From: Synergistota bacterium
GTDB taxonomy: Bacteria; Synergistota; GBS-1
Reading direction: 5' to 3'
Length of the DNA: 47,608 nucleotides
Assembly: GCA_021159885.1 (NCBI GenBank)
Contig: JAGHDO010000090.1
Location: 1-47,608, forward strand
The translations under genes and the position numbers were made by a program. Below are positions 1 to 47,608 of the stretch, in pieces (within the stretch, counting starts at the first letter, position 1; each line of letters opens with the position of its first letter). The notes under the pieces were generated by a model. It saw nothing but the letters and a program-made list of their open reading frames with translations, did no database searches and was not told the DNA's origin.

Positions 1-354
1 CAGGTTTGTAGCTATTAGCGTTCCATCCATCTTATAGAGTTGAAAGCCACCAAATGAGGGATCGGCTCTCGTAATATTGTTCATTGCCCATATAGCGCTT
101 TCTCCAAGCTCGAGAGCAAGAGCGTTCAAGAATTCGCTTTTTCCACTCCATCCCTTAACGCTTTCAACTTTTTGCTTTAAGAAAGCGTTAAGCTTATCTG
201 TTAGAAAGTCTCCTACCATTTTGAAGGATTTGATTTCAAGACTTTCTACTATCTTCCCGCTGGTATCTATACTCATAAATATAGCAATGCCCGTGGGGAC
301 GAGAACGCTCACTAAGACCAGAATCATTATCTTGATCTTGAGGGAGCCTCTCAT
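1..354 (-). CDS. Methyl-accepting chemotaxis protein, N-terminal part (cut by window edge)
   Basis: Only the first 118 codons are present; the gene continues beyond position 1. It begins at ATG 354, with a strong SD (GGAGGTGAT, about 362-371 on the minus strand). The product starts with a short basic stretch (MRGSLKIKI), then one hydrophobic helix (about residues 10-28), then a soluble region that looks extracytoplasmic. This topology fits the sensor half of a methyl-accepting chemotaxis receptor, with a Cache-type ligand domain after TM1. The diagnostic HAMP and signalling domains lie outside the window, so a sensor kinase or diguanylate cyclase cannot be excluded. It lies 50 bp downstream of dctM on the same strand and has its own promoter-like element. 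It may sense the compound that the neighbouring TRAP system imports, but that is inference. Confidence 0.6.
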   Translation of the reverse strand, partial: MRGSLKIKIMILVLVSVLVPTGIAIFMSIDTSGKIVESLEIKSFKMVGDFLTDKLNAFLKQKVESVKGWSGKSEFLNALALELGESAIWAMNNITRADPSFGGFQLYKMDGTLIATNL

Positions 355-398
355 CGTAGGTATCACCTCCTGATTTTTTACGATGTAGCGCTATAAAA

Positions 399-428
399 AG
401 TATATCACATCGAGTAAGGGAGTATCAA
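399..428 (-). promoter_or_regulatory. Putative sigma-70-type promoter of the chemotaxis receptor
   Basis: On the minus strand there is a TTGATA -35 (428-423), an 18-bp spacer and a TATACT -10 (404-399) preceded by TGA, so it also reads as an extended -10. Transcription would start near 392, about 38 nt before the receptor ATG. The element overlaps the end of dctM, so the receptor could be expressed separately from the transporter operon. An imperfect inverted repeat (CGATGT at 381-386, ACATCG at 407-412) spans the start region. Confidence 0.45.
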
Positions 429-1703
429 AGCTATCCGAGGGAAAAGGATTAGGAGAAAGACGGCTAAAATAAGTGAAACGAAGAAAGGGGTGATACCCTT
501 AAAAATTCTTTCTATGGGAATTTCCGGGAAGATTCCCTTTATGACGTATGCATTTATTCCCACCGGTGGCGTTATAACACCTATCTGGGTTAAAAGCACG
601 ATTAAAACGCCGAACCATATGGGATCGTATCCCAAGCTTAAAATAACAGGATAGAATATTGGTACGGTTAGAAGTATCAGCGCCAGAGCGTCCACAAAGC
701 ATCCTCCTACAACATATATGGCTACTATGAGCATCATCGCCAGCATGGGGTGGTTTTCGAGACTCATAAGCCAGCTCTGAAGGCTTTGAGGAATTTTGGT
801 TATAGCCAAAAAATGCCCGAAGACCGATGCTCCAGCAACCACGAATATTATCATGCATGATATACGCACGCTTTCAGAAAGCGCACGCTTTATTCCTTCC
901 CATGAAATCGTTCCTCTTAAAAGAGAAGTTATGGTTATGAGACCCGTTCCTACTGCGCCCGCTTCAACTGGAGTGAAAATTCCGCCGAGAAGCCCTCCCA
1001 CTACAGATATAAATATCAGGAGAACCTCTGATATGCTGAGCAGGGCTTTTAACCTTTCTTTCCATGCTTTTTTGGGATTTCGTGGTGCTATTCTGGGTTC
1101 TATTTTCATCCAAATGTAGATAGCTATTGAGAACAACGATGTTAATATCAAGCCTGGAATTATTCCAGCGATAAAAAGCTTTCCTATAGATTGCTGTGTC
1201 AGTATTCCGTAGATAACGAAGATCACGCTGGGAGGAATCATAATTCCGAGGCTTCCTCCAGCTGCCACGCTTCCTGCTGCTAAGGATTCATCGTATCCGT
1301 ATCTTTTCATTTCTGGCAAAGCTACCATAGCCATGGTGGCGGTTGAGGCATTTGTGGAGCCGCATATAGCGGCGAATCCGGCACTTGCCCATATTGTCGC
1401 TATTGCCAGTCCTCCGGGGAGGTGTCCCAGTAATGCGTTGGAGGTGTCATACAGCCTTTTGCTCATGCCTGAGCTGTAAGCTATTTGTCCCATGAGGACA
1501 AATAGCGGGATCACTGCCAGAGTATAGGAGTTAAAGGCAGATGCGAAATCTACTACGAGGAGTTTCATAGCGGCGTGAAGGGAAACGAAAGCGCTAAAGC
1601 CGATAAAACCTACGAGTGCCATCGCTACTGCTACTGGAACCTTTAGAAAAAAGAGCAGAAGGAGGAAGATAACCGCGATTGTTCCTGATGATATCGGACT
1701 CAA
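405..1703 (-). CDS. dctM: TRAP transporter large permease, DctM family
   Basis: The product (432 aa) is the large membrane subunit of a tripartite ATP-independent periplasmic transporter. It carries out sodium- or proton-coupled solute import with the DctQ and DctP partners. It is hydrophobic throughout, with about 12 membrane helices. It carries family segments such as 'AGFAAICGSTNASTATMA' and 'GSLGIMIPPSVIFVIYG' in the first half and 'GVITPPVGINAYVIKG' near the C-terminus. Length is normal for the family (about 425-440 aa). The start is TTG at 1703; it overlaps the dctQ stop in a TTGA overlap, which implies translational coupling. No substrate can be assigned from the permease. Confidence 0.93.
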   Translation of the reverse strand: MSPISSGTIAVIFLLLLFFLKVPVAVAMALVGFIGFSAFVSLHAAMKLLVVDFASAFNSYTLAVIPLFVLMGQIAYSSGMSKRLYDTSNALLGHLPGGLAIATIWASAGFAAICGSTNASTATMAMVALPEMKRYGYDESLAAGSVAAGGSLGIMIPPSVIFVIYGILTQQSIGKLFIAGIIPGLILTSLFSIAIYIWMKIEPRIAPRNPKKAWKERLKALLSISEVLLIFISVVGGLLGGIFTPVEAGAVGTGLITITSLLRGTISWEGIKRALSESVRISCMIIFVVAGASVFGHFLAITKIPQSLQSWLMSLENHPMLAMMLIVAIYVVGGCFVDALALILLTVPIFYPVILSLGYDPIWFGVLIVLLTQIGVITPPVGINAYVIKGIFPEIPIERIFKGITPFFVSLILAVFLLILFPRIALILPYSM

Positions 1704-2203
1704 GCCTTCTCCCTCCCAAGCTTAACCTCAGAAGGCTTCATTAGCTTAGTTGGTTTTATCACCATTCTCAGGGTTTTCAGGCTTTCGCTCAGAAAAGCAA
1801 GCCCCGCGATTAAGCCGATGGTTAAGTAAACGGGATACAGAGGTATACCGAGGGTCATCGAGGTTTCTCCAGAGATGTACGAGCTCGCTCCGGAGGAGAG
1901 CATACCCACGCTGAGTATAAAGAGGAAAGCCAAGGTTATAATGCGCGAGACGGCGTTGACGAAAGGTATAAAGTGCTTTGGAAAAATCCTATCTGCTATA
2001 TCCACGCTTATTTGCTCGCCGTTCTGGAAGCTCTTTAATACGGCGAGCGAAATCATTATCGAGGTCAAAAATTCCACTATGTCATAGCTTCCTGGAACCG
2101 GTGATCTAAATATTCTCAAGATCACATCAACGCATATCAGCGTGGTGGTAAATCCGAGCAGAGCACCCGAGGCAAGATTTAGGACTTCACCAAGTACTTT
2201 CAT
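1700..2203 (-). CDS. dctQ: TRAP transporter small permease, DctQ family
   Basis: The product (167 aa) has four predicted membrane helices, the usual size and topology for the small TRAP permease. This subunit docks with DctM and is needed for transport. The segment 'DVILRIFRSPVPGSYDIVEFL' region near residues 25-45 resembles the DctQ motif in which a conserved R/F-rich loop precedes TM2. The ATG start at 2203 overlaps the dctP stop as ATGA, and its own stop overlaps dctM, so dctP-dctQ-dctM is one coupled operon read leftwards. I am confident of the family but not of the substrate. Confidence 0.9.
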   Translation of the reverse strand: MKVLGEVLNLASGALLGFTTTLICVDVILRIFRSPVPGSYDIVEFLTSIMISLAVLKSFQNGEQISVDIADRIFPKHFIPFVNAVSRIITLAFLFILSVGMLSSGASSYISGETSMTLGIPLYPVYLTIGLIAGLAFLSESLKTLRMVIKPTKLMKPSEVKLGREKA

Positions 2204-3228
2204 TTTTCAGAACTCCCTTCCATTATAAGCTTTTTGAGGGCTTTTACGCATTTTCTCCCAGGAAATCCCTTTTTCTCCAGCTCTTTTGCATATTCTTCTA
2301 TGACTGGTCTTACTCTCTTAACCCATCTTGCGCTTTCCTCTTTTGAGAGATATATAAACTTGTTTCCTAAGCTCTCAGCGTAAGCCTTCCCTTCCCTGTC
2401 GCTTTCGTCCCAAGCTTCGCCATGTTTCTTTATCCATTTTTGGCTTACTGTCTCAAATATCTTCTTTATATCTGCGGGGAGCATTTCCCATTTTTTCAGG
2501 TTCATTATCACGTACATTCCGGTTGTGTATCCAATGTTGGTGCACATGATCGTGTATTTAACCACTTCAGCTTGTCTCCATCCCTTTAACACTTCCATAG
2601 GGGCAAAAGTTGCTTCTACCACGCCTCTCTGAAGAGCTTCGTATGCCATTCCTTGGCTCATGGCTATAGGAGTGGCCCCCAAGGCTTTTGCTACCTTCGC
2701 GCTGAATCCCGTTGTTCTTATCTTGACCCCTTTAAGATCCTCAAGCTTGGTTATCCTAACCTTGGAGTGAAGTAGACCCGGTCCATGGGCATGAAGATAA
2801 AGGACCTTTACCTGCGAAAGCTCCTTGGGTTTGAACATTTGATAGTATTTGTTTATGACTTTGGTTGCGGTTATCGCGTTAGGATACCCCATTGGCAGGT
2901 CAACTGCGCCCATTATGGGAAATCTTCCGCTTGTGTAAGCAAAACAGGACATTCCTATATCCGCTACGCCGTTTAAAACTCCATCGAATATATTGGGTCC
3001 TTTAAGCAATGATCCTCCGGGATAGTAGGTTATTTTCACGCTTTCCTTGCTTTGGATTTCTATTTCTCTGATCCAGTCTTCCGCGAGCTTGGATTGCACA
3101 TGTGATGGAGGGAAGAAGTTAGCATATGTAAGCTTTATAATGGTTTTCCCGCTTGCGATGCCGATTCCCGCATTTCCCCAGATTAAAGCCATTATCGCGA
3201 TAAGAACCGCTCTCTTAAGCTTTTTCAT
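2200..3228 (-). CDS. dctP: TRAP transporter solute-binding receptor, DctP family
   Basis: The product (342 aa) is the periplasmic receptor that captures the solute and delivers it to DctQM. The chosen start is ATG 3228, with SD AAAGGAGG (about 3238-3245) and a classic signal peptide (MKKLKRAVLIAIMALIWG, then a small-residue cleavage region near residue 22). The frame stays open upstream to 3519, but that extension would run through an intrinsic terminator and a leader-peptide region, so I reject it. Family features include 'LTYANFFPPSHVQSKLAEDW' near the mature N-terminus. Further on, 'KVRITKLEDLKGVKIRTTG' contains the conserved LKGxKIRT element whose arginine binds substrate carboxylates. 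Expression appears to be controlled by the upstream attenuator. Confidence 0.93.
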   Translation of the reverse strand: MKKLKRAVLIAIMALIWGNAGIGIASGKTIIKLTYANFFPPSHVQSKLAEDWIREIEIQSKESVKITYYPGGSLLKGPNIFDGVLNGVADIGMSCFAYTSGRFPIMGAVDLPMGYPNAITATKVINKYYQMFKPKELSQVKVLYLHAHGPGLLHSKVRITKLEDLKGVKIRTTGFSAKVAKALGATPIAMSQGMAYEALQRGVVEATFAPMEVLKGWRQAEVVKYTIMCTNIGYTTGMYVIMNLKKWEMLPADIKKIFETVSQKWIKKHGEAWDESDREGKAYAESLGNKFIYLSKEESARWVKRVRPVIEEYAKELEKKGFPGRKCVKALKKLIMEGSSEK

Positions 3229-3267
3229 TTTTAAAGACCTCCTTTTATTTTGAGGGTATGGAATTAT

Positions 3268-3301
3268 AAAAAAAGCCGCCACCGGGAAAGGTGGCGGCTT
3301 T
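3268..3301 (-). terminator. Intrinsic terminator upstream of dctP (attenuator)
   Basis: On the minus strand a perfect 9-bp GC stem (GCCGCCACC at 3298-3290 with GGTGGCGGC at 3283-3275) closes a 6-nt loop. AAA/TTT flanks extend it to 12 bp, and a 7-nt U tract follows (3274-3268). It lies between the leader peptide and dctP, about 40 nt before the dctP start. It can therefore end transcription before the transporter genes are reached. Part of its 5' arm can pair with an upstream segment instead; see the attenuator entry. Confidence 0.9.
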
Positions 3302-3397
3302 AATTGCCCTTTGCTCGGAGGGGCTTTACCCCATCGTGAGCACAGCCAGCCTTTCCCGCATCCTGGCGGGCTTAAGGTAGTAATAATAATAGCGATA
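3268..3397 (-). promoter_or_regulatory. Ribosome-mediated attenuator with alternative RNA helices
   Basis: Three mutually exclusive helices are visible on the minus strand. The pause hairpin CCCGC (3370-3366) pairs with GCGGG (3359-3355), immediately after the tyrosine codons. Region 2, CGGGAAAGG-C-TGGC (3358-3345), is complementary to GCCACCTTTCCCG (3295-3283) over 13 bp with one bulged C, forming an antiterminator. That partner segment is the 5' arm and loop of the terminator. A ribosome stalled on the Tyr codons (3397-3377) would cover the first arm of the pause hairpin, free region 2 and allow antitermination. A ribosome that reaches the stop codon (3328-3326) would let the terminator form. 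The helices are seen directly; the mechanism is inferred by analogy with trp, phe and his leaders. Confidence 0.75.
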
Positions 3398-3439
3398 ACC
3401 GAAACTATGGAGTTTACTGGCTGCGCTCTGTGAAAGCAA
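3326..3439 (-). CDS. Tyrosine-rich leader peptide of the dctPQM operon
   Basis: This is a 37-codon ORF, too short for ordinary gene calling. It starts at TTG 3439, seven bases after a strong SD (AAAAGGGGGG), and ends at TAA 3326. Codons 15-21 read Tyr-Arg-Tyr-Tyr-Tyr-Tyr-Tyr, mixing TAT and TAC. Because the run is a near-perfect triplet repeat, the other frames read Ile/Thr or Leu. The Leu frame has a TAG two codons upstream and no start. The Ile frame has no ATG, GTG or TTG start after the promoter and no stop before dctP. Only the Tyr frame has an SD, a start and a nearby stop. The peptide itself probably has no function apart from placing the ribosome. Confidence 0.72.
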   Translation of the reverse strand: MLSQSAASKLHSFGYRYYYYYLKPARMRERLAVLTMG

Positions 3440-3463
3440 TTGATTTCCCCCCTTTTAGGAGAA

Positions 3464-3492
3464 TTTATAACACATAGTTGGTGGGATGTCAA
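3464..3492 (-). promoter_or_regulatory. Sigma-70-type promoter of the dctPQM operon
   Basis: On the minus strand there is a consensus TTGACA -35 (3492-3487), a 17-bp spacer and a TATAAA -10 (3469-3464). Transcription would start near A3456, 17 nt before the leader-peptide TTG and about 228 nt before dctP. It is back-to-back with the promoter of the TAXI receptor gene; the two -35 boxes are 20 bp apart. Confidence 0.85.
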
Positions 3493-3512
3493 TATTTCAT
3501 GGAAGGGAAAAT

Positions 3513-3541
3513 TTGACATTTAGAAGTTCTGCTTTTATCAT
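3513..3541 (+). promoter_or_regulatory. Sigma-70-type promoter of the TAXI-TRAP operon
   Basis: There is a consensus TTGACA -35 (3513-3518), a 17-bp spacer and a TATCAT -10 (3536-3541). Transcription would start near 3548, leaving a short leader of about 43 nt before the receptor ATG at 3591. The region shared with the divergent dctP promoter is small enough for one regulator to affect both, but I see no clear operator besides the symmetry of the two -35 boxes. Confidence 0.75.
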
Positions 3542-3590
3542 CTTATCTTAGACGAATATCGCATATCTCGGGTGGGAGGTGAAAGCGCGC

Positions 3591-4574
3591 ATGAGGGTGA
3601 AAAGACTTGTGGTAATGGGAGTTTTGATCGGTGTGCTTGCCATTACCCTCGTGGCTTCTCCGGCTCTATCTGCTAAGAAGTTTATAACTATAGCTTCTGG
3701 TCCCGTTGGCGGTGAATGGTACATATTAGGAGGTATTCTTGGAGAGATAGTTAAAGAGATTGCGCCGGGAAGCAAGGTTATGGTTAGAACGGGGGGATCT
3801 TTATCTAACCTATCTACCGTTAATATGGGAAAAGCCGATATAGGGATAACCCAGGATCGTCTGTTTTATGAGGCACGTAATGGAATGGGAGCTTTTAAGG
3901 GAAGAGAACCCTTTAAGAATGTTGAGGGGCTTTGCTATCTTGCTGATATATACATGGGTGTCTTCTTAGTCAGGGCTGATTTTCCAATTAATTCCATTGA
4001 CGAGATAAAGGAAAAGAAAATAGCTATAAGACTTGTGACTGCTCCGAAAGCCTCCTCTCCTTCTAAGGCTACCGAGAGGGTTCTTGAGGCTTATGGCATA
4101 AAACCAGAGGATCTCAAAGCGTGGGGTGGAAGCATTAGCTATGTTTCATATTCAGAAGCAAGTTCGCTTATAAAGGATGGACATGCTGATGCATATTGTG
4201 GTCCTATTCTTCCTGCCATAGTTGAGCTTTCTACCGTCCGTAAGCTTAAGCTCCTTCCGCTGAAGAAATCCGTTATAGATTATCTGGTAAAGAAATATAA
4301 GTATGGAAGGGCAGTTATTCCGAAAGGGGCATACTATTTCGTTAAGCAGGATACGGAGACCATAACCGAGTCACCCATTATCATCGTTAATAAGAAGTTG
4401 AGTGAGGATTTCGTGTATGAGCTTACCAAGGCTATCTGTGCACAACCTGATAGAATACGTCAATCAGGGAAAACCTATAGAAACTTTGATCCTGAGAAAG
4501 CTCCGAATATACATGGTGGGCCCATTCATCCTGGAGCTCTCAGATACTATAAGGAGTGTGGTTGGATCAAATGA
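3591..4574 (+). CDS. TAXI-family TRAP transporter solute receptor
   Basis: The product (327 aa) is a periplasmic receptor of the TAXI (TRAP-associated extracytoplasmic immunogenic) family. A signal peptide (MRVKRLVVMGVLIGVLAITL, with cleavage near ALSA) precedes 'ITIASGPVGGEWYILGGIL', which contains the family's GxxGGxxY-type signature. This is followed by 'GGSLSNLSTVNMGKADIGIT'. An upstream in-frame GTG at 3579 is possible, but SD GGGAGGTG lies nine bases before ATG 3591, which favours the later start. It is transcribed from its own promoter and followed by a hairpin, then by the fused permease that receives its cargo. TAXI receptors are known for glutamate, 2-oxoglutarate and similar acids; the substrate here is unknown. 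Confidence 0.92.
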   Translation: MRVKRLVVMGVLIGVLAITLVASPALSAKKFITIASGPVGGEWYILGGILGEIVKEIAPGSKVMVRTGGSLSNLSTVNMGKADIGITQDRLFYEARNGMGAFKGREPFKNVEGLCYLADIYMGVFLVRADFPINSIDEIKEKKIAIRLVTAPKASSPSKATERVLEAYGIKPEDLKAWGGSISYVSYSEASSLIKDGHADAYCGPILPAIVELSTVRKLKLLPLKKSVIDYLVKKYKYGRAVIPKGAYYFVKQDTETITESPIIIVNKKLSEDFVYELTKAICAQPDRIRQSGKTYRNFDPEKAPNIHGGPIHPGALRYYKECGWIK

Positions 4575-4593
4575 GATGCAATCTGTAGCGCTC

Positions 4594-4632
4594 AAGGGGA
4601 GTTAGGGAGGTACCCCTGGCTCCCCTTTTTCT
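4594..4632 (+). terminator. Intercistronic hairpin with T tract after the TAXI receptor gene
   Basis: An 8-bp stem (AAGGGGAG at 4594-4601 with CTCCCCTT at 4620-4627) is followed by a T-rich tail (TTTTTCTTT). It lies between the receptor gene and the permease gene of the same transporter. It probably acts as a partial terminator or an mRNA 3'-end stabiliser, so that more receptor than permease is made. This arrangement is common for binding-protein transporters. Confidence 0.65.
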
Positions 4633-4648
4633 TTAAGGGGGTGTTAAC

Positions 4649-6502
4649 TTGCGCTGGGTTATTTATGTAACCTCGGTGCTTCTTATTTCGTTTCACATAT
4701 ATACCGCCGCGTTTGGTTCGTTTATAGCTCAGCTTCAAAGAAGCTTTCACCTGACGTTAGCGGGAATATTGGGGTTCTTGTTTTATCCTGCCCTTAGAGG
4801 GAAAAAGATTGGAAAGCTTGATCTTATTCTATCTGCTCTCTCCGGAGTAGCTTTTGGTTATATTGCGCTAAACTGTAATAGAATAGCGGAAAGGGAATCT
4901 CTGGTTAGCTACCTCTCACCGCTTGATCTTTTAATAGGTGCGCTCGTGATAATTCTCGTTATAGAGCTCGCGAGAAGAACTGTTGGATGGGTTCTGAGCT
5001 TTGTAGCAGCATTATCACTGGCTTATGCTTATTTTGGTCCGCATCTTCCGGACATCATAGCACATCCCGGAATTTCCTTAAGGGATATCATTGACTATCA
5101 GGTATATGGTTTAGATGGTATCTACTCTATCCCTCTTGGTGTTTCCTCAACTTATATAGTTTTATTTATAATCTGGGGAACCGTCATGGAATATTCTAAG
5201 ACCGGGGATCTAATAATGGATCTCGGAAAGCTATTCGCGGGTAAGTTTCGCGGAGGTCCAGCTAAGGTTGCTTGTATAACTTCTGCTCTTTTTGGATCCC
5301 TTTCAGGGAGCGCCGCTGCAAACGTTTATGCTACGGGCACCTTTACTATACCTATGATGGTGAAGATCGGATATAAGCCTGCTACTGCAGGAGCAGTTGA
5401 AGCAGTTGCATCAACAGGAGGACAGATAATGCCTCCCGTTATGGGAGCGGCAGCCTTTCTCATGGCGGAGTGGCTTGGGGTTCCATATATAACGATATGT
5501 AAAGCTGCGCTTTTACCTGCCATTTTTTACTACATAGCTTTAATCTTTATTCTCGATTTTGAAGCGGCAAAGCTCGGAATAAGAGGTATGAGTAGTGAGG
5601 AAATACCCTACTGGAGAGATGTCCTTAAGAGAATTTATCTTTTAGTTCCCTTGGTCTTTTTCATTATAGTTTTGATTAAAGGGTATACCCCTTTTAGAGC
5701 GGCTTTTTTCGCGATCCTTATGAGCTTTGCCTTAAGCTTCCTGAGGAAAGATACCATGCTTACTTCCCGCAAGCTTCTTGATGTAGCTGTGGTTTCCGCG
5801 AAGAGAACGGTTATGATAGCTTCCGCCTGTGCAGCGGCGGGCATAGTTATAGGAATAATAACTCTTACTGGTATAGGGTTGTCTCTCTCAAGTATAATTC
5901 TTCTTCTATCGGGCGGAAAGCTCTTTTTAAGTCTCCTGCTTATAATGATTTGTTGCATAATAATGGGTATGGGAACTCCTACAACGGTCGCTTACGTTAT
6001 AGTAGCCACCCTTGCGGTTCCTACCATGGGGAAGCTTGGCTTTTCTTCTATTCCAGCTCACTTATTTGTCTTTTACTTCGCGGTTATCTCCATGATAACG
6101 CCGCCGGTGGCTATAGCGGCTTATGCAGCCGGCGAGATAGCCAAAGAGGATCCCATGAGGATTGGCTTTACCGCCATGAAAATAGCCCTTCCGGTCTACA
6201 TTATTCCTTATGTTTTTCTGTTTGATAGGAGCTTGTTGCTTGAGGGATCCCTTACCGGAATAGCTTTCAGAGCTTGCGCCACGTTTCTGAGCGTTTTGGT
6301 CTTTGCCGGAGGAGTTGCTGGTTGGTTTTTCGGTAATATAGGATGGGTATGGAGAAGCTTGCTTTTAATGACGTTTCTTCTCATAAATATTCCCTTGGGG
6401 AGGATAACCGTGCTTGGCCTCGCGCTGGGGCTCATTTTAACTGCTTTTCTTTTCCTCAAATCAAGGAGAGGGAAAGCGATAACAATGGGTAAAGGAGGGT
6501 GA
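4649..6502 (+). CDS. TRAP transporter fused permease (DctQ-DctM, 4TM/12TM type)
   Basis: The product (617 aa) is almost entirely membrane helices. Roughly residues 1-140 form a DctQ-like four-helix unit and residues 140-617 a DctM-like unit. Family landmarks include 'GSLSGSAAANVYATGTFTIP', 'STGGQIMPPVMGAAAFLMAE' and 'PTTVAYVIVATLAVP'. Such fusions are the usual partners of TAXI receptors, matching the gene just upstream. The start is TTG 4649, seven bases after AAGGGGGTG; no better ATG aligns with the first helix. The stop overlaps the SD region of the following aldolase gene, so transport and metabolism of the substrate are probably co-expressed. Confidence 0.93.
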   Translation: MRWVIYVTSVLLISFHIYTAAFGSFIAQLQRSFHLTLAGILGFLFYPALRGKKIGKLDLILSALSGVAFGYIALNCNRIAERESLVSYLSPLDLLIGALVIILVIELARRTVGWVLSFVAALSLAYAYFGPHLPDIIAHPGISLRDIIDYQVYGLDGIYSIPLGVSSTYIVLFIIWGTVMEYSKTGDLIMDLGKLFAGKFRGGPAKVACITSALFGSLSGSAAANVYATGTFTIPMMVKIGYKPATAGAVEAVASTGGQIMPPVMGAAAFLMAEWLGVPYITICKAALLPAIFYYIALIFILDFEAAKLGIRGMSSEEIPYWRDVLKRIYLLVPLVFFIIVLIKGYTPFRAAFFAILMSFALSFLRKDTMLTSRKLLDVAVVSAKRTVMIASACAAAGIVIGIITLTGIGLSLSSIILLLSGGKLFLSLLLIMICCIIMGMGTPTTVAYVIVATLAVPTMGKLGFSSIPAHLFVFYFAVISMITPPVAIAAYAAGEIAKEDPMRIGFTAMKIALPVYIIPYVFLFDRSLLLEGSLTGIAFRACATFLSVLVFAGGVAGWFFGNIGWVWRSLLLMTFLLINIPLGRITVLGLALGLILTAFLFLKSRRGKAITMGKGG

Positions 6503-6508
6503 TGGTTA

Positions 6509-7432
6509 ATGAGTGTGGGAAAGACGCTTAATCCCACGGGATCCTGGGTTGCAGTTATTACTCCATTTACGCCAGATGATAAGGTAGATATAAAAGGGTT
6601 TGAAAAGCTCGTTGATTTCCATGTTGCTAATGGTACAGATGGGCTAATATTTATGGGATCTACGGGAGAATCTACCTCTCTCTCAATGGAGGAAAAGAAG
6701 GAGATAATCTCAGCTATGGTGGATTATTGTAAGGGGAAGATCCCTGCCATATTTGGCGTTACGTGTTCTACCACAAGGGATACTATAAAGCTTGCTGAAT
6801 TTGCGGAGGCTCAGGGAGCGGATGGCATAATGTTGACCGTTCCATCCTATCTTATTCCTCCACAGGATGCTCTCTATGAATATTTTTCTGAAGTTGCAAG
6901 ATCTGTTTCCATCTCCGTGACCCTTTATAACAATCCTGGCAGAGTCGTTGCGAATATTCAGCCCGATACCATAGCTCGTCTTGCCGAGATTCCCAATATA
7001 GTTGCTGATAAGGAGGCGGTTCCGAGTGTAAGTCATATTACCGATGTTTTACGCAAGGTGAACGGTAGGATAAATGTTTTGTGCTGTGATTCCCCAAAGT
7101 TCGATCTTATAATGCCGCTTCTCGCTATGGGAGGACATGGGACAGCTAATGTTGCGGGGAATATAATACCCCGCGAAATGGCTGAGCTTTCAAGGCCGTG
7201 GAAGGGATGGGACGATGTCGTTAAGGCGAGAGAGCTCTTCTTTGAGTACAAGCGAGTGATGGAAGTTCTCTACTCAGTTATAAACCCCGTTCCGGTTAAG
7301 GCAGCAGTCGGTCTTTTGGGTCTTCCTGCTGGTAATCCAAGACCTCCTCTGCAACCTATGAAGGGAGAAAAGCTTGAGATTCTCAAAAAGCTTTTAGAGG
7401 ATCTTAAGCTTAGGGAGAAGTATGGCTTATAA
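6509..7432 (+). CDS. DapA/NanA-family aldolase (dihydrodipicolinate synthase-like)
   Basis: The product (307 aa) is a class I aldolase of the DHDPS/N-acetylneuraminate lyase family, which forms a Schiff base with pyruvate or another 2-oxo acid. Visible catalytic landmarks are 'GSTGES' (pyruvate carboxylate binding), Tyr140 in 'LYNNPGR' and the Schiff-base lysine Lys168 in 'ADKEAV'. Length is slightly above DHDPS proper (about 292 aa). It sits six bases after the fused TRAP permease, with SD AAAGGAGGG. That context favours a catabolic aldolase or dehydratase acting on the imported acid over lysine biosynthesis, although no substrate-specific residue proves it. Other lysine genes are absent nearby. 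Confidence 0.85.
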   Translation: MSVGKTLNPTGSWVAVITPFTPDDKVDIKGFEKLVDFHVANGTDGLIFMGSTGESTSLSMEEKKEIISAMVDYCKGKIPAIFGVTCSTTRDTIKLAEFAEAQGADGIMLTVPSYLIPPQDALYEYFSEVARSVSISVTLYNNPGRVVANIQPDTIARLAEIPNIVADKEAVPSVSHITDVLRKVNGRINVLCCDSPKFDLIMPLLAMGGHGTANVAGNIIPREMAELSRPWKGWDDVVKARELFFEYKRVMEVLYSVINPVPVKAAVGLLGLPAGNPRPPLQPMKGEKLEILKKLLEDLKLREKYGL

Positions 7433-7455
7433 GGGAAATGAGGAGTGCTTATAAT

Positions 7456-8223
7456 ATGGAGATCTTGAGGGAAGTTAAGCCCCCTATTGGTTTCCTAACC
7501 CTAAATAGACCGGAATCCTTGAATACCTTTAACGTTCCTTTAGCAAAAGGGCTTAATCGGACACTTGCTGAGTTCGATGAGCATCCCGATGTAAGGGTTG
7601 TGGTCATAAGGGCGGAAGGGAGAAATTTTTCAGCGGGTATAGATCTTAATGAGTTTTTTGACAAAGATGTGAGGTCTCTGCGCGAATTTATTAGGCTAAT
7701 GGATATGCATAATCATACTATAGTTAACATGAAAAAGCCGGTAATTGCTTCTGTTAGGGGATATGTGCTTGCTAATGGTGCGGGATTGACCTTGGCAAGC
7801 GACTTTGCTATAGCCTCTGAAAACGCTAAGATAGGAACTACGGCTATAAAAGTTGGTCTTGCCTGTCTTGGTCCCGGCGTTGTACTCGCAAGGTGCGTTG
7901 GACGTAAGAAAGCGCTTGAGATGGTGCTTCTGGGAGACTGGATAGATGCTCAAGAGGCTCTTCGCTTAGGAATCGTTAACAGAGTTGTTCCAGATGACAA
8001 GCTGGAGGAAGAGACAGAGAGATTTGCTCTGGAGCTTGCGGAGAAAAATCCGCTTGCTTTGGAGCTCGCTAAGAGATGTATTTATGCTTCTGAAGATCTT
8101 CCCTATAGGCGAGCTTTAGACTACGCGAGTGAACTTTTTGCCTTTTTGGCGGAAACCGATGATGCCAGGGAAGGCATTAGAGCTTTTCTCGAAAAAAGAA
8201 AACCGATCTGGAGAGGAAAGTAA
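7456..8223 (+). CDS. Crotonase-superfamily protein lacking the usual catalytic glutamates
   Basis: The product (255 aa) is of the enoyl-CoA hydratase/isomerase fold. The oxyanion-hole region 'NFSAGIDLNEF' and the second hole segment 'GYVLANGAGLTLASDFA' are present. At the positions equivalent to the hydratase glutamates Glu144 and Glu164 it has Gly110 and Ala130. Ordinary enoyl-CoA hydration is therefore unlikely. Crotonase relatives also do decarboxylation, isomerisation and C-C bond cleavage. ATG 7438 is possible, but AGGAG at 7441 supports ATG 7456. It is grouped with the aldolase and the TAXI-TRAP transporter, suggesting a small catabolic operon for an organic acid. Confidence 0.82.
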   Translation: MEILREVKPPIGFLTLNRPESLNTFNVPLAKGLNRTLAEFDEHPDVRVVVIRAEGRNFSAGIDLNEFFDKDVRSLREFIRLMDMHNHTIVNMKKPVIASVRGYVLANGAGLTLASDFAIASENAKIGTTAIKVGLACLGPGVVLARCVGRKKALEMVLLGDWIDAQEALRLGIVNRVVPDDKLEEETERFALELAEKNPLALELAKRCIYASEDLPYRRALDYASELFAFLAETDDAREGIRAFLEKRKPIWRGK

Positions 8224-8225
8224 AG

Positions 8226-8831
8226 ATGTTTTCAGAAGGACAAAGAAAAGGGCTTCTATGGATATTTGTAGTTATTATGGCAGCTGGGCTGGCTTTTCAT
8301 CTCTATGATAGGCTGACCCCAGCTCCCGGCGGGGTCAGCCTTAAAGTTGAGCGTGAGAGCGGGCCTTTGAAATCGGAGAAGACTTTAAGTTTGACGAGGA
8401 TTTACGTTCACCTTTGTGGTGCGGTTAATAAGCCTGGCGTTTATGGAGTTCCTGAAGGGTGTAGGCTGTTTGAGGTCTTGAAGCTTGCTGGGGGACTCGC
8501 TCCAGATGCAGATGGAAACGCCGTTAATCTCGCTCGTGTGGTTAAGGATGGAGAGAGGGTTTACATCCCAAGGTTAGGTGAAAAAGGAAGAAGGCAGGAA
8601 ACCATTGGGTCGTCTTTTTTATCTCATGGAGATGGGAAGAGGACTATAAACGTGAATACGGCTACGAGGGAGGAGCTTGAGAAGTTACCTGGCATCGGTA
8701 GGGTAATAGCAGATAGAATAGTTAAATATAGGGCTCGACATGGATTCTTTAAATCCCCCAAAGATCTTCTTCGAGTGAAGGGGATAGGAAAAAGAAAGCT
8801 TGAGAAGATAAGGAGCATGATAAGCTTTTGA
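8226..8831 (+). CDS. comEA: ComEA-like DNA-binding competence protein
   Basis: The product (201 aa) has an N-terminal membrane anchor (about residues 9-27), a variable linker and an SLBB domain ('IYVHLCGAVNKPGVYGVPEG'). It ends with a helix-hairpin-helix DNA-binding unit ('INVNTATREELEKLPGIG' and 'LLRVKGIGKRKLEKI'). This is the standard ComEA architecture; the protein binds incoming double-stranded DNA at the outer face of the inner membrane during transformation. It begins two bases after the crotonase stop, and its stop overlaps comEC. The comEA-comEC pair suggests that the DNA-uptake channel is retained. A perfect 10-bp inverted repeat lies in the linker-coding part. Confidence 0.9.
   Translation: MFSEGQRKGLLWIFVVIMAAGLAFHLYDRLTPAPGGVSLKVERESGPLKSEKTLSLTRIYVHLCGAVNKPGVYGVPEGCRLFEVLKLAGGLAPDADGNAVNLARVVKDGERVYIPRLGEKGRRQETIGSSFLSHGDGKRTINVNTATREELEKLPGIGRVIADRIVKYRARHGFFKSPKDLLRVKGIGKRKLEKIRSMISF
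8311..8340 (+). repeat. Perfect 10-bp inverted repeat inside comEA
   Basis: GGCTGACCCC (8311-8320) and GGGGTCAGCC (8331-8340) are exact reverse complements around a 10-nt loop. They encode the Pro/Gly linker between the membrane anchor and the SLBB domain. No T tract follows, so it is not a typical terminator. About one perfect 10-bp stem with a short loop is expected by chance in a window of this size. Confidence 0.7.
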
Positions 8832-9991
8832 GAGGATATCCGCTTCTCTGGGCGTTTTTATTTTTCAGCGGTGGGATCGCTTATACCTATTTTTTCACCA
8901 TAAATCTCGCCTTGCTTCTTTTTCTGTGTGGTATGGCTAGTCTTATATCGCTTAGGAAGAAATTCTTTATTCTTGTTTTTATTTTCCTTGTAGGCGTATT
9001 CTACTCTCAGGCTCGTTTTTCCTCTTATCTTCCTGGGAAAGAGAGCGTCATTAAGGGGACTTTTGATATCCAGGGACATTTAGCATATTCGAAGAAAATA
9101 AATGTTTATGTAGACAGATACCTTAAGGATGGAAAATACTATATCAAGGGTGATCTCACGGAAATACCTCAGGGTCTGAAATCGTACCTATGGGCGAGGG
9201 GCTTTTATCACGGATTAAAGCTTTCGCACTTCAAGCTTTTGGCTTTAAAACGTTCGTTTTTTCGTGAGCGACTGTGGGAGCTTTACCCGGATGATGTTGC
9301 GGGTTTTCTCTATGGTGCCATATTCGGAGATAAGCGGAATATACCTCGGTTTGTGAAAGAGAATATCTATCGCTCTGGATTAGGGCACTTGCTTGCTGTT
9401 TCTGGGCTCCATGTTGGTTTAATTGCGGGAGTCGTATGGTTGCTTTTAGGATCTTTTGGCCTGTCCCCGCGTGGAATTTTTATTCTCGTCATTGCGTTTC
9501 TTTCCGGTTATCTTCTTCTGATAGGATTTCAACCTTCTGCGATAAGGGCTTTTATGCTCTTTACTTTTTACGGTATCGGGAAGATAATGGGCTTTAGGGT
9601 TAATCCCGTTAACGCGCTTGGCGCATCGGGCTTGCTCCTTGAGATCTGGAATCCATTTGTTGCCTGGGATGCTGGCTTTCAACTTTCGTTTACCGCTTTT
9701 TTCTTCATAGCTCTGTCTCTCGAATTAGGGCTGAGTCCCTTTCTTCTATATGCTTCTCCTCAAATTGGCGTTCTTCCAATAATAGCGCTGCGCTTTGGTT
9801 ATCTTCCTCTTGCTTCCTTAATTTCTAATTTTATAGCGATTCCAGTTTTTTCCATAGCGCTTCCTCTTGCCGTTCTATCTCTTGTTCCACTTATCGGCGA
9901 GTTTCTCGCTCCTATGGTGACCTTTTTGATCGAGCTAATATTTTTCATCTCGCTCTTGTTTTTAAAACTATTCCCTTCGCTTAATCTCTGA
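8828..9991 (+). CDS. comEC: Short ComEC/Rec2-type DNA-uptake channel protein
   Basis: The product (387 aa) is a polytopic membrane protein with an N-terminal DUF4131-like part (residues 1-130) and the ComEC/Rec2 'competence' domain. The competence motif is seen in 'GLGHLLAVSGLHVGLIAGV' near residue 190. Canonical ComEC proteins are about 700-800 aa and end in a metallo-beta-lactamase-like domain that degrades the non-transported strand. That domain is missing here, and the frame ends cleanly at 9991, followed by recJ. The start is TTG 8828, overlapping the comEA stop. A short ComEC may work with a separate nuclease; RecJ is encoded next, but that link is speculative. Confidence 0.88.
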   Translation: MRGYPLLWAFLFFSGGIAYTYFFTINLALLLFLCGMASLISLRKKFFILVFIFLVGVFYSQARFSSYLPGKESVIKGTFDIQGHLAYSKKINVYVDRYLKDGKYYIKGDLTEIPQGLKSYLWARGFYHGLKLSHFKLLALKRSFFRERLWELYPDDVAGFLYGAIFGDKRNIPRFVKENIYRSGLGHLLAVSGLHVGLIAGVVWLLLGSFGLSPRGIFILVIAFLSGYLLLIGFQPSAIRAFMLFTFYGIGKIMGFRVNPVNALGASGLLLEIWNPFVAWDAGFQLSFTAFFFIALSLELGLSPFLLYASPQIGVLPIIALRFGYLPLASLISNFIAIPVFSIALPLAVLSLVPLIGEFLAPMVTFLIELIFFISLLFLKLFPSLNL

Positions 9992-9997
9992 TATAAT
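9989..9997 (+). promoter_or_regulatory. Extended -10 promoter-like element upstream of recJ
   Basis: TGATATAAT matches the extended -10 consensus TGnTATAAT, and its TGA is the comEC stop codon. No good -35 is visible. Transcription would start near 10004, only a few bases before the SD (GAGGTGA) and TTG start of recJ. The same nine bases occur at the rng-sbcD junction (26657). Confidence 0.42.
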
Positions 9998-10016
9998 CTT
10001 TTTGAGGTGAAGAGCT

Positions 10017-11669
10017 TTGGGGTGGGTTTTAAAAAGCGTCGATCCTTTTAAGAGAAACTTACTGAGCTGGAAGTTTGGAATATCTCCCATAACCGCTTCC
10101 GTTTTGATAAATAGAGGGATTTGTGATGAGGATGATGTTGAGCTTTTTCTTTATCCTGCTCTCGATAAGCTTCACGACCCCTTTGAAATGAAGGGAATCC
10201 GTGAGGGAGTTCAAAGAATAAGAGACGCTTTGAATAGAGGGGAGAAGATACTTATATATGGTGATTATGATGTCGATGGTGTGAGCGCGACTGCAGTCCT
10301 TCTTCTTGGTCTTAAGGAGTTTTTTAAGGAAAAGGTCAGCTATTTTATTCCCCATAGGGTTAAAGAAGGCTATGGACTTCACGGAGAGATCGTAAAATAT
10401 GCGAGAGACAAGGGTTTTTCCCTAATTATAACGGTTGACTGCGGTATAAAAGGGGGTAATGTCGTTTCAGAGGGGCGTAAGATGGGGCTCGATTTCATAA
10501 TAACGGACCATCATCTTCCGGGTGAGGAACTTCCGGAAGGAGCCATAGTCATAGATCCTCACCAACCGGGATGTGATTATCCTTTTAAGGAGCTTGCGGG
10601 AGTTGGAGTGGCATGGAAGCTTATATCCGCCTTTCTTGGGAAGCCTTACCTCGATGTTCTTGATCTTGTTGCTATAGGAACCATAGCGGATCTTGTTCCC
10701 TTAAGGGGTGAGAATAGAATTCTTGTTAAGGAAGGTTTAAAGCTTCTTAATCCCCCATCGAGGCCTGGTTTAAGAGAGCTTCTTAGGGAGGCGGGGGTTA
10801 AGCCTTCAAGAAGGATAGACGAGTGGGTTATTGGCTTCATTATAGCGCCGAGATTAAACTCTGCGGGAAGGATGGATATAGCTGATATTAGTGTTAAGCT
10901 TCTTACCACTGCTTCTCTGGTTAAAGCGAGGAAGCTTGCAGGTGAGCTTAATGGTTTAAACTCTAAAAGAAAGAGTATAGGAGACAGGATTCTCTCTGAG
11001 GCTGAGGAAGAGCTTTCAGATGAACCGATCATATTTCTGTACGAGGAAGATTGGCATCTCGGCGTTCTTGGAATAGTGGCTTCAAGACTTGTTGAGAAGT
11101 ATGGTAAACCCGCTTTCCTGATGTGTGGGAGTGGGGATAGGGTTAAAGGCTCTGCGAGAGGGCTGGAGGGTTTCAGGATTGATGAGGCTCTTGGGTATTG
11201 CGCTGATCTACTTGAAGCTTATGGTGGTCATGAGATGGCCGGTGGGTTCTCACTCTTCAGAGAAAATGTAGACAGTTTCAGAGAGAAACTACTGCGTTTT
11301 GCGTCTCGGAAAAGCTTTGTGGGTGAGGATATGTGTTGGATAGATGGGCATTTAACTGCGAGAGATTTGACCCTTTCCTTAGCGCGTGAGCTTTCGAGTT
11401 TATCTCCTTGGGGAAAGGGTAATCCACAACCGATCTTTTTGATGGAGAATGTCATCCTTCAAAGAAGCTCTCCTTCGAACGGGCATTTCTTTAAGGCTAT
11501 AAAGGATGGAGTGGTCTTTGACGTCTTTTCCTGGAAACATAACGTTTCACTCCCCGAGGGAAAAAGAGTTTCTCTTCTTGGTTTCTGGGGAGTGGATGGG
11601 TGGACAGGTTTACCCTGCTTCAGGGTTGAAGATATTCTCAATGGGGGTGAGTCTCTTGATAGATCTTAA
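10017..11669 (+). CDS. recJ: Single-stranded-DNA-specific exonuclease RecJ
   Basis: The product (550 aa) is a 5'-3' single-strand exonuclease of the DHH superfamily, acting in recombination and repair. The DHH core has 'ILIYGDYDVDGVSATAVLL' (motif I), 'LIITVDCGIKG' (motif II) and 'DFIITDHHLPG' (motif III, the DHH signature). The DHHA1 part contains 'SARGLEGFRIDEAL' and 'AYGGHEMAGGFS'. Length is close to the Gram-negative RecJ norm (about 570 aa). The start is TTG 10017, six bases after GAGGTGA. It overlaps apt by a few codons. The recJ-apt-relA order matches many Firmicutes. Confidence 0.95.
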   Translation: MGWVLKSVDPFKRNLLSWKFGISPITASVLINRGICDEDDVELFLYPALDKLHDPFEMKGIREGVQRIRDALNRGEKILIYGDYDVDGVSATAVLLLGLKEFFKEKVSYFIPHRVKEGYGLHGEIVKYARDKGFSLIITVDCGIKGGNVVSEGRKMGLDFIITDHHLPGEELPEGAIVIDPHQPGCDYPFKELAGVGVAWKLISAFLGKPYLDVLDLVAIGTIADLVPLRGENRILVKEGLKLLNPPSRPGLRELLREAGVKPSRRIDEWVIGFIIAPRLNSAGRMDIADISVKLLTTASLVKARKLAGELNGLNSKRKSIGDRILSEAEEELSDEPIIFLYEEDWHLGVLGIVASRLVEKYGKPAFLMCGSGDRVKGSARGLEGFRIDEALGYCADLLEAYGGHEMAGGFSLFRENVDSFREKLLRFASRKSFVGEDMCWIDGHLTARDLTLSLARELSSLSPWGKGNPQPIFLMENVILQRSSPSNGHFFKAIKDGVVFDVFSWKHNVSLPEGKRVSLLGFWGVDGWTGLPCFRVEDILNGGESLDRS

Positions 11670-12177
11670 GGAGAAGATAAGATCTATTCCCGATTTTCCT
11701 AAGAAGGGAGTTCTGTTTAGGGATATTACCACGCTCATAAAGGAAAAGGATGCTTTTAAAGAGGCTTTAGAGCGTATGGCTAAACCCTTTAAAGAGGAGA
11801 GTATAGATAAGATTGTTGCCGTGGAATCCAGAGGATTTATCTTTGGAGCCCCTCTGGCTTACATTCTGGGAGCTGGATTCGTCCCTATTAGAAAATTTGG
11901 CAAACTCCCTGCTGAGAAGATATCCGAGACATGCACTTTGGAATATGGTGAGGAGCATCTTGAGATTCACGTTGACGCTATATCTAAGGGGGAGGAAGTT
12001 CTTATAGTTGATGATCTCCTTGCAACTGGTGGAACCACGCTTGCGTCAAAGAGGCTCGTCGAGAGGCTTGGAGGGGAGGTGGTTGCTGTTGTATTCCTCA
12101 TTGAGCTCAGAGACCTCAACGGAAGAGAAACACTGGAAAGAGAAGGATGCAAAGTTTACAGCATCATCCAATATTGA
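11656..12177 (+). CDS. apt: Adenine phosphoribosyltransferase
   Basis: The product (173 aa) makes AMP from adenine and PRPP in purine salvage. The N-terminal 'IPDFPKKGVLFRDIT', 'VAVESRGFIFGAPLA', 'VPIRKFGKLP' and the PRPP-binding loop 'VLIVDDLLATGGT' are all typical. The start is TTG 11656, six bases after GGGGGTGA, which gives the usual N-terminus (MIDLKEKIRSIPDFP). Earlier in-frame starts would add residues with no family match. The start lies inside the end of recJ, and the 3' end overlaps the predicted start of the RelA/SpoT gene, so the three genes are translationally tight. Confidence 0.94.
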   Translation: MIDLKEKIRSIPDFPKKGVLFRDITTLIKEKDAFKEALERMAKPFKEESIDKIVAVESRGFIFGAPLAYILGAGFVPIRKFGKLPAEKISETCTLEYGEEHLEIHVDAISKGEEVLIVDDLLATGGTTLASKRLVERLGGEVVAVVFLIELRDLNGRETLEREGCKVYSIIQY

Positions 12178-14335
12178 TTCTCCCGTAAAAAAGGAATATG
12201 AGACTCTTCTTGAGACGTTAAGGCGGAGACAGGAAGAGGCCGATTTTCAGCTTATAGATAAGGCCTTTTCCTTCGCTGCAAAGTTTCATGAGGGGCAGAA
12301 GCGTCTCTCGGGTGAACCATATATGGTTCACCCAGTGGCAGTTGCTCGCATTCTCGCTGAGCTTGGAATGGATGATGAAGCCATTGCAGCGGCGCTTCTA
12401 CATGATGTTCTTGAAGATACTCCTTGCTCTCGTGAGGAGTTGGAGAGGGAGTTTGGTAGCAGGGTAGCTCTTCTCGTCGAAGGAGTGACCAAATTGTCCT
12501 TAATTCCCTTTAAGGATAGAAGAGCTTATCAGGTTGAGAACCTGCGGAAGATGTTCCTCGTTATGGCACGTGATATACGGGTTGTGATAATAAAACTTGC
12601 AGATAGGCTTCATAATATGAGGACTATAGAGTACCTGCCTCAGGAAAAGAAAAAGAGAATAGCTAAGGAAACCCTTGAAATTTATGCTCCCTTAGCTCAT
12701 CGGCTTGGGATATATTGGGTTAAGTGGGAGCTGGAGGATCTCTCCTTTAAGGTTTTGAACCCGGATATGTATGAGATGATAGCTAAGCACGTGATGAGAA
12801 CGAGAAAAGACAGGGAGAGATATATAGATGAGGTAAAAAGGATACTGCTTCGTGAGCTTGAAAAGACAGGGATAAACGCCTTCATTCAGGGAAGGCCTAA
12901 GCACTTCTATAGCATTTACCAAAAGATGAAGAGGAAGAACTTGAGTCTTGATGAGGTTATGGACCTTCACGCTGTTAGGGTCATAGTTAATACCGTTACG
13001 GAGTGTTATACGGTTCTTGGGGTTGTTCATAGCCTCTGGAGGCCAATCCCTGGGCAGTTTGATGATTATATTGCTATGCCGAAGTCTAACATGTATCAAT
13101 CTCTTCATACCACCGTGGTTGGTCCTGGAGGAGAACCGCTTGAGGTTCAGATAAGAACATGGGAGATGCATAGAGTAGCCGAGTATGGGATAGCCGCTCA
13201 CTGGAGGTACAAAGAGGGAAAAAGGAAGATAGATGCGGTCGAGGAAAAGATTGCATGGTTTAGACAGTTACTTGAGTGGCAGAAGGATATAATTAACGTT
13301 AGCTCAGAGGAGTTTAAGGATATCCTGGATGCAGAGCTTTCTTCCATCGAGGAAGTCTATGTCTTCACTCCCAAAGGGGATATTCTCGTTCTACCCAAGG
13401 GATCTACACCAGTTGATTTCGCATACGCTATCCACACCGAGGTCGGGAATAGATGTGTAGGTGCCATAGTTAATAATAGGATCGTTCCCTTAGATTACGA
13501 GCTTAAGACCGGAGAGATAGTTAGAATATTAACATCATCTCATGGAAATCCAAGCAGGGACTGGCTTAGCTTCGTTAAGACCTCAAGGGCTAGAACTAAG
13601 ATAAGACAATGGCTCAGGAGGAAGGAAAAGGGAGAAAGAGAGGCGCATCTTAAGAAGGGAAGGGAAATGCTCGTTAAAGAGCTGAGGCAGAGAGGAGCAG
13701 AGGAGCAAAGGGTTCTAACCAGTGCGAGGCTAAATGAAATCGCTAAGGAATTTGGATTCTTAGGCGAAGAGGATCTTTTGGTCAGGATAGGAGAGGGGAC
13801 TCTATCCCTGGGAAGCGTGCTTCAGAAGCTCCTTGGGGTGCGTAGCTTGGGTGAGGAGAGGGAGGAAAAGGAAGAGAGGAAAAAGAAGCCAGCTTCTCCT
13901 TTAAACGTCAAGGTTGAGGGTGTAGAGGGGATACAGGTTAATCTTGCTAAGTGCTGTAATCCGATTCCAGGTGATGAAATAATAGGGTATATAACGAAGG
14001 GAAGGGGTATAACCGTTCATAGGAAAACCTGTAAGGCGATAAGAGGACTTGATCCAAGCAGGTTCATAAACGTGTGGTGGGATGGGGTTGGAGATGAGAC
14101 GTTTCCCGTCAAGGTCAGGATTGAGGCCTTTGATAGACCTGGTCTGGTGGCTGACATATCAAGGGAAATCGCCTCGGTGGGCATTAATATAGATTCTATG
14201 ATAGCCAAAGTTCAACCGAGTGGTATGGTTGATATATCTTTAACTATGCGCGTAAAAAGTCTTCATTTTCTTTATAATCTTTTTGGTAAGATTAGGGACA
14301 TAAGAAGCGTCGTTAGAGTGCACAGGGAGGGATAA
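12089..14335 (+). CDS. rsh: (p)ppGpp synthetase/hydrolase, RelA/SpoT homologue
   Basis: The product (about 748 aa) is a bifunctional stringent-response enzyme. The order is an HD hydrolase domain ('[11 protein letters not shown]' and '[12 protein letters not shown]'), a synthetase domain ('[17 protein letters not shown]', then 'DLHAVRVIV'), and a TGS domain ('[27 protein letters not shown]'-type region). A zinc-finger/CC region ('[16 protein letters not shown]') and a C-terminal ACT domain follow. Both HD residues and the synthetase core are present, so both activities are expected. The frame is open from 12008, and no ATG fits. TTG 12089, eight bases after GGAGGT, gives the normal length and means about 89 bp of overlap with apt. 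A start further downstream cannot be excluded. Confidence 0.93.
12310..12333. repeat. 24-bp perfect palindrome inside the RelA/SpoT gene
   Basis: The sequence from GGGTGAACCATA to its exact reverse complement TATGGTTCACCC is self-complementary over all 24 bases. It encodes the conserved Gly-Glu-Pro-Tyr-Met-Val-His-Pro stretch of the HD domain. A rough estimate gives about 0.003 such palindromes by chance in this window, though protein coding constraint makes that estimate inexact. Confidence 0.9.
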
Positions 14336-14340
14336 AGAGA

Positions 14341-14805
14341 TTGAGAGCTTTGATACAGAGAGTAAAGAAGGGAGCGGTTTACGTAGATGACAGAAAACTT
14401 GGGGAAATAGGCAAGGGTTTTGTGATTTTGCTTGGCGTTGGTCGGGAAGACGAAGCTGAGGACTTGGATTACCTCGTTGACAAGATCGTTAATCTGAGGG
14501 TCTTTTCAGATGAAAATGGAAAGATGAACATCTCTTTGCTCGATATAGGTGGAGAAGCGCTTGTTGTCTCTCAGTTCACGCTCTATGCTGACTGCAGAAG
14601 GGGTAGAAGACCGAGTTTTACCAGGGCAGCTCCCCCTGAGAAGGGAAAAGAGATGTACGAGGCTTTCATTGAGAGAATTAGAGAGAAAGGAGTAAAGGTT
14701 GAAACGGGGGAGTTTGGTGCTATGATGCTTGTCGAAATTCACAATGATGGTCCCGTCACCATACTTCTGGATAGCGAAGACAGAAAGAGGTCGAGAAAAG
14801 GATGA
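14341..14805 (+). CDS. dtd: D-aminoacyl-tRNA deacylase
   Basis: The product (154 aa) removes D-amino acids and mischarged glycine from tRNA. The N-terminus '[20 protein letters not shown]', the active-site element 'SQFTLYAD' and the C-terminal '[11 protein letters not shown]' (family form NxGPVT) are all in place. Length is normal for bacterial Dtd (about 145-155 aa). The start is TTG 14341, after GGGAGGGAT. It follows the RelA/SpoT gene by five bases, and its stop overlaps the next gene as ATGA. The relA-dtd pairing is widespread in Firmicutes. Confidence 0.95.
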
Positions 14806-15431
14806 TCCTTAAGAGATGGATTCTCGGTGATCTTGAGTCCAACACTTACCTCCTAATAGATGACAGCGAGGGAAAAGCTATAGTTATCGATCCTGGTGGT
14901 GATCCATCTCCCATCATCGATTTTCTTCAGGAAAGTGGTGCAGATCTCCTTTATATACTTAATACGCATGGACACGCAGATCATATAGCGGGGAACGGCG
15001 CTCTAAAGGAGGCATTTCCCCAAGCGAAAATTCTCATACATGAAAATGATGCCTGCATGCTTACCTCTCCCGCGATAAACCTTTCAGTATGGTTGGGTAA
15101 AGTGGTGGTCTCTCCGGAGGCTGATGGGTACTTAAGCGAGGGGGATGAGATTGAGGTCGGTTCTCTTAAGCTTGAAGTCATACATACGCCGGGGCATACC
15201 GCGGGGAGCGTTTGCCTTTATCTGAAAGGGGAGAGCATTCTCTTTTCAGGAGATACGCTCTTTTATAGATCCGTTGGCAGGACAGATTTCCCTGGCGGAT
15301 CGTGGGGGGCTTTGATAAGCTCCATAAAGGAGAAGCTCTTTAAATTGCCACTTTCGACACGCGTTTGTCCTGGACATGGCGATGAGACGTCCATAGGTGA
15401 GGAGATGTATGAAAACCCGTTCCTCATTTAG
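14802..15431 (+). CDS. Metallo-beta-lactamase-fold hydrolase, glyoxalase II-like
   Basis: The product (209 aa) is of the MBL superfamily with a complete dinuclear metal site. '[12 protein letters not shown]' supplies HxHxDH, '[11 protein letters not shown]' supplies the next His, 'LFSGDTLF' the bridging Asp and '[11 protein letters not shown]' the last His. The pattern '[11 protein letters not shown]' is typical of the YcbL/YqgX-type glyoxalase II-like group. Members cleave thioesters such as S-lactoylglutathione analogues, but several have other substrates, so I give no gene symbol. It overlaps dtd by four bases and radC by 23 bases. Confidence 0.88.
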
Positions 15432-16101
15432 GTTTAGACCCGAGGCTGAAAAGCCGAGAGAGAAACTCAGACTCTATGGCGAAGGAGCACTTTCAGAGGC
15501 GGAGCTTCTTGCGATAATATTAAGAACAGGAGCTTCTGGGATAAGCGTTCTTGAGCTTTCGGAGAGGATGCTTAACTTTTTTGGAGGGTTAAGTGGGGTT
15601 TTAAACGCGACCCTCGAGGAACTTCAGAATGTTGAGGGGGTTGGTTTGGCTAAGGCTTGTCAGATAGTGGCAGTGGCGGAGATTCTCAGGAGAGTTCAAA
15701 GAAACACGCTACAGCCGGAGGTAAAGATATCCAACCCCCTTGAGGCTTATAGGATTCTCAAGGGGGTATTTTCTGCAGAGAGGGAAGAAGTCTATGTTCT
15801 GCTTCTGGACGCAAGAGGTCACTTGATGGGCTTAAGAAAAGTAGGTCAGGGCACCCTAAATGAGGCTCCATTTTATCCGAGGGAGATAATAGCGGTTGCG
15901 CTAAAGGCCAACGCTTCAAGGATAATAATTTCTCATAACCATCTCTCGGGGGATCCGTTTCCAAGCGTGGAAGATGAGGTTTTAACTAAGAAGCTTAAAA
16001 GACTCGCTTCGGAAATGGGGGTGCGCCTGGATGATCATATTATAGTGGGTAAAAAGTGCTTCTATAGCTTTTCGAGGAGAGGGATTCTTGAGGAGGGATA
16101 G
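15409..16101 (+). CDS. radC: RadC family JAB/MPN-domain protein
   Basis: The product (230 aa) has an N-terminal UPF0758 helix-hairpin-helix part ('YGEGALSEAELLAIILRTG', 'NVEGVGLAKACQIVAVAE'). The C-terminal JAMM metalloprotease-like domain is seen in 'RGTLNEAPFYPREII' and the metal motif HNHLSGDPFPSVED (HxHx7Sx2D). The usual 'HNHPSG' Pro is Leu here. The biological role of RadC is still unclear; a repair role was not confirmed. ATG 15409 lies after AGGTGAGGAG; the in-frame GTG at 15397 would overlap that SD. Its place directly before mreB is the common Firmicute order. A perfect 10-bp inverted repeat lies between the domains. Confidence 0.92.
   Translation: MKTRSSFRFRPEAEKPREKLRLYGEGALSEAELLAIILRTGASGISVLELSERMLNFFGGLSGVLNATLEELQNVEGVGLAKACQIVAVAEILRRVQRNTLQPEVKISNPLEAYRILKGVFSAEREEVYVLLLDARGHLMGLRKVGQGTLNEAPFYPREIIAVALKANASRIIISHNHLSGDPFPSVEDEVLTKKLKRLASEMGVRLDDHIIVGKKCFYSFSRRGILEEG
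15735..15766 (+). repeat. Perfect 10-bp inverted repeat inside radC
   Basis: CCCCCTTGAG (15735-15744) and CTCAAGGGGG (15757-15766) are exact complements around a 12-nt loop, followed by TATTTTC. It falls in the linker between the HhH and JAB domains of RadC. It resembles a weak intragenic terminator or RNase site, though one such stem is expected by chance. Confidence 0.7.
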
Positions 16102-16106
16102 GCATT

Positions 16107-17147
16107 GTGTTCGACTTTATAGCGGGTTTGTTTTCTAAAGATATAGGTATAGATCTGGGTACGGCTAATACGGTTGTTTACGTTAAGAGGGAAGGAATAG
16201 TTTTATCTGAGCCCTCTGTCGTTGCTATTCAGAAGGCTTCCAAGGAGATAATAGCTGTTGGAGAGGAAGCTAAAAGGATGATAGGGAAAACTCCGCAGGA
16301 TATTCAGGCAGTCAAGCCCATGAGGGATGGGGTTATAGCGGACTTCGAGGTTACTAAGATGATGCTGAGGTATTTTATGAGCAGAGTTCATGGCAGAAAG
16401 GGAATGTTTAAGCCACGTGTGGTAATATGCGTTCCTGCAGGAGTTACGGAGGTTGAAAGACGTGCGGTCGTTGATGCTGCGCTTCAGGCTGGTGCAAGGG
16501 AAGCTTATCTGATAGAGGAACCTTTAGCTGCTGCTATAGGTGCGGGGTTACCGATTCACGAGCCAAGGGGCAATATGGTGCTTGATATAGGAGGAGGCAG
16601 AACAGAGGTTGCGGTTATATCTCTTGGGGGGATAGTTGTAAGGGAGTCTATAAAGGTAGCCGGAGATGAAATGGACAGTGTGATCATAAACTACATGATG
16701 AAGGAGCATGAGCTCGTTATAGGGGAGCAAATGGCGGAGAGCATTAAGAGAAGCATAGGTAATGTAGATGATGACCTTGAGGAGACCTTTATGGATGTTA
16801 AGGGCAGGGATATAAGGGGAGGGATTCCTAAGGTTAAGGAAATAAGCTCCTCTGAGATAAGGGAAGTGCTAAAACCCGTTGCGGAGAAAATAGTTGAGGC
16901 GGTTAAGACCGTTCTTGAGCATACTCCTCCGGAGCTGTCTGCTGATATTATAGATAGGGGAATAATAATGACGGGAGGAACGTCCATGCTCAAGGGCTTG
17001 GATAAAATGATAAGTAGAGGAGTGGGGGTTCCCGCCTATCTTACTGAAAATCCCCTTTATTGTGTCGCGCTCGGTGCGGGGAAAGTGCTGGAGGAGCTGA
17101 ATGCCCTTAAGAGGGTGCTTTTGAGCGTTAAGAGGACCGAGGAATGA
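16107..17147 (+). CDS. mreB: Rod shape-determining protein MreB
   Basis: The product (346 aa) is a bacterial actin homologue that polymerises under the inner membrane and directs side-wall synthesis. The ATPase motifs are 'DIGIDLGTANTVVYVK' (phosphate 1), 'VLDIGGGRTEVAVI' (phosphate 2) and 'GIIMTGGTSMLKGLD' (adenosine). Family residues 'PAGVTEVERRAVVDAA' and 'EEPLAAAIGAGLPI' are also present. Length is standard. It uses GTG 16107 after GGAGGGAT. The stop overlaps mreC as ATGA, and the operon continues mreC-mreD-mrdA. Confidence 0.97.
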   Translation: MFDFIAGLFSKDIGIDLGTANTVVYVKREGIVLSEPSVVAIQKASKEIIAVGEEAKRMIGKTPQDIQAVKPMRDGVIADFEVTKMMLRYFMSRVHGRKGMFKPRVVICVPAGVTEVERRAVVDAALQAGAREAYLIEEPLAAAIGAGLPIHEPRGNMVLDIGGGRTEVAVISLGGIVVRESIKVAGDEMDSVIINYMMKEHELVIGEQMAESIKRSIGNVDDDLEETFMDVKGRDIRGGIPKVKEISSSEIREVLKPVAEKIVEAVKTVLEHTPPELSADIIDRGIIMTGGTSMLKGLDKMISRGVGVPAYLTENPLYCVALGAGKVLEELNALKRVLLSVKRTEE

Positions 17148-17917
17148 TAGAGGAGATCAGGAAAGGCTGGCTTTGGGTTGGATTGCTTATATTTCTCTCC
17201 TTCTTAATATCTTCCTTAAGCTTAAGAGGATGGTGGGGAATTGAGCGCTTAAGAAGGGATTTTCTTTCCTTTTTACTCCCGGTTGAGGGGGTTATATCTT
17301 TCCCGCTAAGGACCATATCGGGTGCTATTGAATTTCTGCGCTCTCATTCCGCTCTTGTTGAGGAAAACGCGAAGCTTAGGAAGGAAGTTTCTATTCTCAA
17401 ACATGAGCTTTCATTACTTGAGAAGAGCGGGGATGGTAAGCGTTACCTCCGAGAGGGATTTATCCCATGTGATGTTATTTTTCGCTTCCCAGATAGATGG
17501 TTTAGTGAAATAGTGGTAGATAAGGGTAAAGATGCAGGTGTAGCCGTTGGTATGGCCGTTTTGGGGTCTAAAGGCTTGGTTGGTGAGGTAGTCGAGGTTA
17601 GTAGAAAAATGGCACGCGTGAGATTAATTACCTCCGGTAATTCTATAATAGGAGCTTTGATTAAAAGGTCAAGAAGCTTTGGCGTTCTTAGGGGGATGGG
17701 AGGAGCTTACTGTAAGCTCCTTTACGTTCCTGAAGAAGAGGATGTTGGAATTGGAGATCTCGTCATAACAGCTGGCATGGGAGACACCATTCCTGGAGGA
17801 TTGCACATTGGTAAAGTGATTTCGGTTAAAAGAGAAGGGGAGTTCATGGATGTGTATGTTAAGCCTCTTGAGGATTTCAGTAAGCTTCGGACTCTTTGGG
17901 TATTGAAAAGAAGGTGA
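17144..17917 (+). CDS. mreC: Rod shape-determining protein MreC
   Basis: The product (257 aa) is the elongasome scaffold. It has one N-terminal membrane helix (about residues 9-27), a coiled coil ('VEENAKLRKEVSILKHELSL') and a periplasmic beta domain. The beta domain contains 'VDKGKDAGVAVGMAVLGSKG' and 'GDLVITAGMGDTIPGGLHIG', both characteristic of MreC. It links MreB filaments to PBP2 and RodA in the periplasm. Length is within the family range (250-300 aa). The start ATG 17144 overlaps the mreB stop. The stop at 17915-17917 lies eight bases before the predicted mreD start. Confidence 0.94.
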   Translation: MIEEIRKGWLWVGLLIFLSFLISSLSLRGWWGIERLRRDFLSFLLPVEGVISFPLRTISGAIEFLRSHSALVEENAKLRKEVSILKHELSLLEKSGDGKRYLREGFIPCDVIFRFPDRWFSEIVVDKGKDAGVAVGMAVLGSKGLVGEVVEVSRKMARVRLITSGNSIIGALIKRSRSFGVLRGMGGAYCKLLYVPEEEDVGIGDLVITAGMGDTIPGGLHIGKVISVKREGEFMDVYVKPLEDFSKLRTLWVLKRR

Positions 17918-17924
17918 TGTTGGT

Positions 17925-18383
17925 ATCTGGTGGCTTGTAGCTGTCTTTTTAGCCCTTTCGGTTGAAGGGGCTTTATCAGTTTTTATGGGAGCCTTAACTC
18001 CCGATATAGTTTTGGTTGTAGTTTTTCTTTTTGCTTGCGCTCGAGGGGGAATTGGTGCAATATTTCTTGCTTTCGGGGCAGGATTGATGCTTGATCTAAG
18101 GTGGGAACCGATTGTGGGTTTAAGCTCCGCTTATCTCAGCATTGCGGTTTATCTTATAGATGCTATCTATCGCTCAGCTCGCGTTAAATCCCGAAGCATC
18201 AGATACTTAGGTGCGTTTCTATTCTTGGCCTTATTTTACGCTTTTAAGTTTGCCTTTTATAGCTTGCTCAATGTGGAATACGACGTGAGCTATCTTGTGC
18301 TTTTAGGAAGAATTGCCATAGATATAATCATATTTGGGATTGGTCTGATAATCCTCGGACGAGGAAAAAGCCTTGCGATATGA
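17925..18383 (+). CDS. mreD: Rod shape-determining protein MreD (likely non-canonical start)
   Basis: The product is a small polytopic membrane protein of the elongasome. From the first ATG (17985) it would be 132 aa and begin 'MGALTPDIVLVVVFLFA', lacking the first membrane helix typical of MreD; this ATG also has no SD at proper spacing. The frame is open upstream and encodes a convincing first helix ('IWWLVAVFLALSVEGALSVF'). No ATG, GTG or TTG occurs there in frame. ATC 17925, six bases after GGTGAT, is the best-placed start and gives 152 aa. The family motif 'PDIVL' and a helix with 'GAGLMLDLRW' support MreD. The stop overlaps mrdA. Confidence 0.8.
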   Translation: MWWLVAVFLALSVEGALSVFMGALTPDIVLVVVFLFACARGGIGAIFLAFGAGLMLDLRWEPIVGLSSAYLSIAVYLIDAIYRSARVKSRSIRYLGAFLFLALFYAFKFAFYSLLNVEYDVSYLVLLGRIAIDIIIFGIGLIILGRGKSLAI

Positions 18384-20143
18384 GGACGAAGAGACTCTTT
18401 ACTTTGATGCTGATTTATGCTATTTTGATTTTTCTACTTATAGGAAGACTATGGTATATTCAGGTTGTTATGGGAGAGCACTATAAATCAGTTGCTCAAG
18501 GCAACAGGATTAAGCTTCTTCGGCTTAAGGCTACGCGAGGCTTGATTTATGACATAAGCGGTGCTCCCTTAGCCGTTAATTTGCCCTCTTTTGGCCTTTC
18601 TCTCATTCCTGCATCGCTTGGTGATGATGATTCCCTTAAGCGTTTTATAAAAGGGCTTTCTGATGAAATAGGAGTTCCTTATAGGGAAATTTGGAGGAAC
18701 TACAGAAGAAGAGTTCGTTCTCGATACTGGCCAGTTCTACTTGTGGATAATCTGACGCTTCCTCAGATAGTTGATATAAGAGATTGGCTATCATCGCATA
18801 GTTTTCTGAGTGTAGAGGCTGGCAGTAGAAGGTTTTACCCATGGGGAGACCTCTTTTCTCACGTTTTGGGATACACAGCAGAGATTTCTGAAAGAGAGCT
18901 CAAGCTCTATGGGGATATGGGGTATAGAGGTGGAGATCAGATAGGAAAGATGGGACTTGAAAAGGTTTATGAGGAATATCTAAGGGGAATAGACGGATAC
19001 GAAGAAGTTGAGGTCGATGCTTTGGGTAGGGAGGTTTCCATCCTTGATAGATTGCCTCCAAGGAGAGGCTATGACTTAATCCTAAACATAGATAGGCATC
19101 TTCAAAAGGTTGCTTATGACGCTCTTGGGAATAATAGAGGATGCGTTATATTGATGAATCCTGAGGATGGGGCTGTTTTAGCCTTGGTTTCAAAGCCTTC
19201 TTTTGACCCGAATAGGTTCGTTTGGGGTATAGATCCTTATGAATGGAGATCTATAATGAAAAATCCTCTTCATCCGATGCTAAATAGAGCAACGCAAGCC
19301 GAGCTTCCCCCGGGGTCTCTCTTTAAGGTTATAACTGCGATGACAGCGCTTTCCGAGGGGGTAACCTCTGCAAGGCGGAGGATACTCTGTACGGGCTCTA
19401 TCAAGATAGGTAATAGGGTTTTCAAATGCTGGAAGGAGGGAGGACATGGCTGGGTTGATATATATCAAGCTATAGCTCATTCCTGTAACATTTACTTTTA
19501 CACCGTTGGCAGAGAGCTTGGAATAAAAAAGCTATCAAGATATGCTGAAGCGTGCGGTTTCGGTAGAAAAACGGGGATAGATCTCGCTTCGGAAGCGCGG
19601 GGTTTCGTTCCGACTCCCTCGTGGAAAAAAAAGAGATTAAAGGAACCTTGGTATCCGGGTGATACGGTCAATTTGTCCATAGGGCAGGGATATCTTCTTG
19701 TAACGCCTATTCAGATGGCATGCCTTGTTTCCGCTATAGCGAATGGTGGGACAATCTTTAAGCCGAGAATAGCCCGTGCCTTACGCGATTCTAATGGGAA
19801 CTTGATTAAAAGATTCGGGCCTATGGTCTCTATGAAACTCCCATTTTCAGAAAGTATAATAGATCAGGTTAGAAGGGGTATGAGGCTCGCGGTGAGAGAG
19901 GGAACTGCTCGCGTTCTTTCCACGATGAGAATAAAGGTTGCTGGAAAGACGGGAAGTGCTCAAAATCCCAGCGGGAAGGAGCACGCATGGTTTATGGGGT
20001 TTGCTCCATATAATGATCCGTCGGTTGCGATAGTGGTTATGGTAGAAGAAGGAGGAGCAGGCGGAGCGGTTGCAGCACCGATAGCTAAGAAGGTGCTTAA
20101 GTTTTACTTCAGGAGGTATGGAAATGGGGGCGGTAAAGTTTAA
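18380..20143 (+). CDS. mrdA: Penicillin-binding protein 2 (elongation transpeptidase)
   Basis: The product (587 aa) is a class B PBP that crosslinks side-wall peptidoglycan with RodA. It has an N-terminal membrane helix (about residues 7-25), a dimerisation domain with 'ATRGLIYDISGAPLAVN', and a transpeptidase domain. Catalytic motifs are SLFK (Ser313, Lys316), SCN (Ser368) and KTG (Lys523). 'TVNLSIGQGYLLVTPIQMA' is also typical of PBP2. ATG 18380 overlaps the mreD stop. The 3' end overlaps minC by about 20 bases, linking the shape operon to the Min operon. Confidence 0.96.
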   Translation: MRTKRLFTLMLIYAILIFLLIGRLWYIQVVMGEHYKSVAQGNRIKLLRLKATRGLIYDISGAPLAVNLPSFGLSLIPASLGDDDSLKRFIKGLSDEIGVPYREIWRNYRRRVRSRYWPVLLVDNLTLPQIVDIRDWLSSHSFLSVEAGSRRFYPWGDLFSHVLGYTAEISERELKLYGDMGYRGGDQIGKMGLEKVYEEYLRGIDGYEEVEVDALGREVSILDRLPPRRGYDLILNIDRHLQKVAYDALGNNRGCVILMNPEDGAVLALVSKPSFDPNRFVWGIDPYEWRSIMKNPLHPMLNRATQAELPPGSLFKVITAMTALSEGVTSARRRILCTGSIKIGNRVFKCWKEGGHGWVDIYQAIAHSCNIYFYTVGRELGIKKLSRYAEACGFGRKTGIDLASEARGFVPTPSWKKKRLKEPWYPGDTVNLSIGQGYLLVTPIQMACLVSAIANGGTIFKPRIARALRDSNGNLIKRFGPMVSMKLPFSESIIDQVRRGMRLAVREGTARVLSTMRIKVAGKTGSAQNPSGKEHAWFMGFAPYNDPSVAIVVMVEEGGAGGAVAAPIAKKVLKFYFRRYGNGGGKV

Positions 20144-20741
20144 GGGAACCAAGGAAGGCATAAAGGTCATAGTTGACGAGCGCGCACCTTGGGGAAATGT
20201 TATAAAGGAGCTTGAGGATAAACTGAATTCCTCTTTCTTCGACGAGGGAAGAATATTTCTCGAGCTAGGTAAAAGAAAGCTATCCAGGGAAGAGTATAAA
20301 CTTATGGATGAAGTTTTAACACGTAAGCCATCTCTGAGGCTAATGGGTGTGGAGGCTCTTGATCTTTCAACAAGGGCAGTTTTGAGAGACTTTTTGCCCA
20401 AGATTTATCCGGATGATCCTGAGCTTGCACCTCTATTTCATAGAGGAACGCTGCGATCTGGTACGTCACTTGAGTATGATGGGGATGTTTTTATAATAGG
20501 GGATGTTAATCCAGGAGCGGAAGTGCATGCCGGTAGAAGCTTAGCGGTATTTGGCTCTCTGAGAGGAAGCGCTTATGTGGGAAAAAGGAAGAGGGACGAT
20601 ATCGTGGTAGTTGCTTTGAGACTAACGCCCTCTTTACTCGTTATGGGTAATAAGGTGGTATCTCTACCTGAGGAGGTTCCTCGGGATAAGCCAGCTTTGA
20701 TTGCGTTTTCAGGAGGAAAGCTTAGCTTTCACTTGGTCTGA
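20124..20741 (+). CDS. minC: Septum site-determining protein MinC
   Basis: The product (205 aa) inhibits FtsZ assembly away from mid-cell. The C-terminal beta-helix is clear: 'GTLRSGTSLEYDGDVFIIGD' continues into a VNPGAEVHAGRSLAVFG stretch, the MinD-binding and dimerisation part. The N-terminal FtsZ-antagonist domain is more variable, as is usual. ATG 20118 abuts the SD AGGAGG; ATG 20124 is spaced seven bases from it and is preferred. It lies inside the end of mrdA and directly before minD. Confidence 0.94.
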   Translation: MGAVKFKGTKEGIKVIVDERAPWGNVIKELEDKLNSSFFDEGRIFLELGKRKLSREEYKLMDEVLTRKPSLRLMGVEALDLSTRAVLRDFLPKIYPDDPELAPLFHRGTLRSGTSLEYDGDVFIIGDVNPGAEVHAGRSLAVFGSLRGSAYVGKRKRDDIVVVALRLTPSLLVMGNKVVSLPEEVPRDKPALIAFSGGKLSFHLV

Positions 20742-20754
20742 GGAGGGGGATTTC

Positions 20755-21558
20755 ATGGGAGAGGTTTACGTTATAACTTCCGGAAAGGGAGGGGTGGGCA
20801 AGACAACGGTAACCGCTAACCTTGGGGTAGGACTGGCTTTAAAGGGAGCTAAGGTGGTAACGGTCGATGCGGATATAGGCTTGAGAAATCTCGATGTGGT
20901 ACTTGGCCTGGAGAATCGCATTGTTTTCCATCTGGTTGACGTCGTTGAGGGGAACTGTAGACTTGAGCAGGCTCTTGTTAGAGATAAAAGGGTAGAAAGG
21001 CTATTTTTGCTTCCTGCTGCTCAAACAAGGACGAAGGAAGCAGTTACTGCTGATCAGATGATAGCTATATGTGCTAAGCTTAAAGAGAGATTTGATTATG
21101 TTCTAATAGATAGCCCTGCTGGTATAGAGACTGGTTTTAGAAACGCTGCTGTGGGAGCGGATAAAGCAATAGTGGTAACCACACCGGAGGTTTCCGCAGT
21201 CAGAGATGCTGATAGGATAATAGGGATGCTCGAAAGTATGGGCAAGGGAATGCCTCACCTTATAATCAACAGGATAAAGCCAGAAATGGTGGAAAAGGGA
21301 GATATGCTTAGCGTTAATGATGTTCTTGATGTACTTGCTATACCGCTTCTTGGTATAGTTCCCGAAGATGAGGAAGTGATAGTAGCAACTAATCGTGGTG
21401 AACCGATAATTTTGAAAGAGGATAGCCTTGCTTCCCGTGCCTTTAGGAATATAGTCTCAAGGTTAAAGGGAGAGGATGTCCCTCTTATGAAACTGATCCC
21501 TAAAAAGAGCACGGGCTTTTGGGGAAAGATCAAGCAGATACTCAGGGTAGGTGAATGA
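20755..21558 (+). CDS. minD: Septum site-determining ATPase MinD
   Basis: The product (267 aa) is the membrane-bound ATPase that recruits MinC and is released by MinE. The deviant Walker A motif SGKGGVGKTT (Lys11, Lys16), the switch 'VDADIGLRNLDVVLGLE' and the Walker B 'YVLIDSPAGIE' are all typical. The C-terminus 'GFWGKIKQILRVGE' is a plausible amphipathic membrane-targeting helix. ATG 20755 follows GAGGAGGGG; in-frame codons further upstream lie in the minC end and lack family similarity. The stop overlaps minE as ATGA. Confidence 0.97.
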   Translation: MGEVYVITSGKGGVGKTTVTANLGVGLALKGAKVVTVDADIGLRNLDVVLGLENRIVFHLVDVVEGNCRLEQALVRDKRVERLFLLPAAQTRTKEAVTADQMIAICAKLKERFDYVLIDSPAGIETGFRNAAVGADKAIVVTTPEVSAVRDADRIIGMLESMGKGMPHLIINRIKPEMVEKGDMLSVNDVLDVLAIPLLGIVPEDEEVIVATNRGEPIILKEDSLASRAFRNIVSRLKGEDVPLMKLIPKKSTGFWGKIKQILRVGE

Positions 21559-21833
21559 TATTGCTTTTCGTTTTCAGGCTTTTTAAGAGAAAGGTTCCTT
21601 CGTCTAAAATAGCTAAGGATAGACTTGAGATAATACTAAAACACGATAGAACCGAGCTCTCAAGAAGCGAAATGATAGAAATGACTGATAGAATACTATC
21701 GGTCTTAAGAGATTATGTAAGTTATGACGAGGATAGAGCTCAGGTTAAGGTTATGAGGAAAAACGGAGAAACATTTCTCTATATAAGCGTTCCAGTTGTT
21801 GGTAAATCGACATCGAGAGCTTGGAGGAGATAA
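21555..21833 (+). CDS. minE: Cell-division topological specificity factor MinE
   Basis: The product (92 aa) stimulates MinD ATPase and drives Min patterning. The N-terminal membrane-binding segment (MILLFVFRLFKRK) leads into 'SSKIAKDRLEIILKHDRTE', the anti-MinCD helix typical of MinE. The topological-specificity domain follows ('EMTDRILSVLRDYVSYDED'). Length is normal (about 85-90 aa). It overlaps minD by four bases, and the rodA start follows five bases after its stop. A complete MinCDE system implies diderm-style oscillation rather than the DivIVA-based Firmicute system. Confidence 0.94.
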   Translation: MILLFVFRLFKRKVPSSKIAKDRLEIILKHDRTELSRSEMIEMTDRILSVLRDYVSYDEDRAQVKVMRKNGETFLYISVPVVGKSTSRAWRR

Positions 21834-21837
21834 GCTC

Positions 21838-22920
21838 TTGAGATTTAAAGGGCTTGAGCTTGGGTTAGTCTTTTCGATTATTCTTTTAGTTTTTCTTGGG
21901 TTGCTTAACCTTTACAGCGCAACCTTTGGAGAAAAAGGCATTTTTTTCTACAAGCAGGTTATATGGATCGTTCTTGGGGGGATAGCGTGTACTATAGTGG
22001 TTTTTTATGACTATCACCGTATTGTTGAGCGTAGTAGCTATTTTTATGTGTTAGGATTGGCTCTTCTTGCACTCGTTCTTTTCGCAGGAAAGGGTGCCGG
22101 TGGAGCGAGAAGATGGCTTTCGATGCTTGGATTTTCGCTTCAACCATCTGAGATTATGAAGCCTATTATGATAGTCCTGTTTTCTAAAGTTTTATCTGCG
22201 CGCGGCTCCATAGATAGATGGGGTGGTGTGATTGAGCTTTTCTTCTATGCTGCTCTTCCAACGCTTCTTATAGCAAAGGAGCCAGATCTTGGAACTTCCG
22301 CTGTTATATTCTCTTTTTTCTTCTTTTATCTTTTCCTTTCAGTGTCACGTTTGAAGTTTTTCTTTACACCGCTTATGCTTTCCTTAGGAGCACTTCCAGT
22401 AATGTGGAGCTTTCTAAGAGATTATCAGAAGAGAAGACTCCTCGTTTTCCTGAACCCAAGCTACGATCCTTTGGGAGCAGGATATAATTTAGTTCAATCG
22501 AAGATATCACTTGGATCAGGTGGGGTCTTTGGAGCGGGTTTTCTTAAGGGACTTCAGCATAGACTTCGCTTTCTGCCGGAGCATCATACCGACTTTATCT
22601 TCTGCGTTTGGGGGGAAGAATTTGGTTTTATAGGAACCTCCTTTTTGCTTTTGATTTATTTGTTTGTAATATGGAGACTCTATCAGATAGCTCTTCTTTC
22701 TAAGGATAGAGAAGGCTTCTATATATGTGCAGGTGTCGCCTATCTCTTTTTTGTTCACGTTTTCGTAAATGTGGGAATGACTCTTGGGTTAACGCCTGTG
22801 AAAGGTTTGCCACTACCCTTTTTCAGCTATGGTGGAAGCTCTTCACTTGCAATGATGATATGTATAGGACTCGCTTTGAGCGTTTACAGATATAGGTTTT
22901 CGAAAGAGGATTTGGTATGA
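21838..22920 (+). CDS. rodA: Peptidoglycan glycosyltransferase RodA
   Basis: The product (360 aa) is a SEDS-family polymerase that makes glycan strands for side-wall growth with PBP2. It is polytopic, with family signatures 'PSEIMKPIMIVLFSK' and 'KEPDLGTSAVIFSFFF' (containing the conserved catalytic Asp of the EPDLG motif). 'FIFCVWGEEFGFIG' and 'GLPLPFFSYGGSSSLAMM' near the C-terminus are also present. Start TTG 21838 follows GGAGGAGAT by six bases; the longer reading from 21796 lies inside minE and adds a charged tail. The stop overlaps the radical-SAM gene as ATGA. Confidence 0.95.
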   Translation: MRFKGLELGLVFSIILLVFLGLLNLYSATFGEKGIFFYKQVIWIVLGGIACTIVVFYDYHRIVERSSYFYVLGLALLALVLFAGKGAGGARRWLSMLGFSLQPSEIMKPIMIVLFSKVLSARGSIDRWGGVIELFFYAALPTLLIAKEPDLGTSAVIFSFFFFYLFLSVSRLKFFFTPLMLSLGALPVMWSFLRDYQKRRLLVFLNPSYDPLGAGYNLVQSKISLGSGGVFGAGFLKGLQHRLRFLPEHHTDFIFCVWGEEFGFIGTSFLLLIYLFVIWRLYQIALLSKDREGFYICAGVAYLFFVHVFVNVGMTLGLTPVKGLPLPFFSYGGSSSLAMMICIGLALSVYRYRFSKEDLV

Positions 22921-24689
22921 GCTGGTTGCCTCTTGTTTCAAGGCCCTCAAGATATATAGGAAGAGAGTGGAATATTCCTCTTAAAAATTGGAAAAATTCT
23001 GAGGTAAGAGTTTGCTTAGCATATCCGGACACATATGAGATAGGTATGTCCTATTTGGGATACAAAATACTTTACTGGATGCTAAACGGTGTGGAGTGGC
23101 TTTCAGCCGAGAGAGTCTTTACGCCGTGGATCGATGCTGAGGAGGAGATGAGAGCAAGAGGAGAGACTTTGAAATCTCTTGAAAGTTCTACTCCAGTTAG
23201 CGATTTCGATTTTCTCGCTATAACCATTCAGTATGAAATGAATGCCACTAACATTTTGACCCTCCTTGATCTAAGCGGACTTCCTCTGAGGGCAGAAGAT
23301 AGAGATGATCGGCATCCCATAGTCATAGGAGGAGGACCTGGAGCTTTTATAGCTCAGGTTTTCTCTTCCTTTTTTGATTGTTTTATACTTGGTGATGGAG
23401 AAAATTCCTTTCTTACCCTACTTGAGACTTACAGGGAGTGGAAAAAATCAGGGGGGAGAAAGAGGGATTTTCTTGAAGAAGCTGGTAAAAGGTTTCCTTG
23501 GCTTTGGGTTCCGCTGATTCATGGGCGAAATAAGAGAATAAGAAGAAATATAGTAGAAGACCTTGATAGCTCTTTTTATCCTTCGGTTGAGCTCGTACCT
23601 TGGAGCGAAATCGTTCATGATAGAATTTCGATCGAAATTTTCAGAGGGTGTACGAGAGGATGTAGATTTTGTCAGGCAGGTATAATATACAGGCCGGTGA
23701 GGGAGAGAAGCCCGGAAAGGATCCTCGAGCTTGCTGAAAGTCTTGTTTCCTCCACTGGTTATGAGGAGATTTCTCTTACATCGCTTGCGTCGTGCGACTA
23801 CTCTGCGATAAGAGAAGTGCTTCCTCGTTTAAGGGAGATACTTAAAAGAAGAGGATTTAGGATAACGATATCCCTTCCTTCCTTAAGAATGGACGCTTTC
23901 TCTATAGAGCTTGTGGAAGAAGTGATGAAAGGGAGAAAGACCACATTGACCTTCGCTCCAGAGGCTGGAACTCAGAGACTGAGAGATGTTATAAACAAGA
24001 ATATTAGCGAGGAAGACATCCTTAAAACCCTGGAAAAGGTAGCAAGAAAGGGCTGGAACAGGGTAAAGCTCTATTTTATGGTTGGTCTGCCAACTGAGAG
24101 AGACGAGGATATAAGGGGAATGGTTTCTCTCATTAAAGAAGTGCATAAAATAGCTAAGAGATTCAACAGAAAGTTTTCGCTCTCTATAAGCATTGCGTCC
24201 TTCGTTCCCAAGGCACATACGCCATTTCAATGGGAAGGACAATTCCCTAAGGATTATCTTCGTGAGAGATTGAGGTTTATAAAGTCCTCTCTCAAGGGAA
24301 GAGACATAGAAGTTCATTATCACGATGTTGATCTCAGCTTTCTTGAGGCGGTGGTGGCTCGTGGAGATGAAAAGATATCTCGCGTTATAGAGAGGGCGTG
24401 GAGAGCGGGGACGCGCTTCGATGGTTGGAACGATCGGCTTAATCTTTCAGCGTGGCTTCGCGCTTTTGATGAGGAGGGAATTGACCCATCATTTTACGCA
24501 ACGAGAGGCTTTTCCTATGATGATTCTCTTCCTTGGGATCACATAGATTCTGGAGTATCCAGAGATTTCCTGATAGCGGAGCACAAGAGGGCTTTAAGGG
24601 GTATAATAACGCCGGATTGTAGATGGAGCCCCTGCTCTATGTGTGGGGTTTGCCTCTCCTATAGGGTTAAAAATGAAATTGCGTCTTGA
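22917..24689 (+). CDS. B12-binding-domain radical SAM protein (TIGR03960 family)
   Basis: The product (590 aa) has an N-terminal cobalamin-binding-like Rossmann part ('VRVCLAYPDTYEIGMSYLG', 'IVIGGGPGAF'). A radical SAM core follows with 'FRGCTRGCRFCQAGIIYRP', which supplies the CxxxCxxC cluster motif. A Cys-rich end ('DCRWSPCSMCGVC') may bind another metal. The family is known mainly by its constant linkage to DUF2344, found here as the next gene; its reaction is not established, though an RNA or cofactor role has been suggested. It overlaps rodA by four bases and the DUF2344 gene by 17. Confidence 0.9.
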   Translation: MSWLPLVSRPSRYIGREWNIPLKNWKNSEVRVCLAYPDTYEIGMSYLGYKILYWMLNGVEWLSAERVFTPWIDAEEEMRARGETLKSLESSTPVSDFDFLAITIQYEMNATNILTLLDLSGLPLRAEDRDDRHPIVIGGGPGAFIAQVFSSFFDCFILGDGENSFLTLLETYREWKKSGGRKRDFLEEAGKRFPWLWVPLIHGRNKRIRRNIVEDLDSSFYPSVELVPWSEIVHDRISIEIFRGCTRGCRFCQAGIIYRPVRERSPERILELAESLVSSTGYEEISLTSLASCDYSAIREVLPRLREILKRRGFRITISLPSLRMDAFSIELVEEVMKGRKTTLTFAPEAGTQRLRDVINKNISEEDILKTLEKVARKGWNRVKLYFMVGLPTERDEDIRGMVSLIKEVHKIAKRFNRKFSLSISIASFVPKAHTPFQWEGQFPKDYLRERLRFIKSSLKGRDIEVHYHDVDLSFLEAVVARGDEKISRVIERAWRAGTRFDGWNDRLNLSAWLRAFDEEGIDPSFYATRGFSYDDSLPWDHIDSGVSRDFLIAEHKRALRGIITPDCRWSPCSMCGVCLSYRVKNEIAS

Positions 24690-25284
24690 GCATGGGAAGA
24701 GAGGACCGTTTAGGTTCATATCTCATCTTGATTGGCTTAACTCGCTTAAACGGGCCATAAGAAGGGCTGGCTTAAGAGTTGCCTATAGTAGAGGTTTTTC
24801 TCCTCATATGAGGGTAAGTCTTGGCCCGCCTCTTCCCGTGGGGATAGAGGGGGAAAGGGAGTATTTTGACATCGAGCTTGAGGTTGAACTTGAGCCCCGG
24901 GAAGTGGCTAAAAGACTGAATGCTCAGCTCCCTGAGGAGCTTGGGATCTCGAGGTGCGAAAAAGCACCTTCTTTTAGCTTAATGAAGTTTATTAACTTCT
25001 CGATTTACGATCTTTATCTTTTAGAAGATAGGAAGATCGACTTTTTTGGAGTGAGGGATCTCGTTCGTGAGGTCATCAAACTCAGTAACAGAGCTTATAG
25101 GCTCTTTACCTTGTGTGATTCATCTTCTCCAAGCCTGATCAAGGTGCTTTTTCTCGCTACTGGCCTTTCCTGGGAAGATATCGTCTTGATCAAGCGCATT
25201 GGCCTATGGCGCTTTGAAAATGGGGGGCTTTTAACCCCCTTTGGGGAGGTTGAGGAGCTTGATAAGTATTTTAATAAGCGTTGA
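24673..25284 (+). CDS. DUF2344 / TIGR03936 family protein, radical SAM partner
   Basis: The product (203 aa) begins with the family hallmark 'GPFRFISHLDWLNSLKRAIR' and 'YSRGFSPHMRVSLGPPLPVG'. This matches the radical-SAM-linked domain that is a separate gene or a C-terminal fusion to TIGR03960 proteins. The function is unknown. ATG 24673 gives the expected N-terminus; starting at 24643 would add residues overlapping the end of the upstream gene. Together with the preceding gene and RNase G it forms a set common in Clostridia and Synergistota. Confidence 0.87.
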   Translation: MKLRLEHGKRGPFRFISHLDWLNSLKRAIRRAGLRVAYSRGFSPHMRVSLGPPLPVGIEGEREYFDIELEVELEPREVAKRLNAQLPEELGISRCEKAPSFSLMKFINFSIYDLYLLEDRKIDFFGVRDLVREVIKLSNRAYRLFTLCDSSSPSLIKVLFLATGLSWEDIVLIKRIGLWRFENGGLLTPFGEVEELDKYFNKR

Positions 25285-26659
25285 TGAAGAAACCCGAATT
25301 GCTCTGCTTGAGGAAGGATATCTTGTGGAATTTTTTCTCGAAAGGCCATGGGCTAAGGATATAGTCGGGAATATTTATAAGGGGAAGGTCGAGAGGGTCC
25401 TTCCCGGCATGGGAGCTGCATTTATAGATATAGGAATAGAAAAGAACGGCTTTCTCCCGCTTAAGGATCTGGGTGGTAAAAGCTTAAGGATAGGGGACGA
25501 AATTGTGGTTCAGGTATCAAGGGAGGGGAGGGATCTTAAGGGGCCAAGATTGACCACGAAGATAACTATTCCAGGTCACTATCTTTTGATCCTGCCCGAT
25601 TGGGGCAAAATCGGCGTTTCAAGGAGAATTACTAAACCCTCCGAGAGGAAAAGGTTAAGAAAACTGATTGCAGACTCACTTTCTTCCGGCTTTGGTGCTG
25701 TGGTCAGGACCGCTGCATGGGGGGAAGAAGAAGAGGTGATCTTAGAAGAGCTTTCAGAGCTTCTATCGCTTTGGTCTGGAATAATGGAGAAATTTTATTC
25801 TCTTCCAGCACCTTCTTTGCTTTATTCTGAACCTCCCTTGATTGAGAGGGTTCTTCGCGACTGGTTTTCACCGGAAGTGAAGGACATTTGCTCGGATAGC
25901 TTAGAAGCCTTAGAGGGGGCAAGGAAAACGATCGAAAAGTGGAGTTCATCAGGCTCGGCTGTTGAATTCGTGTATCATGATCTTCCTGGTATATCGCTCT
26001 TTGAAGCTTATGGCGTTGAGAAAGAGCTTGATATGCTCCTATCGCGGAGGGTTCCCTTGCTCTGTGGTGGTGAGATAGTGATAGATAGGGCAGAGGCTCT
26101 AACCGTTGTAGATGTAAACACCTCAAGCTTTGTTGGAGGAAAAAGCTTTGAAAAAACGGCTTTAAGAACTAACCTTGAGGCTGCGCGAGAAATAGCTCGC
26201 CAATTAAGATTGAGAGGCATAGGCGGTATAGTGATAATAGACTTTATAGATATGAAGAGCGAAAGAAACAGGGAGCTCGTTTTGAAGGAGCTCTCTTCTG
26301 CTCTTAAGAGGGACAAGAGAGATGTCGAGATATGCTCTTTTAGCCCTTTGGGACTTCTTGAGCTTACGAGGGAGCGTGAGGGACCGGATCTGGTTGAGAA
26401 GCTTGGGATGACTTGTCCATACTGTGGAGGAAGAGGATGGGTTCTTAATGAGGAAACGCTCCTTATGGATATAAAGAGAAGACTTAGAAAGTTTCTGACC
26501 TCAAACACGGCTGAAGAGATAGAAATAGTCGTCAATCCTGCCATAAAAAGACGCCTTGAGGAGCTTCGTCCGGAATGGGAGAAAGCATACCACAGGAAGA
26601 TAAGGATAGTGGAGGATGCACACCTTCCCTTTGAAGCTTTTAAGCTTAGAGCTGTGTGA
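25259..26659 (+). CDS. rng: Ribonuclease G/E family endoribonuclease
   Basis: The product (466 aa) cleaves single-stranded AU-rich RNA in mRNA decay and rRNA maturation. It has an S1-like RNA-binding part ('GNIYKGKVERVLPGMGAAFIDIG') and a DNase-I-like catalytic domain with 'LTVVDVNTSSFVGG' and 'IVIIDFIDMKSERNRE' (the metal-binding Asp pair). The zinc-link 'GMTCPYCGGRG' supports tetramerisation. It lacks the long C-terminal scaffold of RNase E, so RNase G is the better name. Start TTG 25259 is eight bases after GGGGAGGT and lies inside the DUF2344 gene; other TTGs nearby have worse spacing. Confidence 0.94.
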   Translation: MISILISVDEETRIALLEEGYLVEFFLERPWAKDIVGNIYKGKVERVLPGMGAAFIDIGIEKNGFLPLKDLGGKSLRIGDEIVVQVSREGRDLKGPRLTTKITIPGHYLLILPDWGKIGVSRRITKPSERKRLRKLIADSLSSGFGAVVRTAAWGEEEEVILEELSELLSLWSGIMEKFYSLPAPSLLYSEPPLIERVLRDWFSPEVKDICSDSLEALEGARKTIEKWSSSGSAVEFVYHDLPGISLFEAYGVEKELDMLLSRRVPLLCGGEIVIDRAEALTVVDVNTSSFVGGKSFEKTALRTNLEAAREIARQLRLRGIGGIVIIDFIDMKSERNRELVLKELSSALKRDKRDVEICSFSPLGLLELTREREGPDLVEKLGMTCPYCGGRGWVLNEETLLMDIKRRLRKFLTSNTAEEIEIVVNPAIKRRLEELRPEWEKAYHRKIRIVEDAHLPFEAFKLRAV

Positions 26660-26665
26660 TATAAT
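26657..26665 (+). promoter_or_regulatory. Extended -10 promoter-like element upstream of sbcD
   Basis: TGATATAAT (TGnTATAAT) overlaps the rng stop codon. No convincing -35 is present. A start near 26672 would leave about 14 nt before the sbcD TTG and would include the SD AAGGAG. It has the same form and position as the element before recJ at 9989. Confidence 0.4.
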
Positions 26666-26685
26666 TTTTCAAGGAGTGATATAGA

Positions 26686-27852
26686 TTGCGAGAGACGATA
26701 CGTTTGCTTCACACAGCGGATTGGCATTGGGGATTGAAATCTTGGAAGGACTCCCCGCGTTCTAAGGATAGGAATCCTGAGATAAGACATGCAATAGAGA
26801 AGTTATACGCCTATGCTAAGGATAGAAAGCCAGATTATATTCTAATAGCGGGAGACCTCTTTAACCATTACACTGCTCCCTCCGAATCAGATGCAAAGGA
26901 GGTTTTATCCTTTCTCATAGATTTTTCGGAAATAGCTCCGGTGATAATCGTTCTCGGAAATCATGATTGGAGGGGGCTTACCACCTATCATCTTTTCTCA
27001 TCACGTGTAGGGATACATATCTTGTCCTCGCTCGGAGAACCACTTGAAAATTTTGATGGCATTAGGATCTTTTATTTTCCTTATTTTCCGTTAAGAAGGC
27101 TCTTGAGGGACTGTGCTATGGGAGAGATTCAAGATAAGGCACGAAGGCTTCTTGTGGAGTATAAGGCAAAGCTGAAAAAATTTGCTAAGAATGACAAGTG
27201 GAACGTTCTTGTGGGACACATGGCGGTTGAAGGAGTATCATACCAAAATGAGTTTACCTATGCTTCTGAGCTATTTGTGCCGAAGGACTTTTTAAGTAGC
27301 GATCTCTTTGACTATGTTGCTTTAGGGCATATCCATTCTCAAAGGAGAATATCGGGGGCGTCAGCTAATGCTTATTATTCGGGAAGCTTGGTAAGAGTGG
27401 GGTTTGGTGAAGAAAATAACGTTGTTGGTGCTCTATTGGTGGAGTTAAGGGAAGGAGAAAATCCTGTGGTTGAGCCTATAGATGTGGGAGCTAAAACTCT
27501 TAAAACATTCGTCGTTTCTGCTTTGGAGATCGATGCTCTTGATTCCCTCCTTGGAAAAGTTAATGGTGATGCTTATATCAGGGTGATCGTTGATTTCCCG
27601 GAGGGAGGGGCCTCCTTTCCAGCTTCATATTATAGGAATAGGGTTTTTTCTCTCGATGAGAGAATAGTTAAAGTCATTGTGAGGAGAAAAGAGCGTACCT
27701 CGTCTGAGAGAGTGATAGCTCAGAGGAGTGGAAATGTTATAGAGATGTTTAAGGAATACCTTAAAATGAAGGGAATAGAAAGTAGTGCGCTCATAGAGAA
27801 ATTCAGGTATTACTACAGGAAGGTGGAGGAGGATGAGACCTCTCAGGCTTAG
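26686..27852 (+). CDS. sbcD: DNA double-strand-break repair nuclease SbcD (Mre11-like)
   Basis: The product (388 aa) is the nuclease half of the SbcCD complex that opens hairpins and trims DNA ends. The metallophosphoesterase motifs are visible in order: 'LHTADWHWG' (DxH), 'ILIAGDLFNHY' (GDxxD-type), 'IVLGNHDWRG' (GNHD), 'LVGHMAVEG' and 'VALGHIHSQR' (GHxH). Motif II is GDLFN rather than GDLFD. Start TTG 26686 follows AAGGAGTG. It overlaps sbcC by 20 bases and opens the sbcD-sbcC-nurA-herA cluster. Confidence 0.93.
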   Translation: MRETIRLLHTADWHWGLKSWKDSPRSKDRNPEIRHAIEKLYAYAKDRKPDYILIAGDLFNHYTAPSESDAKEVLSFLIDFSEIAPVIIVLGNHDWRGLTTYHLFSSRVGIHILSSLGEPLENFDGIRIFYFPYFPLRRLLRDCAMGEIQDKARRLLVEYKAKLKKFAKNDKWNVLVGHMAVEGVSYQNEFTYASELFVPKDFLSSDLFDYVALGHIHSQRRISGASANAYYSGSLVRVGFGEENNVVGALLVELREGENPVVEPIDVGAKTLKTFVVSALEIDALDSLLGKVNGDAYIRVIVDFPEGGASFPASYYRNRVFSLDERIVKVIVRRKERTSSERVIAQRSGNVIEMFKEYLKMKGIESSALIEKFRYYYRKVEEDETSQA

Positions 27853-30166
27853 GGTCAGAAACTTCATTGGATTGAGAGATGTTGATATTTCCTTTGAAGG
27901 AAAGGGACTTTTTGTTATACAAGGTCCTAATGGAGCAGGCAAAAGTAGTCTGCTTGAGGCTATCTATTTTGCGCTTTTTGGCAGAACTCTTCGACATGAT
28001 TCTGGATATGAAGGGGTGGTCAACAGGCTTTCTCAGGATGGTAGAGCAGTGGTAGATTTCGAGTTTATTCATCATGGAAAAAGATGGAGGGTAAAGAGAG
28101 AAGTAGATCTTTCAGGTAGAGGTAGAAGACGTGGTTCGGTTTATTTAGAGTGCCTTGATACTTCTGAGAGGATAACCTCTGCCCGGGAAGCTACTACGAG
28201 GGTGAGAAAGCTCATAGGTTTGACCGATGAGACTTTCAAGACTACAGTTTTATTACCCCAGGGTGAGATAACGAGCTTTCTCGAGCTAAGCGCTGGGAAG
28301 AGAATGAAGGCTTTAAAGGAGCTTTTAAGTGGAGATAAGTTACCCCGCATGATAGAGCTTCTCGACTTGGATCTCAGGGAAAAAGAGGGGACTATGAAAG
28401 CTTTTAGTGCTCAACTTTCTACCGTGGATCCTAAAGCGCTTGAAGAAGAGAAGGAGAAAATTCTGCTGGAGCTTTCTCGCCTTCAGAAAGAGCTCGAAGA
28501 GATTCAGAGAGGATGTACGAGGGCTGAAGAGAAAGCTTCAGAGCTAAGAAGCCTTGAGGGGCTTTTAAGAGAGCTTGAGGTGGAGAAACGTCTTTTAAAA
28601 AGCGCTGAGGAGAGGAAAGAAAAGGCATTTGAGAGAATGAAAGAGATAGAAGGAGAACTCAGGGATAAAGAAGTTAAAAGGAAGGAAGTTCTCGATTCCT
28701 TAGAGAAGGTGGAGGAGCTCTGCAAAAGTGAAAAAAGCATAGTTAAGGAGCTCGAGTCTATTCGTATGAAGTTAGTTCCTTTGATGTCCGAGATTTCATC
28801 GATCTCGGGGGAGCTGAAGAGGCGGACTGAAAGGTTCCGTATCATTAGAGCGGATCTTCGTAGGTGCTCTGAAAGGGTGAAGGAGGAGAAGGCGAGGTTC
28901 AGGAAGCTTAGTGAGGATGAGGAGAAACTTAGAAGAGAGTATGAGTTGAAGAGGGAAAAGTACTTCATTTTGGAACTTCAGAAGGGGCTTAGGACTGGGG
29001 ATATCTGTCCGCTTTGCGGTTCAGTGATAGAGTCTCTTCCGAGAGCGAGGGAGAAAATCGGAAGTGAGGAGCTTTTAAGGCTGAAAAAGGCATGTAATAT
29101 GGCTCTCAAGGAGGTTCAAGAATCTGGAAGAAGACTTTCGGCTCTCGAAAAGGAGAAAGAGGAAAAAATGAGGTTGATGGAAGAGATTTCTACTGAGATA
29201 GCCTCTCTCGAAAAGAACTTGCTTGAGAAAAAAAGAGTGGCAGAGGAGCTCAATGAGGTTTGGAGAAAACGTTCAACCGATGATAAGGTTTTCTCCTCGA
29301 TTGAGGAAGCCTTTCTTTGGAGAAGGAATAAGCTGGAGGAGCTCGAAAGGAAAGGGGAGGAATTGCGACGAACCCTTGAGGTATTAAAAGTTTCTGAGAA
29401 ATCTCTTGTTGAAGAGAGAAGGAGGTTATCACTCGAGATCAAGGAAATGGAGCACGATATTAGGCTCAGAAAAGAGAAGATATCAAGCGTGGAGAGCAAA
29501 ATAGCCTTTCAGTGTGATCTGCCTTCCGTGCAGGCGAAACTTGAGGAGCTAAAGAGTCAGATTGAGAGCCTTCGCTCTAAGGAAGCTTCCCTTAAAGAAA
29601 ACATCTGGAAGGCGAAAAGTAGAATCGAGGCGATAGATAAGGAGCTTGAGAACTATGGTCTTCTTAGAAGGAAAGTAGAAGAGCTTGAAAGAGAGGTAAG
29701 CCTTTTGAGTGAGCTTAAAAGATGTCTCTGGGATAGCAACTTTCCAAAATTTTTGGTGTCTCGTTATCTATTTGAGGCTGCGGAGGTGGCTAATTCATAT
29801 CTCTCGAGGTTAACCAAGGGGAGGTTTTCAATAGAAGCGACCGAGGAGCTTGAGCTTTTCGTTTTGGATGAGGATCTTGGAGGGGAAAGAAAAAGCATAA
29901 GGGATCTCTCCGGAGGGGAAAAGGTTCTTGTTTCTCTCTCTCTCGCTCTTGGGATAGCTGAGGTTCTTGCAGGGGGACTTGAGGCTTTCTTTATAGATGA
30001 GGGTTTTTCTCCCTTGGATAGGGATAATCTCGGTATGGTAGCTCACGAGCTTCTGGAACTCGACCGCACGGGTAAGCTTGTTGGAATAATAACTCATGAT
30101 CCCGTCTTTGCGGATTATTTTCCCGAGAAGCTTTTGGTCAGGAGCGGGATGGTAGAATGGGCCTAA
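27833..30166 (+). CDS. sbcC: SbcC/Rad50-type ATPase
   Basis: The product (777 aa) is the SMC-like ATPase partner of SbcD. It has Walker A 'GPNGAGKSSLLEAIYFALFG' near the N-terminus, two long coiled-coil arms and a zinc hook 'DICPLCGSV' (Cys392, Cys395). The C-terminal signature is 'DLSGGEKVLVSLSLALG' and Walker B is 'AFFIDEGFSPLD'. It is shorter than Escherichia coli SbcC (about 1050 aa), so the arms are short, closer to archaeal Rad50 (about 850-900 aa). The ATG 27833 is preceded by GGTGGAGGAG, and the stop overlaps nurA by ten bases. Confidence 0.94.
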   Translation: MRPLRLRVRNFIGLRDVDISFEGKGLFVIQGPNGAGKSSLLEAIYFALFGRTLRHDSGYEGVVNRLSQDGRAVVDFEFIHHGKRWRVKREVDLSGRGRRRGSVYLECLDTSERITSAREATTRVRKLIGLTDETFKTTVLLPQGEITSFLELSAGKRMKALKELLSGDKLPRMIELLDLDLREKEGTMKAFSAQLSTVDPKALEEEKEKILLELSRLQKELEEIQRGCTRAEEKASELRSLEGLLRELEVEKRLLKSAEERKEKAFERMKEIEGELRDKEVKRKEVLDSLEKVEELCKSEKSIVKELESIRMKLVPLMSEISSISGELKRRTERFRIIRADLRRCSERVKEEKARFRKLSEDEEKLRREYELKREKYFILELQKGLRTGDICPLCGSVIESLPRAREKIGSEELLRLKKACNMALKEVQESGRRLSALEKEKEEKMRLMEEISTEIASLEKNLLEKKRVAEELNEVWRKRSTDDKVFSSIEEAFLWRRNKLEELERKGEELRRTLEVLKVSEKSLVEERRRLSLEIKEMEHDIRLRKEKISSVESKIAFQCDLPSVQAKLEELKSQIESLRSKEASLKENIWKAKSRIEAIDKELENYGLLRRKVEELEREVSLLSELKRCLWDSNFPKFLVSRYLFEAAEVANSYLSRLTKGRFSIEATEELELFVLDEDLGGERKSIRDLSGGEKVLVSLSLALGIAEVLAGGLEAFFIDEGFSPLDRDNLGMVAHELLELDRTGKLVGIITHDPVFADYFPEKLLVRSGMVEWA

Positions 30167-31218
30167 ATCTTCTTGAGGTTTTAAGATCTTTGGATATGTA
30201 TCCTGATCACTGGCATAGCTGGGAAGAGCCCTTTTTTTATCATACGAGGGTTGAAAGAGAGTCGCGTCTTCTCGAGCATGAGGATTTTCACGAGGTCTCG
30301 ATTGATCCATCTTCCTGGAGAAAATGGCTGTCCAGCTCCAAGAGCTTGATGAACCTGAAAAAGGTCATATTTGTGGATGGGGTTCGGAGAATACATAAAA
30401 GATTATATGGGGGGGATGGTACTGAAGGATGCGTAGCTGAGATAGTCGTTGGACACCTCTTCTGGAGTATGGACGGGTCTATCGTGCCGTGTAAGCATCC
30501 ACGTGTTGTTAGAATGGTTGCTTTGCCTGAGCACAAGATAGCAAAATTGGGAGGGAGAAGAGCCTATATTCCCCTTTTGGAAGGCTTCGATCTTGAGCTT
30601 GTTTCTCTGTCTCCCCAAGGGGAGGATAGGGTCTCGAGAACCGTTAATAATCGTCTTCTTCTTGAAGAAAGCGATTATCTAAAAGAACTCGTTAGACGAG
30701 AGAGCGCTTTTATCGTGAAGGATGGGACCATTCATCCGGGGGCTCCGCTCTTTTCAGGGACGCGGGTTGGCCCGGTTGGATTGGTTAAGCGAATCCTAAG
30801 AGAGCATTTGCCCTTGGATAACTTGGCTATCTTGAGAGAGCTCGCCCGCGGGGAAAGAACCCCGTTTTACGCAGTTTATCTCAGAGAGAGAGAGGATATT
30901 CTCAGAATTATGTGCTATCTTAGAATTTCAGAGCCGGAACCTTATGAAAATCCAATGAAAGGAATAGTTCGCCTTGAAACTATTGTGGCGAGAACGCTCT
31001 TCGAAAATAATCAGAGCAGAGAGCGTTTAAAAAGGGAAATTTCGGTTGTTTTCGATTCACTTGCTGCCTTCCTCTCATCGCTTACCATAAGGGGTTGTGA
31101 TCTTCCCAGAAGCCCGGAGAATCTCCCTGTAATGGCTTCCCTTGAGGAGTGGCTTTCTTCTTTCTTCTTGCCGAGCGATTACATAGGTGCTCTTCTGGAA
31201 GGAGGGGTATATGCTTGA
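30157..31218 (+). CDS. nurA: NurA-domain 5'-3' nuclease
   Basis: The product (353 aa) resembles NurA nucleases, which resect DNA ends together with the HerA translocase and Mre11-Rad50. The family is divergent. The metal-binding 'KVIFVDGVRRI' (hydrophobic strand then Asp-Gly) and the later segment 'ESAFIVKDGTIHPG' fit the NurA core. The strongest evidence is context: it lies between sbcC and herA with overlaps on both sides (10 and 4 bases). A run of seven G residues occurs near 30409-30415. Weak sequence similarity leaves some uncertainty, but the family call is likely. Confidence 0.8.
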   Translation: MGLNLLEVLRSLDMYPDHWHSWEEPFFYHTRVERESRLLEHEDFHEVSIDPSSWRKWLSSSKSLMNLKKVIFVDGVRRIHKRLYGGDGTEGCVAEIVVGHLFWSMDGSIVPCKHPRVVRMVALPEHKIAKLGGRRAYIPLLEGFDLELVSLSPQGEDRVSRTVNNRLLLEESDYLKELVRRESAFIVKDGTIHPGAPLFSGTRVGPVGLVKRILREHLPLDNLAILRELARGERTPFYAVYLREREDILRIMCYLRISEPEPYENPMKGIVRLETIVARTLFENNQSRERLKREISVVFDSLAAFLSSLTIRGCDLPRSPENLPVMASLEEWLSSFFLPSDYIGALLEGGVYA

Positions 31219-33083
31219 AAGTAGGTAATGTCAGTGGTTTAAAGCCTATAACGCCTTATGACTTCTGGATTAGGATCGATATCGAGGAGAGCTCCAGCTT
31301 GCCAGTAAAGATGGTTCAGATCGATGATATGGTGAGAATTGAGTTTAGTTACGAGCGCTTTAAGAAGATAACTGCTTATGGCGTTATCGTGGAGATAGAA
31401 ACGAGATGGGATCGAGATGGCATGAAGGGGTTTGAGGAGGCGCTTATCGCCTCGAAGAAAAGCTTTGCTCTTCCCGTTTATCTCGCACGGGTGATAATAA
31501 CAAGGTTAGAGCCCTTCGTTTCGGTTCCCCCGCCGGCAGGGACTCCTGCTTATCTCGTTGATGAGGGGGAAACCGATGAGGTTTATGGTTTCTCTTCTCT
31601 CAAGGAGAAAAATCGTGCTCTCCCCGTAGGGATTCTTCTTAATGGAGGGGTAGCGTATCTCGATTTGGCTTATATACTTGGAGATAACGGTGCCCATATT
31701 AACATATCTGGTGTATCGGGAGTAGCTGCGAAGACATCATATGCTACCTTTTTACTCTATTCTCTTCTTAAAACGGGAGAGAGGCTTGCTCTTGAAGATC
31801 CCTCTAAGAGAGATCTTGCTAACTCAAGGGCTATAGTATTTAATGTTAAGGGAGAAGGATTGCTCTTTCTGGATGAGTGGAATGCAGAGTGGCTTGAAAG
31901 CCCTCGAAGGGAAGAATGGGAAAAGATGTTTGAAAAAATGGGGCTTCCCCCGGAACCATTTAAAAATGTGAAGTTTTATGCCCCTGCAAAAAGCAGAAGC
32001 TCTGAAGCAGATGTTTCTCACAGGATTTATGGCGTTAATGTGTTTGGATGGGATATACTTGATATAATAAGATTGAATCTGCTTGAGCTTATGTTTGATC
32101 CGGAAGAACTTTCAAGGAATGTAAATCTTCAGCTTGCTGTCTCAGCACTCTCTGATATACTTGAGGAGAACTATAGGCGTCTTGTTTTTCAGGCTTTGGA
32201 AGAGCTTCCACGGCTCAGGAGTAGATATAAGGTTGATATTGATTCCCTTACCGAGGATGAGAAAGTCAGGCTTTATTTGAAGGTCTGTGGAAGAGAGCCT
32301 GACCTTGTTTTAGACGAGTTTGATATCCCTCCAACTTTTGGAGCGCTTATAGACTTTGTTAAAAGGGATGATATCAGGAATAGGCTCGAGTCTGAGGAGG
32401 AGCTTGAGGGAAAGACCATCAAGGCCATGGCGAGGAGATTAAGAGCGGCAAGAAAGCTCGATCTGAACAGGATCTGGAAGCCTATAGAGGCTCTGGAAAT
32501 AGGGGGGATCGTTCGAGAGTATAAACCTCCCTCATACTGGATAGAATGGGATCGCCCAGGCGGAATCACGGTTGTAGATATCGCAAAGCTCAGGTATAGG
32601 GCTCAGGTCTTTGTCGTTGGTGCTATCCTTAAGGAAGTGCTGAACTCTAAGGAAAGTGCGGGAAGGCCCGAGCCGGTGTTTATCTTTCTCGATGAGCTTA
32701 ACAAATATGCTCCCCGGATGGGAGGAGGTCCCTTGGGGGCCATATTCAGAGATATAGCGGAGCGTGGTAGGTCCTTCAGAATAATAATGATAGGCGCGGA
32801 GCAGACGGCTTCCGAGGTAGATTATAGAGTTATAACGCAAGCTTCAACCATGGTTGTAGGCCATCAAAAGGTAGCCGAACTCAAGAAGGATGAGTATGCC
32901 CATCTTGTTTCTGCCCAAAGAGAAAAAGCTTCAACGCTTCTTCAAGGGGAGCTCATAGTGGATCAGCCTTTCTTAAGAGTGCCAATGACGGTGAGGTTTC
33001 CGTTGACGCCTTGGGCAACGCGAGAGGATGCTCATCGTCCCTTGGGAAAGGATTCTTCTGAGAGCTTGGAGGACTTTTATTGA
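31215..33083 (+). CDS. herA: HerA-like DNA translocase ATPase with variant P-loop
   Basis: The product (622 aa) has a HerA-type N-terminal beta-barrel region and an FtsK/HerA RecA-like ATPase. Walker B is 'PVFIFLDELNKYAP' (Asp493, Glu494), and the sensor/arginine-finger region is 'ERGRSFRIIMIGAEQTASEV'. The P-loop reads GVSGVAAKTS (Lys173), where Ala replaces the usual Gly before Lys and one residue is inserted. I recall similar 'SGVATKT' forms in a bacterial HerA clade but cannot confirm that. The start is TTG 31215, seven bases after GGAGGGG, with TTGA overlap with nurA. Together SbcD, SbcC, NurA and HerA form an end-resection set best known from archaea. Confidence 0.88.
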   Translation: MKVGNVSGLKPITPYDFWIRIDIEESSSLPVKMVQIDDMVRIEFSYERFKKITAYGVIVEIETRWDRDGMKGFEEALIASKKSFALPVYLARVIITRLEPFVSVPPPAGTPAYLVDEGETDEVYGFSSLKEKNRALPVGILLNGGVAYLDLAYILGDNGAHINISGVSGVAAKTSYATFLLYSLLKTGERLALEDPSKRDLANSRAIVFNVKGEGLLFLDEWNAEWLESPRREEWEKMFEKMGLPPEPFKNVKFYAPAKSRSSEADVSHRIYGVNVFGWDILDIIRLNLLELMFDPEELSRNVNLQLAVSALSDILEENYRRLVFQALEELPRLRSRYKVDIDSLTEDEKVRLYLKVCGREPDLVLDEFDIPPTFGALIDFVKRDDIRNRLESEEELEGKTIKAMARRLRAARKLDLNRIWKPIEALEIGGIVREYKPPSYWIEWDRPGGITVVDIAKLRYRAQVFVVGAILKEVLNSKESAGRPEPVFIFLDELNKYAPRMGGGPLGAIFRDIAERGRSFRIIMIGAEQTASEVDYRVITQASTMVVGHQKVAELKKDEYAHLVSAQREKASTLLQGELIVDQPFLRVPMTVRFPLTPWATREDAHRPLGKDSSESLEDFY

Positions 33084-33101
33084 TAAAAGGGGGTGAAGAT
33101 C

Positions 33102-33746
33102 GTGAGGATTGAGTGGCTTGGGCATGCTTGTTTTCTTATAAAGACATCTCAGGGGGTAAGGATAATAACCGATCCATATGATCCTTCTGTCGGATATCCT
33201 TTGATAAAGGATGAGGCTGATATAGTTCTCGTGAGTCATGATCACTTTGATCATAATTACGTGGATGGGGTTAGAGGTAATCCATTTGTGATAACCACAC
33301 CAGACCTAAGGACTGTTAAGGGAATTAAGATTTCAGGCGTTGAGCTATTCCACGATAAATCGGGAGGCAGAGAAAGAGGAAAAATAGTGGCTTTTATTAT
33401 AGACGCTGATGGTTTAAGATTGGTTCATCTTGGTGATCTTGGTCATGTTCCGACGCCAGCTCAGATTTCGAGCTTTGGCAGAGTAGATGTTCTTTTCGTT
33501 CCTGTTGGAGGCTACTATACCATAGATGGTGCTGAGGCTCGCAGGCTCATCTCTGAGCTAAATCCAAGGATAACTATACCAATGCACTTTAAGACGCCTG
33601 TTTTGAACTTTCCCATAGATGGGGTTGAGCCTTTTATTTCTGGTCTTAAAAACGTTGAGGTACTTGATAAAAGCTGGGTGGATGTAGATCCTGCTTCTCT
33701 CCCAAAGGAACCTAAGATAATAGTTCTTCAATATCGCAAAGCTTAG
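33102..33746 (+). CDS. Metal-dependent hydrolase, UPF0173/UlaG-like MBL fold
   Basis: The product (214 aa) starts 'MRIEWLGHACFLIK', typical of the UPF0173 / UlaG-like metallo-beta-lactamase group. Metal ligands are 'VSHDHFDHNYV' (HxHxDH), 'HLGDLGHV' and 'TIPMHFKTP'. GTG 33102, five bases after GGGGGTGA, is preferred over GTG 33093, which overlaps that SD. Members are often called L-ascorbate-6-phosphate lactonase-like, but real substrates vary. It follows herA by 18 bases and precedes prfB, with no obvious functional link to either. Confidence 0.87.
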   Translation: MRIEWLGHACFLIKTSQGVRIITDPYDPSVGYPLIKDEADIVLVSHDHFDHNYVDGVRGNPFVITTPDLRTVKGIKISGVELFHDKSGGRERGKIVAFIIDADGLRLVHLGDLGHVPTPAQISSFGRVDVLFVPVGGYYTIDGAEARRLISELNPRITIPMHFKTPVLNFPIDGVEPFISGLKNVEVLDKSWVDVDPASLPKEPKIIVLQYRKA

Positions 33747-33759
33747 GAGGGGATTCGCT

Positions 33760-34885
33760 GTGGTCAAGATGGAGGAAATGCTTTCAAGGTGGGAGGAGCT
33801 TTCGGGGCGCTGGGGGCGTCTCCAGACCTGTTTTTGACATAAGCTCCCTTGAGCGTGAAAAGAGGGAGCTTGAAAGGAGGTTATCATCGCCCGAATTTTG
33901 GAAAAACTCTGAAGAGGCGCAGAAAGCAGGAAAGCGCTTAAGAGAGATAGAGAGTGCTCTAAGTGCTTTAGGCGTTATAGAGGAACGCATAGGGAATATT
34001 CAGGCAATTATTGATCTTTTGAGAGAGGAGTATGATGGTGCGCTAAGCGAAGAGCTTGCGCAGGAGCTCAGTCTGCTTGAAAGGGATGTCGTTTTGTGGG
34101 AAAGGAGGGTCTTTCTTTCGGAGGATTTTGATAAATCTAACGCTATTTTGTCAATTCACCCTGGTGCTGGAGGAACGGAATCCCAGGACTGGGCTTATAT
34201 GCTTTTAAGGATGTATATGCGATGGGCTGAGGATAAGGGTTTTAGAGTAAAGGTTCTTGAGTACCAAGAGGCAGAGGATGCAGGAATAAAGAGTGCTACG
34301 ATACTCGTGGAGGGAGAATATGCTTATGGGCTTCTTAAAGGGGAGAATGGTGTTCACAGGCTGGTGAGAATTTCTCCCTTTGATGCTTCTCGAAGAAGGC
34401 ACACTTCCTTTGCATCGGTTGAGGTTATTCCGGAAATCTCAGAAGATGTTGAGGTAGAGATAAAAGAGGAGGATCTCAAGATAGAGACTTTCAGGGCAAG
34501 TGGACGCGGGGGACAATATGTCAACACGACCGACACCGCTGTTAGGATAACTCATCTTCCAACGGGAATAGTGGTTTCCTGTCAAAATGAAAGATCGCAA
34601 TATCAAAATAAGATGACGGCATTGAAGATACTGAAGAGCAGATTATACGAGCTTGAGAGAAGAAAGAAGATGGAAGAGATAGAGAAGCTTAAAGGAGAAA
34701 AGAAAGAGATAGCATGGGGAAATCAAATAAGGTCGTATGTGTTTCATCCCTATACGCTTGTTAAGGATCATAGAACCGGTTTGGAGACGAGCAGCGCTCT
34801 TAAGGTTATAGATGGGGATCTTGATCCGTTCATAGAGGCTTATCTCAGGTGGTCCGCGATGAGAGAGAGGAGGGAAGCTTCTTGA
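33760..34885 (+). CDS. prfB: Peptide chain release factor 2, expressed by +1 frameshift
   Basis: The gene has two parts: 25 codons from GTG 33760 (SD AGGAGGGG) to an in-frame TGA at 33835-33837, then the main frame from 33836. Joined by skipping T33835 the protein is 374 aa. The numbering then agrees with Escherichia coli RF2: the SPF stop-recognition motif is residues 205-207 and GGQ residues 250-252. The start of the main frame ('DISSLEREKRELERRLSS', 'PEFWKN') is clearly RF2 and has no start codon of its own, so a shift is required. RF2 reads TGA, so this is the classic autoregulatory loop. It overlaps the OstA-like gene by four bases. Confidence 0.95.
33829..33838 (+). other. Programmed +1 frameshift site of prfB (TGT TTT TGA C)
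   Basis: The zero frame reads TGT TTT TGA and the shifted frame TTT (T) GAC. The conserved site in most bacteria is CTT TGA C with an AGGGGG-type SD three bases upstream. Here the slippery codon is TTT, and the nearest G-rich block (GGGGG, 33812-33816) ends 18 bases before the TGA instead of the usual six. A shift at TTT would re-pair tRNA-Phe on TTT, which is allowed. Confidence 0.85.
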
Positions 34886-35673
34886 AAAGGCTGCTTTCCG
34901 CTCTTGTGATTCTTTTTCTCTTGCTAATTTTGGCTTTATCAGCTTTTGCCTCGAGCGTTAATTTAACCGCGGATAAAGTTCTTTTCTATCCAGAAGATAA
35001 CTTAATGAAAGCTTTTGGGAACGTGAGGCTCGTTTGGCGGGATAAAAGAGCTTTAGCTGATAAAGGCTGGGTAAATTTTAAGAACAATGATGCTTCGCTT
35101 GAGGGAAACGTGATTATAGAGGATGAAAGAGGCAGGGTGAGAGCAGACAGGGTTAGTTTTATATCAAAGCTTCAGCTGGTGAGAGCGGAAGGCAACGTGC
35201 TTCTTATCACTAAGAAAGGCATTAAGCTAAGGTGTGGAAGGCTCGAGGCTTACGAAGATGGGACTTTCAAGGCAGACGATAATCCCTTTATAGAAGGGAA
35301 GAGATTTACTCTTAAGGCACGAGAAATCATTCTTAAGGGTGAAAGGGCGGAAATTTCTTCGCCAGTTTATATGGGGGATGATGGGAAGCTGGCTTTGTCT
35401 GCGGAGAGGGCTAAACTTACATTCTTGCGAGATGGAAAGCTTGAAAGGGTAGACGTCTCTGGCAAAGTTCTTCTAATACATCGCAAAGGTTCTACCTCAG
35501 TGAGGGTTAAGGGGGAGAAGGGGACCTATGATTTAATAAAAGGCAAGGTGAGAGTTTCTGGTAATGCTGTGGCTTTTAAGGGAAAGACTGAAATAAGAGC
35601 GGATGAGATCATATACAACGTTAAAACAGGGGTCATGAAGGCTCTGGGAAGGACCAAAATGATAATTCACTGA
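34882..35673 (+). CDS. LptA/OstA-like periplasmic protein
   Basis: The product (263 aa) begins with an N-terminal signal or membrane segment (LLSALVILFLLLILALSAF). OstA-type beta-jellyroll repeats follow: 'LTADKVLFYPEDNLMKAFGN', 'ASLEGNVIIEDERGRVRADR' and 'IRADEIIYNVKTGVMKALGR'. These match LptA/LptC/LptD-N domains that bridge lipopolysaccharide across the periplasm. It is longer than LptA proper (about 185 aa), so two OstA units may be present. The start is TTG 34882 after GGAGGGAAG, overlapping the prfB stop. It precedes an LptB-like ATPase, supporting a role in outer-membrane lipid export. Confidence 0.85.
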   Translation: MKRLLSALVILFLLLILALSAFASSVNLTADKVLFYPEDNLMKAFGNVRLVWRDKRALADKGWVNFKNNDASLEGNVIIEDERGRVRADRVSFISKLQLVRAEGNVLLITKKGIKLRCGRLEAYEDGTFKADDNPFIEGKRFTLKAREIILKGERAEISSPVYMGDDGKLALSAERAKLTFLRDGKLERVDVSGKVLLIHRKGSTSVRVKGEKGTYDLIKGKVRVSGNAVAFKGKTEIRADEIIYNVKTGVMKALGRTKMIIH

Positions 35674-35686
35674 GAGCTAAGAGATA

Positions 35687-36409
35687 ATGGCGCTACTTTG
35701 TGGAGAGGGACTTGTAAAGATCTATCGTGGAAGAGAGGTTGTCAAGGATATATCGCTTTGCGTAAATGAGGGAGAAATAGTGGGATTGCTCGGTCCAAAT
35801 GGAGCGGGGAAGACTACCACATTCTATATGATTGTGGGACTCGTTAAGCCTGACCAAGGGAAGGTCTTGCTCGATGAGGTGGATATAACTGCTATGCCTA
35901 TGTATAGGAGGGCAAAGGTTGGGATAGCTTATCTACCCCAGGAACCTTCCATATTCAGAGGATTAACCGTAAGGGAGAATCTGCTTCTTGCTATGGAGGG
36001 AATGGGAGTCCCGTTGAATAAGAGGAAGAAACTCCTTTTTAGGATTCTCGAGGAATTTGGTTTAGAAGATATAGCGGATTATAAGGGGTTTTCGCTATCT
36101 GGTGGTGAGAGAAGGCGTGTGGAGATAGCCCGAGCCATGGTAGGAGCTCCTCTTTTTCTTCTTTTAGACGAGCCATTTTCGGGTATAGATCCGATAACGG
36201 TTTACGATATCCAACAGATGATAATATCTCTTAAAGAAAGGGGAATAGGAATATTACTTACAGATCACAATGTCAGGGAGACGCTATCGATAACTGACAG
36301 AGCTTATCTAATTCATCAGGGTAGAATAGTGATAGAGGGGGAGCCTGGTAGCATCGCGAAGAGCAAAATAGCTCGCAAGCTTTACTTAGGTGAGAAATTT
36401 GTATGGTAG
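35687..36409 (+). CDS. lptB: LPS export ABC transporter ATPase LptB
   Basis: The product (240 aa) is a single ABC nucleotide-binding domain: Walker A 'GLLGPNGAGKTTTFYMIVGL', Q-loop 'YLPQEPSIFRGLTVREN', signature 'LSGGERRRVEIARAM' and Walker B 'LFLLLDEPFSGIDP', followed by the His switch ('LTDHNVRE'). The Q-loop-to-signature region and length fit LptB rather than branched-chain amino acid ATPases. Next to an OstA-like gene it most likely powers LPS transport with LptF/G encoded elsewhere. Start ATG 35687 has a weak SD-like GAGAG, so some reinitiation from the upstream gene is possible. Confidence 0.93.
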   Translation: MALLCGEGLVKIYRGREVVKDISLCVNEGEIVGLLGPNGAGKTTTFYMIVGLVKPDQGKVLLDEVDITAMPMYRRAKVGIAYLPQEPSIFRGLTVRENLLLAMEGMGVPLNKRKKLLFRILEEFGLEDIADYKGFSLSGGERRRVEIARAMVGAPLFLLLDEPFSGIDPITVYDIQQMIISLKERGIGILLTDHNVRETLSITDRAYLIHQGRIVIEGEPGSIAKSKIARKLYLGEKFVW

Positions 36410-36428
36410 CTTTGAGGAGGGGATGAGT

Positions 36429-37484
36429 GTGGTAGATTTAGATAAGCTGGATCTTGGAACGGTTGATCCTGAGGGGAGTATCAAGGCAGTTTTGGATTTC
36501 CCGAGACAGTTTGAAGAGGCGATGAGGGAAGCTTTTGACTTTGATCTTCCCAAGGTTGGGCATTTTGATAGCATACTGATAACCGGTATGGGAGGATCTG
36601 CAGTCGGAGGAGATATACTCAAGGTGCTCCTTAAAGAAAAGAGCGAGGTTTTCGTTGAAGTTAATAGGGGATATAGCATTCCTGTGTGGGTAGGTAAAAA
36701 TACACTTTTAATGGGTGTGAGCTATTCGGGAAACACTGAGGAGACGCTTTCTTCATGTGAGGAAGCGCTTAGAAGGGGTGTTAAAGCCATATTTGTAAGT
36801 AGCGGTGGCAAGCTTGGGAAAATGGCGGAGGAAAGAGGTATACCTATTTTTAAGGTTCCTTCGGGGTTACAACCGAGAGCTGCACTGGGCTATCTTTCCG
36901 CTCCGTTGCTTGTTTTTATGAACAGGTTGGGAGTTGCGAATTTTGATGAGGAGTTCAAAGAAACTATTTCCGTGCTTCAAGGCATGAGTGAAGAGTTCTC
37001 TCCAGAGGTTCCCCTTTCCGCTAATGGAGCTAAGGAGCTCGCTTCCTGGCTTTATGGAAGCGTTCCATTGATATATGGCGATGGCGGAATAAGCGGGGTT
37101 GCTGCTTATAGGTGGAAAACACAGATAAACGAAAACAGCAAGCAGCCTGCTTATTATCATTTCCTCCCTGAGCTTGATCATAACGAGATAGTAGGCTGGA
37201 TGAGCCGTAGCTTTAAAGATGTCTTTAAGGTAGTTGCTTTGAGACATGTGAGGGAAAACAGGAGAGTGTCTTTAAGGTTTGGTATAACAAGAAAGCTGAT
37301 TTTAGGAAGTGTTGGCGGATGGAGAGAGATCGAGGGAAAGGGCAAGGGAGAGATGGCCTTGCTCTATAGCTTGATATATTTTGGAGATCTTGTAAGCTTA
37401 TACTTAGCTTATTTAAATGGTGTTGACCCAACACCTGTAGATGTTATAACTGAGTTAAAGAATGAAATGGCAAAACATAATTGA
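36429..37484 (+). CDS. Bifunctional phosphoglucose/phosphomannose isomerase (SIS family)
   Basis: The product (351 aa) has two SIS sugar-phosphate-binding domains. Signatures are '[14 protein letters not shown]', '[14 protein letters not shown]', '[16 protein letters not shown]' and '[12 protein letters not shown]' (the His-Asn-Glu segment of the PGI/PMI group). This family, first described in archaea, interconverts glucose-6-P or mannose-6-P with fructose-6-P. The SD GAGGAGGGG lies two bases before ATG 36423 and eight before GTG 36429; I take GTG 36429. The stop overlaps the leader of metK. It may feed sugars to envelope polysaccharide made nearby, but that is inference. Confidence 0.88.
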
Positions 37485-37498
37485 AAGGGGGAAGAGTA

Positions 37499-38695
37499 AT
37501 GGCAAGAAAGTTTCTTCTTACCTCGGAGTCAGTTACCGAGGGGCATCCGGATAAGGTTGCCGATCAGATATCAGATGCTGTTCTCGATGCGATTATGGAA
37601 AAAGACCCTATGGGCAGGGTTGCATGTGAGGTGTTAGTTACAACGGGATTGGTCTTTGTAGCTGGAGAAATAACGACGGAGTGCTACGTTGATATTCCTC
37701 GATTGGTTAGAGAGACAGTTAAGGAAATAGGATATACACGAGCTAAGTATGGTTTTGATGGGGACACTTGTGCAGTTATAACTGCTATCGACGAGCAGTC
37801 TCCCGATATAGCTCAGGGAGTTGATAGGGCTCTGGAGGTAAGGGAAGGACAGATGACTGATGAGGAGATAGATAGAATAGGAGCAGGAGATCAGGGAATA
37901 ATGATAGGATACGCCTGCACGGAGACCGAAGAGCTGATGCCTCTTCCAATTACATTGGCTCATAAGCTTGCCAAGAGATTGGCTTACGTCAGAAAGGAAA
38001 AAATACTTCCTTATCTTAGACCGGATGGTAAAACACAGGTGACAATAGAGTATGAGGACGGAAAACCGGTTAGGATAACGACGATAATAGTTTCTGCTCA
38101 ACATCATCCTGCTATAGAGTTAGATCAGTTAAAAGGGGACCTTATAGAGCACGTTATAAAGCCGGTTGTTCCTCCCGAGCTTCTTGTTAAGGATGTTAAG
38201 TATCTCATTAACCCAACGGGAAGGTTCGTTCTCGGTGGGCCTATGGCTGATACAGGTTTGACTGGCAGAAAGATAATGGTTGATACTTATGGTGGAGCGG
38301 TTAAACATGGTGGAGGATGCTTCTCTGGTAAAGATCCCACAAAGGTCGATAGATCCGGTGCTTATATGGCGAGATATGCTGCTAAAAATATAGTTGCCGC
38401 GGGGCTCGCCGGGAAGTGTGAAGTGCAAGTAGCTTATGCCATAGGCGTGGCGCATCCTGTTGCGATTTCCGTTGACACCTTTGGTACTGGCAAAATAGCT
38501 GATGAAAAGATAGAGGAGCTCGTCAGAGAGTTTTTCGATTTTCGTCCTGCTGCAATAATAAGAGATCTTGATCTTCGTCGACCGATATATAAGCAGGTAG
38601 CTGCATATGGTCATTTTGGAAGGGAGGATCTCGATGTTCCTTGGGAAAAAACGGATAAAGCGGAAGAGATAAGAAAAGCAGCGGAGAGGATGTAG
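37499..38695 (+). CDS. metK: S-adenosylmethionine synthetase
   Basis: The product (398 aa) makes S-adenosylmethionine from methionine and ATP. Signatures include '[20 protein letters not shown]', '[14 protein letters not shown]' and the phosphate-binding '[19 protein letters not shown]'. Length matches the bacterial family. ATG 37499 follows AAAGGGGGAAGAG; an in-frame start at 37481 would lie inside the upstream gene. No SAM riboswitch is visible before it, and the leader is too short to hold one. Confidence 0.97.
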
Positions 38696-38706
38696 AACCT
38701 TTCCTT

Positions 38707-39294
38707 TTGCTTAGAGAGCTGCTATTTCCGGATAGGTGTGTTTCCTGTGGTTCATGGGGAAGCGCCCTTTGTAGAAGTTGCCTTTCTCGAATAAGAGGTT
38801 TTGGGCGGTATGGTAATGTTTATGCTTTTGGCTTTTATAATGGGCCATTGAAGGAGCTCATCTGGGCTGTTAAGTATGGAGGATATGGGAAGGCGTTAGA
38901 CATACTGGTCAATGCGTTTAGAGATAGTATATCCTCTTATTTAGAGGGAAGCATCGATGTCATAATTTCTGTTCCAGAGGACCCTTCAAGGAGAAGGACC
39001 TTTAATCACGTTTTATATTTATCAAAATTGCTAAGCGGTCTTCTTTCGGTTCCGGTATCCCGTAAGCTATGCAAGATAAGATCCACTCCGCCGCAGGTTA
39101 AGCTTTCCAAGAAAGATAGGGAGGAGAATCTGAAGGAAGTTTTTGTTTTTAAGGGAGAGCTTCTTTTGGGAAAGAGAATACTTCTCGTTGATGATGTCCT
39201 TACGACGGGGACAACCTTAAGAGCCTGTGAAGACGTCATTACGAGAGGAGGGGCTCTAACTGTAAAAAAGCTCGTGATTGCCGTTAATCGCTAA
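38707..39294 (+). CDS. comF: ComF family phosphoribosyltransferase-like protein
   Basis: The product (195 aa) has an N-terminal Cys4 zinc site ('RCVSCGSWGSALCRSCL') and a type I phosphoribosyltransferase fold with the PRPP loop 'RILLVDDVLTTGTTLRACE'. This is the ComFC/GntX architecture. ComF proteins act in natural transformation after DNA entry and fit with comEA/comEC earlier in the window. The start TTG 38707 lacks a well-spaced SD; the closest purine-rich block is about 16 bases away. Expression may depend on coupling to metK, which ends 12 bases upstream. Confidence 0.86.
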   Translation: MLRELLFPDRCVSCGSWGSALCRSCLSRIRGFGRYGNVYAFGFYNGPLKELIWAVKYGGYGKALDILVNAFRDSISSYLEGSIDVIISVPEDPSRRRTFNHVLYLSKLLSGLLSVPVSRKLCKIRSTPPQVKLSKKDREENLKEVFVFKGELLLGKRILLVDDVLTTGTTLRACEDVITRGGALTVKKLVIAVNR

Positions 39295-39311
39295 GGGGGT
39301 GTGAAAAAATT

Positions 39312-39740
39312 ATGGCAGAGCTTGTTAACTGTATCAGGTGCGGAAGGGCTTTTCTGTGGACGGGGGGGAGGAAGATCTGCCCGAAATGCCTTGAAGAGGA
39401 AGAGAAGGCATTTGAAAAGGTTTATAACTACTTGAGGGATAATCCACTAGCTACCATAAAGGAGATAAGCGAGGCTACCGATGTTGATGAAGATCTCATT
39501 CTTGACTTTATAAGGCAAGGCAGAATTCAGCTTAAGTTTACAGATGTGGCTGGTAAGTTAAGATGCAAGAGGTGCGGTGCTCCTATAAGCTCAGGAGAGT
39601 ATTGTCCCAAGTGTCTTAAGGAACTCGAGCGCTCCCTAAGCCAGCTTCAATCAGAGTTGGAAAAAGAGGTGGAGAAGAAGGAACGCGCACGTATGTATAT
39701 AACGGAGGTGATGAAAAAGAAAAAAGAGAAGAGCGATTGA
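39312..39740 (+). CDS. yvyF: Flagellar operon protein YvyF (TIGR03826)
   Basis: The product (142 aa) carries two zinc-ribbon halves ('NCIRCGRAFLWTGGRKICPKC' region and 'CKRCGAPISSGEYCPKC'), a helix-turn-helix-like middle ('LATIKEISEATDVDEDLILD') and a charged C-terminal coiled tail. This is the TIGR03826 family found between comF and flgM in Firmicutes. Its role is not settled; a regulatory function in flagellar gene expression is suspected. It follows comF by 17 bases. Confidence 0.85.
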   Translation: MAELVNCIRCGRAFLWTGGRKICPKCLEEEEKAFEKVYNYLRDNPLATIKEISEATDVDEDLILDFIRQGRIQLKFTDVAGKLRCKRCGAPISSGEYCPKCLKELERSLSQLQSELEKEVEKKERARMYITEVMKKKKEKSD

Positions 39741-39745
39741 AGGAT

Positions 39746-39778
39746 CCCCCTCCACTTGCCGAAATAGAACTGAGGGGG
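39746..39778 (+). promoter_or_regulatory. Possible SD-blocking hairpin and sigma-28-like element before flgM
   Basis: CCCCCTC (39746-39752) pairs exactly with GAGGGGG (39772-39778), which forms most of the flgM SD (GGGGGTGA). The hairpin could hide that SD. In its loop, GCCGAAAT (39758-39765) resembles the sigma-28 -10 (GCCGATAA), with a weak TGAA 16 bases upstream. Both readings are tentative. Confidence 0.35.
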
Positions 39779-39788
39779 TGAACCTCCG

Positions 39789-40088
39789 ATGGAGTATGGC
39801 AAGAGAGTAGGAGATATTTTTAAAACATATTTAGAGAAGGTAAAGCCTGCAAAGCGGAAGATAAAGAGGACAGAGGGTAGCATTCAGTCTCCGGAAGATA
39901 AAGTTGAGATATCGTCTACCGCTTTAGAGGTGAAAATAGCCAAGGAAGCTATAAGCTCCGTTTCTGAGACACGAAGAGCGAGAGTCAATGAGATAAGGAG
40001 ACTCATCGAGGAGGGGAAATATGATCCGCCACTTAAGGAAGTGGCTCGCAAGGTTTTGAAAGAAATATATCCCTTCTCGGGTGAGTAA
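39789..40088 (+). CDS. flgM: Anti-sigma-28 factor FlgM
   Basis: The product (99 aa) binds sigma-28 (FliA/SigD) and holds it inactive until the hook is complete. The conserved C-terminal half is visible: 'DKVEISSTALEVKIAKEAI' and 'RRARVNEIRRLIEEGKYDPP', which match the sigma-binding helices. The N-terminal half is charged and variable, as is usual for an exported, partly unfolded protein. It begins after SD GGGGGTGA and sits three bases before flgN. Confidence 0.9.
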   Translation: MEYGKRVGDIFKTYLEKVKPAKRKIKRTEGSIQSPEDKVEISSTALEVKIAKEAISSVSETRRARVNEIRRLIEEGKYDPPLKEVARKVLKEIYPFSGE

Positions 40089-40090
40089 AG

Positions 40091-40591
40091 ATGAGAGGCT
40101 TAATTAGCGATATAGGCTTAGGCAGGCTTTCTTCCATTTTGGAAGAAGAAATATCGCTATATGAGAAATGGTGTGAACTCTCCTCTCGTAAAAAAGAAGC
40201 GGTAATAAATAACGATATAGATTCCCTAACGCGCGTAATTACAGAGGAAAGAATGCTTCTTGTTGAAGCTGAGAGACTTGAGGCTAAGAGACTTAAGGAG
40301 ATTTCCAGAATTGCTAACGAGCTTGGTGTAAGTGAAAACATGAAAATTAGCGATCTTAAAAGATACCTTTCAAAGGAGAAGTTTTCGGTTGTAGAGGAAA
40401 GGGCTTCTCAGTTAAGAAATGTGCTTGCTAAGTTGAGAGAACTTAATGAGACAAATCGTTATCTCGTTGAGTCGACCCTTAAGTATATCTCTTACATGAT
40501 AGATGCTTTGATGAATTCGGTATCGCGAGCTACATATGGGAGGAAAAAAGCTCAAGCGTCATCTTTTTCCTTCTTTGAGGGGGAGGCTTAG
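40091..40591 (+). CDS. flgN: FlgN-family flagellar chaperone
   Basis: The product (166 aa) is all-helical, charged and without membrane segments, typical of FlgN, which guards FlgK and FlgL before export. Sequence conservation is weak, but 'LYEKWCELSSRKKEAVINND' and the helical 'LNETNRYLVESTLKYISYM' end (matching the family's NxxLL-type C-terminal helix) fit. Position between flgM and flgK is the strongest support. Confidence 0.82.
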   Translation: MRGLISDIGLGRLSSILEEEISLYEKWCELSSRKKEAVINNDIDSLTRVITEERMLLVEAERLEAKRLKEISRIANELGVSENMKISDLKRYLSKEKFSVVEERASQLRNVLAKLRELNETNRYLVESTLKYISYMIDALMNSVSRATYGRKKAQASSFSFFEGEA

Positions 40592-40597
40592 CGTTTT

Positions 40598-42694
40598 ATG
40601 GGTGATCCCGGCGGTTTTTTTGGAATAGAGCTTGGTAAGAGGGCTGTATTTGCTCAGAAAAGGGGGCTCGAGGTAACAGGTCATAACGTTTCAAACGCTA
40701 ATACAGAGGGCTATTCGCGCCAGCGTGTGGAATTCAATACGATGTATCCTTATACGGATCCCGCGATGAACAGACCCGCTTTACCGGGTCAGGTGGGCAC
40801 TGGCGTTAAGATTGAGCAGATAAAAAGGTTAAGGGATAGGTTTCTTGATCTTCAATATAGGGAAGAGATGCAAACCTGGGGTAGGTGGGATACGCGGGAT
40901 ATTGTTCTGAAAAGGGTCGAGGAGTTTTTCAATGAGCCCTCTGATTCTAGCCTTAGGCAGTATATGGATGAGTTTTGGAAAGCGCTCGAAGCGCTCCATG
41001 TTCATCCTGAGGACCCTGCCATAAGAGAAAGCGTGAGGGAAAAGGCGCTCACTATGACGCGTCTTATAAGGCACCTTTCTAAGGAGTTAAGTTCCTACAG
41101 AAAGGATTTAAACGAGGAGATTAAGATGAAGGTTGATGAAATAAACTCCTACATAGATCAAATAGCGGATTTAAACAGGCAAATTCAGATGGTTAGGGGA
41201 GTGGGAGATAATCCTAATGATCTTGAGGATAGACAGGATCTACTGATAGAAAAACTCTCAAAGATTATAGATATCAGCGTTGATGAGGATCCAAACGGTG
41301 GTGTAATACTCGTTTTAAATGGGGTCGATGTTGTTAGAGGAGGTATAAGGCATCATCTTGAGCTTATCCCCAATCCTGCTAATAATGGGATGTATGATGT
41401 AAGGTGGGATTTTGAGCCCATAGATTTCTCGTCAAATGCGAGCGTGGCGGTGGCCTATGCTGCTCCAGTGGTTGGAAATACGGAGTATATGGTTAGCGTG
41501 ATTCAAGTAGCTAATGAGCTTCCTCATATGATAGGAAACGAAAGAGCTTCTTTTGTGAGTGAAGATATTACCTTTTACACCCTTGGCTGGCTTGATAGGA
41601 ACGAGAGAGGAGATATATGTCTTAAGGTAGACGATGGACCCAACGTAAGTATTCATATAAGCGGAGAGGATTCTCTGAAAACGGTAATGAATAAAATCAA
41701 CGCTGCCTTTTATAATGGGGACCTCTCTTCCTATCCTACGGTTCATGAGGAATGGCTTGCCGCATCCATAGCCAGGAATGACTCTGGGCATTACTATCTC
41801 GTCTTAAGGAGCAATCACCTGGGTGTGGATTATAGAATATCTGTCGTTGGGGAGGTGGCAAGCATGGCTCAGCGCCTCGGTCTATGGAATGGTATAACAA
41901 CGAACGATATATGGACTCCAGTCGATGCGGTTTTCAGGATTAATGGTGAGCTTTATACGAGTTTCGTGAACAGGTTTAGAAAGGCAAAAAACGTTTTAAC
42001 GGGGGAGTATAAAGAAGTAGTGCGCGGGATGCTATTTGAGCTTAAAGGAATTGGTACAACCGTTATGAAGCCGTATTTTCCCATGCAAAATGGGGAGCTT
42101 CTTGGCTATCTTGAGGCAAGGGATGATCTCCTACCGGGTTATCTTGACTGGCTGGATGAGCTTTCCTATACCTTGATTAAGGAGTTTAATGCCCAGCATA
42201 GAGCTGGTTATGGTTTAAATCAAGACAAAAATGGCAAGGATTTCTTCGAGGAGATCTATAAGATGGAGGGAGCTTCTTCCTCCATTTATTTATCCATAGA
42301 TATAAATGACTCACCAGAGCTTATATCGGCTGCGGGAGATGATAATGGAAAGAACGCAGGTCCCGGTGATGGATCTATAGCTTATAAACTTGCCTCGTTT
42401 AAGTATAGAAACGTTTTGAGGGATAAAACGATAAACGTGAATCAATTTTTTGAAGCACTTGTTGCTAAGCTTGGCGTTGATGCTCAGGAAGCAAAGCGAA
42501 TGAGTTATAATCAAGAGCTACTCGTTAAACAGATAGATAACAGACGCCAAGAGGTCATGGGCGTTTCATTAGACGAAGAGATGACCCAGCTTATCAAATT
42601 TCAGCATGCTTTTGCCGCTGCTGCTCGATTCATAAATGCCATGGATGAGGCTTATGGGAGGATAGTAAATAATTTGGGACTTGTAGGAAGGTGA
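40598..42694 (+). CDS. flgK: Flagellar hook-associated protein FlgK (HAP1)
   Basis: The product (698 aa) forms the first hook-filament junction ring. The N-terminus 'FGIELGKRAVFAQKRGLEVTGHNVSNANTEGYSRQRV' region carries the rod/hook signature (short form: HNVSNANTEGYSRQ). The C-terminus 'VSLDEEMTQLIKFQHAFAAA' and 'RFINAMDEAYGRIVNNL' closes the coiled D0 domain. It is larger than the Salmonella protein (553 aa), with extra central domains. It is followed by flgL eight bases later. Confidence 0.95.
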   Translation: MGDPGGFFGIELGKRAVFAQKRGLEVTGHNVSNANTEGYSRQRVEFNTMYPYTDPAMNRPALPGQVGTGVKIEQIKRLRDRFLDLQYREEMQTWGRWDTRDIVLKRVEEFFNEPSDSSLRQYMDEFWKALEALHVHPEDPAIRESVREKALTMTRLIRHLSKELSSYRKDLNEEIKMKVDEINSYIDQIADLNRQIQMVRGVGDNPNDLEDRQDLLIEKLSKIIDISVDEDPNGGVILVLNGVDVVRGGIRHHLELIPNPANNGMYDVRWDFEPIDFSSNASVAVAYAAPVVGNTEYMVSVIQVANELPHMIGNERASFVSEDITFYTLGWLDRNERGDICLKVDDGPNVSIHISGEDSLKTVMNKINAAFYNGDLSSYPTVHEEWLAASIARNDSGHYYLVLRSNHLGVDYRISVVGEVASMAQRLGLWNGITTNDIWTPVDAVFRINGELYTSFVNRFRKAKNVLTGEYKEVVRGMLFELKGIGTTVMKPYFPMQNGELLGYLEARDDLLPGYLDWLDELSYTLIKEFNAQHRAGYGLNQDKNGKDFFEEIYKMEGASSSIYLSIDINDSPELISAAGDDNGKNAGPGDGSIAYKLASFKYRNVLRDKTINVNQFFEALVAKLGVDAQEAKRMSYNQELLVKQIDNRRQEVMGVSLDEEMTQLIKFQHAFAAAARFINAMDEAYGRIVNNLGLVGR

Positions 42695-42702
42695 TATAGC
42701 TC

Positions 42703-43911
42703 ATGAGGGTAAGCGATAAGGTTTTTATACGGAGATTTCTTACTGATCTTATGGATAGTAGGGAGAAACTACTTAAGCTTGAGCATCAAAACGCTACCGG
42801 GAAGAAGTTTGACCTCCCGGAGGAAGATCCTGTTGGATCTGTGCGAAGCATGAGGCTTCACAGAGTTCTTAACGAAAACGGCCAGTTTACGAAGAACATG
42901 GATGAGGCAATATCGTGGCTTAATATAACCGATTCTGCTTTGGATCATTTAACGTCGATCATCCATAGGGTCAGAGAAAGAACTATAGCGGGTGCCAATG
43001 GCACCATGTCTCAGCTTGATAGAGAGGCGATAGCCGATGAAATAGATAGAATGAGGGAGGAGGTTCTTCAAATAGCAAATACCTCCTTGGGGGGAAGGTA
43101 TATCTTTGGAGGCTATGAAACCAAGGAGAAACCTTATGCATTTGGAGAAAACAACGTTGCGGTTTATCGTGGGGATGAGGGAGAAATGGCATGGGAGATA
43201 GAAAATGGAGAGACCATAGTTGTTAACGTTCCGGGAAATAAGGTCTTCGCCACGCAGAGGATAGAGTATAGGCTTGAGAGCGATGCACATTCTTCCGCCT
43301 CTATATTCGGTCCGGGTGAGTTTACCATAAGAGTGGGGGATAGCGTTTATAGGGTTGATGTTCCTGCGGGAGCAAATATATCCGTTATAGCTGATAGGAT
43401 AAATCTGAGAGCTGGAGATGCTGTTGATGCTTATGTGGCTCCAGAGGGAAGTGGCGTAAAGCTTGTTATCCAAACTAAAAGGAATGAGCATATGAGTCTC
43501 TCTGACGAAGTTGGAGCTGTTTTACAGGATATAGGAATTCTTAACAAAGAGGAAGATATGGTTTATGCGGGAGATCTTGATATATTTGAGACTATGCGAA
43601 AGATAAGCGAGGATTTGCGATATAATAGAACTACTTCCCTTTCAGGTCCAAGGCTGGAAGAGCTTGACGAATATCTTGATCATCTTCTAAGAGTGAGAGC
43701 CCGAGTTGGTGCTAAGGTTCGTAGGCTCGAAGCTACCAAGAGGAGATTTGAAGATAACAAAGTTCAAGTAACGTCTCTTCTTTCAAGGATAGAGGATGTT
43801 GATATTGCGGAGGCTATAATGGAGCTTACCAATCAGCAAGCCATATATAGGTCTGCTCTTAGAACGGGAGCTCGCATTGTTCAAACGAGCCTTATAGACT
43901 TCTTAAGGTAG
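42703..43911 (+). CDS. flgL: Flagellar hook-associated protein FlgL (HAP3)
   Basis: The product (402 aa) forms the second junction ring that seats the filament. The N-terminus 'MRVSDKVFIRRFLTDLMDSR', 'ATGKKFDLPEEDPVGSVRSM' and the segment 'INTAISWLNITDSALDHLTS'-like (here DEAISWLNITDSALDHL) are HAP3-type. 'NTSLGGRYIFGGYETKEKPY' is a strong family landmark. The C-terminal 'DVDIAEAIMELTNQQAIYRS' helix is flagellin-like. It is longer than typical FlgL (about 300 aa). Confidence 0.94.
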   Translation: MRVSDKVFIRRFLTDLMDSREKLLKLEHQNATGKKFDLPEEDPVGSVRSMRLHRVLNENGQFTKNMDEAISWLNITDSALDHLTSIIHRVRERTIAGANGTMSQLDREAIADEIDRMREEVLQIANTSLGGRYIFGGYETKEKPYAFGENNVAVYRGDEGEMAWEIENGETIVVNVPGNKVFATQRIEYRLESDAHSSASIFGPGEFTIRVGDSVYRVDVPAGANISVIADRINLRAGDAVDAYVAPEGSGVKLVIQTKRNEHMSLSDEVGAVLQDIGILNKEEDMVYAGDLDIFETMRKISEDLRYNRTTSLSGPRLEELDEYLDHLLRVRARVGAKVRRLEATKRRFEDNKVQVTSLLSRIEDVDIAEAIMELTNQQAIYRSALRTGARIVQTSLIDFLR

Positions 43912-43934
43912 ATTTTTAAGAGGGGGAATGCCAG

Positions 43935-44375
43935 TTGAAGGTCAATACCCTGAGATTTGGTGAAATAGAGGTTCCAGAGGAAAGGATTATATTTATGCCT
44001 CACGGACTCATAGGGTTTCCAAATTTAAAGAGATTCTTTATAATAGGTGAAGAGGGACAGCTTATAAAGTGGTTTCAATCTATAGAGGATCCTAATATAG
44101 CTTTACCTGTGGTTAATCCCTTCGAGCTTTTTCCAAAATTCAGCGTCGATATAAGTGATTCTGATCTCGAGGACATAGATCTTAAAGATCCACGTGATGC
44201 TATTCTATTCCTTGTTATGGTCATACCAAAGGGAAATCCTAAGGGAGCAACTGTGAATCTCAAAGCTCCAATAGTGGTGAACGTTAAGAATAGAAAAGCG
44301 AAACAGGTTATAGCTTTGAACGAGGATTATCCAATACGTTATCCTCTTTTTCCACAGGAAGAGGGAGGGGCATAA
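43935..44375 (+). CDS. fliW: Flagellar assembly factor FliW
   Basis: The product (146 aa) binds flagellin or CsrA and so couples flagellin secretion to flagellin translation. Conserved features are '[20 protein letters not shown]', '[20 protein letters not shown]' and '[12 protein letters not shown]'-like (here [20 protein letters not shown]). TTG 43935 follows GAGGGGG at good spacing. It is directly followed by csrA with a two-base gap, the standard fliW-csrA arrangement. Confidence 0.95.
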
Positions 44376-44377
44376 TC

Positions 44378-44635
44378 GTGCTTGTTTTGAGCCGTAAGAT
44401 AAATCAAAGCATAATGATAGGTGATGAGATAGAAATTAAGGTCCTCGAGATAAGAGGGGATCAGGTTCGCCTTGGTATAGAAGCCCCTAAGAGAATCCCC
44501 GTTCATCGGAAGGAAGTTTATGAAGCTATAATGCGAGAGAACATCCTTGCCGCTCAGATGGCTGCTCAGGTTGAGCAAAAAGTGGAAGAAAGTGTTGTGA
44601 AAGAGCTTGAGAGATTGAAAAAGAAGAAAGAATGA
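44378..44635 (+). CDS. csrA: Carbon storage / translational regulator CsrA
   Basis: The product (85 aa) is an RNA-binding dimer that represses translation at GGA sites near ribosome-binding sites. The conserved core is complete: '[20 protein letters not shown]', '[19 protein letters not shown]'. The C-terminal tail is longer and more charged than in E. coli (61 aa) but similar to SigD-group CsrA (about 74-85 aa), which interacts with FliW. It starts at GTG 44378. Its predicted target is the leader of the next gene, flagellin. Confidence 0.96.
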
Positions 44636-44646
44636 GCGTTTTCCTC

Positions 44647-44674
44647 TAAAGTGCCTCCTCACCCTGACCGATAA
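44647..44674 (+). promoter_or_regulatory. Sigma-28 promoter of flagellin
   Basis: TAAAGTGC (44647-44654) matches the sigma-28 -35 (TAAAGTTT), and ACCGATAA (44667-44674) matches seven of eight -10 positions (GCCGATAA). The gap from TAAA is 16 nt, one more than the usual 15. The start would be near 44681, giving a leader of about 78 nt that contains the CsrA-site candidates. FlgM in this window controls the sigma factor. Confidence 0.82.
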
Positions 44675-44692
44675 AACTAAGTGAAGGGAAGT

Positions 44693-44746
44693 CCTCACGG
44701 ATGAGGAATACCAAGGAGCGCATGGATGCGGTATACTACAGGGATG
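44693..44746 (+). promoter_or_regulatory. CsrA-binding leader of flagellin (two GGA hairpins plus a consensus site)
   Basis: Hairpin 1 is CCTCA-CGGA-TGAGG (44693-44706) with GGA in the loop. Hairpin 2 is CGCA-TGGA-TGCG (44719-44730), also with GGA in the loop. Site 3 is TACAGGGATG (44737-44746), which fits the CsrA consensus RUACARGGAUGU and lies just before the flagellin SD. An additional AAGGA at 44713-44717 lies between them. CsrA binding at these sites would block ribosome access. Sites were judged by eye; binding was not tested. Confidence 0.72.
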
Positions 44747-44758
44747 GGGTGAGGGCTT

Positions 44759-47278
44759 ATGAGGATAAATCATAATATCGCGGCTATGGAGGCTTATAGG
44801 CAGCTGACCTTGACCACAGGTCAGCTTCAAACAGTCCTCGAGAGATTGTCCTCTGGTTTGAGGATTAACCGCGCGGCTGATGATGCCGCGGGATTGGCGA
44901 TCTCTGAAAAGATGCGCTCCCAGATAAAGAGTATTCATCAAGCTACGAGAAACGCACAGGATGGCGTTTCTTTGATTCAAACCGCAGAGGGGGCGCTTGA
45001 TGAGGTTCATGCGATTCTTCATAGAATAAGAGAGCTTGCCATTCAAGCTGCCAACGATACATGCACTTCATACGATAGAGAGCAGATCCAGAAAGAGATA
45101 GATCAACTTAAGGCGGAAATAGACAGAATAGGCGAAAGTACCCAGTTTAATACACGTAAACTTTTAACGGGAGAGCTCTCGTTCATAATTAATCAAGTGG
45201 GAGGAAATGCCTATGTTACAAACATGACGGCATCCCCATCCACTCAGCCCGGAACTTATAAGGTAAAGATCTATCAGGAAGCGAGCGAAGCCACTCTCAC
45301 GGGGGTTACTAACGTTTCAATACTCGATAGAATTCACACGGGAGAGATAGTCATAAACGGGGTTGCGATTCACCTTGATTCCTCTGAGTTTGCAGCTGCA
45401 CTTGATAGATTGCAGTATGTCATAGATAAGATAAACGAGAAAACTCACAACACTGGCGTTAAGGCTGAGAGGTATAACGGGCATCTCAGGCTCGTTCAAA
45501 CCGAGGTTGGCTCTGAGGAGAAAATAATTCTCTCTGGGGATCAAGCACTTCTTCAGGATCTCGGTTTTGGAGCGGTGCCAACGGTCTTGAGCAACGAGCT
45601 TGCGGGTACAGGACCAAGCTTTACTTCAGGAAGCGATGAACGTATAAAGATCAATGGAACTAAGGTGAGTTTAAGTGGGGCAGTTACGTGGCAAGATGTT
45701 GTCGATAAGATAAACCAACAAATGGGAGGACAGGTTTGGGCAGAGCTTTTAAATATTGGTGGAAGAAAATATATAAGAATAACCGCACAGGGAGCGAATA
45801 GAAACGTCGTCTTGGAGGAAGATGCGGAAACTCTTGCGAGTTTGGCGAGGTATGATATAGATCTTCAGGCAATAGGATTTAATACCACGAGGGTAAGTAT
45901 GACGCAGATGGAGATGTGCGGAGCGGATGTGGATACCGATAATACCAATCATTCCTATTTTATAAACTTCGATAACACTACAGGGGCTACGGGAACAACG
46001 TATACGTTTTACATAAACGGCGTTGAGATAAACATTACTACACAGGATTTGGATAGCGATGGAAACGCTGATGATCTTGACTTGAAGGTGGTTGTTAGCG
46101 TTATAAACGCTAAATCTTCCCAAACGGGTGTTACAGCTGCTTTGACTACTTATAATGCTGGAGGGGGAGATTATCGGGCGTATATTACTCTTACTGCTAA
46201 CTCTGGAACCAAGATAGAGCTGGAGGATAGAGATCTCGTTGGGGGTCAAAACACTACTTTCCTCGAAAGGATAGGTTTTAAAACCCATTGGGCACATGAT
46301 GATACGAGATACGATCCAAGGAGATGGGTTATGGGAGGCACCCCTGTAAGCGGGACGGCTGGGACCACGGGAGCTATATATATAAACGGTGTTAGAATTG
46401 ACGTGGATACATCAGATACGCTTGCGGATGTTATACGAAAGATAAACAATCTTTCGGCTTATACCAATGTTAAAGCGTATAACAGGGATGAGGGAACGGC
46501 TGCAAATGATAGCTACCTTTTCTTGATTCAAGCTTCGGGTGATCCATCTAATAAGATAATAGTTGAAGGTAATTCAAGTATACTAAGCTGGTTAGGGTTA
46601 AATAACGCTACCGAAGGCATAGAAGATGGTACCATCGCTTCGTCCGGGACGAACGTTAAGATCAGGGTTCCGTCGAAAGATGAGGATGGAAATTCATACA
46701 GTATAAATAGTCCAGATACCTTGATTATAGAAGGTAGGGGAAAACACGTTGTGCTGGAAAAGCTCGTTAAGGATTATAAATATTATACTCCTACCAATGT
46801 TAATTACACGCTTACTCCCTTGGGACTTGCTTTCGATATCGATGGAGAAAGATGGGAAGAAGCGGACATAAAGGTAGATGCGTCGGGAACACTTTTTCTT
46901 CACATAGGACCCAATGAGAATGAGCTTATGAGAATAGACATAGATTCTCTTAATACGGATGGGTTGGGAATATCTGATCTCACGGTTCTGACCAGAGAAG
47001 AAGCGGAGCTTGCCATAGAGAAGGTTACCAAAGCTACGGAGAAGATATCTACTGCGCGCTCAAAGCTTGGAGCCTATCAAAATCGCTTAGAGCACACAAT
47101 CAAAAATCTGAGAATAATGGAGGTTAATGTTCAGGCTGCTGAGTCAAGAATAAGGGATGCGGATATGGCGCTGGAGATGATGCAGTTTGTGAGACTGCAG
47201 ATACTTCACCAGTCTGGTACTGCTATGCTTGCTCAGGCTAATCAGCTTCCGCAGTCGGTTCTCCAGCTTTTAAGATAG
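44759..47278 (+). CDS. hag: Flagellin with four Flagellin_IN-like modules (large, 839 aa)
   Basis: The product (839 aa) is the flagellar filament subunit. The D0/D1 N-terminus 'MRINHNIAAMEAYRQL' and 'LSSGLRINRAADDAAGLAIS', and the C-terminus 'NVQAAESRIRDADMALEMM' and 'AMLAQANQLPQSVLQLLR', are canonical. Between them are at least four Flagellin_IN-like segments, seen in 'TGEIVINGVAIHLDS', 'DERIKINGTKVSLSG', 'TYTFYINGVEINITT' and 'TGAIYINGVRIDVDT'. Many flagellins are 270-500 aa, so this is large. Residues 430-439 (DLDSDGNADD) look like a calcium loop. It has its own sigma-28 promoter, a CsrA-site leader and a downstream terminator. Confidence 0.96.
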   Translation: MRINHNIAAMEAYRQLTLTTGQLQTVLERLSSGLRINRAADDAAGLAISEKMRSQIKSIHQATRNAQDGVSLIQTAEGALDEVHAILHRIRELAIQAANDTCTSYDREQIQKEIDQLKAEIDRIGESTQFNTRKLLTGELSFIINQVGGNAYVTNMTASPSTQPGTYKVKIYQEASEATLTGVTNVSILDRIHTGEIVINGVAIHLDSSEFAAALDRLQYVIDKINEKTHNTGVKAERYNGHLRLVQTEVGSEEKIILSGDQALLQDLGFGAVPTVLSNELAGTGPSFTSGSDERIKINGTKVSLSGAVTWQDVVDKINQQMGGQVWAELLNIGGRKYIRITAQGANRNVVLEEDAETLASLARYDIDLQAIGFNTTRVSMTQMEMCGADVDTDNTNHSYFINFDNTTGATGTTYTFYINGVEINITTQDLDSDGNADDLDLKVVVSVINAKSSQTGVTAALTTYNAGGGDYRAYITLTANSGTKIELEDRDLVGGQNTTFLERIGFKTHWAHDDTRYDPRRWVMGGTPVSGTAGTTGAIYINGVRIDVDTSDTLADVIRKINNLSAYTNVKAYNRDEGTAANDSYLFLIQASGDPSNKIIVEGNSSILSWLGLNNATEGIEDGTIASSGTNVKIRVPSKDEDGNSYSINSPDTLIIEGRGKHVVLEKLVKDYKYYTPTNVNYTLTPLGLAFDIDGERWEEADIKVDASGTLFLHIGPNENELMRIDIDSLNTDGLGISDLTVLTREEAELAIEKVTKATEKISTARSKLGAYQNRLEHTIKNLRIMEVNVQAAESRIRDADMALEMMQFVRLQILHQSGTAMLAQANQLPQSVLQLLR

Positions 47279-47293
47279 CAGGTAAATTCCTTG

Positions 47294-47328
47294 GCGGGAG
47301 AGGGGGATCCCCCTTTCCCGCTTTTTTT
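47294..47328 (+). terminator. Intrinsic terminator after flagellin
   Basis: A GC-rich stem with inner and outer parts (GCGGG 47294-47298 with CCCGC 47317-47321, inner GGGG/CCCC) is followed by seven T residues (47322-47328). It lies 16 bases after the flagellin stop and closes the operon. Confidence 0.88.
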
Positions 47329-47329
47329 A

Positions 47330-47338
47330 TGCTATAAT
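47330..47338 (+). promoter_or_regulatory. Extended -10 promoter-like element before the I42-like gene
   Basis: TGCTATAAT matches TGnTATAAT directly after the flagellin terminator's T run; no -35 is clear. A second TATAAT occurs at 47359-47364, only 17 bases before the start codon. The first would give a leader of about 36 nt. Either could drive the next gene. Confidence 0.45.
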
Positions 47339-47380
47339 ATTTCTACTTGTATAGTCTATATAATGGAAGGGGAGGAAAGG

Positions 47381-47608
47381 ATGAGACTCCTTTTGACCGC
47401 AAGTGTGGTGTTTTTTTTAACGCTGTTTTATGGTAGCGCTTCTGCTCATGTTGAAAGCTTGCCTAACATTTTTACCTTTAGTGAGAGGGATTCAGGGAAG
47501 GAGGTGACCGCCAGTAGGGGAGATGTGATTGTTATCCTTCTTAGGGAGGCTTCGACTGCAGGGTATATATGGGAAGTAGGATATTTAGATAAAAATAAGC
47601 TTCTTTTC
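47381..47608 (+). CDS. Secreted chagasin-like (I42) protease inhibitor, 5' part
   Basis: Seventy-six codons are present before the window ends. A signal peptide (MRLLLTASVVFFLTLFYG, then SASA cleavage region) precedes a mature domain with 'GDVIVILLREASTAGYIWEV'. This resembles the chagasin motif (GDxxxVxLxxxxTTGYxW) of inhibitor family I42, whose loop blocks cysteine proteases. The TTGY core is TAGY here. The start ATG 47381 has SD GGGGAGGAAAGG. The end is missing, so the family call is provisional. Confidence 0.62.
   Translation, partial: MRLLLTASVVFFLTLFYGSASAHVESLPNIFTFSERDSGKEVTASRGDVIVILLREASTAGYIWEVGYLDKNKLLF

Follow-up and report, generated by a model that had tools for sequence, protein, structure and literature searches.

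A predicted tyrosine-codon leader peptide attenuator before a TRAP transporter operon in Synergistota, with sister leaders on aromatic biosynthesis genes

Introduction

Leader-peptide attenuators exist for Trp, Phe, His, Leu, Ile/Val and Thr; to our knowledge, control by tyrosine is known only via T-boxes and TyrR. In E. coli-type attenuators (trp, his, phe, leu and thr), the parts follow the order promoter, short open reading frame (ORF) with its control codons in a cluster, 1:2 stem, antiterminator, terminator and regulated genes, and translation of the E. coli trp leader ends at a stop codon situated between segments 1 and 2. Tyr T-boxes (Firmicutes) and TyrR (enterobacteria) sense tyrosine supply and control the synthesis and transport of aromatic amino acids, the former by binding uncharged tRNA directly and the latter as a protein. 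Published accounts describe attenuators for histidine, threonine and phenylalanine and T-boxes for tyrosine (PMC1262725), and leader peptide systems from Proteobacteria, Actinobacteria and, as that study's own finding, Firmicutes only (PMC2965389). The Corynebacterium glutamicum aroR leader (Phe-Tyr-Phe) before aroF responds, according to the account of Neshat et al. 2014 in PMC11802643, to Phe and not to Tyr. Full-text searches of a literature collection with few subscription papers returned no Tyr leader attenuator.

Here we describe a leader on the minus strand of a 47,608-nt contig (the window) from a member of the Synergistota. Its parts are ordered as in E. coli-type attenuators, but the control residue is tyrosine, the regulated genes encode a TRAP transporter and the host belongs to another bacterial group. 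Like Tyr T-boxes and TyrR it would sense tyrosine supply, although through a leader peptide. The aroR leader, an aromatic-codon leader on DAHP synthase, resembles the YYYFFF sister leaders reported below; it differs in having one Tyr codon only, in preceding a biosynthetic gene and not a transporter, and in coming from another phylum. From comparison of related sequences, we consider it very probable that the leader is a ribosome-mediated transcription attenuator that senses Tyr-tRNA and drives the import of a Tyr-yielding aromatic carboxylate.

Results

The leader before dctPQM carries the parts of an attenuator

The regulated operon encodes DctP, DctQ and DctM in overlapping genes, that is, a TRAP transporter with all three proteins assigned by Pfam (Table 1). 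Divergent from it, on the plus strand at 3579-8223 of the window, lies an operon for a TAXI-type TRAP binding protein, a fused TRAP permease, a DapA-family aldolase and an enoyl-CoA hydratase-like protein. The leader itself contains a predicted ORF with control codons, a 1:2 stem, mutually exclusive antiterminator and terminator structures, and a pause-type hairpin. The promoter, the TTG ORF with its Shine–Dalgarno (SD) sequence, Tyr-Arg-Tyr5, the pause hairpin, the antiterminator and the terminator all lie where an earlier note on this DNA had placed them. From the terminator U7 to the dctP ATG at 3228 there are 40 nt. The leader RNA has a fold energy z of -5.2 relative to shuffled sequences (0/200 shuffles as low), and among 60,000 simulated regions of similar composition no short ORF carrying Tyr5 appeared. 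In the window's genome (TAY)5 occurs at the leader site and nowhere else, whereas (TAY)4 has nine matches, of which only the two at the leader overlap.

Table 1. Features of the dctPQM locus (window coordinates) and of the sister leaders in related genomes
Feature	Position	Strand	Remarks
dctP, TRAP substrate-binding protein	2200..3228	-	Pfam PF03480; fold near aromatic-acid-binding TRAP proteins
dctQ, TRAP small permease subunit	1700..2203	-	PF04290; 4-nt overlap with dctP
dctM, TRAP large permease subunit	405..1703	-	PF06808, TIGR00786; overlaps dctQ
Promoter TTGACA-17-TATAAA	3464..3492	-	TTGACA 3492-3487, TATAAA 3469-3464, 17-nt spacer; from sequence
Shine–Dalgarno AGGGGGG of leader ORF	~3447..3453	-	SD-like sequence equally spaced in relatives
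Predicted leader ORF, 37 codons, MLSQSAASKLHSFGYRYYYYYLKPARMRERLAVLTMG	3326..3439	-	TTG 3439-3437, TAA 3328-3326
Control codons Tyr-Arg-Tyr-Tyr-Tyr-Tyr-Tyr	3377..3397	-	6-9 Tyr codons per dctP leader, n=4
Segment 1, 5' arm of 1:2 stem, GAGCGCAGCCAG	3417..3428	-	Six pairs with two-sided changes
Segment 2, 3' arm of 1:2 stem, CTGGCTGTGCTC	3338..3349	-	Covariation with segment 1
Pause-type hairpin CCCGC-CAGGAT-GCGGG	3355..3370	-	5 pairs in 7/7 leaders, one compensatory (G-C to A-U)
Antiterminator 5' arm, CGGGAAAGGCTGGC	3345..3358	-	12 pairs intact in 7/7 leaders
Antiterminator 3' arm (segment 3), GCCACCTTTCCCG	3283..3295	-	Overlaps terminator 5' arm and loop
Intrinsic terminator AAAGCCGCCACC/GGTGGCGGCTTT with U7	3268..3301	-	Stem 3301-3290 with 3283-3272; U7 3274-3268
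Phe/Tyr/Trp leader before aroE-aroD	L072:1460-1700 (+); L071, L070 (-)		Three relatives
YYYFFFE leader of aroF-aroA-aroC-aroKB operon	L104, L103 (-), ~1320-1470 of reverse strand; L114

No Rfam family matched the leader: the Phe_leader (RF01859) and Thr_leader (RF00506) models reached 19-21 bits against a gathering score of 55. The T-box model (RF00230) gave no match at the dctP leader and found T-boxes elsewhere in these genomes; two in the family (L143, L146) stand before genes for carbamoyl-phosphate synthase and argininosuccinate synthase, which shows that the family has both T-boxes and leader peptides.

The Tyr run is kept in orthologous dctP leaders

We compared the window's genome with three relatives from its family, G001 (GBS-1), G002 and G003 (42_11). 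All three have a dctP orthologue (67-69% identity), and all three carry, 5' of the leader, a TTGACA motif about 17 nt upstream of a -10 element (TATAAA or TATAAG). The SD, start, Tyr run, stop, 1:2 stem, GGGAAAGG/CCTTTCCC antiterminator and GC terminator precede dctP in each of the four genomes examined. Homologous leaders lacking in-frame Tyr codons had been named in advance as evidence against the attenuator reading; the Tyr run is present in all four orthologous leaders, as five to seven consecutive codons or two runs of three. The predicted peptides in the relatives are MLISVTSRRNVSYYAYYYYYYLYPARLRERLVALPLR (G001), MIINAVSLKDKSYCVYYYYYYYLKPAKLRERLAALLLR (G002) and MLMVTSAASEKVYYYAYYYFYYYSPPEGGKGWLRKG (G003). 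The leader was not found before more distant dctP homologues (57-63% identity, in Deltaproteobacteria-type MAGs).

Such a leader could in principle be mimicked by an upstream transcript's ordinary terminator combined with a fortuitous Tyr-rich ORF, since TAT/TAC repeats do occur elsewhere (about nine (TAY)4 per genome). This explanation is refuted by the comparison, and we regard its probability as negligible: the arrangement is kept in four genomes, recurs in two to three copies within a genome and shows covariation (see below), and the uniqueness of (TAY)5 in the window's genome and the simulations also count against chance.

In G003, an indel shifts the frame 3' of the Tyr run, yet the Tyr run and the position of the stop are retained, which indicates that the codons are conserved and not the C-terminal peptide. 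This bears on a mechanism of the TnaC type, in which the nascent peptide together with free tyrosine would arrest the ribosome and turn the operon on when tyrosine is in excess. The E. coli tnaCAB operon includes a permease, and the present leader peptide is likewise rich in one aromatic residue and precedes a transporter. Translation of TnaC is arrested by free Trp (PMC8429421). One other leader in the phylum also precedes a tryptophanase/tyrosine phenol-lyase-like gene. However, the peptide shows no conservation beyond the Tyr run, the whole C-terminal part in G003 being read in another frame; the number (6-9) and spacing of the Tyr codons vary, as codon counting predicts; and the sister leaders described below stand before biosynthetic genes, aroF and aroE, that would be expected to be induced by scarcity. 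We therefore consider arrest by free tyrosine very improbable here, and favour ribosome stalling at Tyr codons.

Sister leaders precede aroE-aroD and DAHP synthase

A covariance model built from the four dctP leaders was run against 188 genomes of the phylum, disregarding matches below 30 bits that had no leader ORF. In three of the four family genomes (G001, G002 and G003), a homologous leader lies directly before aroE-aroD (E 1e-21 to 1e-23). In all three of these, Phe, Tyr and Trp codons replace the Tyr run in the same frame, as in the peptide MRKGTASLNVWFSFNYYYFYFTWPAKLRERLAVLSLR, and an ORF of 36-38 codons occupies the same place in 4/4 dctP and 3/3 aroE leaders. The mixture suits a pathway step shared by the synthesis of the three aromatic amino acids. 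In the window's genome, the only aroE is a diverged one with no leader.

The aroE leaders fix the Tyr frame independently, and they bear on the possibility that the TAT/TAC repeat is read in another frame, so that leucine or isoleucine/threonine would be the control amino acid. The Ile frame (VIAIIITTL) and the Leu frame (LSLLLLLP, then a stop) do resemble ilv/thr and leu leaders, and TAT/TAC changes are synonymous in the Leu frame too (TTA/CTA). However, neither frame is opened by an SD and start in any of the four genomes (0/4), and neither has a consistent stop, whereas the Tyr frame has an SD, an ATG, TTG or GTG start and a common stop region in 7/7 leaders and reads Phe, Tyr and Trp before aroE. 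The earlier note had itself raised this caveat and discounted it, and its grounds hold in the window: the Ile frame is open from an ATG at 3519, 5' of the promoter, through dctP with no stop before that gene, and the Leu frame is a nine-codon stretch with no start. Control by leucine, isoleucine or threonine is thus highly improbable, and we read the control codons as tyrosine.

A third leader stands before the DAHP synthase operon in G001 and G002, with the peptide MNIVVSKVGACWYYYFFFE or MNIWADRIRDFGYYYFFFE (...WYYYFFFE* and ...GYYYFFFE*), a 19-bp terminator and a mutually exclusive alternative hairpin; in G001, aroA, aroC and a fused aroK-aroB follow in this operon. In the window's genome, the DAHP synthase contig (C83) starts within the 3' half of the same 19-bp terminator, so the leader is missing there because the assembly is cut inside it. 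Judged from these sequences, the dctP leader appears to be one member of an aromatic regulon and not an isolated oddity. Orthologous leaders that keep all the parts, and the aroE and DAHP synthase sister leaders that fix the frame and the physiological meaning, support the proposal of a Tyr attenuator first made from the window alone.

Covariation supports the alternative structures

In an alignment of seven leaders (four dctP and three aroE), the 1:2 stem, the pause hairpin and the terminator have 97% of their cells paired, and pairing falls to 35-48% when the partners are slid by one to three columns. Two-sided changes affect eight pairs, six of them in the 1:2 stem, a total that 0/500 shuffles reach. 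The terminator, a 12-bp stem with a U-run, is 100% paired in 7/7 leaders. The antiterminator is also 100% paired in 7/7; because it is nearly invariant, its support is co-conservation and not covariation. When the RNA ahead of a ribosome at mid-run was folded as far as segment 3, the antiterminator formed in five of the seven leaders and was not the minimum-energy fold in the other two, and ahead of a ribosome at the stop the terminator formed in all seven.

The loop of the 1:2 stem holds the control codons and that of the 2:3 stem the stop codon, an arrangement shared by all leaders (7/7). The leader had been likened to the trp, his, phe and leu attenuators. The order of parts agrees with theirs, but the geometry departs from that of E. 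coli trp: here the stop codon comes after segment 2, between segments 2 and 3, in 7/7 leaders. The edge of a ribosome halted in the Tyr5 run of the window would fall a few nucleotides 3' of segment 1 and not on it, so 1:2 pairing would have to be blocked by occupancy of the loop or by a queued ribosome.

From these parts, their conservation and their covariation, we infer the stalling and the direction of the response as follows. RNA polymerase would start at the 3492-3464 promoter and a ribosome would translate the 37-codon leader. With plentiful Tyr-tRNA, the ribosome would reach the stop between segments 2 and 3 and block 2:3 pairing; the 3:4 terminator would then form and transcription would end before dctP. 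With scarce charged Tyr-tRNA, the ribosome would halt in the Tyr run, inside the 1:2 loop, and block 1:2 pairing, so that GGGAAAGG(C)UGGC could pair with GCCACCUUUCCC, no terminator would form and dctPQM would be transcribed. The TRAP system would then import an aromatic carboxylate that yields tyrosine. In this scheme, dctPQM would be grouped, in this bacterial family, with aroF-aroA-aroC-aroKB (Tyr/Phe leaders) and aroE-aroD (Phe/Tyr/Trp leaders).

The substrate is probably a tyrosine precursor or tyrosine

The nearest PDB folds to the AlphaFold2 model of DctP (pLDDT 91) are 4n6d, 4nap (Dde_0634), the TarP-type proteins 7nqg/7nsw/7nr2 and the marine TRAP proteins 5i5p/5iga, described as aromatic-acid-specific; Dde_0634, the TarP-type proteins and 5i5p/5iga have TM-scores of 0.82-0.86 and 24-31% identity, and sialic acid and lactate binders rank below the aromatic-acid TRAP proteins. 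The ligands of TarP are coumarate, ferulate, caffeate, cinnamate and 4-hydroxyphenylacetate; those of 4nap/4pgn we take to be D-tryptophan and indole pyruvate/indole acetate. The literature examined describes no attenuator for the TarP-type, Dde_0634 or 5i5p/5iga proteins. The fold comparison and the pure Tyr codons together suggest that the DctP substrate is likely to be a tyrosine precursor or tyrosine itself, and the leading candidates would be tyrosine, 4-hydroxyphenylpyruvate and 4-hydroxyphenylacetate.

The leader could also be a genuine, Tyr-responsive attenuator for a transported compound that is no source of tyrosine, for example an unrelated aromatic acid or a metabolite whose uptake tracks amino acid starvation. 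What a TRAP system transports is not easily predicted, binders of coumarate, caffeate and ferulate belong to the aromatic-acid clade, and DAHP synthase and TyrA are both present in the window's genome, which may therefore be independent of imported tyrosine; there, import would save synthesis. The pure Tyr codons, set against the mixed Phe/Tyr/Trp codons of the aroE leaders, argue for a tyrosine-specific purpose, the nearest folds include a 4-hydroxyphenylacetate complex, and 4-hydroxyphenylpyruvate has been found bound to CouP, an ABC-type aromatic-acid binding protein (PMC3610893). On balance, a substrate unconnected with tyrosine supply seems to us unlikely, although it is the most serious of the alternatives, and a tyrosine-yielding substrate is preferred. 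In G001, no prephenate dehydrogenase (TyrA, PF02153) was found, and a phenylacetate-CoA ligase-like gene (L006:3284-4600 (-)) is divergent from the dctP leader; together these would allow a hypothetical route from an aryl acid to tyrosine.

Tyr-rich leaders occur in other families of the phylum

A phylum-wide pattern search gave 19 forward matches, against six with a reversed control pattern. Tyr/Phe-rich leaders with an SD and a terminator precede DAHP synthase in two other families, with tyrA just downstream in one genome (G129). In two other families, Tyr-rich leaders with terminators precede sodium/solute symporters (L054, L063, L066, L067, L090, L091 and L092), and predict uptake of aromatic amino acids or related compounds by those symporters. 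The leader MLKSFVAGFVYAYYYYYESGPVRMPGL, with a terminator, precedes the tryptophanase/tyrosine phenol-lyase-like gene mentioned above (L084 (-), ~1517-1700). A gene that may be catabolic is an unexpected target for a Tyr attenuator; by analogy with TnaC and tryptophan, this leader might sense free tyrosine.

Forward matches within ordinary coding regions (L080-L083, L093 and L095-L097) were discarded. The other (TAY)4 matches in the four genomes fall within longer genes, are in a different frame or lack a terminator, and one of them, C2 of G002 with (TAT)6, is the start of a protein gene that reads in another frame as MKKILLLLLFIEV. The pattern also matched in 28/113 genomes from a class in another phylum, mostly at the start of one protein family (...VGIPRALLYYYYY...; L123-L142), and none of the matches examined by sequence was a leader. 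Given such mimicry by a protein family, the pattern proves nothing without a terminator and gene context.

Discussion

A leader with pure Tyr codons would extend the attenuator class to a new amino acid, a bacterial group beyond those usually represented and a TRAP transporter. The broadest reading is that Tyr leader attenuation serves tyrosine scavenging throughout the phylum, with the TRAP system importing 4-hydroxyphenylacetate or 4-hydroxyphenylpyruvate for conversion to tyrosine and, in G001, providing a main route to it; we put this forward tentatively, as possible but doubtful. The codon content of such a leader may serve as a natural substrate label for a transporter that is otherwise unassignable. 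Within one genome, sister leaders that differ in Phe/Tyr/Trp content would allow the choice of codons to be compared with the position of the regulated genes in the pathway.
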